From assembly GCA_938083225.1 (NCBI GenBank), contig CALKCH010000051.1, forward strand, positions 1 through 34,677: a stretch of 34,677 bases of DNA, in the 5' to 3' direction. The notes under the pieces are model-generated. The model worked only from the letters and a program-made list of their open reading frames with translations, ran no database searches and had not been told where the DNA came from. Below are positions 1 to 34,677 of this stretch, one piece after another (within the stretch, counting starts at the first letter, position 1; each line of letters starts with the position of its first letter). Position numbers and translations under genes: made by a program. Source of the stretch: Candidatus Bipolaricaulota bacterium (GTDB taxonomy: Bacteria > Bipolaricaulota > Bipolaricaulia > Bipolaricaulales > Bipolaricaulaceae).

Positions 1-113
<113 letters not shown>

Positions 114-121
114 TCAAGGTC

Positions 122-150
122 AGTATAGGAACCTTTGCCTCGCCTCACAA
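122..150 (-). promoter_or_regulatory. Sigma-70-type promoter for trpS
   Basis: On the minus strand there is TTGTGA (150-145), a 17-base spacer and TATACT (127-122). The -10 box ends 14 bases before the trpS ATG, giving a leader of only about 7 bases. The promoter lies outside the IS remnant. Confidence 0.55.
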
Positions 151-196
151 GAGGGCGAGTTACGTCGTTGAAACTGCTACCGAAGGGGTCATCGAT

Positions 197-216
197 TCCT
201 CAAAATTCCGGTTACC
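197..216 (+). repeat. Left inverted repeat of IS remnant
   Basis: The reverse complement, GGTAACCGGAATTTTGAGGA, differs at only a few positions from the two right-hand copies at 1033-1051 and 1068-1087. Confidence 0.5.
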
Positions 217-247
217 AAAGTTCACGAGAGGAACCGATGACTCGCAT

Positions 248-1037
248 GTGTTATGGAAGCTCGTGGAGAGTTGGCGCCCCAGGTACCTTCGAGGCAGCCG
301 CAAGGAGAAAGGCCGGATCCTCAAGGAATTCGTGGCTCTCACCGGATACCCCCGCAAATCGGCCATTCGGCTCTTGCGTCACGGGTACCCCCCGCCCCAC
401 CTGCACCGCCCTGGACAGCGCCGCCAGTGCACCCCGGACGTGAAAGCCGCTTTTCTTCTGGTCTGGGAGGCCTGCGGGCGAATCTCTCCTAAGCGCCTGG
501 CGCCCTTCCTTCCTGAGATCGTGGCGGTCCTTAAGTGCCATAGGGAGCTCCGGATTCGGCCAGAGACGGAGCGGCTTCTCCTTCGGATGAGCCTAGCCAC
601 CATCGATCGGATGCTTCGTCCTCAGCGCCCGAAACCCCTGCGGGGGCACACGACCGCCAAGCCCGCGACCTTCCTTAGGCACCAGGTCCCCGTGCGGACC
701 TTCGCGGACTGGGACGAAGGTAAACCCGGGTTTCTGGAAGAGCTATGAATCCCCGGAGGCCCCGGGCCTCATGAAGGCCATTTATGCGATCTCTGGGCTG
801 TTCTTGAATTTCTTCCAGCCCGTACGGAAGCTCCTCGCGAAGGAGCGGGTGGGGAGCAAGGTGCGCAAGAAGTGCGACTGAGCACAACCCCCATAGCACT
901 AGCGGATCCTGACCTCACCTTGGGTGAGCGAGGAAACCAAGGTCAGGTTGGGGGAGGTCTACGAGACCCTGAACCCCGGGGAACTCCAGGGCAAGATCCA
1001 AAAGAACTCCGAACAGCAAAGGAGGCTCCATGGGTAA
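248..1037 (+). pseudogene. Transposase pseudogene (integrase-type), catalytic core deleted and frameshifted
   Basis: The 166-residue ORF (248-748) contains SRKEKGRILKEFVALTGY, RKSAIRLLRHG and VPVRTFADWDEGKPGFLEE. These resemble the N-terminal half of integrase-core transposases in which 'RTFADWDE-PGF-E' immediately precedes the first catalytic Asp. Here the frame ends at that point. Downstream, in other frames, lie NFFQPVRKLLAKERVGSKVRKK (about 809-880), STTPIALADPDLT, and VSEETKVRLGEVYETLNP ending at a stop at 1035-1037. These match the expected C-terminal part of the same family, but broken by stops and frameshifts. The gene therefore lost its DDE core by deletion and then decayed. Family naming is from memory of the motif pattern, so the exact IS family is left open. 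Confidence 0.65.
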
Positions 1038-1087
1038 CCGTCATTCCGAGGCAACCACAAGGCCTTCGGTAACCGTTACTTCTGAGG
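1033..1087 (+). repeat. Two tandem copies of the right-end repeat
   Basis: GGTAACCGTCATTCCGAGG (1033-1051) and GGTAACCGTTACTTCTGAGG (1068-1087) are imperfect direct repeats spaced 35 bases apart. The shared context continues as GGCAACCACA and GGCATCACA. The transposase stop codon lies inside the first copy. Confidence 0.5.
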
Positions 1088-1110
1088 CATCACAGGATGG
1101 GTGACGTGCT

Positions 1111-1139
1111 TTGCGGAAGTTCTTGGGGGCGGCTATAGT
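1111..1139 (+). promoter_or_regulatory. Promoter for glmU
   Basis: TTGCGG (1111-1116), a 17-base spacer and TATAGT (1134-1139). The -10 box ends 11 bases before the glmU ATG at 1151, so the message would have a leader of about 4-5 bases and no room for a Shine-Dalgarno site. Confidence 0.55.
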
Positions 1140-1150
1140 CGAAATGGTCC

Positions 1151-2518
1151 ATGGAGGACCCTTTTGACATTGTGATCCTGGCGGCGGGAAAAGGGACGCG
1201 CATGCGTTCCAGCCGCCCAAAGGTTTTGCACCTTCTCTGCGGCTTGCCTCTTCTGGCTTACCCCCTGCGCCTGGCCCGCAACCTGACTTCCAGAGAGCCG
1301 ATCGTTGTAGTCTCTCACGGAAAAGACGAAATCCGAGAGACTTTTGCCTCTTGGCCCGCGCGGTTTGTGGACCAAGGGGAGCCCCTGGGCACCGGCCACG
1401 CCGTGTTGGCTGCGCGCTCCGCCCTCTCTGCCCCCCGGTTCTTCGTGCTCCCTGGAGATGTGCCCCTCGTGCCTCCGCAGGCCCTGCAAACGCTTTGGGC
1501 CCGTCACCGGGAAAAACAGGCCTTGGCCTCCTTCCTCACTCTAGAGCTTTTCCCCCCGCCGCCCTACGGCCGGGTGATCCGGGACGAGGGTGGCCGGCCC
1601 AAGAAGATCGTGGAAGCCCCCGAGGCCTCTTCCGAGGAGCTAGCGATCCGGGAGCTCAACGCCGGGATTTGGCTTTTGGAAAACCATCCGGCGGTGTGGG
1701 AGGCCCTGGCCCAGCTTGCCCCGGAAAACCGAAAAAGGGAGTACTACCTCACCGATCTCGTGGCCCTCCTCTATCCCCGGGTGGAAGCAGTGCTCTGGCC
1801 CAATCCTGAGGATCTTACGGGCGTGAACGATCGGGTGGATTTGGCCCGCCTCGAAAGCCTTTTGCGAGAGCGTATCCTTACGGAGTGGATGAGGGAAGGC
1901 GTGACTCTCGTTGATCCCCATGCCGTTTATCCCAGCCCTGATGCTCGCGTCTCCCCGGACACCCTCATCTTTCCGGGTACCTTCCTCCTTGGTCAAACGG
2001 AAATCGGTCCGCGTTGCCAAATCGGGCCCTATTCCTACCTTGTGGACGCCAAAGTCTCAGAAGGCGCGCGCGTTTGGTTTTCGGTGGTGGAGGCTGGGGA
2101 AATTGGCCCAATGGCGCAGATTGGCCCTTATGCACACCTGCGCGCCGGGGCCAAAGTTGGGGCTCGGGCGCGGGTTGGGAATTTTGTGGAGGTGAAAGCT
2201 TCTCGTATCGGTGAGGGCGCGAAAGCCCTGCACCTGGCGTACATCGGCGATGCCGAGGTAGGGGCACGGGCGAACATCGGAGCCGGGGCCATCACCTGCA
2301 ATTTCCAGCCGGGAAAGGCCGAGAAGTTCCGCACAGAGATCGGGGCCGGCGCGTTCATCGGCAGTAACGCCTGCCTCATCGCTCCCATCCGCATCGGCGA
2401 AGGAGCCGTCGTGGGTGCAGGCTCAGTGGTCACCGAGGATGTCCCACCCTACGCCCTGGCCCTGGCCCGCAGCCCGCAGGTGGTGAAGCCCGGTTGGGCT
2501 CGCCCTAAGGAGGAGTGA
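1151..2518 (+). CDS. glmU: Bifunctional UDP-GlcNAc pyrophosphorylase / glucosamine-1-phosphate N-acetyltransferase
   Basis: GlmU acetylates glucosamine-1-phosphate and then joins it to UTP, giving UDP-GlcNAc for peptidoglycan and other cell-surface sugars. The N-terminal half (about residues 1-230) has the nucleotidyltransferase signature LAAGKGTRMRSSRPKVLH. The C-terminal half (about 255-445) is a run of hexapeptide repeats forming a left-handed beta helix, with HLAYIGDAEVG and NIGAGAITCN matching the acetyltransferase active-site region. At 455 residues it is the usual length. The ATG at 1151 sits directly after a promoter-like -10 box, so translation may be leaderless. It heads a glmU-prs-rplY-pth run that is common in Gram-positive bacteria. 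Together with glmS at 15056 it supplies amino-sugar precursors. Confidence 0.95.
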   Translation: MEDPFDIVILAAGKGTRMRSSRPKVLHLLCGLPLLAYPLRLARNLTSREPIVVVSHGKDEIRETFASWPARFVDQGEPLGTGHAVLAARSALSAPRFFVLPGDVPLVPPQALQTLWARHREKQALASFLTLELFPPPPYGRVIRDEGGRPKKIVEAPEASSEELAIRELNAGIWLLENHPAVWEALAQLAPENRKREYYLTDLVALLYPRVEAVLWPNPEDLTGVNDRVDLARLESLLRERILTEWMREGVTLVDPHAVYPSPDARVSPDTLIFPGTFLLGQTEIGPRCQIGPYSYLVDAKVSEGARVWFSVVEAGEIGPMAQIGPYAHLRAGAKVGARARVGNFVEVKASRIGEGAKALHLAYIGDAEVGARANIGAGAITCNFQPGKAEKFRTEIGAGAFIGSNACLIAPIRIGEGAVVGAGSVVTEDVPPYALALARSPQVVKPGWARPKEE

Positions 2519-2520
2519 GC

Positions 2521-3528
2521 GTGGATTTGGAAAATGTGCGGATCCTCGCGGGAAGCTCGAATCTTCCCTTGGCCCAGGCCATTGCTCGGGAGCTTGGCCT
2601 TCCCCTTTGTGAGGCAGATTTGCCTGATCCTGAGAGTAGGGCGCCACGCCTCACGCCCGGCCGTTTCCCCGACGGAGAGATTCGGGTGCAAATCGGACAA
2701 ACGGTGCGGGGGAAGGACGTTTTTGTGATCCAGTCCACCTCGCCTCCGGTGAACGACCACCTCATGGAGCTCTTGCTCATGGTGGATGCATTGCACCGGG
2801 CTTCGGCGCGCACGATCTGTGCGGTGATCCCCTACTTTGGCTATGCCCGTCAGGACCGAAAGAAGACTGGACGCGTCCCGATTTCCGCGCGTTTGGTGGC
2901 CAACCTCCTGGAGGCGGCGGGAGTGCATCGCGTGGTGACTCTCGAGCTTCATGCCGGCCAAATCCAGGGTTTCTTCAACGTGCCTCTGGACCACCTGCGC
3001 GCGGACGCTCTCTTCCACCAGTACATCAGTCAACACCATCCGGAATGGCTGGATAATCTGGTGGTAGCCTCGCCCGATTTGGGCGGGCTTTGGCGGGCTA
3101 GGCGACTGGGGAAACGGTTCAACTGCCCTTTGAGCGTGGTCGTCACCTACCGCGGTTCCCAGGGAGAGAAGGAGCGGGTGTCCGACGTCCAGGTGATTGG
3201 TGAGGTCAAGGGCCGGCGTGTGCTCCTTGTGGATGATATCTTGGCCACAGGCGGGACCCTGGTGGAAGCGGCGGAGGCGCTCAAGGAGGCAGGAGCCACG
3301 GAAATTTATGCGGCCTGTGCCCACGGATTGTTCGTGGGCCAAGCCCTGGAGAATCTGAAACGTTCTCCCTTGCGCAAAGTTTTGGTCACCGATAGCATCC
3401 ACTTGGGCGACGAGATCCGGCGGCATCCTCTTGTGGAAGTGGTATCCATTGTGCCCTTCCTGGCGGATGCCATTCGTCGCATCTACCGGAACGAGTCGAT
3501 CACGGATCTTTTGGCCTATGGTTTTTAA
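2521..3528 (+). CDS. prs: Ribose-phosphate pyrophosphokinase (PRPP synthetase)
   Basis: The enzyme makes PRPP from ribose-5-phosphate and ATP for nucleotide, histidine, tryptophan and NAD synthesis. Seen in the sequence: RFPDGEIRV, IPYFGYARQDRK (ATP loop), LHAGQIQGFF, and the PRPP-binding loop LLVDDILATGGTL. Its 335 residues are close to the family's usual 310-320. The ORF track starts at GTG 2515, but AAGGAGG at 2507-2513 is only one base from it and seven from GTG 2521, so 2521 is preferred. It follows glmU with almost no gap and precedes rplY by nine bases, so the genes are probably co-transcribed. Confidence 0.95.
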   Translation: MDLENVRILAGSSNLPLAQAIARELGLPLCEADLPDPESRAPRLTPGRFPDGEIRVQIGQTVRGKDVFVIQSTSPPVNDHLMELLLMVDALHRASARTICAVIPYFGYARQDRKKTGRVPISARLVANLLEAAGVHRVVTLELHAGQIQGFFNVPLDHLRADALFHQYISQHHPEWLDNLVVASPDLGGLWRARRLGKRFNCPLSVVVTYRGSQGEKERVSDVQVIGEVKGRRVLLVDDILATGGTLVEAAEALKEAGATEIYAACAHGLFVGQALENLKRSPLRKVLVTDSIHLGDEIRRHPLVEVVSIVPFLADAIRRIYRNESITDLLAYGF

Positions 3529-3537
3529 GGAGGAGAG

Positions 3538-4170
3538 ATGGTCAAGGTGGAAGCTACGCGGCGGCCGCTCGACGTGAAGGCGCGGGCTCTGCGCCGGCAG
3601 GGGCTGATTCCGGCCGTGCTCTACGGGGCCCACCTCGATCCAGTCCATGTGGCCCTGCCCGAGCCCGCTGTTCGGCGCCTGTTCTCCCAGATCACCCGCT
3701 CCACCATGGTGGAGCTCCAAGTGCATAGCGACCTCTACCGGGTGTTCGTGAAGGAAGTGCAGGTCGATCCCATCACCGGGAGATTCTTGCATCTTGATTT
3801 CTACGTGCCCGAGGCGGGGCGGACTCTGGAAATGTCCATTCCTGTGAAGGTCCAGGGCGAGGCACCTGGGGTGAAGGACGGCGGCGTGTTGGAAATTATC
3901 CACGCGGAAATACCGGTGGAAGCTCCGCCCGAGAAGATCCCACCCCAAATCGTCGTGGATGTGTCCCAGCTCGGCCTGGATGAGGCTATCTTGGTGCGTG
4001 ACCTTCCCTGGCCCGAAGGGGTGAAGCCTCTCCTTCCTCCCGAGGACGCGGTGGTCGTGGTGATTCCGCCGCGGAAGGCCGAGGAAGTGGCTGCCCCGGC
4101 AGAAGCTGTGCCTGAAGCAGTTTCTGCCCCCGGCCCTGAGGAAAAACAGCCGGAGACCCAAAGCTCTTGA
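3538..4170 (+). CDS. rplY: 50S ribosomal protein L25, long (CTC/TL5) form
   Basis: L25 binds 5S rRNA in the large ribosomal subunit. The N-terminal domain (about 1-92) carries the family features ALRRQGLIPAVLYG and HLDFYVP. A second domain (about 95-180) with DGGVLEI and PEKIPPQIVVDVS marks the long CTC/TL5 form. A low-complexity tail rich in Ala, Glu and Pro ends the protein at 210 residues. A strong AAGGAGG site precedes the ATG. The stop overlaps the TTG start of pth by two bases (TTGA). The prs-rplY-pth order is widely conserved. Confidence 0.93.
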   Translation: MVKVEATRRPLDVKARALRRQGLIPAVLYGAHLDPVHVALPEPAVRRLFSQITRSTMVELQVHSDLYRVFVKEVQVDPITGRFLHLDFYVPEAGRTLEMSIPVKVQGEAPGVKDGGVLEIIHAEIPVEAPPEKIPPQIVVDVSQLGLDEAILVRDLPWPEGVKPLLPPEDAVVVVIPPRKAEEVAAPAEAVPEAVSAPGPEEKQPETQSS

Positions 4171-4733
4171 GGGCTACGGTTGGCCTGGGTAATCCCGGCC
4201 CTGCCTATGCTCATACCCGGCACAACCTGGGCTTTTGGGTGCTGGAGCGGCTTCTTTCCCAAGGCCCATGGGAGAAGAATTTTTTCCCGTGGGGCGAGGT
4301 TTTTCGGAAAGGCGAAACCTTTCTTTTGCGGCCTCTCACGTTCATGAACCTCGCGGGGGAGGCCGTCGCCGCGTTCAGCCAGCGCTACTCCCTTCCCCCT
4401 GCCAACCTCCTCATCGTTTACGACGACGTGGACCTCCCTTTGGGGGAGGTGCGCCTGCGGCCGGGCGGAGGCCCGGGATCCCATCGCGGCATGCACTCTG
4501 TATTGGCCGCGTTGGGGACTGAACAGGTCCCGCGGCTTCGGGTAGGGATTGGTCCACCGCCTCCCGGAATGGACCTCGCGGAGTTCGTGCTCTCCCCGCC
4601 TAGCCCTGAAGAGATCCACGTTCTTGGCGAGAGCTGCGATTTCGCCGCGGAGCTGGCCCGGGTTTTCCTGGAAGCCGGGTTCTCCGCAGCCCTCGACCTC
4701 TTCTCTCGGAAAAAACCGGGGCGGTCGGTATAA
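4167..4733 (+). CDS. pth: Peptidyl-tRNA hydrolase
   Basis: Pth releases tRNA from peptidyl-tRNA that drops off ribosomes. The 188-residue protein starts at a TTG that overlaps the rplY stop, giving [20 protein letters not shown]. Asn9 (GLGNPG), His19 (TRHN) and the Asp86-Asp87 pair ([10 protein letters not shown]) match the known catalytic Asn, His and Asp positions. [12 protein letters not shown] is the usual tRNA-binding segment. Coupling with rplY through the overlapping start and stop is likely. Confidence 0.94.
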
Positions 4734-4734
4734 T
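4729..4734 (+). promoter_or_regulatory. Possible -10 box for clpC
   Basis: TATAAT overlaps the pth stop codon and ends 22 bases before the clpC ATG. No clear -35 box is seen 17 bases upstream, so this is tentative. Confidence 0.35.
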
Positions 4735-4756
4735 CTTAGGGATTGGGGTACTCTCC

Positions 4757-7168
4757 ATGTACGAGAAGTTCTCTAAAGATTCCCTGAAGCTCCTGTCCAT
4801 GGCCCAGGAGGAGGCCGCGGAGTGGCGCCATCGCTACGTGGGCACCGAACACCTCCTTTTGGCGGCGCTGCGCCAAGAAGGGAGCAGGATCAATCGGTTT
4901 TTGGTGAGCAAAGGGCTCACCTACGAGCGCGTGGCCCGCTACGTGGAGCGCCAAAAGGGGCGCGGCCGGATCTACGTTTCTTCCGATGAGCTGGAGCCCA
5001 CCCAGAGGCTGAAGCGGGTGATGAAGCTGGCTTACGAGGAGGCTCGCCGCGACGGGGCAGAGACCATTGAGCCCGAACATCTCTTGGTGGCTGTCCTGCG
5101 GGAGGGGGAGTGCACGGCCGCCGAGATCCTCCGGGCCCATGGCGTGGATCTGCGTACCGTGCGGGACTACTTTGCGCCGCGCCGTGGTCCCTCCCGCGTG
5201 CGCACGGCTACGACCCGTCTGCCCGGCGAGCTGGGAGAGTTCGGGCGCAACTTGGTGGAGGAGGCTGCGGCGGGGCTCCTTGATCCCGTCATCGGCCGAG
5301 AACGGGAGCTGGAGCGAGTCATCGAGATTCTCTGCCGCCGCAAGAAGAATAACCCCGTTCTCGTCGGCGAGGCAGGGGTGGGAAAGACGGCCATCGTGGA
5401 GGGCTTGGCCCAGCGCATCGCCCGGGGGGAAGTGCCCGCGCTTTTGGCGGACAAAGAGATCATCGAGGTCGACATGGCTGCGATTGTGGCCGGTACCAAA
5501 TACCGCGGGGAATTCGAGCAGCGTCTCAAGGCCATCCTCAATCAGGTCATGTCCTCGGGAAACATCATTCTTTTTATCGACGAGCTGCACACGGTGGTGG
5601 GCGCAGGCGGCGCAGAGGGAGCCATCGATGCCTCTGCTATCCTCAAACCTCCCCTGGCTTCCGGGGCCATCCAGTGCATCGGTACCTCTACGCCCGATGA
5701 CTACCGAAAAACCATCGAGAAGGACCCGGCTCTGAAGCGGCGATTCAAGGTGGTGTACGTGGAGGAGCCCACGGTGGAGGAGACGTTCAAAATTCTTCAG
5801 GGTCTCCGGCCCCGCTATGAAGAGCACCACGGTGTGCGCATCACCGACGAGGCTCTCTGGCAAGCCGCGCGCTTGGCGGACCGCTACATCACCGAGCATT
5901 TTTTGCCGGACAAGGCCATCGACCTCATCGACGAGACCGCGGCGCGCATCCGCCTGGAAGCCACAGAGCTTCCGCCGCAGGCCCAGGAGCTTTTGTCGGA
6001 AATTTCCCGGCTTGAAGTCGAAGAAGAGGCGGCTGTGGCCGAGCAGAACTACGAGCTTGCAGCCCGCCTGCGCGACGAGCGGGAAAAGCTAGTGGAGGAG
6101 CTCAAGCAGTTCGAAGAGGTTCAGGCTGAACCGACGATCCCCGAGGTGACCGCTGAGCACGTGGCTCAGACCGTGTCGGCCTGGACCGGGATCCCTGTGC
6201 ATCACCTTCAGGAAGAGGACACGACCCGGCTTTTGCGCATGGAGGAGAAGATCCACGAGCGTTTGGTGGGCCAGGAGGAGGCGGTGAAGGCGGTGGCCCG
6301 GGCCATTCGCCGGGCCTACGCGGGGGTGAAGGACCCGCGCCGGCCCATTGGGTGTTTTCTCTTCCTCGGCCCCACCGGGGTAGGAAAGACTGAACTCGCG
6401 CGCACCTTGGCCGAATTCCTCTTCGGTGACGAGGATGCCCTCATCCGCATCGATATGTCCGAATACATGGAGCGGTTTTCCGTGTCTCGCCTGATCGGTG
6501 CTCCTCCGGGCTATGTGGGCTACGAGGAAGCCGGAGAGCTTACGGAGGCTGTGCGCCGCCGGCCCTATTCGGTGGTGCTGTTCGACGAGATCGAAAAAGC
6601 CCACCCCGACGTGTTCAACATTCTCTTGCAGGTCATGGACGACGGGGTGCTCACGGACTCTCAGGGCCGCCGGGTGGACTTCCGCAATACCGTGATCATC
6701 ATGACTTCCAACATCGGCAGCAAGCTCATCACCGATAAGACTTCCATGGGCTTTGCCACTGGCGATGTGGAATCAGAAGAGGCCTACCAGGACATGAAGA
6801 CGCGGGTGATGAGCGAGGTCCGCAAGGTGTTCAAGCCGGAGTTCCTCAACCGCTTGGACGACATCATCGTGTTCCATCCGCTCACCAAGGAGCAGGTGAA
6901 GGCCATCGCGGAGCTCATGATCAGCCGGCTACGCAAGCGGCTTTGGGAGGAGCATCGCATCGAGCTTGAGGTGGAGACCTCGGCGCTGGAGGTGCTCATC
7001 AGCCGCGGTTACGACGAGAAATACGGGGCTCGGCCCATGCGCCGGACCATCGAGCGACTTTTGGAGGATCCCATCGCCGAAAAAATCCTGTCTCACGAAT
7101 TCTCCGACAACTCCAAGCTCATCGCCTCCGCCCAAGGCGAGGAGATCCTGGTCCGGAAGGTGGAATGA
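4757..7168 (+). CDS. clpC: ATP-dependent Clp protease ATP-binding subunit ClpC
   Basis: A Hsp100 unfoldase that feeds proteins to ClpP. The 803 residues contain two Clp N-domain repeats (about 5-145, with [11 protein letters not shown] and [11 protein letters not shown]), AAA domain 1 with Walker A GEAGVGKT (about 205) and Walker [16 protein letters not shown], and a short UVR-type middle segment, [18 protein letters not shown] (about 428). AAA domain 2 follows with GPTGVGKT (about 540). The short middle segment fits ClpC and excludes ClpB, which has a long coiled-coil M domain. SMGFA after domain 2's core is a likely ClpP-contact loop (the family's xGF tripeptide). clpC next to radA is a common pairing. 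The stop overlaps the radA start (ATGA). Confidence 0.93.
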
Positions 7169-8496
7169 GCTTCCGGTGCCAGGCCTGCGGGTATCGCTCC
7201 CCCAAATGGCTCGGTCGCTGTCCTCAATGTGGAGAGTATGGTACGTTTGTGGAGGAGCCCGAGGGTTCTCCGGTTCCGCCTGAGCTTTCCGTCCAAGAGC
7301 CGCCGAAGCCCCTTCCGGAGGTTCCCGCCCCGCCGCCGGAGCGCCTCTCCACAGGCTTTCCCGAAGTGGACCGGGTTTTGGGTGGCCTTGTGCCCGGCGC
7401 GGTGGTGCTGTTCGGAGGAGAGCCGGGGATCGGGAAATCCACGTTGCTTTTACAGCTCGCGGCGAACCTGGCGGACCGTTACGGAAAGGTTTTGTACGTG
7501 TCCGGCGAGGAGGCTCCCCCTCAGGTGAAGCTGCGGGCCCAGCGCCTCGGCCGGGAAAGCCCAAATCTCTACCTCCTTTCCACCCAGGAGCTTCTCTCCA
7601 TCCTTAACGCCGTGAGTCGGGTGGCTCCGATAGCACTGGTGGTGGACTCTCTGCAGACTGTGCTGGCCGACCCAGGGGGCGGCGAAGTGGGCAGCCTCTC
7701 CCAGGTGCGGGAGTCCGCAGCTCAGCTCTCCCGGGCCGCTAAAACCGCGGGCATCCTCACTTTCCTGGTTTCCCACATCACCAAAGAGGGAGGATTCGCC
7801 GGTCCTAAAACGGTGGAGCACTTGGTGGACGCGGCGGTGTACCTGGAGGGCATTCGGGAGGGAGACTTGCGCATCCTGCGCTGCGTGAAGAATCGCTACA
7901 GTTCCACAGCGGAAGTGGCGGTGTTGGAGATGACGGAGGGGGGGCTGGTAGAGGTCCCTAACCCCTCGCTTTTTTTCGTGTCCAAGGGGGCAGGGCCGCG
8001 GCCGGGCACAGCTATCGTTCCTGTGCTGGAAGGAACGCGCACCCTTCTCGTGGAAGTGCAAGCCCTGGTCACACCCGCAGGGGGCTATGGGCCGCCCCAG
8101 CGGCGCATGGCCGGCCTCGACCTGAATAGGACTCTGGTTCTTTTGGCTGTGATCGAAAAACACCTGGGCGTCCACGCCCGGGCTTTGGATGTGTATTTGG
8201 CCGTGGCCGGAGGATTGGAGGTGACCGAGCCCGCTGCCGATCTGGGAATCTGCACGGCAATCCTTTCCAGCCTGCGTGACCGGCCTCTCCCCCTGGACAC
8301 GGTCGTCCTGGGAGAAGTGGGCCTGGCCGGAGATCTTCGCCCGGTACGCAAGGGTCCGGAGCGGCTCCAGGAAGTGGCGAAGCTCGGGTTCCGCCGAGCT
8401 GTGTTGCCCCATCAACCGCTCCCCAAGAAGCTGGGGTTAGAGGTGGTGCAGGCCAAAACCCTGCGGGAAAGCATGGAGGCTTTGGAACTTCTGTGA
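7165..8496 (+). CDS. radA: DNA repair protein RadA (Sms)
   Basis: RadA is a RecA-like ATPase that drives branch migration in recombinational repair. The N-terminal zinc finger has Cys5, Cys8, Cys19 and Cys22 (CQACGY, CPQCGE). Walker A is [10 protein letters not shown] at about residue 87. The C-terminal third resembles the Lon protease domain, with [19 protein letters not shown]. The RadA-specific KNRFG motif appears here as KNRYS (about residue 241), a conservative Phe-to-Tyr plus Gly-to-Ser change. It has 443 residues, near the normal 450. Its start overlaps the clpC stop by four bases, so it is probably translationally coupled. Confidence 0.93.
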
Positions 8497-8571
8497 GACG
8501 GGCGTTTTCAGGGAGGGCCTCCTGCTGGGCGAAGAACAACTTGGCGGGTGCTGGGCGCTGAGGAGGAAGAT

Positions 8572-9387
8572 GTGGACTATTTAGCGCGTCTAAAACAAGC
8601 GGCGGAGACTCTTAAGGAGCTTGGTTCCCCCAAGATCGCGGTGGTCCTGGGGTCCGGCCTTTCCCATATCCTCCCTCTCCAGGGGGAGCGGAAGAAGGGT
8701 TTCCGGGAGATCCCGGGCTTTCCCCAGCCCACGGTGGAGGGGCACACGGGCGAGGTGGCGGTCGGGACCCTGGGGGACCGGGAGGTTCTCGTTCAGCGCG
8801 GTCGCCTCCACTACTATGAGGGATATGACCTTGCTGAACTGGTCTTCCCGGTGCGGACCTATGCTTTGGTCGGGGTTAAAGTTCTCCTCGTCACCAATGC
8901 CGCCGGAGGCATTCGGTTTGGTTTTTTCCCGGGAGACCTGGTGCTCATCTCCGACCACATCAATTTCCTGGGAGCGAATCCCCTGCGTGGCCCTAATCTG
9001 GCCGAGCTTGGCCCTCGCTTCCCCGACATGTCCGCGGCCTATGATCCAGACCTGCGCCAACTGGCCCGCCAGGTGGGGGCCGAGCTAGGCATCGCCCTAA
9101 AGGAGGGCGTGTACCTCGCGGCTCTGGGGCCCTCTTATGAGACGCCCGCGGAGATCCGGGCTTTTCGCGCCTGGGGTGCGGATCTGGTGGGCATGTCCAC
9201 TGTGCCCGAAGTCATCGCCGCGCGGCACGCAGGGATGCGGGTCTTGGGTATCTCCGTGGTCACCAACTTCGCCGCCGGTGTTTCTCCACAACCTCTCTCC
9301 CACGAGGAAGTTCTCGCGGTGACCAAGGCCAAGGCCGCGGAGTTGGGCCAGCTCCTTTCTGCTCTCATCCCCCGCCTTCCCTGTTGA
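8572..9387 (+). CDS. punA: Purine nucleoside phosphorylase (trimeric type)
   Basis: The enzyme splits purine nucleosides with phosphate in the salvage pathway. Features of the trimeric PNP family are the phosphate loop VVLGSGLS (about 25-32), GRLHYYEGYD, VTNAAGGI, GPSYETPAEIRAFR, VGMSTVPEVIAARH and VVTNFAAGVS, where the Asn favours 6-oxopurines. The ORF track starts at GTG 8548, but GAGGAGG at 8560-8566 fits GTG 8572 with a five-base gap, giving 271 residues, the family's normal size. It is separated from radA by 75 bases holding no gene and is followed by galE after 13 bases. Confidence 0.9.
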   Translation: MDYLARLKQAAETLKELGSPKIAVVLGSGLSHILPLQGERKKGFREIPGFPQPTVEGHTGEVAVGTLGDREVLVQRGRLHYYEGYDLAELVFPVRTYALVGVKVLLVTNAAGGIRFGFFPGDLVLISDHINFLGANPLRGPNLAELGPRFPDMSAAYDPDLRQLARQVGAELGIALKEGVYLAALGPSYETPAEIRAFRAWGADLVGMSTVPEVIAARHAGMRVLGISVVTNFAAGVSPQPLSHEEVLAVTKAKAAELGQLLSALIPRLPC

Positions 9388-9400
9388 AAGGGAGGAAACC

Positions 9401-10372
9401 ATGATCCTCGTCACGGGCGGAGCGGGTTACATTGGGAGCCACACGGTGTTGGAGCTTCTGCGTTCCGGTTACGAAGTGGTTGTGGTGGACGACCTTTCCG
9501 CGGGCCACCGGGAACTCGTTCTCACCGATAATTTCGTGCAAGCAGATATCCGCGATCGTGCCGCCCTAAGCGCAGCCTTTCAGCAGTATCCCATCGAGGC
9601 CGTGCTGCACTTCGCCGCCCTCACCTCTGTGCCGGAATCCGTGGCTGATCCTGGTCGGTACTACGACGTGAACCTCGGGGGAACCTTGGTTCTCCTGGAG
9701 GTCATGCGGGCCTTCGGCGTGACGCGCCTCGTGTTCTCCTCGAGCGCCGCTATCTACGGGGACCCCCAACGCCTCCCCATTCCCGAGGATCATCCGATCC
9801 GGCCCAAAAGTCCGTACGGGAGGAGCAAAGCCGTGTGTGAGGAAATCCTCGCGGACTATGCCCGGGCCTACGGTTTTTCCTACGTGTCCCTTCGCTATTT
9901 CAACGCGGCTGGCTCCGATCCGGAGGGGAAGATCGGGGAATGGCACGAACCCGAGTGTCATCTCATCCCCATTGTCCTTGAGGCCGCGTCGGGCAAACGC
10001 CCCTACGTGGAGATCTTCGGCACCGACTACGAGACTCCCGATGGGACGGGGGTGCGGGACTACATTCACGTGGTGGATCTGGCGCAAGCTCACGTCCTGG
10101 CCCTGGAGCACCTCGCGGCGGGAGGCGAAAGCGGGGCGTACAACCTGGGCATCGGCCGAGGTTATTCTGTGCGTGAGGTGATCGAGGTTTGCCGGAAGGT
10201 GACGGGTCGAAAGATTCCGGTGCGGGAGGGACCGCGTCGGCCGGGTGACCCTGCGATTCTCGTGGCCGATGCCCGCCGGGCTCAGCGGGAACTTCACTGG
10301 CAACCGCGCTACACAAACCTCGAGTCCATGGTGGAAACGGCCTGGGCCTGGATGCGGCGCAGGGAAAGCTAG
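9401..10372 (+). CDS. galE: UDP-glucose 4-epimerase
   Basis: GalE interconverts UDP-glucose and UDP-galactose for surface polysaccharides and galactose use. The sequence shows the NAD-binding VTGGAGYIGSH at the N-terminus, the catalytic FSSSAAIYG, and YGRSK (the YxxxK pair, about residue 140). The substrate-side features RYFNAAGSDPEG, DYIHVVDLAQAH and YNLGIGRGYSV are also present. At 323 residues it is the typical length. GGGAGG lies a few bases before the ATG. The motif set fits GalE better than other short-chain epimerases, though related UDP-sugar epimerases cannot be fully excluded. Confidence 0.9.
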   Translation: MILVTGGAGYIGSHTVLELLRSGYEVVVVDDLSAGHRELVLTDNFVQADIRDRAALSAAFQQYPIEAVLHFAALTSVPESVADPGRYYDVNLGGTLVLLEVMRAFGVTRLVFSSSAAIYGDPQRLPIPEDHPIRPKSPYGRSKAVCEEILADYARAYGFSYVSLRYFNAAGSDPEGKIGEWHEPECHLIPIVLEAASGKRPYVEIFGTDYETPDGTGVRDYIHVVDLAQAHVLALEHLAAGGESGAYNLGIGRGYSVREVIEVCRKVTGRKIPVREGPRRPGDPAILVADARRAQRELHWQPRYTNLESMVETAWAWMRRRES

Positions 10373-10385
10373 GGCTCCCGTTCGA

Positions 10386-10415
10386 TTGGGAAGTACGTCC
10401 AAAATCCACGAAAAT
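10386..10415 (+). promoter_or_regulatory. Possible promoter for the E1-like gene
   Basis: TTGGGA (10386-10391), an 18-base spacer and GAAAAT (10410-10415). The -10 box ends 7 bases before the ATG at 10423, predicting a leaderless or near-leaderless message. No Shine-Dalgarno site is visible. Confidence 0.35.
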
Positions 10416-10422
10416 TCTGGGG

Positions 10423-11421
10423 ATGGAGAGGTTCGTTCGTCAGACCATCCTTCCCCAAATAGGCGGGGAAGGGCAGCGCCGGCTCAGGCAAGCCCGGGTT
10501 TTGGTGGTGGGCTGTGGCGCCCTGGGAACCCACACCGCCGAGGCTTTGCTTCGGGCGGGGCTCGGCCACCTGGTCCTCGTGGATCGAGACGTGGTGGAAG
10601 GGCACAACTTACACCGCGTTTCCTTGTTTACCCCAAAGGATGTGGGCTGGCCCAAGGCGGAGGTAGCGGCGGAAAAGCTTCGAGAGATTGCCCCTGATTC
10701 ACACATCGTTTCCTACGCGGCTCATTTTAGTCCAGAACTAGCCGAAGAGCTTGTGCCCCAGGTGGATCTTGTGGTGGATGGGCTGGACAACTTGGAAACC
10801 CGGTATTTGGTGAACGACGTCTGCGTGAAATACGAAAAGCCCTGGATTTACACGGCTGTCTTGGCCACGTATGGGATGATCATGCCCATCGTTCCCCAGA
10901 AAGGACCGTGCTTGCGCTGTCTTTTTCCCAACCCTCCGGCACCCGGGACTATTCCCACGTGTGCGCAAGCCGGAATTCTCGGCCCACTGCCCCAAGTCCT
11001 CGCGGGTATCCAAGCAGCCACGGCCATCGGCCTTGTCTTGGAGAGTGAGGAAGTTCGGCCCGGCGAGCTTTTTTATCTCGACGTTTGGAGCAGAAAGGCC
11101 CAGACGGTACAGGTTCGGCGGGCTTCGCGTTGCCCCACGTGTGTGGCCCGCGATTTCCAGTTTCTCCGGGAAGCTTCCCGCTCCGCTGTTCTCTGTGGTG
11201 ACGCTGTGCAGATTCTGCCGCGCACCCCCACCAAGCTCGATCTTTCCGCCCTGGCGCAGGCCCTCGCCCCTTTGGGGAAGGCAGAGGTGCGCAACGGACT
11301 GCTGTTTTTGGAAATTGAGGGTGTTTCTTTCACGGTGTTTCCGGACGGGCGAGCTCTGCTCAAAGGGGTTTCCCATCCGGACAGGGCCCAAGCCCTCTAC
11401 GACCAATTCATCGCCCGCTGA
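10423..11421 (+). CDS. E1-like adenylyltransferase (ThiF/MoeB/HesA family)
   Basis: Members adenylate the C-terminal Gly of a ubiquitin-like sulfur carrier (ThiS or MoaD type) for thiamine, molybdopterin or tRNA thiolation. Seen here are the nucleotide loop VVGCGALGTHTAE, DRDVVEGHNLHR and DGLDNLETRYLVND. Two CxxC pairs (CLRC and CPTC) probably bind zinc, and PTCAQAGILGPL is the MoeB/ThiF segment. The last 70 residues, including FTVFPDGRALLKGV, form a small C-terminal domain present in a subset of these proteins. No ubiquitin-like partner gene is adjacent, so the pathway is unsettled. Molybdopterin is plausible because formate dehydrogenase needs it. The stop overlaps the convergent TPR gene by 14 bases. 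Confidence 0.85.
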   Translation: MERFVRQTILPQIGGEGQRRLRQARVLVVGCGALGTHTAEALLRAGLGHLVLVDRDVVEGHNLHRVSLFTPKDVGWPKAEVAAEKLREIAPDSHIVSYAAHFSPELAEELVPQVDLVVDGLDNLETRYLVNDVCVKYEKPWIYTAVLATYGMIMPIVPQKGPCLRCLFPNPPAPGTIPTCAQAGILGPLPQVLAGIQAATAIGLVLESEEVRPGELFYLDVWSRKAQTVQVRRASRCPTCVARDFQFLREASRSAVLCGDAVQILPRTPTKLDLSALAQALAPLGKAEVRNGLLFLEIEGVSFTVFPDGRALLKGVSHPDRAQALYDQFIAR

Positions 11422-11941
11422 GTTTGCCCACCACCCAGGCGAGGAAGAAGAGCAAGGCCACCAAAGCCAGGGGCACGAGCATCATCGGCCAGGCCACATG
11501 CCACAAGGCTTTCTTTTGGTCCGGGGTGAGCTCCACCTTCCGGGGGTGTCGGATCTCCAGCCTCCTCGCCTTTTTCAGCATTTTCACGGACTCCGCGATC
11601 CTTCCCTGTTTGCGGTAGACTACGCCCAGGTTATGGTGGGCAGAAGCATGATGGGGATCTTCCTGGATTGCCCGCTGGTAGGTGTATTCTGCCCGCGCTA
11701 GATCCCCGGCGTCGAAGTAAACGTTGCCCAGCCGAAAATAGATCGTGGCCTTTTCCTCGCCGTAGCGGAGGAGATCGACCAGAAGCTCGATGGCTTCTTG
11801 GTGGCGTTTGTCCCGGCGCAAAGCTTCCGCCCGCTCCAGGCCCTGCCCGACGAGCTTGCGGCGCTCGCTTGGCGTCAGCTCGTTGGGGTCGGGGAGCGGA
11901 GGGACAAAAGGCGTGTCTTCACGGCCTTGATGTCCTGCCAT
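11408..11941 (-). CDS. TPR protein with C-terminal membrane anchor
   Basis: The 177-residue protein has about three tetratricopeptide-like repeats (residues about 30-135), for example ATIYFRLGNVYFDAGDLARA and ASAHHNLGVVYRKQGR. A single hydrophobic segment, WPMMLVPLALVALLFFLAWVV, occupies about 150-170, followed by a short basic tail. TPRs are protein-binding scaffolds. Here they would face the cytoplasm if the protein is tail-anchored, which is inferred. The gene begins inside the end of the uracil-DNA glycosylase gene, with a 67-base overlap in another frame, and no later ATG, GTG or TTG restores a good start. No specific function is assigned. Confidence 0.75.
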   Translation of the reverse strand: MAGHQGREDTPFVPPLPDPNELTPSERRKLVGQGLERAEALRRDKRHQEAIELLVDLLRYGEEKATIYFRLGNVYFDAGDLARAEYTYQRAIQEDPHHASAHHNLGVVYRKQGRIAESVKMLKKARRLEIRHPRKVELTPDQKKALWHVAWPMMLVPLALVALLFFLAWVVGKLSGR

Positions 11942-12477
11942 GTCAAATATTTCGGGCTGCCCTTAGCCCGGCTGGGGTTCCGCAAAAGGTAACTGGGGTG
12001 AAACATGGGGAAAATTTCGATCCCGCCCTTCCAGGGGAAGAAGCGGCCGCGTAGCTCGTTGATCCCGTCCGCGCGTCCCAGAAGCCAATGGGTGGGGGTG
12101 TTTCCGAGGGTCACGATGATCTTGGGCCGGACAAGGGCGATCTGTGCGGACAACCATTCCCAACAGGCGGCCATTTCTTCTCTGGTGGGCACTCGGTTTT
12201 CCGGCGGCCGACACTTCACCACGTTGGTGATGTACACCTCTTCCCGGGAGATCTCAGCGCTCTCCAGGATGGTGGTGAGGAGTTGCCCGGCCGGGCCTAC
12301 GAAGGGCCGGCCCGTCTGGTCTTCCACCTCGCCCGGTGCCTCGCCAATCAGCATGAGATCGGCAGGCACCCGGCCTTCCCCAAACACCAAGTTCGTGCGC
12401 GCCTGCCCCAGTGGACAACGGGTACAGGAACGCACACGCTCATGCAAAGCGTCCAGAGTTGGCTGAAGACGCGGCAA
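11875..12477 (-). CDS. udg: Uracil-DNA glycosylase, family 4 (Fe-S type)
   Basis: Removes uracil produced by cytosine deamination, which matters most in thermophiles. Family-4 features are RSCTRCPLGQARTNLVFGEG (two of the four cluster cysteines), the active-site motif GEAPGEVEDQTGRPFVGPAG, the third and fourth cysteine regions NVVKCRPPENR and MAACWEWL, and the C-terminal MFHPSYLLRNPS. The ORF track starts at 12507, inside the tRNA gene. TTG 12477 follows GGGGGTG with a five-base gap and is preferred, giving 200 residues, the normal size. It lies 18 bases downstream of tRNA-Gly and may be read from the same transcript. Confidence 0.88.
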   Translation of the reverse strand: MPRLQPTLDALHERVRSCTRCPLGQARTNLVFGEGRVPADLMLIGEAPGEVEDQTGRPFVGPAGQLLTTILESAEISREEVYITNVVKCRPPENRVPTREEMAACWEWLSAQIALVRPKIIVTLGNTPTHWLLGRADGINELRGRFFPWKGGIEIFPMFHPSYLLRNPSRAKGSPKYLTWQDIKAVKTRLLSLRSPTPTS

Positions 12478-12495
12478 GCGGTGGCACCCCCAGGT

Positions 12496-12571
<76 letters not shown>

Positions 12572-12583
12572 TTCCGCGGGGGA

Positions 12584-12589
12584 ATTATA
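12584..12589 (-). promoter_or_regulatory. -10 box for tRNA-Gly
   Basis: TATAAT on the minus strand, 12 bases upstream of the mature tRNA 5' end and just after the pgk stop. A matching -35 is not convincing, so the tRNA may also be read through from pgk. Confidence 0.45.
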
Positions 12590-12595
12590 CCCGGT

Positions 12596-13777
12596 TCAGC
12601 CGAGGGTCAGGACTTCCAAGGCGGGCATGGGCTCACCCTGGAGAAAGCTCAAGGTGGCGCCGCCGCCGGTGGACACATACCCGAATTTCTCGGTCAGCCC
12701 CAGTTTCTCCACGGCTTCGCCCGTTTCTCCGCCGCCCACCACGGTGAAGGCTTTGGAGCTGATGAGGGCGCGGGCGATGGCCTCTGTTCCTTTGCCGAAG
12801 GGAGGGACCTCGAACGCCCCCATGGGCCCGGTCCACACCACGGTTCCTGCCCGCTGGATGACCTCGGCAAACCGGCCCACTGTGGCCGGCCCGATATCCA
12901 GGCCCATCCACTCCTCGGGAATGGCTTGTACAGAGATCACCTTGATCTCCGCGTTCTCCCTGAGTTCGGGCGCTACCACCACATCCACGGGAAGATGCAA
13001 TTCCTTCCCCTGGTTTTGGATGTGAGCCATGAGGTCCCTGATGGTGGGGATGAGCTTCTCGTCCACCACAGACCGGCCGACTTCTAATCCTTGGGCGGCA
13101 AGGAAGGTAAAGGCCACCCCGCCTCCGATAAGAAATCCGTCCACGTGGGGAAGGAGGCCGGTCAGGACCCCCAGTTTGTCCTTGGCCTTTTTCCCGCCCA
13201 CCAGCACGTAAAATGGCCGCCGCGGATTGGTCAAAAGCTCCGAGAGAACTTGAACCTCGCGCTCCATGAGAAAACCGGCATAGGCAGGAAGATACTGAGC
13301 CACGCCCACCGTGGAGGCATGGGCCCGATGGGCCGTGGCGAACGCATCGTTCACAAAAACATCGAAGGGTTTGGCCAAAGCCTTGGCGAATTTGGGGTCG
13401 TTCTCCTCTTCTTCTGGGTGAAATCGAACGTTCTCGAGCATGAGGATTTCTCCGTCCTGAAGAGCCTCTACGGCCTTGCGCACCTCAGGCCCAATACAGT
13501 CGGAAAGGCAAAGAACAGGTTTTCCCAATAACTTACCAAGCCTCTCGGCTACGGGTCCCAGGCGAAGTTCTTCCACCACCTTTCCCTCGGGGCGGCCCAA
13601 ATGCGAGCACACCGCCACCCGCGCTCCCCCTGCCAAAAGCCACCGAAGCGTGGGCAGAACGGCACGGATGCGAGAATCATCCGCTACCTTCCCCTGGGAG
13701 AGAGGCACATTCAAATCTGCGCGGAAGAGCACTTTCTTTCCCCGGGGATCTATGTCCCGGATTGTGCGCAATTTCAT
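12596..13777 (-). CDS. pgk: Phosphoglycerate kinase
   Basis: Transfers phosphate between 1,3-bisphosphoglycerate and ADP in glycolysis and gluconeogenesis. Diagnostic segments are VLFRADLNVPL, VCSHLGRPEG, LENVRFHPEEE and VNDAFATAHRAHAST. GGKKAKDKLGVL, VWTGPMGAFEVPPFGKGT and the C-terminal GGGETGEAVEKLGL with STGGGA complete the nucleotide-binding site. The ORF track begins at GTG 13786. ATG 13777 is preferred because GGTGA lies five bases upstream and the protein then starts MKLRTIRDID, giving 393 residues, normal for bacterial PGK. It has its own promoter, divergent from the membrane-anchored protein gene. Confidence 0.95.
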   Translation of the reverse strand: MKLRTIRDIDPRGKKVLFRADLNVPLSQGKVADDSRIRAVLPTLRWLLAGGARVAVCSHLGRPEGKVVEELRLGPVAERLGKLLGKPVLCLSDCIGPEVRKAVEALQDGEILMLENVRFHPEEEENDPKFAKALAKPFDVFVNDAFATAHRAHASTVGVAQYLPAYAGFLMEREVQVLSELLTNPRRPFYVLVGGKKAKDKLGVLTGLLPHVDGFLIGGGVAFTFLAAQGLEVGRSVVDEKLIPTIRDLMAHIQNQGKELHLPVDVVVAPELRENAEIKVISVQAIPEEWMGLDIGPATVGRFAEVIQRAGTVVWTGPMGAFEVPPFGKGTEAIARALISSKAFTVVGGGETGEAVEKLGLTEKFGYVSTGGGATLSFLQGEPMPALEVLTLG

Positions 13778-13795
13778 GGTTATCACCGAAACATA

Positions 13796-13824
13796 ATTTT
13801 AAGCGAACTAAGCCACATAGGCAA
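13796..13824 (-). promoter_or_regulatory. Promoter for pgk
   Basis: On the minus strand there is TTGCCT (13824-13819), a 17-base spacer and TAAAAT (13801-13796). The -10 box ends 18 bases before the ATG. Confidence 0.55.
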
Positions 13825-13841
13825 ACATTCAGACATTGGGG

Positions 13842-13847
13842 TAAGAT
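13842..13847 (+). promoter_or_regulatory. Possible -10 box for the membrane-anchored protein
   Basis: TAAGAT ends five bases before GTG 13853. No good -35 is visible. GGGG at 13838-13841 could instead act as a weak, distant Shine-Dalgarno site. Confidence 0.3.
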
Positions 13848-13852
13848 CAAGT

Positions 13853-14509
13853 GTGAACTGGTGGGTGTTGGTTTTGGTCCTTGGGCTGGTTTTTGGCGTG
13901 GTCGTGCTGGGACCCTACCTTTTTCCCGGAGAGAACCAGCGGGCCATGCAGCGTTTGACGGAGGTAATCCAGGCCTGGGCAGGGATCCGGGACCTCGAGA
14001 CCTACCTGGAGGTGCTCCGGCCGGGCGAGCCTCTCGTGCGCCTGAGGGTGCTGTACCTGGCGGGGCTGGCCGTGCGCTTGGAACTTGAAGAGCCAGAAGA
14101 GTTGCAGGGTGAGGTATATGCCCTGCGCTCCACCCCCGAGGGCTGGCTTTTGGTGCATTTTCGTCCCAACCTCTCCCTCGGCCTAGAGGCCCGCTTTTCT
14201 GAGCAGGAATTAGCCAGGATTCTCCAGGGTTTAGGCACCCCTTCGCCTAATCTGCGGGTACAGTGGCCAGAGGCGAACACACTCCAAATCGAAGGACTTT
14301 CAGGTCCCTTCCCCCGAGCCGAGCTTCAATTCGGCGAAAATTCCCCGGTTCCTGAAAGAATTCTGGCCCTGGATGCGAACGGCAAGGCTTTGGAATTGCG
14401 ACTTTCGGAGACGAAGGTGAACACAGGCTTGGAGCTTCGAGAGCTTTTCCTCCTCGACCCCCTTCCTACTCAGTGGATCCCGATTCCCATTCCTTCAGGC
14501 GGCGCTTGA
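13853..14509 (+). CDS. Membrane-anchored exported protein of unknown function
   Basis: I do not recognise this protein. The ORF track starts at 13601, overlapping pgk. GTG 13853 is preferred because it begins just before a clear N-terminal hydrophobic segment, MNWWVLVLVLGLVFGVVVLG, which is a signal anchor or uncleaved signal peptide without a lipobox Cys. The remaining roughly 195 residues alternate short beta-like stretches (VRLRVLYLAGLAVRLELEEP, ALELRLSETKVNTGLELREL) and end in a Pro/Ile-rich tail. The strand pattern is vaguely like LolA/RseB-type lipoprotein-binding folds, which is a weak inference. Its 3' end overlaps the convergent bifunctional-nuclease gene by 44 bases. Confidence 0.65.
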   Translation: MNWWVLVLVLGLVFGVVVLGPYLFPGENQRAMQRLTEVIQAWAGIRDLETYLEVLRPGEPLVRLRVLYLAGLAVRLELEEPEELQGEVYALRSTPEGWLLVHFRPNLSLGLEARFSEQELARILQGLGTPSPNLRVQWPEANTLQIEGLSGPFPRAELQFGENSPVPERILALDANGKALELRLSETKVNTGLELRELFLLDPLPTQWIPIPIPSGGA

Positions 14510-14969
14510 TCTCGGAGAACGAAAGCTCCTTTTCCACGAACGTCTCAAACTGCTCTTCTTCAGCGAACGGGGACTCAATGGCGGCTTGCTCGAACACCTC
14601 GTCCGCAATGAAGATCGGGGCCTGCATGCGTAACGCTAGGGCGATAGCATCGGACGGCCGGGAGTCCAGCTCTTTCATCTCACCCTGGGCGTCACGCAGG
14701 ACGAGCTTGGCGTAAAACACGGTGTCCTTGATCTGGGTGATCACTACCTGAACTAGACGCGCACCCAGCACGGTGAGGAGCTCTTTCATGAGGTCATGGG
14801 GAAGGGGGCGGGGGAAGCGCTGGCCCTGTAGCTCGAGGGCGATGGAAATAGCCTCCGGCTCGGCAATCCAGATGGGCAAAGCTTTCGTGGAGTTACGGTC
14901 CTTGAGGAGGATCACCGGACTTTTCGTGGTCGGGTCGACAAGCAGCGCACGAACCTCCGCCTCCCGCAT
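14466..14969 (-). CDS. Bifunctional nuclease family protein (DUF151)
   Basis: Members of this family have been reported to have DNase and RNase activity, with best evidence from a few archaeal, bacterial and plant proteins. The role in this organism is unknown. Family features are SPVILLKDRNSTKALPIWIAEPEAISIALELQG, RPLPHDLMKELLTVLGA and LDSRPSDAIALALRMQAPIFIADEV, the last being the conserved core. The C-terminal FETFVEKELSFSEIKRRLKEW looks like a short UVR-type helix. ATG 14969 is chosen over the track's 14993 because AAGGAGG lies five bases upstream. This gives 167 residues, the usual length. Confidence 0.85.
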   Translation of the reverse strand: MREAEVRALLVDPTTKSPVILLKDRNSTKALPIWIAEPEAISIALELQGQRFPRPLPHDLMKELLTVLGARLVQVVITQIKDTVFYAKLVLRDAQGEMKELDSRPSDAIALALRMQAPIFIADEVFEQAAIESPFAEEEQFETFVEKELSFSEIKRRLKEWESGSTE

Positions 14970-14991
14970 GTTTGCCTCCTTACGCCACCCC

Positions 14992-14997
14992 ATTATA
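14992..14997 (-). promoter_or_regulatory. -10 box for the bifunctional-nuclease gene
   Basis: TATAAT on the minus strand, 22 bases before the ATG. TTCACC lies 15 bases upstream, a short spacer. It diverges from the glmS promoter. Confidence 0.45.
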
Positions 14998-15041
14998 CGG
15001 CCATGAGGGCAGGGTGAACATGGTGTGCATTACGCTTGGGC

Positions 15042-15047
15042 TATAAT
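15042..15047 (+). promoter_or_regulatory. -10 box for glmS, predicting a leaderless mRNA
   Basis: A perfect TATAAT ends eight bases before the glmS ATG. No Shine-Dalgarno site fits in the gap. The -35 region is weak. There is no space for a glmS ribozyme. Confidence 0.55.
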
Positions 15048-15055
15048 GCTTGGCC

Positions 15056-16867
15056 ATGTGTGGGATTGTAGGCTACGTGGGCCCACGTCGGGCTGAAGAT
15101 GTGTTGCTCTCCGGCCTTTCCCGGCTGGAGTACCGCGGGTATGACTCTGCCGGCGTGGCCGTGTTAACCCCCCAAGGCCTGGTGCTTCTGCGCCGGGTGG
15201 GAAAACTGGAGAATCTTTGCCAGGCTGTACTGGAAAGCGGGGTCTCCGCCCACCTGGGCATTGGTCACACCCGCTGGGCCACCCATGGGCTGCCCTCCGA
15301 GGAAAACACCCATCCCCATGTGGACTGCACGGGGAAAATCGCCCTTGTCCACAACGGAATCATCGAAAACCACCGGGAGCTCCGCCAAAATCTCCTGGCT
15401 CGTGGGCATCCGTTTCGCTCCCAAACGGACACAGAGACACTCGTGCACCTTCTGGAAGAACATTACGAGGGCGATCTGGTGGAAGCGCTGCGGCGGGCAT
15501 TGGCCCGGGTTCGGGGAGCCTACGCTGTGGCTGCGATCCACGCCGAGCATCCCCAGGAGATCGTGTTAGCCCGGGAAGGGAGTCCCCTCGTGGTGGGAAT
15601 CCTGCCCGGGGAAGGATTCCTGGCCTCCGATGTCCCTGCCCTTCTTCCCTACACCCGGACCTTCCATTTCCTGGAGGACGGGGACGTAGCCCGCCTGAGC
15701 CCGGGACACTTGGAAGTCTGGGACCGACAGGGAAGACGCAAAGGACCGCGGTTCCAGGAAGTTCCGTGGGACCCCCTTTCTGCGGAAAAGCTGGGATACC
15801 GACATTTCATGGAGAAGGAGATTCACGAACAGCCTCGGGCCGTGGCGGATACTCTGAGGAGTGAGCTTTCCACCCCCTGGGAAGAGGGGTTGGGCCAAGT
15901 GGACCTGGCGGAAGCGGAGCACGTTTACCTTCTGGCCTGTGGAACTTCTTACCATGCGGCTTTGGTGGCCGAGTATCTGTGGGAACCCCTTTTGGGTCTT
16001 CCTGTGGCGGCAGAGATTGCCTCCGAGTTTCGCTACAAACGGCCGGCGGTGAGCAAAAAGACGCTGGTGGTGGCGGTCTCCCAATCCGGGGAGACGGTCG
16101 ACACCCTCATGGCCGTACGGGCAGTTAAAGCCCAAGGAGCCCAGGTGATCGCGGTGGTGAATGTGGTGGGCTCGGCTATTGCTCGGGAATCCCACGCGGT
16201 TTTGTACACACGAGCGGGCCTGGAGATCGGAGTTGCTGCAACCAAGACTTTTTCCGCCCAAATCATGGCCCTGTTCCTATTGGGCTTGTGGTTGGCCCGC
16301 GCCCGCGGCCTTCTTGGGGAAGAAGAACTGGAGAAGTTCAAGGACGAGCTGAGCCAAGCTCCTCGCCTCGTGGAAACCGCACTCAAGCTTGGGCCGGAGA
16401 TCGACAATTTGGCCCAAAAACTCTATACGTTCCCGAACTTTCTCTACCTTGGCCGGGGGATCCTTTACCCCCTGGCCCTGGAGGGTGCTCTCAAGCTCAA
16501 GGAGATCTCCTACATCCACGCCGAGGGCTACGCAGCGGGGGAGATGAAGCACGGCCCCATCGCTCTCGTCCACGAGGGGATGCCTGTGGTGGTGCTCTAT
16601 TCCCGCGAGGAGCTCCCGGACAAAGTTCTCGCCAACATCCAGGAGGTTAAAGCCCGGCGAGGAATCGTTGTGGCCTTCGCTGACGATGTTCCCGCGGAGC
16701 TTCAGGAGGCGGCAGACCACCTGGTCCTTGTTCCACCCGCCTCACGCCTGCTCCTGCCTTTTACGTTTACCCCCGCGTTACAGCTTTTAGCCTACCATAT
16801 CGCCAGGTTGCGGGGTACAGATGTAGACCAGCCCAGAAATTTGGCGAAAACCGTGACGGTGGAGTGA
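15056..16867 (+). CDS. glmS: Glutamine--fructose-6-phosphate aminotransferase (isomerizing)
   Basis: Makes glucosamine-6-phosphate from fructose-6-phosphate and glutamine, the first step toward UDP-GlcNAc. The ORF track starts at TTG 15050. ATG 15056 is correct because it gives MCGIVGYVG with the N-terminal nucleophile Cys2. The glutaminase domain (about 1-220) shows YRGYDSAG, GHTRWATHG and HNGIIEN. Two SIS sugar-isomerase domains follow, with LACGTSYHAALVAEYL, SQSGETVDTL, GRGILYPLALEGALKLKEISY and EMKHGP. The conserved C-terminus DQPRNLAKTVTVE is intact. At 603 residues it is normal. Its stop overlaps the smpB start. Confidence 0.96.
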   Translation: MCGIVGYVGPRRAEDVLLSGLSRLEYRGYDSAGVAVLTPQGLVLLRRVGKLENLCQAVLESGVSAHLGIGHTRWATHGLPSEENTHPHVDCTGKIALVHNGIIENHRELRQNLLARGHPFRSQTDTETLVHLLEEHYEGDLVEALRRALARVRGAYAVAAIHAEHPQEIVLAREGSPLVVGILPGEGFLASDVPALLPYTRTFHFLEDGDVARLSPGHLEVWDRQGRRKGPRFQEVPWDPLSAEKLGYRHFMEKEIHEQPRAVADTLRSELSTPWEEGLGQVDLAEAEHVYLLACGTSYHAALVAEYLWEPLLGLPVAAEIASEFRYKRPAVSKKTLVVAVSQSGETVDTLMAVRAVKAQGAQVIAVVNVVGSAIARESHAVLYTRAGLEIGVAATKTFSAQIMALFLLGLWLARARGLLGEEELEKFKDELSQAPRLVETALKLGPEIDNLAQKLYTFPNFLYLGRGILYPLALEGALKLKEISYIHAEGYAAGEMKHGPIALVHEGMPVVVLYSREELPDKVLANIQEVKARRGIVVAFADDVPAELQEAADHLVLVPPASRLLLPFTFTPALQLLAYHIARLRGTDVDQPRNLAKTVTVE

Positions 16868-17325
16868 TGGGGGAGCGCAGGGTAGTAGCGCGAAATCGCC
16901 GGGCCAAGCGGGATTACGAGATCGAGGAAACGTACGAGGCCGGAATCGTTCTGAAGGGCTCAGAGGTGAAATCCATCCGGGCTGGCCGGGTCTCCCTGGA
17001 CCAGGCTTATGCCAAAGTGGAGGGGGGCGAAGTCTGGCTCTACGGCATGCACATCGCTCCCTATGAGCAGAGCGGCCCGTATGGGCACGATCCGGAACGT
17101 CCCAAGAAGCTACTCCTCAAAGAACGGGAGATCGCCCGACTCCTTGGCAAGGTTGGTCGGGCCGGCTATACCCTGGTGCCTCTCTCCCTGTACTTCAACG
17201 AGCGGGGCTATGCAAAAGTTGAACTGGCTGTGGCCAAGGGGCTTTCTAAGGCCGACAAGCGCCGGAAACTCATGGAGGAAGAGGAGGAACGCCGGGCTCG
17301 AGAAGCCATGAAACGTTATTTCTGA
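16867..17325 (+). CDS. smpB: SsrA-binding protein (trans-translation)
   Basis: SmpB carries tmRNA to stalled ribosomes. Seen in the sequence: ARNRRAKRDYEIEETYEAGIVLKGSEVKSIR, the classic start of the beta-barrel core, then HIAPYEQ and the RAGYTLVPLSLYFNERGYAKVELAVAKG core. A basic/acidic helical tail, KADKRRKLMEEEEERRAREAMKRYF, inserts into the decoding centre. It has 152 residues. ATG 16867 overlaps the glmS stop (TGATG), so it is coupled to glmS. No ssrA gene was found in the window. The 3' end overlaps prfA by ten bases on the opposite strand. Confidence 0.95.
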   Translation: MGERRVVARNRRAKRDYEIEETYEAGIVLKGSEVKSIRAGRVSLDQAYAKVEGGEVWLYGMHIAPYEQSGPYGHDPERPKKLLLKEREIARLLGKVGRAGYTLVPLSLYFNERGYAKVELAVAKGLSKADKRRKLMEEEEERRAREAMKRYF

Positions 17326-18386
17326 TCGCCTATCAGCCAAGCGGCCTCCTCCGCGAGCAAGGGTTCCACCACCAAGTCCAGGTCCCCTTCAAGGATGTCC
17401 TCCAGCCGATAGACCGTGAGATCAACGCGATGGTCCGTGACCCGGTTTTGCGGGAAATTGTAGGTGCGGATTTTTTCGGAGCGCTCGCCCGTGCCGATCT
17501 GGCGCCGCCGCTTTTCCCGGAGGTCCGCTTCCTTCTCCTTCTCCGCGATCTCCCAGAGCTTGGCCCGCAGTACCCGCAAGGCTAGTTCCTTGTTGCGGTG
17601 CTGGGAGCGCTCCTCCTGAGAACTCACCACAATTCCCGTGGGGATGTGGGTGATGCGCACTGCGGTTTCGTTCTTCTGCATGTGCTGGCCGCCTGGGCCG
17701 GACGAGCGGAACGTCTCGATCTTGAGATCCTCGGGTTTTATTTCCACCTTAGCTTCTTCGGCTTCGGGGAGGACGGCCACCGTGGCCGTGGAGGTGTGGA
17801 TGCGGCCACTGGCCTCCGTCTCCGGAACACGCTGTACCCGGTGTACACCGGATTCGTAGCGGAAAAGCCCGTAGGCGCCCGGACCTTCCACGGCGAAGAT
17901 GATCTCCTTGTATCCGCCGAGATCGGTAGGGTGAGAGGCGAGCACGCGCACTTTGAATCCCTTTTTCTCTGCATATTTGGTGTACATGCGGAAAAGATCA
18001 GCGGCAAATAGGGCAGCCTCTTCTCCTCCCGCTCCGGCGCGGATCTCCACAATCGCGTTCTTGTGGTCGTCTGGGTGTGGCGGGACCAGGAGCTTCCGCA
18101 ACTCCTGCTCAAGCTGGGCCGCCCGGGCTTGATCCTGCTCCAACTCCTGGCGCAGTTCCCGCGCCAACTCTTCATCGCTTTCCCGAAGGAGCTCTTCTTC
18201 CTCGGCGATGTTTTGGAGAAGTCGGCGCAGCTCTTGCCCCTTGTCCACGATGAGCCGCAGGCGGTTGTACCGTCGGGAAAGCTCAGGAAAGTCCGGACGG
18301 GCATGAACGGAAGGATCGCCCAGGATCTTCTCTAGCTCCTGGAACTCTTCCTCCACTTCCGCCAGTTTTCCCAAAAGCTTTTCCAT
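17316..18386 (-). CDS. prfA: Peptide chain release factor 1
   Basis: RF1 ends translation at UAA and UAG. The stop-codon motif region reads RVPETEASGRIHTSTATVAVLPE, with PET at the RF1 PxT position, so this is RF1 and not RF2. The catalytic GGQ is in RSSGPGGQHMQKNETAVRITH. The residues around and after GGQ (HMQKNETAVRITHIPTGIVVSSQEERSQHRNKE) look more like RF2 than typical RF1 (VNTTDSAVR). IGTGERSEKIRTYNFPQNRVTDHR is standard RF1. ATG 18386 gives 356 residues. No strong Shine-Dalgarno site is seen. It lies 32 bases downstream of rpiA. Confidence 0.93.
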   Translation of the reverse strand: MEKLLGKLAEVEEEFQELEKILGDPSVHARPDFPELSRRYNRLRLIVDKGQELRRLLQNIAEEEELLRESDEELARELRQELEQDQARAAQLEQELRKLLVPPHPDDHKNAIVEIRAGAGGEEAALFAADLFRMYTKYAEKKGFKVRVLASHPTDLGGYKEIIFAVEGPGAYGLFRYESGVHRVQRVPETEASGRIHTSTATVAVLPEAEEAKVEIKPEDLKIETFRSSGPGGQHMQKNETAVRITHIPTGIVVSSQEERSQHRNKELALRVLRAKLWEIAEKEKEADLREKRRRQIGTGERSEKIRTYNFPQNRVTDHRVDLTVYRLEDILEGDLDLVVEPLLAEEAAWLIGDQK

Positions 18387-18418
18387 CAAAAAAGCGTACC
18401 CAAGAACATTTGGGAGGG

Positions 18419-19105
18419 CTAGCGGGTTAACCGGCGCAAGCCCGAAGGCCCCGCGAGGAAAACTTCGTCCACCAGGTCCACAAAGAGGCCATGCCCGACG
18501 ATCCCTGCCCGGCTCTCTAGCTTCCTGGCCAACGACTGCACCTCAGGGATTGGGCCAAACCAGCAGTCGAGCACGTAGTTTCCCTGGTCGGTGAGAAAAG
18601 GAGATCCATCGGGATTGCGCCGGAGACTCACCCGCGCTCCCAGGCCCTCCAAGAACCGGAGGTGCGTGCACCACCCGAAGGGAAGAACTTCCACCGGAAC
18701 TGGGGCACTTGTGCCCAGGCGAGGAGAAAACTTGGTGTGGTCAGCCACAATGACTTGGTGCCGCGTGGCCTGGGCCACCACTTTCTCCCGCAACATGGCC
18801 CCGCCCCCGCCTTTGATCACGTTTAGATCAGGGTCTATTTCGTCTGCCCCGTCTATGGTGAGGTCCAGTTCCGGATGCTCTTCCAGCGTGGTCAAGGGGA
18901 TACCTAAGGTTTTGGCCTCTTCCTCCACCTTTTTCGAACAGGGAACCCCCTGAATGTCCCACAATTTGCCGGACCGGAGGAGCTCAGCGAGTTTGAGGAG
19001 GGCATAGCGGGCGGTGGAGCCATGCCCCAGGCCGATGACCATCCCGGGCTGGATGAGCTCCACCGCCGCCTCTGCCGCCTGTTTCTTCCAGGGCTCAAAC
19101 TTCAT
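18419..19105 (-). CDS. rpiA: Ribose-5-phosphate isomerase A
   Basis: Interconverts ribose-5-phosphate and ribulose-5-phosphate and so feeds Prs. Motifs are VIGLGHGSTARYAL, the catalytic DLTIDGADEIDPDLNVIKGGGGAMLREK, VADHTKFS, VPVEVLPFGW and the C-terminal ESRAGIVGHGLFVDLVDEVFLAG. Its 228 residues are standard. The ATG follows AAAGGAGGAGC. It is divergent from the acyl-CoA synthetase gene across 52 bases and probably shares a transcript with prfA. Confidence 0.94.
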   Translation of the reverse strand: MKFEPWKKQAAEAAVELIQPGMVIGLGHGSTARYALLKLAELLRSGKLWDIQGVPCSKKVEEEAKTLGIPLTTLEEHPELDLTIDGADEIDPDLNVIKGGGGAMLREKVVAQATRHQVIVADHTKFSPRLGTSAPVPVEVLPFGWCTHLRFLEGLGARVSLRRNPDGSPFLTDQGNYVLDCWFGPIPEVQSLARKLESRAGIVGHGLFVDLVDEVFLAGPSGLRRLTR

Positions 19106-19113
19106 GCTCCTCC

Positions 19114-19142
19114 TTTCGTTTCCCCGCGTTTTCCCCTAAGAT
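19114..19142 (+). promoter_or_regulatory. Weak candidate promoter for the acyl-CoA synthetase gene
   Basis: TTTCGT (19114-19119), a 17-base spacer and TAAGAT (19137-19142), followed by a Shine-Dalgarno GGAGG at 19148-19152, five bases before the ATG. The -35 is poor. Confidence 0.25.
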
Positions 19143-19157
19143 TATGCGGAGGCACAG

Positions 19158-21842
19158 ATGAGCATCCGCAATCTGGACAAGATTTTCAAACCTCAACGTG
19201 TTGCTGTGGTCGGGGCCAGCAACAATCCGGGAAGTGTGGGCTATACCGTGCTAAAAAACTTGATCGGTTCGGGATTTCCCGGGGTAGTGTATCCGGTGAA
19301 CCCCCGCCACGAAGCTGTGCAGGGAATTCAAGCTTATCCTGACGTGAAAAGCCTTCCGCGGGTGTCGGATTTGGCGGTGATCTGTACGCCAGCCCCCACG
19401 GTGCCCGGTGTCCTCGAGCAGTGCGGCGAAGCTGGGATCCTTGGGGTGGTCATCATTTCCGCGGGGTTCAAAGAGGCGGGCGAGGAGGGCCGGCGCCTGG
19501 AAGAGCAGCTGAAAGAGACGATTCGCAAATACGAAGGGCTGCGCGTAATTGGGCCGAACTGTCTGGGTGTGATCGTGCCCTCCCTGCGCCTCAACGCCAG
19601 CTTCGCCGCGGCCATGCCTCCAGAGGGCCACGTGGCGTTTATCTCCCAGTCCGGTGCCCTTTGTACCTCGGTTCTGGACTGGGCCATCGAGGAGGGCATT
19701 GGTTTTTCTAACTTCGTCTCCATTGGAAACATGGTTGACGTCACGTTCGGGGACCTCATCGACTATTTCGGTGAGGACGAGCGGACCCGCTCCATCATCC
19801 TTTACGTGGAGTCCATCACGGAAGCGCGGCGGTTCATGTCTGCAGCACGGGCCTTCGCGCGCACCAAGCCCATTGTGGTGTACAAAGCTGGACGGTTTGC
19901 GGAGTCCGCTCGGGCCGCTACCTCTCACACCGGGGCCATGGCTGGCGAGGACGCTGTATACGATGCGGCCTTTCGCCGAGCTGGTGCAGTCCGCGTGTAC
20001 GAGATCGGCGAGATTTTCGATACCGCTGAACTCGTGGCCCGGGTGCGACCGCCCTTGGGCTCGCATTTAGCCATCGTGACCAACGCTGGCGGTCCTGGGG
20101 TTATGGCCACGGACGCCCTCATTGCCCGCCACGGAGAGCTGGCAGAACTGAGCCCGGAGACCTTGGAAAAGCTCAACAAACTCCTCCCACCGTTTTGGTC
20201 CCACGGCAATCCCGTGGACATCCTGGGCGATGCCTCACCCGAGCGCTACGCCCAGGCCCTAGAGATCGTGCTTACCGACCCCGGCGTGGACGCGGTATTG
20301 GTGATTCTCACGCCCCAAGCGATGACCGATCCCACGGGCACAGCCCTGGCGGTAGCCGAGGCGGCCAAGAAGTTTCCTAAGCCGGTGTTAGCGGCGTGGA
20401 TGGGCGGGGTTGCCGTGCAGGAGGGCACACGGATCCTCAACCAAAACGGAATCCCCACCTACCTTACCCCGGACCAAGCGGTGCAGGCCTTCATGCACCT
20501 TGTGGATTACGGCCGGAATCTCAATCTCCTTTACCAAACACCACGGGAGATCCCGGTGGAGTTCGCCGTGGATCGAGCAAAAATTCGGGAGGATTTCCTT
20601 CCTCTTTTTCGCCAGACAAGAATTTTGGGCGAACGGGTTGCTAAAGCTCTTCTTGCTGCTTATGGGATCCCAGTGACCATGCCCGAGCTAGCTCGCACCG
20701 AAGACGAGGCTGTGGAACGTGCGAAAAACCTGGGCTTCCCTGTGGTTCTCAAGATTCACTCCCCCGCGATCACCCACAAGACGGACGTGGGTGGGGTCGT
20801 GGTGGGCCTGCTCACCGAGGAGGGGGTGCGGCAGGCGTTCCGCCGGATTCTGGCCAACGTGCGGGAAAAAGCGCCCCAGGCGCACATCGAAGGGGTGACC
20901 GTGCAGCGCATGGCCTCCGTGGGCCAAGGGGTGGAGTTGATTTTGGGGGCTAAAAAGGACCCAACGTTTGGGGCAGTGCTCATGATCGGCGCGGGCGGGA
21001 TTACCGCTGAGGTCTTGCGGGATCGGGTTTTGGGCTTGCCGCCGTTGAACGAGCGGCTGGCTACCCATCTCCTGGCCTCACTCAGGATTTGGCCCCTCCT
21101 TCAGGGTTACCGGGGTCGCCCCCGCCTGAACGTGGAAAAACTTTTGGAAGTCATCATGCGTTTCTCCTACCTGGTGGCGGACTTCCCCGAGATCCAGGAG
21201 ATCGACGTGAACCCCCTGGTGGTCACTCCTGAGGACGTCTTGGCCGTCGATGCCCGCGTGGTGGTGGACGAGGAGGCCTTGCGCCAGCCTCCGCGGCCCT
21301 ACAGCCATCTCGTGATCCGGCCGTATCCGGAAGGTTACGAGCGCTGGGTGACCCTCAAGGACGGAACCCGCGTTTTTCTCCGCCCCATTCGTCCGGAAGA
21401 TGAGCTCCTTTGGCACGAGATGCTGGCCATTTCCTCCCGGGAGTCCATCCGCTTTCGCTTCCGCTACATCTTCAAGGAAACCACGCACCAGATGGCCATT
21501 CCCTATTGCTTCATTGACTACGACCGGGAAATGGCCATCGTGGGCATCGTGGAGGAGGACGGAAGAAAGCGGATGATCGGGGTGGGGAGGCTCATTTCTG
21601 ATCCGGACCGCACGAACGCAGAATATGCGGTATTTGTGGCTGATCCTTGGCAGAGCAAGGGCTTGGGTGGGATCCTCACCGCTTATTGCTTGCAGATCGC
21701 CCAAAGCTGGGGGATCCGTAAAGTGACGGCAGAGACCACACCCGACAACATTCGCATGATTCGGATTTTCGAAAACCACGGGTTCAAGCTGGAATACAAA
21801 ACCGAAGAGAGCGTGGTTTTGGCGGCTAAACCCTTGGGCTGA
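19158..21842 (+). CDS. ADP-forming acyl-CoA (acetyl-CoA) synthetase fused to a GNAT acetyltransferase domain
   Basis: The 894-residue protein has the alpha-subunit CoA-binding domain first (about 5-145: RVAVVGASNNPGSVGYTV, VIGPNCLGV). The succinyl-CoA-synthetase-like domain follows, then the beta-subunit ATP-grasp domain (about 480-705) and a C-terminal GNAT domain (about 730-890: ADPWQSKGLGGILTAY). His257 in SHTGAMAGEDAVYDAAFRRAG sits where NDP-forming acetyl-CoA synthetases carry the phosphohistidine. THKTDVGGV provides the second conserved His (540). Both being present suggests an active synthetase rather than a degenerate Pat-type regulator. It probably converts acetyl-CoA, ADP and Pi to acetate and ATP, in place of Pta-AckA. 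The GNAT could acetylate proteins. The 3' end overlaps a convergent GNAT gene by 17 bases. Confidence 0.9.
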   Translation: MSIRNLDKIFKPQRVAVVGASNNPGSVGYTVLKNLIGSGFPGVVYPVNPRHEAVQGIQAYPDVKSLPRVSDLAVICTPAPTVPGVLEQCGEAGILGVVIISAGFKEAGEEGRRLEEQLKETIRKYEGLRVIGPNCLGVIVPSLRLNASFAAAMPPEGHVAFISQSGALCTSVLDWAIEEGIGFSNFVSIGNMVDVTFGDLIDYFGEDERTRSIILYVESITEARRFMSAARAFARTKPIVVYKAGRFAESARAATSHTGAMAGEDAVYDAAFRRAGAVRVYEIGEIFDTAELVARVRPPLGSHLAIVTNAGGPGVMATDALIARHGELAELSPETLEKLNKLLPPFWSHGNPVDILGDASPERYAQALEIVLTDPGVDAVLVILTPQAMTDPTGTALAVAEAAKKFPKPVLAAWMGGVAVQEGTRILNQNGIPTYLTPDQAVQAFMHLVDYGRNLNLLYQTPREIPVEFAVDRAKIREDFLPLFRQTRILGERVAKALLAAYGIPVTMPELARTEDEAVERAKNLGFPVVLKIHSPAITHKTDVGGVVVGLLTEEGVRQAFRRILANVREKAPQAHIEGVTVQRMASVGQGVELILGAKKDPTFGAVLMIGAGGITAEVLRDRVLGLPPLNERLATHLLASLRIWPLLQGYRGRPRLNVEKLLEVIMRFSYLVADFPEIQEIDVNPLVVTPEDVLAVDARVVVDEEALRQPPRPYSHLVIRPYPEGYERWVTLKDGTRVFLRPIRPEDELLWHEMLAISSRESIRFRFRYIFKETTHQMAIPYCFIDYDREMAIVGIVEEDGRKRMIGVGRLISDPDRTNAEYAVFVADPWQSKGLGGILTAYCLQIAQSWGIRKVTAETTPDNIRMIRIFENHGFKLEYKTEESVVLAAKPLG

Positions 21843-22332
21843 GGCGCTCTCCCCACAGGATCTGTCCCGCGCCCTCGCGGAACCGAAAGCCGCGGGACCG
21901 AAGAATGTGGAGGATGCGGAGATTTTCCGGCACCACTTCCACTAAAATCCGGTTTATCCCGTGCTCGTCAGCCCAAGCCAGGGCCAGATCGGTGAGGAGG
22001 GAGCCCAGCCCAACTCCTTGCCAGGGATCGGCCACCAACACGCAGAACTCCGCGGCTTGTGCCTCAGGGATCAGGCAGAGGCGAGCCTCTCCAGCCATCT
22101 GGCCCTGGACCTCCGCTACCAGCACGAATTCTTGGGCGTTTGGGGAGCAGAAGCGTAGGGCTTCGGCAAGGATAGCCTTTTTGGCTCTTCGCTCAAACCT
22201 CCGCCAAAGCGTTTCCTCACTGCAGGCATTGATCATCGCACACCAAGAGGGCAGATCATTTTCGCTAAGGGTGCGGATGAGTGCCTCTTGGCCGTCCCGT
22301 AATTGCACGCGCTTCGGAAGAGGTAAGGCCAA
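21826..22332 (-). CDS. GNAT family N-acetyltransferase, paralogous to the GNAT domain of the neighbouring synthetase
   Basis: A 168-residue single-domain GNAT. VLVADPWQGVGLGSLLTDLAL is the acetyl-CoA-binding motif A, and VVPENLRILHILRSRGF is the C-terminal part of the fold. It is clearly related to the GNAT domain of the facing acyl-CoA synthetase: ADPWQ-x2-GLG-x2-LT, P-x-N-x-R and the DG-x5-IR/LRP start are shared. Its TTG start comes directly after the fdhA stop codon, with GGAGG at the end of fdhA as ribosome-binding site, so it is translationally coupled to the formate dehydrogenase operon. The substrate is unknown; protein lysine acetylation is a guess. Confidence 0.83.
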   Translation of the reverse strand: MALPLPKRVQLRDGQEALIRTLSENDLPSWCAMINACSEETLWRRFERRAKKAILAEALRFCSPNAQEFVLVAEVQGQMAGEARLCLIPEAQAAEFCVLVADPWQGVGLGSLLTDLALAWADEHGINRILVEVVPENLRILHILRSRGFRFREGAGQILWGERLSPRV

Positions 22333-25014
22333 TTAGTCCTCCAGGGGGGTGAGACGCACCGCACACACTTTGTACTCCGGGATTTTCGCCTCCGGATCGA
22401 GGAAAGCCCCCGTGAGGAGGTTAGCGGGAGCCTCGCCGAAATGGAAGGGGATGAACACCGTGCCCCTGGGGACCCGCTCGGTGAGTTTTGCCCGCACGAT
22501 GATCGTCCCTCGGCGCGAGGAGACCCGCACTCCCTTCCCCTCTTCAATCCCCAAATTCAAGGCATCCGCTGGATGGATTTCCAAGTAAGCCTCAGGGGAA
22601 AGCTCCACCAGGCCTTCCACGCGGCCGGTCATGCTGCGGGAATGATAGTGCCAGAGGTTGCGGCCGGTGGTGAGGATGAACGGATATTCCCGGTCGGGGG
22701 TCTCCCTGGGCGGCTCCCACTCCACAGGGTGGAACTTGCCCCGGCCCCGCGCGAACTGATCTTTGTGAAGATAAGGGGTGCCGGGATGATCGGGGGAGAA
22801 ACAGGGCCAGTGAATCCCGCCTTTCTCCAAACGAGCATAGGAGATGCCCCCGTAAGTGGGAACGAGAGAGGCGATTTCCTCCATGATTTTCGCGGGGTGC
22901 TCATAAGTTAAGGGATAGCCCAGGCGTTGAGCCAAAGCGCCAATGATTTGCCAATCGGGCTTAGCCTGACCGGGGGGAGGGAAGGCACTGCGCAGCAACT
23001 GGACTTTACGCTCCGTGTTTGTGAACGTTCCGTCTTTTTCCGCAAAGCTTGCGGCAGGGAGGATCACATGAGCGTAGGGCGTGGTTTCATTGGGGAAGAT
23101 ATCCAGCACCACCAAGAACTCCAAACCTGCCAAAGCCTCGGCCACATGGGCGATTTGGGGGTCGGAAACCATGGGATTTTCGCCCATGATCACCATAGCT
23201 TTGAGCTGGCCAGCCCGTGCAGCCTCGAACATCTCGACTACGGTGAGGCCGGGGGCAGCGGGGATAGGCCGGCCCCAAGCCGCCTGGAACTTGGCGCGTA
23301 CCCGGGGATCCAAAAGAGATTGGTAGCCCGGGAGAACCTCGGGGATGGCGCCCATGTCACAGGCGCCTTGTACGTTGTTCTGGCCCCGCAGAGGATTCAC
23401 TCCTGTAGCCGGCCGCCCCACTTGGCCCGAAAGAAGCGCCAAATTGGCCACAGCCAACACGTTGGCCGTGCCATGGGTGTGTTGGGTCAGGCCCATGGCG
23501 TAAAAGATCATGGCGTTCTTGGCTCGCCCGTAAGCTCTGGCCGCCTCCACCAAGAGATCCCGGGGGATGCCCGTGATCTCTTCCACCCGCTCCGGAGTGT
23601 ATTGTTCCACCGCCTGCCGGAACTGCTCGAACCCCTCGCACCGCTCTTCCACGAACTTTTTGTTCCAAAGGCCTTCTTGGAGGAGGACGTGGCAAAAGCC
23701 GTTGAGCCAGGCCACGTCCGTACCGGGGCGGGGCCGGAGGAAAAAGTGAGCCCATTCTGCTAGCTCGATCCTGCGAGGATCGACCACGATGAGCACAGCT
23801 CCCCGGCGCACGGCTTGCTTAATTTCCTGGGCTACCACGGGGTGAGCTTCCGTGGTGTTGGAGCCTGTCACCAAAATACAGTCAGCATCGCGTATCTCTT
23901 CGATCGTGTTGGTCATGGCTCCCGACCCAAACGCGCGGCCCAAACCCACCACGCTCGGGGCGTGGCAAAGGCGAGCACAGTGATCCACGTTGTCCGTGCC
24001 TATCACAGCCCGCATAAATTTTTGGAATAGGTAATTCTCTTCGTTGGTGCACTTGGCAGAAGCCAGGCCCCCTATGGCGTCGGGTCCATATTTCTCTTTG
24101 GTGGCCAAAAGTCGCGCCGCTACCAAATCCAAAGCTTCCTCCCACGAAGCCTCCCTGAACTTTTGGCCCTCGCGGATGAGAGGGACTTTGAGTCGATCAG
24201 GGTGGTGAACAAAAGCCAAGCCAAATCGGCCTTTCACGCATAACCGGAATCCCTGATACCCTCCGGAAACCCGCACGATCCGATTGTTGCGCACATGGAG
24301 GGTGATGGGGCAGCCACAGCCACAAAACGGGCACACAGTATCAACTTTTTTGAGCTCCCACTCCCGTCCCTGGAAACGGCGGGCTTTCTCGGTGAGCGCA
24401 CCCGTGGGGCAAACGGCCACGCACTGGCCACACAGCTCGCAGTTCGTCCCGGTGAGAGGCTTTTCCAACCCAGTAGAAATGCGCGTGAAAAAGCCCCGGG
24501 AAACAGAGCTCAACACGCTGCGTCCCTGCACCTCTTCACAGACGCGCACGCATCTTCCGCAAAGGATACATTTTTCAGGCTCGTAGCGAATAAAAGGGTT
24601 ATCCTCTCGAACTGGGAAAACACGGCGAGCATGGTCTGGCCCGACGAAGCGGTTCTTCTCTAGGCCATATTCGTAAGCGTACCGCTGTAGCTCACAAGAT
24701 CCGTTGCGCTCACACGTCAGACAGTCTTGGGGATGATCGGAGAGGATGAGCTCCAGGGTGAGGCGGCGCAGGTGCCGCAATCTTTGTGTATCCGTCTGCA
24801 CTTCCATTCCATCTTGGGCCTCGTGGTAGCAAGAGGTGAGGAGCTGGCCATTGGCCTCCACCAAACACAGCCGGCAGATTCCAGAAGGGGGAAGAGCAGG
24901 ATGGTGGCAAAGGTGGGGGATTTCTAGGCCTGCTTTTTGTGCGGCCGCAAAGAGCGTGGTGCCTTTAGGCACGGTGACTTCCTTCCCGTCGATGCGCAGG
25001 CGCACCTCGTTCAT
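22333..25014 (-). CDS. fdhA: Molybdenum/tungsten formate dehydrogenase catalytic subunit (Cys type) with NuoG-like N-terminus
   Basis: The 893-residue protein would reduce CO2 to formate, or the reverse, in the cytoplasm. Residues 1-225 are NuoG/HydA-like: a [2Fe-2S] site (CHHPALPPSGICRLC), a His-Cys3 [4Fe-4S] site (HPQDCLTCERNGSC) and two ferredoxin clusters (CILCGRCVRVC, CELCGQCVAVCP). The bis-MGD catalytic part begins with CPFCGCGCP. HCARLCHAPSV places Cys350-His351 at the metal-ligand (Sec/Cys) position of formate dehydrogenases. The track's start at 25071 is too long. ATG 25014 overlaps the upstream stop (ATGA). fdhD and mobA nearby support the assignment. Other Cys-type molybdopterin oxidoreductases are less likely. 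Confidence 0.88.
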   Translation of the reverse strand: MNEVRLRIDGKEVTVPKGTTLFAAAQKAGLEIPHLCHHPALPPSGICRLCLVEANGQLLTSCYHEAQDGMEVQTDTQRLRHLRRLTLELILSDHPQDCLTCERNGSCELQRYAYEYGLEKNRFVGPDHARRVFPVREDNPFIRYEPEKCILCGRCVRVCEEVQGRSVLSSVSRGFFTRISTGLEKPLTGTNCELCGQCVAVCPTGALTEKARRFQGREWELKKVDTVCPFCGCGCPITLHVRNNRIVRVSGGYQGFRLCVKGRFGLAFVHHPDRLKVPLIREGQKFREASWEEALDLVAARLLATKEKYGPDAIGGLASAKCTNEENYLFQKFMRAVIGTDNVDHCARLCHAPSVVGLGRAFGSGAMTNTIEEIRDADCILVTGSNTTEAHPVVAQEIKQAVRRGAVLIVVDPRRIELAEWAHFFLRPRPGTDVAWLNGFCHVLLQEGLWNKKFVEERCEGFEQFRQAVEQYTPERVEEITGIPRDLLVEAARAYGRAKNAMIFYAMGLTQHTHGTANVLAVANLALLSGQVGRPATGVNPLRGQNNVQGACDMGAIPEVLPGYQSLLDPRVRAKFQAAWGRPIPAAPGLTVVEMFEAARAGQLKAMVIMGENPMVSDPQIAHVAEALAGLEFLVVLDIFPNETTPYAHVILPAASFAEKDGTFTNTERKVQLLRSAFPPPGQAKPDWQIIGALAQRLGYPLTYEHPAKIMEEIASLVPTYGGISYARLEKGGIHWPCFSPDHPGTPYLHKDQFARGRGKFHPVEWEPPRETPDREYPFILTTGRNLWHYHSRSMTGRVEGLVELSPEAYLEIHPADALNLGIEEGKGVRVSSRRGTIIVRAKLTERVPRGTVFIPFHFGEAPANLLTGAFLDPEAKIPEYKVCAVRLTPLED

Positions 25015-26861
25015 AGTTTGGCGATCGCCCCCTTCGGACAAACAGAAACACAGGCTCCGCAGCGGATGCACAGAGCCTTCACAATGCGGTGCGGTTTACC
25101 CGGCTCCCCCCAAATGGCGCCGCTGGGACAAACCCGAAGACAGAGCCCACAGCCCGCGCATTTTTCCTCCGCAATCGCGTAGGAGAAAAGGGCTCGGCAA
25201 ACCCCGGCTGGGCAGTGTCCAGCAAGGTGGGCCTCGTATTCCGCGCGAAAATAGCGGAGGGTGGTGAGGACCGGGTTGGGGGCAGTCCGGCCCAATCCAC
25301 ACAAGGAAGTTTCTTGCACCCCATGGGCCAGCTCTTCCAGGAGCTCCAGGTCGCCGGGCCGGCCGCGGCCGGCGGTGATGCGGGTCAGGATCTCCAGCAT
25401 CCTCTTGGTGCCGATGCGGCAGGGCGGGCACTGTCCACAGGATTCAGCTTGGGTGAATTCCAGGAAAAATCTGGCCAGCTCCACCATGCAGGTGTCCTCG
25501 TCCAAGACGACCATGCCGCCGGAGCCCATCATGGATCCCGCTTGGGTCAGGGTTTCGTAGTCGATGGCCAGGTCCAGAAGCTCAGCGGGCAGGCATCCTC
25601 CGGATGGCCCCCCGATTTGTACGGCTTTGAGGGCCTTGCCCTGGGGCGGTCCGCCGCCCACCTCCGAGATCAGCTGGCCCAACGGGGTGCCTATGGGCAC
25701 CTCGACAAGCCCAGTGTTCCGCACCTTGCCGGTGAGGGAGAAGATCTTGGTGCCCGGTGAACGGGAGGTTCCTAGGGTGCGAAACCATTCCGCGCCGTGG
25801 CGGCTGATGAGGGGAACATTGGCCCAAGTCTCCACGTTGTTGATCACTGTGGGCTTGCCGAACAGGCCGGATCCCACGGGGTAAGGGGGTCTTGGCCGGG
25901 GCTGGCCGCGCCGCCCCTCAATGGAAGCGATGAGGGCCGTCTCCTCTCCGCACACAAAAGCTCCTGCCCCTTCAAAAATGTGGATGCGGAAAGAAAAAGT
26001 CGTGCCGAGGATGTCGGAACCCAAAAGGCCAAGCTCTTCGGCCTGGGCCACGGCAATCCGCAAGTGTTTCACCGCCAACGGATATTCTGCGCGCACATAG
26101 ATGTAACCCTCGTCAGCGCCCACCGCATAGGCTCCGATGATCATCCCTTCAATTACAGAGTGCGGGTTCCCCTCGAGGACGCTTCTGTCCATGTAGGCGC
26201 CGGGATCGCCCTCGTCGCCATTGCAGATCACATATTTTTTTGGACCGGGTGCGCTGCGAGCAAGTTCCCATTTCTTTCCCGTGGGAAAACCAGCCCCGCC
26301 CCTTCCCCTGAGACCAGCCCGCTTGATCTCCTCGAGCACGGCTTCCGGGGGCATGTGCAAAGCTTGCCAAGCGGCAAAATAACCTCCTTGGGCAATGTAC
26401 TCCCGTATGTCCAAGGGATTGATGAGACCACAGTCAGCTAACACCCGCCGCCGCTGGCCTCGATAAAACGTGATTTGTTCCAACTCCGGAATTTCCCAAG
26501 CGGGATCGCCCCCGATGCGCCCCAAGGCTAGGTCAGGTCGCAGGTCCCCGTGGGAGAAAGAAGACGCGAGCTCGAGCGCCTTGTCCCGATCCATTTCCCC
26601 ATAAAAAATGCGCGTTTCGTCAGGAAAACGAAGCTCAGCAATTGGTTCTCGTGCGCAAAATCCTAGGCACCCAGTCTCTCCCACCCTGAATTTCAAGCCC
26701 TGGGACTCCACGGCCTCACAGAAAGCTTGATACACTGCGGCCGCCCCGGAGGCCAAGCCACAGGATGCCATGCCCACCAGAATTTTTCCCTCGGCTGGCC
26801 ACAGCAAGGTCTTACCTTCTTGACGGACCCGCTCTAAGTCCTCAAGGCTCCGGAGTTTCAC
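25011..26861 (-). CDS. NADH-binding NuoF/HydB-like subunit of the formate dehydrogenase complex
   Basis: The ORF track runs to 27305 out of frame through the upstream gene. GTG 26861 overlaps that gene's stop (GTGA) and gives 616 residues. An N-terminal thioredoxin-like [2Fe-2S] domain has Cys34, Cys65 and Cys69. The NuoF-type flavin/NAD domain has GLRGRGGAGFPTGKKWE and CNGDEGDPGAYMDR. SCGQCPPCRIGTKRML holds the N3-type [4Fe-4S] cluster. The C-terminus adds a two-cluster ferredoxin domain (CAGCGLCLRVCP, CIRCGACVSVCP). This is the layout of HydB and HylB-type subunits that pass electrons between NAD(P)H, ferredoxin and the partner enzyme. Electron bifurcation is possible but cannot be shown from sequence alone. 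Confidence 0.88.
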   Translation of the reverse strand: MKLRSLEDLERVRQEGKTLLWPAEGKILVGMASCGLASGAAAVYQAFCEAVESQGLKFRVGETGCLGFCAREPIAELRFPDETRIFYGEMDRDKALELASSFSHGDLRPDLALGRIGGDPAWEIPELEQITFYRGQRRRVLADCGLINPLDIREYIAQGGYFAAWQALHMPPEAVLEEIKRAGLRGRGGAGFPTGKKWELARSAPGPKKYVICNGDEGDPGAYMDRSVLEGNPHSVIEGMIIGAYAVGADEGYIYVRAEYPLAVKHLRIAVAQAEELGLLGSDILGTTFSFRIHIFEGAGAFVCGEETALIASIEGRRGQPRPRPPYPVGSGLFGKPTVINNVETWANVPLISRHGAEWFRTLGTSRSPGTKIFSLTGKVRNTGLVEVPIGTPLGQLISEVGGGPPQGKALKAVQIGGPSGGCLPAELLDLAIDYETLTQAGSMMGSGGMVVLDEDTCMVELARFFLEFTQAESCGQCPPCRIGTKRMLEILTRITAGRGRPGDLELLEELAHGVQETSLCGLGRTAPNPVLTTLRYFRAEYEAHLAGHCPAGVCRALFSYAIAEEKCAGCGLCLRVCPSGAIWGEPGKPHRIVKALCIRCGACVSVCPKGAIAKL

Positions 26862-27292
26862 AGGGCTCCTCGCACCACGCTCACAGCTTTTTGGGGATCG
26901 AGGCGGCCAAAAGGCCGACCGTCCACCACCACAACTGGAGCCAAACTGCAGCACCCCACACAACGCACCTCTTCTAGAGAAACCCGCCCATCTCCGCCGA
27001 ATTCCCGCGCCAAGGCCTCCTGGATGACCTGGGATCCGCGCACATGACAGGCAGTCCCACGGCAAACTTGTACCAAATGCTCTCCCGGCTTGGTCAAACG
27101 GAATTGGGCATAAAAGGTGGCCACTCCGTAGACCCGGCTCAGCGGAATTTTTAGCCGCTGGGCTACCGCCTCCAGCGCTAGCTCGGGGAGGTACCCCAGT
27201 TCGCCTTGGATTTCCTGAAGTGCAGGGATCAGGTTTTTCTCTCCCGGATGCCGAGCGATGATCCGGTCCACTACCTGATTCATGTCGCTCAT
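26858..27292 (-). CDS. NuoE/HydC-like [2Fe-2S] subunit
   Basis: A 144-residue thioredoxin-like ferredoxin subunit that works with the NuoF-like protein. It has the helical N-terminal segment (LIPALQEIQGELGYLPELALEAVA), YGVATFYAQFRL, and the four cluster cysteines in VCRGTACHVRG and VRCVGCCSLAPVVVVDG. ATG 27292 leads; a second in-frame ATG at 27283 is possible. There is no Shine-Dalgarno site, and the promoter-like -10 box lies close to the start. It is the first gene of the NuoE-NuoF-FdhA-GNAT operon, which reads through overlapping stops and starts. Confidence 0.9.
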   Translation of the reverse strand: MSDMNQVVDRIIARHPGEKNLIPALQEIQGELGYLPELALEAVAQRLKIPLSRVYGVATFYAQFRLTKPGEHLVQVCRGTACHVRGSQVIQEALAREFGGDGRVSLEEVRCVGCCSLAPVVVVDGRPFGRLDPQKAVSVVRGAL

Positions 27293-27304
27293 GGCTGGTA
27301 TCCA

Positions 27305-27333
27305 AAACTAATGTGAACAGCTGATCTTGTCAA
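27305..27333 (-). promoter_or_regulatory. Promoter for the formate dehydrogenase operon
   Basis: Perfect TTGACA (27333-27328), a 17-base spacer and TAGTTT (27310-27305), with the -10 box ending 12 bases before the first ATG. Confidence 0.55.
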
Positions 27334-27359
27334 ATTACGCGCCGAGCCAGCGCTGTCAA
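27332..27359 (-). promoter_or_regulatory. Second, overlapping promoter for the formate dehydrogenase operon
   Basis: A second perfect TTGACA (27359-27354) with TAATTT (27337-27332) after 16 bases. This -10 box overlaps the -35 box of the downstream promoter, so the two could not be used at the same time. Confidence 0.4.
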
Positions 27360-27360
27360 C

Positions 27361-27389
27361 TTGCCGGCCAAGATCGTTCTCGCTACCCT
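27361..27389 (+). promoter_or_regulatory. Candidate promoter for the hydrogenase-metVF-fhs operon
   Basis: TTGCCG (27361-27366), a 17-base spacer and TACCCT (27384-27389). It is divergent from and directly next to the formate dehydrogenase promoters. The leader to the TTG start would be about 50 bases with a good Shine-Dalgarno site. Confidence 0.35.
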
Positions 27390-27444
27390 TCTCAATCGGC
27401 CCCGCCGTAGATCTAGGGGGGTCGTTCGGGAAGGAGGTGGGAGT

Positions 27445-28317
27445 TTGAGTGAAACTCGTGCCCAGGCGGTGGTATGGTTTCAAGCTGCTGGCTGCACTGG
27501 CTGTTCCATATCCCTGATGAACGCCGATTACCCCAACCTCAAGAACCTGCTTCTCGATGAGCTAGTGCCCGGGAAGGCCTTAATCCTTCGGTTTCACGCC
27601 ACCTTGATGGGCCTCACTGGCCAACCTGCCTTGGAGGTGCTGGAACGCGTTCGCGAAGAGGAAGCCGGAGCGTACTTGCTCGTCGTGGAAGGGGCCATCC
27701 CCACCGGGGAAGACGGACGGTTCGGGAGGGTCGGGGATATCCCGATGGCAGAGCGGGTGCGGGAGTTGGCCCTACGCTCGGCTGGAGTGGTAGCTTTGGG
27801 GACCTGTGCCGCTTATGGAGGGATCCCCGCGGGAGCGCCCAACCCCACCTCCTGTGTAGGTGTAGGAGAATTTTTCCGACGGGAGGGGATAGGAATTCCG
27901 GTGATCAACGTGCCCGGTTGCCCCCCTCACCCTCGTTGGTTCGTGGAAACGGTAGCACAGCTCATTTTCAACCCTTCGGCAATAGGACAACTCGACGAGG
28001 TGGGGCGCCTTCGCTCCGTGTATCCAGGGTTGATTCACGAAAATTGCCCAAGGCGAGCGGATTTTGATGTTGGCCGATTCGCTGCCAGCTTCGGGGAAGC
28101 GGGTTGCCTGTTGAAACTCGGTTGCAAAGGTCCCTACACCAGCTCCCGCTGCCCCACTCACCGCTGGAATGGAGGAGTGAACTGGTGCATCGAGGCAGGA
28201 CACCCGTGCCTTGGGTGCTGTGAGCCAGAGTTCCCGGACTTTCCAGCCCCGCTGTTTCGCAAAGTGCGGGCAGAGGATGCCGCTGCCTTTTATCGGAGGA
28301 ACCTATGCGCCAGGTGA
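27445..28317 (+). CDS. [NiFe] hydrogenase small subunit, no Tat signal
   Basis: Carries the three iron-sulfur clusters that move electrons to and from the active site. The proximal cluster is GCTGCS plus the later GTCAAYGG and VPGCPPHP cysteines. The distal cluster begins with HENC and continues with AGCLLKLGC. The medial region is CPTHRWNGGVNWC, then GHPCLGC. Here Cys replaces the Pro found in many group 1 enzymes, suggesting a medial [4Fe-4S] cluster. TTG 27445 is chosen because AAGGAGG lies seven bases upstream and the protein then begins MSETRAQAVVWFQAAGC, directly before the first cluster motif. This gives 290 residues with no export signal, so it is cytoplasmic. It overlaps the large-subunit gene by 13 bases. 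Confidence 0.88.
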   Translation: MSETRAQAVVWFQAAGCTGCSISLMNADYPNLKNLLLDELVPGKALILRFHATLMGLTGQPALEVLERVREEEAGAYLLVVEGAIPTGEDGRFGRVGDIPMAERVRELALRSAGVVALGTCAAYGGIPAGAPNPTSCVGVGEFFRREGIGIPVINVPGCPPHPRWFVETVAQLIFNPSAIGQLDEVGRLRSVYPGLIHENCPRRADFDVGRFAASFGEAGCLLKLGCKGPYTSSRCPTHRWNGGVNWCIEAGHPCLGCCEPEFPDFPAPLFRKVRAEDAAAFYRRNLCAR

Positions 28318-29723
28318 CCATTGATCCCATCACTCGAATCGAGGGACACCTTCGGGTGGAGATCAAAGTCGAGGGCGGAAAGATTGTGCAAGCCCGCTGT
28401 TCAGGGGCTCTATTTCGTGGGCTAGAAATTATCCTGCTTGGTCGTTTTCCCCTCGATGCCCAGCGGATTACCCCCAGGATCTGCGGCGTTTGCCCGGTGG
28501 CCCACGCCACTGCCGCAGCCTTGGCCTTGGATACAGCCCTGGGAGTGGAAGAAAATATTCCCCAAAATGGTTGGCTCTTACGAAACCTCATTTACGCAGC
28601 CAATTGGCTTCACAACCACGTCTTGCATTTCTATCACCTCGCTCTGCCCGATTACTTAGATCCCAAAGGGACTCCACTTGCCGGCCTACTTGCCGCTGAA
28701 CTCGGGGATCGCCGATTTTCTCCCGAAGAAAACCAAACGCTTTTAGAACACTATGCCTTGGCCCTGGAGGTACGGCGTAAAGCCCATGAGCTGGTGGCCA
28801 TCTTTGGCGGGAAAATGCCTCACGAAGTGGGGATTGTGCCCGGCGGCGTCACACAAAAGCCGGGGCTTGCCGAGGTCACAGCCTTTCGCTTTCGCCTCCG
28901 AGAGATCCGGGATTTTTTGGAGAACATTTACGTGAAAGACGTGCTTCTTCTGGCCGCCCGCTACCCAGATTACTTCGCTCTGGGACGGGTGGGGAGACTC
29001 TTGAGTTTCGGAGCGTTTCCCGAGCCCTCCCGCACCCGCGTTTTTCCGGCCGGCTCTCTCCAGGACGGGGCGGTGCAACCCTTGGACTGTGAGGGAATTG
29101 CGGAGGAGGTAGCGCGGTCTTGGTACGCGGGAGGGGCTGGTCACCCAAGGGCAGGTCAAACCGAACCGGACCCGTATAAAGCCGAGGCCTATTCCTGGAT
29201 CAAAGCTCCTCGGTATAAGGGGAAAGCGTTGGAAGTGGGGCCGGCAGCCCGGGTCTTCCTCGCCTCCCACCTGGGCCCCGGAGATTTTGCGAAGCTCGCC
29301 GGGGAACTTCTGAGCGAGGCCCGAATCAGCCTGGAACAGCTCAGTTCCGCTATGGGACGCCATTTAGCCCGGGCCATCGAGGCGCTGTTTTTGGCCCAAC
29401 GCATGGAAACCTGGCTTGCGGAACTAGAGATCAACGGGCCTGTGGCCGTACCCTTCGGCATACCCAGCGAAGCCACAGGACAAGGCCTTACAGATGCGCC
29501 TCGGGGGGCCCTCGGCCACTGGTTGCGCATCGAACGCGGAGTCATCGCCCACTACCAAGTGATCTCTCCCACCACTTGGAACGCTTCGCCCCGGGATGAA
29601 CAGGGTCAACCCGGGCCCATCGAGGAAGCGTTGGAGGGCACACCCGTGAGCGGCGATGGGCTACTTGAGGCAGGAAGAATCGTGCGCTCTTTTGATCCAT
29701 GCTTAGCTTGTGCTGTACAGTAA
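28305..29723 (+). CDS. [NiFe] hydrogenase large subunit lacking the C-terminal maturation peptide
   Basis: Holds the Ni-Fe site. It begins MRQVTIDPITRIEGHLR. The L1 motif RICGVCPVAHATA gives Cys60 and Cys63. The L2 motif DPCLACAVQ gives Cys466 and Cys469, and the stop codon follows Gln472 at once. In most large subunits this motif ends in His and is followed by a peptide of about 15 residues removed by a specific protease. Here there is no peptide, and Gln stands in place of His. At 472 residues it is slightly short for group 1. GGAGG lies just before the ATG. The next gene, metV, begins nine bases after the stop. The overall type looks group 1/2-like, but the subgroup is not assigned. Confidence 0.88.
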   Translation: MRQVTIDPITRIEGHLRVEIKVEGGKIVQARCSGALFRGLEIILLGRFPLDAQRITPRICGVCPVAHATAAALALDTALGVEENIPQNGWLLRNLIYAANWLHNHVLHFYHLALPDYLDPKGTPLAGLLAAELGDRRFSPEENQTLLEHYALALEVRRKAHELVAIFGGKMPHEVGIVPGGVTQKPGLAEVTAFRFRLREIRDFLENIYVKDVLLLAARYPDYFALGRVGRLLSFGAFPEPSRTRVFPAGSLQDGAVQPLDCEGIAEEVARSWYAGGAGHPRAGQTEPDPYKAEAYSWIKAPRYKGKALEVGPAARVFLASHLGPGDFAKLAGELLSEARISLEQLSSAMGRHLARAIEALFLAQRMETWLAELEINGPVAVPFGIPSEATGQGLTDAPRGALGHWLRIERGVIAHYQVISPTTWNASPRDEQGQPGPIEEALEGTPVSGDGLLEAGRIVRSFDPCLACAVQ

Positions 29724-29732
29724 GGAGGAAGG

Positions 29733-30410
29733 ATGCTTGTCTCTGAACTCAAGCCCATCGGAGAGATTTTAGGAAGTCTGCGGCCTGGGGAGCGCGTGTT
29801 TGTGGTGGCCTGTGGCGGGTGTGCCCAAACCACGGGCGCCGGAGGAGAAAAGGCCATCCAAACCCTAAAGTCGGCGGTGTTGGAAGGGGAACACCCTGTG
29901 GTGGGCGCTCTGGAAATCCCATTTTTGTGCAATAAAGCACTGATAGGGCTTAAGCTGAGCCGGGTCCGCACCACCGTGGACAAAGCCGAAGTTTTTGTCG
30001 TGGCTTCCTGTGGGGTGGGAGTCCAAGCCGTGGCCACGGTAACCGGGAAACCCACGGTTCCTGCGTCCAACACCCTCTATTACGGGGCATTTCAGGGGGT
30101 TTGGCCGGCGGAGGAGCGTTGCGCGCGCTGCGGGGAATGTGTTTTGGCCGAGACCGGGGGGATTTGCCCCCTTACCGTCTGTCCCAAAGGTCTTCTGCAC
30201 GGGCCCTGTGGCGGTTCTTACCAGGGGGAATGTGAGCTCGAGCCCGGCCGGCCCTGCGGTTGGCAGAAAATTTACGACCGGCTCGCGGAGCTGGGCCGGC
30301 TGGACCTGTTTGAGAAATTCCGGCCGCCCAAGGATCGCCGGCGGGCCTTGGATGTGCCCCTTTCCCGACGCCGCACCACCCTGTGGGACCTGGAGTTTTG
30401 GGAGGAATGA
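29733..30410 (+). CDS. metV: Methylenetetrahydrofolate reductase partner protein MetV
   Basis: MetV partners MetF in acetogens and supplies electrons for methylene-THF reduction. The 225-residue protein has VACGGCAQTTGAGGE near the N-terminus. A Cys-rich C-terminal region follows: CARCGECVLAETGGICPLTVCPKGLLHGPCGG, then CELEPGRPCGW, the pattern of the MTHFR C-terminal iron-sulfur/zinc family. A strong AAGGAGG precedes the ATG. It stops one base before metF starts, so the two subunits are made together. Its place directly after the hydrogenase genes suggests H2, or a carrier reduced by it, as electron source; that is an inference. Confidence 0.87.
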   Translation: MLVSELKPIGEILGSLRPGERVFVVACGGCAQTTGAGGEKAIQTLKSAVLEGEHPVVGALEIPFLCNKALIGLKLSRVRTTVDKAEVFVVASCGVGVQAVATVTGKPTVPASNTLYYGAFQGVWPAEERCARCGECVLAETGGICPLTVCPKGLLHGPCGGSYQGECELEPGRPCGWQKIYDRLAELGRLDLFEKFRPPKDRRRALDVPLSRRRTTLWDLEFWEE

Positions 30411-30411
30411 C

Positions 30412-31287
30412 ATGCGTCTGCGCGAGCGCTTGGCCCACGGAGAATTTGTGATCACCTGCGAGGCGGCCCCGCCCAAGGGGGCTGACGTCGGCCCCGCCCT
30501 GGAAGCGGTGCGTAAGCTCGCTCCCAAAGTCCACGCCTTCAACGTCACAGACCTGCAGTCCTCGGTTTTGCGCATGAGCTCTTGGGCCCTTTGTGCCCTC
30601 ATCAAACGTGAAGGCTTTGAGCCCATTTTGCAGATGACCTGCCGCGACCGGAATCGCTTGGCCCTGCAAGCCGATCTTTTGGGCGCCTGGGCTTTGGGAA
30701 TTGAGAACGTGCTCGTCCTCACCGGAGATCACCCCGTTTTGGGCGACCATCCGCAAGCCATGCCCGTGTTCGATTTGGACTCGGTGCAGCTCATCGCCGT
30801 CATTCAAGCGTTGAACTCTGGCCGGGATTTGGCTGGAAATGAGCTTTCGGGTCGGACTGATTTCTTTGTGGGCGCGGCGGTGAATCCCACGGCTGAGCCC
30901 CTCGAGCCGCATCTGGCCAAGCTTCGGCTGAAGGCAAAGTTGGGAATCGGCTTCATTCAGACCCAGGTTGTTTACGATCCCCAGGCTTTCGTGCGGTTCG
31001 TGCAAAAGCTGGACGGGGTAAGGGTACCGATGCTAGTGGGCATCATCCCCCTCAAGTCCGCAAAGATGGCGCGGTTCATGAACGAGCACATCGCGGGAGT
31101 TCACGTGCCTGAGGAGATCATAAAAGTGATGGAGAGGGCCAAAACCCCGGAGGAAAGGAGACAAAGAAGCGTGGAAATCTGTGCCCGTATTGTTAGAGCT
31201 GTGCGCCCATACTGTCAGGGCATTCACTTCATGCCCATGGGTTGGGAAGATTGCGTGCCAGATATTGTGGAGCTCGCCGGAATCTGA
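30412..31287 (+). CDS. metF: Methylenetetrahydrofolate reductase
   Basis: Reduces methylene-THF to methyl-THF in the methyl branch of the Wood-Ljungdahl pathway. The ORF track's start at 30139 is out of the real context. ATG 30412, after GGGAGGAA, gives 291 residues. Family features are the early [12 protein letters not shown] with its Glu, [53 protein letters not shown], and [12 protein letters not shown] near the substrate site. The TIM-barrel flavin enzyme is the short bacterial form without a regulatory domain, usual for MetV-dependent enzymes. Confidence 0.93.
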
Positions 31288-31298
31288 AAGGAGGGTCC

Positions 31299-33062
31299 AT
31301 GCCTTACGATCCTGTGGTCCTAAAGGATTGGCAGATCGCGGCAGAGACGGAGAAGATGATGCCCACCCCTGAGGAGTGGGCGGACAGGCTGGGTTTGCGC
31401 AAGGACGAGATCATCCCTTACGGCCGCATTTGTAAACTCGATTTCCGTAAGATCTACGAGCGTCTCAAACATCGACCAAATGGGAAGTACATCGATGTCA
31501 CGGCCATCACGCCCACGCCCTTGGGGGAGGGAAAGACCACTACTACGCTGGGCCTGATCGAGGGCTTGGCCAAGCGGGGGAAGAACGTAGGGGGGTGCAT
31601 TCGGCAGCCTTCGGCCGGGCCGACGTTCAACATCAAGGGCACGGCCGCCGGCGGAGGGAACGCTTTGCTCATCCCCATGGCGGAGTTTTCCCTGGGCTTG
31701 ACAGGCGACATCGACGCCATCACCAACGCCCACAATTTGGCCATGGTGGCCCTCACCGCCCGGCTTCAGCACGAGTTCAATTATTCCGACGAGGAGCTGA
31801 AAAAGAGGGGCCTGCGCCGCCTGGACATCGACCCGCGCCGGGTGGAGATGCGCTGGGCTATCGACTTCTGTGCGCAGGCCCTGCGGCGCATCGTCATTGG
31901 CCTCGGCGGGAAAACGGATGGATTCCTAATGGAATCCGGGTTCCAAATCACGGTGTCCTCGGAGCTCATGGCTATCCTGGCCATCGCCAAGGACCTGGCG
32001 GATCTGCGGCGCAGGATCGGCGAGATCACCGTGGCCCACGACAAGCGGGGCCGTCCCATCACCTGTGAGGATTTGGAGGTGGCGGGAGCCATGGCCGCCT
32101 GGATGCGCAACACCATCAACCCCACCCTCTGCTCCACTGTCGAGTATCAGCCTGTTTTGGTCCATGCCGGTCCTTTCGCCAACATCGCTGTGGGCCAGTC
32201 TTCCGTCATCGGAGACCTTTTGGGACTGAAACTTTTTGATTATCATGTGACGGAGTCTGGTTTCGGGGCGGACATCGGCTTTGAGAAATTCTGGAACGTG
32301 AAGTGCCGCTTAAGCGGGCTTGTGCCCAATGTGGTCGTGGTCGTGTGCACGGTCCGCGCGCTCAAGATGCACGGTGGAGGCCCCCGGGTAGTGCCTGGCC
32401 GCCCCCTTCCTGAGGCCTACACAAGGGAAAATTTAGGCCTTGTGGAAAAAGGGGTGGCTAACCTCCTCCATCATATTGGGATCGTCAAAAAGTCCGGAGT
32501 GGTGCCGGTAGTGTGCATCAACCGTTTCCCCACGGATACAGAGGCGGAGATCCAGCTCGTGCGCAGGATCGTGGAGCAGGAGGCAAACGTGCGCTGTGCC
32601 GTGGGTGAACACTGGCTCAAAGGCGGGGAGGGCGCGTTGGAGCTGGCGGACGCGGTGATCGAGGCCTGTGAAGAGCCTGTGGACTTCCGCTTCCTTTACC
32701 CCCTAGAGATGCCCTTGCGGGAGCGGGTGGAGCTCATCGCCCGCGAGGTTTACGGCGCGGATGGGGTGGTGTGGACGCCCGAGGCCGAGGAAAAGGCGGA
32801 GGAGCTGGAGAAAAACGAGAAATTCCGGGACTTCTTCACCATGATGGTCAAAACCCAACTCTCGCTTTCCCACGATCCAAACTTGAAGGGCGTGCCCAAG
32901 GGTTGGAAGCTTCCCATCCGGGACATCCTCATGTTCACCGGAGCCAAGTTCCTTTGCCCCATGGCCGGCGACATCACCCTCATGCCCGGCACCTCCTCGG
33001 ACCCAGCGTTCCGGCGCATCGACATCGATGTAGAAACCGGGCAAGTGAAAGGCCTGTTCTAG
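31299..33062 (+). CDS. fhs: Formate--tetrahydrofolate ligase
   Basis: Activates formate with ATP to 10-formyl-THF, the step after formate dehydrogenase in the pathway. ATG 31299 after AGGAGG is preferred to the track's 31242. The 587-residue protein shows the ATP loop [17 protein letters not shown] (about 70), [60 protein letters not shown], and the C-terminal [15 protein letters not shown]. It is about 30 residues longer than many bacterial enzymes. Its stop and the convergent fdhD stop share the palindrome CTAG. Confidence 0.95.
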
Positions 33063-33835
33063 GGGGTGAGCCAGCCCTCTCCAGAGTACAGGTTGAACCT
33101 TTGGCCACGCAAAAAACCGATCAGACCCAAATTGTGCTGTCTGGCCAAAGCCACGGCCCCCCAGAGGGGTGCACTGGGGGAGATCACCATGGGTAGGCCC
33201 ACGTGGAGTGCTTTCAGGACCAGTTCTACCCCGATTCGGCCCGTGGTGTAAAGGAGCCCTTCGGCCAAAGATTTTTCCGCAAGCAAGGCTGCACCAACCA
33301 CTTTGTCCACGGCGTTATGTCGGCCGATGTCCTCAGCAAAAAAGAGGACGGTTAAGTTCCGGTCACAAAGGAGAGCAGAGTGCTGTGCCCCTGTTTGTTT
33401 GAAGCCCTGAGCTAAGGAGAGAATGATTTTAGGGAGGTCCAAAAGACGGGAGCCGGAAAAAAGGGGACGCGGCGAGAGTTTCTGCCAAGAAAACCTCGTG
33501 ACCAGGAAAGTTCCACAACCGCTCCAAAGAAGTCTCTCGGCTGATTGGTCCGGTAAAGGCTCTCCGAGCTTTACCCTCACACGCACCTGTTCCCCAGGGA
33601 TGCCGCCGGAAAAATCCCATTCTTCTTGGTATTCTTTCACCTCTTGCGCTGTGCGAATTAAGCCTCGTCCAGCAAGGTGACCGTAAACCAGTTCTCGAAT
33701 ATGAGAGGGGGTACAAACCAACGAGCTTAAGAGTTCCCCATTGACAAGCACTTCCACGAGGGCTTCCTCGGCCACGATTTCCTCCTGCTCATTCCACGAG
33801 CCCGCACGATAACGCTTCACTCGGACCCTGCGCAT
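33059..33835 (-). CDS. fdhD: Formate dehydrogenase accessory sulfurtransferase FdhD
   Basis: FdhD adds sulfur to the molybdenum cofactor of formate dehydrogenase. ATG 33835, after GGAGG with a seven-base gap, replaces the long track ORF and gives 258 residues. Family segments are [48 protein letters not shown], the C-terminal [16 protein letters not shown], and [14 protein letters not shown] where others have SGAP-TxxAV. The usual CxxC of the sulfur loop is here only SGCGTFL: one Cys is kept and the second is absent. It overlaps mobA by 19 bases. Confidence 0.88.
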
Positions 33836-34401
33836 GCCAAAGCCTCCGGAGTGTTGATGTTCACAAAGGAGCGGCCCGTAGGGTCCAAAAGGAGCACGCG
33901 CTCTTCCGAGATCACAGCGTGGGGAACAGAGCGAATGAATTCTTGAACCCCGCGTTTTCCAGCCGCAAGATGTGCCTCTAGGGCGGGAATGATCTCCTTG
34001 GCGTATGCCCCAGGGAAAGGCTCGAGGAAGCCAGCGCGCACGCACACCTTGACTTTTTCTTCCCCTAAATCCAGGAGTTCCCGCGCCAAAGGAGGAGCCA
34101 AGAAGGGCATGTCGCAGGCCAAAACCAGGGAGAGAGGATTTTTGGCGGCGAGCAAGCCCGCATGGATTCCGGCAAGCGGGCCAAACCCCGGATAGTGGTC
34201 TTCTACTACCACGACCCCTCGGGGGAGAGGAAGTGGCCGTAGCCTTCCCGCCGCCACAATGATTTCCCTGACGCCCAAGATCCGGAGAAGTTCCACTTGG
34301 TGGTGCAGAATCGACCTCCCTCGGAAGACAAGGTGCGCCTTGTCTTGCCCGAGCCGGCGGCTCTTTCCGCCCGCCAAAATAACCCCAGAGACCTTCACCA
34401 C
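33817..34401 (-). CDS. mobA: Molybdenum cofactor guanylyltransferase
   Basis: Attaches GMP to molybdopterin to make the MGD cofactor that FdhA needs. The 194-residue protein begins VSGVILAGGKSRRLGQDKAHL, the nucleotidyltransferase signature of MobA, and has DHYPGFGPLAGIHAGL, LACDMPFL and the C-terminal SFVNINTPEAL. It starts at GTG 34401, or GTG 34398, without a Shine-Dalgarno site. A TACACT -10-like box on the same strand ends ten bases upstream. Co-location with fdhD and the formate dehydrogenase operon fits its role. Confidence 0.9.
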   Translation of the reverse strand: MVKVSGVILAGGKSRRLGQDKAHLVFRGRSILHHQVELLRILGVREIIVAAGRLRPLPLPRGVVVVEDHYPGFGPLAGIHAGLLAAKNPLSLVLACDMPFLAPPLARELLDLGEEKVKVCVRAGFLEPFPGAYAKEIIPALEAHLAAGKRGVQEFIRSVPHAVISEERVLLLDPTGRSFVNINTPEALACAGSE

Positions 34402-34407
34402 CGCTTA

Positions 34408-34425
34408 AAAAAGTGTACGCTTTTT
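34408..34425. promoter_or_regulatory. Near-perfect palindrome between mobA and the MetE-like gene
   Basis: AAAAAGTGTACGCTTTTT is symmetric except for one base pair. It covers the mobA -10-like box (TACACT, minus strand 34417-34412) and lies 13 bases before the divergent ATG at 34439. It could be an operator; no known regulator is recognised. Confidence 0.35.
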
Positions 34426-34438
34426 AGAGGGACGCGGC

Positions 34439-34677
34439 ATGTTTCGCTACGAACAAGAAAGGAAGAAGATCACACAAATCGGGTCCCTGCCCCTGCGGGA
34501 TCCGAAAGAAGCTGTGGCCTATAGCCTGCTTCACGACATCCCGTTTTTGCCGGAGCTTCCCCATTTGGGGGACGGGATGCTCTCTTACATCAAGGAGCCA
34601 GGAAAACTCAGCACCTTGGCGGAGTTCAAGAAACACCGGTTTGAGACGGTGAAGGTCCAAGTAGTGGGGCCGGCCAC
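34439..34677 (+). CDS. MetE/UROD-like protein, N-terminal fragment (cut by window edge)
   Basis: Eighty-odd bases after the palindrome-containing gap no stop has appeared, and an open frame starting MFRYEQERKKITQIGSLPLR runs to the window end, so it is missing from the ORF track. The features ITQIGSLPLRDPKEAV, DIPFLPELPHLGDGM and VKVQVVGPA resemble the start of short proteins of the cobalamin-independent methionine synthase / uroporphyrinogen decarboxylase superfamily, which move methyl groups or act on related substrates. The function cannot be fixed from 79 residues. A link to the methyl branch is suggested only by location. Confidence 0.6.
   Translation, partial: MFRYEQERKKITQIGSLPLRDPKEAVAYSLLHDIPFLPELPHLGDGMLSYIKEPGKLSTLAEFKKHRFETVKVQVVGPA

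Follow-up and report, generated by a model that had tools for sequence, protein, structure and literature searches.

A probably cytoplasmic [NiFe] hydrogenase linked to metV-metF in Bipolaricaulota, with a large subunit ending at the L2 motif

The hydL gene on contig C51 of a Bipolaricaulota MAG (919,780 bases, 87% complete) encodes a [NiFe] hydrogenase large subunit that stops where a C-terminal peptide would otherwise begin. This raises the questions of whether the end is real, how such an enzyme would be matured, and what it serves. The window, meaning the whole stretch of 34,677 nucleotides analysed here, is this contig, and it contains the following features around hydL:

27445 to 28317, plus strand: hydS, [NiFe] hydrogenase small subunit, 290 aa (PF14720 and PF01058)
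28305 to 29723, plus strand: hydL, [NiFe] hydrogenase large subunit, 472 aa, without C-terminal extension (PF00374)
29694 to 29723, plus strand: L2 motif DPCLACAVQ with TAA directly after it; Gln472 replaces the usual C-terminal His
29721 to 29732, plus strand: hydL stop codon overlapping the metV Shine-Dalgarno sequence
29733 to 30410, plus strand: metV, Fe-S/Zn subunit of methylene-THF reductase, 225 aa (PF12225)
30412 to 31287, plus strand: metF, flavin subunit of methylene-THF reductase (PF02219)
31299 to 33062, plus strand: fhs, formate-THF ligase, in the same tight gene run (NF010032 above cut-off)
26858 to 27292, minus strand: NuoE/HoxE-like [2Fe-2S] subunit, divergent from hydS (PF01257)
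25011 to 26834, minus strand: NuoF-like FMN/NADH subunit, NAD-linked formate dehydrogenase; start not fixed (PF01512, PF10589)
22333 to 25071, minus strand: alpha subunit of formate dehydrogenase, including a NuoG-type Fe-S domain; start not fixed (TIGR01591 above cut-off)

The genes hydS-hydL-metV-metF-fhs form one tight run on the plus strand. The run begins at a TTG start (27445) preceded by a strong Shine-Dalgarno sequence, GGAAGGAGGT. hydS and hydL overlap by 13 nt, and the following gaps are 9 nt (hydL-metV), 1 nt (metV-metF, with the metF ATG at 30412) and 11 nt (metF-fhs). The Shine-Dalgarno context of metV reads TAAGGAGGAAGG-ATG, with the start at 29733, and the hydL TAA forms part of it. 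The reductase is of the MetVF type, as metV and metF are adjacent and the MetV Cys set is present; 11 of its 12 Cys are invariant in 20 hydSL-linked MetV proteins. The genes around metVF in the window are hydS-hydL, fhs and fdhD, and no RnfC2 or HdrCBA-MvhD genes were found in its metVF run. The position of the NuoE/HoxE-like gene next to hydS varies among relatives.

The C-terminus of HydL was then compared with those of its homologues. Residues D464 to Q472 spell DPCLACAVQ (29694-29720), followed by TAA at 29721-29723. This reading, made in the first-pass annotation, holds: the sequence coordinates agree and the 12 family homologues end alike, none of them with the usual extension. The hydrogenase was present in 22 of the 100 phylum genomes searched, the window's own being among the listed matches, and the 12 same-family homologues are 58-69% identical to HydL where full length. 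The stop falls at the identical residue in all 13 family genomes, window included, and the terminal residue is Gln in 12 and His in one (G017, L011/L038). A second Bipolaricaulota family (f5, n=5) ends with DPCMACAVH and a stop, and two further ones (n=4) continue beyond DPCLACAVH with tails of mostly about 15 residues. Cousins in other families and phyla retain tails of this length, with a gene for a HycI-type protease behind them. The 17 tabulated truncated sequences of two families use TAG (9), TGA (4) and TAA (4), and the 11 tabulated Gln rows use CAG (6) and CAA (5).

A sequencing or frameshift error near 29720, a worry raised by the first reading, is ruled out because the end is conserved across homologues and three stop codons and both Gln codons are used. 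Selenocysteine or recoding at the stop was rejected, as all three stop codons are in use. The frame relation between hydL and metV varies among truncated members, several of which are out of frame; in-frame spacing is not conserved, so neither recoding nor a read-through fusion to MetV as a conserved feature is supported. The AlphaFold model of HydL reached a pLDDT of 87 and a pTM of 0.91, with a score of about 44 for the last residues, so that the position of Gln472 is unreadable in this model.

Across 18 sequences, neither the RIEGH motif nor the two Ni-Fe CxxC pairs (RICGVC and DPCxxC; C60, C63, C466 and C469) vary. By sequence and fold search, the nearest solved structures to HydL are [NiFeSe] hydrogenases, with about 42% identity over the whole model. 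Its L2 residue is Cys466, encoded by TGC at 29700-29702; a selenocysteine TGA is absent, and HydL scores under the NiFeSe NCBIfam cut-offs (NF033181, NF045518). HydS has the ligand set for three [4Fe-4S] clusters and no Tat signal (no RRxF), and there is no cytochrome gene in the hydS-hydL run of the window, which sets HydSL apart from exported group 1 uptake hydrogenases. The Tat motif was found in none of the 15 MetV-linked small subunits checked and in all six unlinked relatives checked. Members of the Bacillota branch (e.g. Syntrophaceticus) have both Tat and tail, and L066 also has a cytochrome b gene. Judged by its sequence, HydSL is nearest to the [NiFeSe]/group 1 enzymes and is not an H2 sensor. 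A group 1/[NiFeSe]-like protein tied to MetVF is at odds with the hint in the first-pass annotation at H2 sensors or group 4 types.

A separate observation concerns four distant relatives that also stop at the L2 motif, here DPCxACAVH (L070 5989-10068, L072 5761-10104, L080 3145-7263, and the hydL end in L074). In all four, hydL is followed by a Tat-bearing hydS; in the three that were scanned further, a gene for a methyl-accepting chemotaxis protein comes next (PF00015, in most cases together with HAMP). Such an arrangement looks like H2 taxis, with a chemotaxis receptor coupled to an exported [NiFe] hydrogenase. To our knowledge, a link to such receptors has been known only for [FeFe] group C.

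The presence of the tail was compared with that of its protease. Of the 15 extended MetV-linked members, 13 (among them L043, L044, L049, L055, L056, L059, L060, L061 and L063) have a HycI gene immediately after hydL and, in most cases, ahead of metV. No HycI gene was found on the same fragment with any truncated hydL, neither in the 16 MetV-linked cases nor in all 20, four others included. The claim that this enzyme is born processed and needs no endopeptidase fits this comparison of 13/15 with 0/20, as far as gene content can tell. In the 65-row set the trees require four changes between tail and no tail and two between His and Gln; the independent tail losses number only 2 to 4, so the association of tail and protease has no demonstrable significance once relatedness is counted. 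The statement that no endopeptidase gene lies nearby is correct for the window, where no HycI-type gene was found; the genome has protease genes elsewhere. Two other hydrogenases of the genome serve as an internal control. An Mvh-type hydrogenase on C39 retains its tail and has a PF01750 protease gene directly behind it. A NAD-linked, HoxH-like hydrogenase on C17 likewise retains its tail, with a protease-like ORF directly behind, and a stand-alone PF01750 gene lies on contig C1. The C17 ORF (L144 8136-8558) encodes 140 aa with the HycI-like motif GVGHPLRRDDG and has no Pfam match, HycI included. Peptide, protease and canonical terminal His have probably all been dropped by the Bipolaricaulota hydrogenase.

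In L062 (4350-4401), a MetV-linked hydL ends with a four-residue tail, CIKM, and no protease gene precedes metV; this is possibly an intermediate stage in the loss of the tail. Regarding the effect of such losses, engineered tail removal in the C. necator MBH left the enzyme active (PMC7294309). Tail removal in E. coli Hyd-2 and in the C. necator soluble enzyme gave inactive, nickel-free proteins, according to the work as cited in PMC7294309.

The replacement of the terminal His by Gln, also pointed out in the first reading, is real and conserved in the family. One correction is needed: the Gln is not an outcome of tail loss, because L055 (a MAG labelled Vermiphilus) and L063 (an Omnitrophota MAG) combine DPCLAC(A/S)VQ with a tail and a HycI gene, and L038 is truncated with His. 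The idea that the Gln results from protease loss is weakened by the same L055 and L063. The extended large subunits of these two (L055 5995-8003, L063 5995-7997), each with an adjacent HycI gene, have Gln at the cleavage position itself, so their protease would need to cut after Gln. The family of the window and the extended-Gln pair are sisters (92/91 in the 37-row tree, 85/42 in the larger tree), and for this reason the Gln may be older than the tail loss. The usual C-terminal His/Arg of DPCxxCxx(H/R), which is not strictly defining, is replaced in the window. In known structures the terminal His contributes to holding a Mg/Fe site close to the active site, and its partner there is the Glu that corresponds to position 41 (E41) of HydL. 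This Glu, 19 residues before the first metal-binding Cys, is invariant in 18 sequences. The Gln makes this protein a natural mutant of the terminal residue.

The linkage of hydSL to metV was followed through the relatives. In the 65-row tree, metV lies on the same fragment in all 31 rows outside the Bacillota branch of a 36-row clade, and metF is also there in the MetV-linked rows wherever the contig is long enough. The linkage spans Bipolaricaulota, Chloroflexota, Armatimonadota, Spirochaetota, Omnitrophota, a Nitrospira-labelled MAG and others, and in the 37-row tree a single clade (84/80) unites the MetV-linked rows. The usual order is hydS-hydL-(hycI)-metV-metF, with exceptions in f4 (L044, L049) and L057. 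This conserved linkage, overlooked by the first-pass annotation, is the more important feature of the locus. In the three exceptions, proteins of about 630 aa are encoded between hycI (or hydL) and metF (L044 289-2208, L049 9076-10953, L057 7628-9511). Those of L044 and L049 have cyclic-nucleotide-binding and histidine-kinase domains (PF00027, PF00512, PF02518). The intervening proteins may be regulators of the reductase.

Taken together, HydSL is probably a cytoplasmic group-1-like [NiFe] hydrogenase that has neither assembly peptide nor endopeptidase and passes electrons from H2 to MetVF, so that the whole would be an H2-dependent methylene-THF reductase. H2 would be oxidised in HydL, and the electrons would run through the three [4Fe-4S] clusters of HydS to MetV and on to the flavin of MetF, where methylene-THF would be reduced to methyl-THF. 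Acetyl-CoA synthase is encoded in the genome, so methyl-THF has a user. The potential of H2 is -414 mV and that of methylene-THF/methyl-THF is near -200 mV. The step from H2 to methylene-THF would therefore be downhill by about 40 kJ/mol, an energy that would be wasted unless coupled; the gene set shows no coupling partner, and the uncoupled step would pull the methyl branch in one direction. We infer the activity of HydSL, that no other protease acts on it, its physical binding to MetVF and the direction of electron flow.

Maturation would rely on HypA together with the other Hyp proteins and involve no proteolysis, a route also taken by the regulatory enzyme of C. necator and by the engineered MBH (PMC7294309). 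Searches of the genome, among those advised in the first-pass annotation, found HypA besides the protease genes on C39 and C1, and did not find HypD. No HypD match was obtained in the source MAG (87% complete) or in the carriers G017, G020 and G033; HypD was found in 9 of the 13 genomes with the truncated gene. Since contig C40 breaks off within 0.5 kb of hypA, the absence of HypD was judged to be mostly a matter of MAG incompleteness. G017 (96% complete) has a truncated hydL with His and other hydrogenase large subunits, and gave no match for HypD or HycI.

Other explanations of the locus were weighed against this proposal. HydSL might partner the divergent NuoEF-FdhA proteins, as a soluble NAD-linked enzyme or an H2-dependent CO2 reductase, with metVF as a mere pathway neighbour. 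In the window, as in several members of the family, nuoE-nuoF-fdhA genes do stand beside hydS, but this neighbourhood is absent or replaced in L035, L036, L040, L041 and the f5 family, whereas metVF is there in all. Moreover, nuoE and hydS lie on opposite strands, whereas hydS, hydL, metV and metF overlap or are 1-9 nt apart, and we regard such a partnership as unlikely. That HydL is a degenerate, inactive or nickel-free remnant, now serving as an electron-transfer subunit of the reductase, is rather improbable: the four metal-binding Cys and RIEGH are invariant in the 18 sequences, and HypA is present here and HypD in most carriers, although the joint loss of tail, protease and usual terminal His could be taken as decay and HypD was missed in the source MAG and three other carriers.

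The missing tail could also be that of a group 2b-type H2 sensor, as these likewise end at DPCxxCxxH (C. necator HoxC and two HupV were checked). However, a tree in which HydSL shared a common clade with these 2b sequences was rejected (p-AU 0.015), the 2b branch lies 1.7 changes per column away, and no kinase gene adjoins hydSL in the window, where the neighbours are pathway enzymes; a sensor is therefore very improbable. It is scarcely credible, in turn, that the tail is indispensable and reaches the enzyme in some other way, as a separate peptide or through read-through or frameshifting into metV, so that processing would still occur. The metV of the window is in frame with hydL, and read-through would give a fusion, but such read-through runs into MetV and yields no tail-like peptide. 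Truncated members make use of all three stops, in several of them metV is out of frame with hydL, and no protease gene is linked.

The proposed H2-dependent methylene-THF reductase was compared with known systems. The [NiFeSe] HysAB and related group 1 [NiFe] hydrogenases are alike in structure (about 42% identity) and in the three-[4Fe-4S] small subunit; HydSL differs in having Cys rather than Sec, no Tat, no extension, a terminal Gln and the linkage to metVF. Natural extension-less [NiFe] hydrogenases are listed for groups 2b, 2d, 4c, 4e and 4g (PMC7294309; similarly PMC12134894). HydL resembles these in that its large subunit ends at the L2 motif, with endopeptidase-free maturation predicted here; however, it belongs to another branch (2b was tested), has no sensor link and is no energy-converting membrane enzyme. 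The extension-less state of the HydL branch is unlisted in PMC7294309. Since the protease gene is retained in sister lineages, its loss is visible in this branch.

Methylene-THF reductases are classed as types I-IV, none with hydrogenase genes of its own (PMC8760232). MetVF, MetVF-RnfC2 and MetVF-HdrCBA-MvhD (types II-IV) share the MetV and MetF core found here, but their electron-input genes are nothing, RnfC2 or Hdr/MvhD, respectively (PMC8760232), whereas here they are a complete [NiFe] hydrogenase. In Sporomusa ovata, a chain from H2 to methylene-THF has the same donor and acceptor (PMC9430772); its hydrogenase is periplasmic with a cytochrome b membrane link (PMC9430772), whereas HydSL has no Tat signal and lies in one run with metVF. 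In the open-access papers searched we found no report of a hydrogenase-metVF gene cluster, only of the Hdr/MvhD/RnfC2 types. The proposed arrangement is alike in principle to the H2-dependent CO2 reductase (HDCR), in which a hydrogenase is likewise coupled directly to an enzyme of the Wood-Ljungdahl pathway. HDCR of acetogens consists of an [FeFe] hydrogenase and a formate dehydrogenase.

The natural joint loss of peptide and protease within one branch makes the purpose of the C-terminal peptide testable, as extended sisters survive for comparison and the truncated enzyme did not turn into a sensor. The electron donor of MetVF-type methylene-THF reductases is debated for acetogens (PMC8760232). 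A hydrogenase whose genes share one run with metVF, an arrangement kept in several phyla, points to H2 as the donor in these lineages, and suggests an undescribed enzyme by which H2 would be used directly in carbon fixation.
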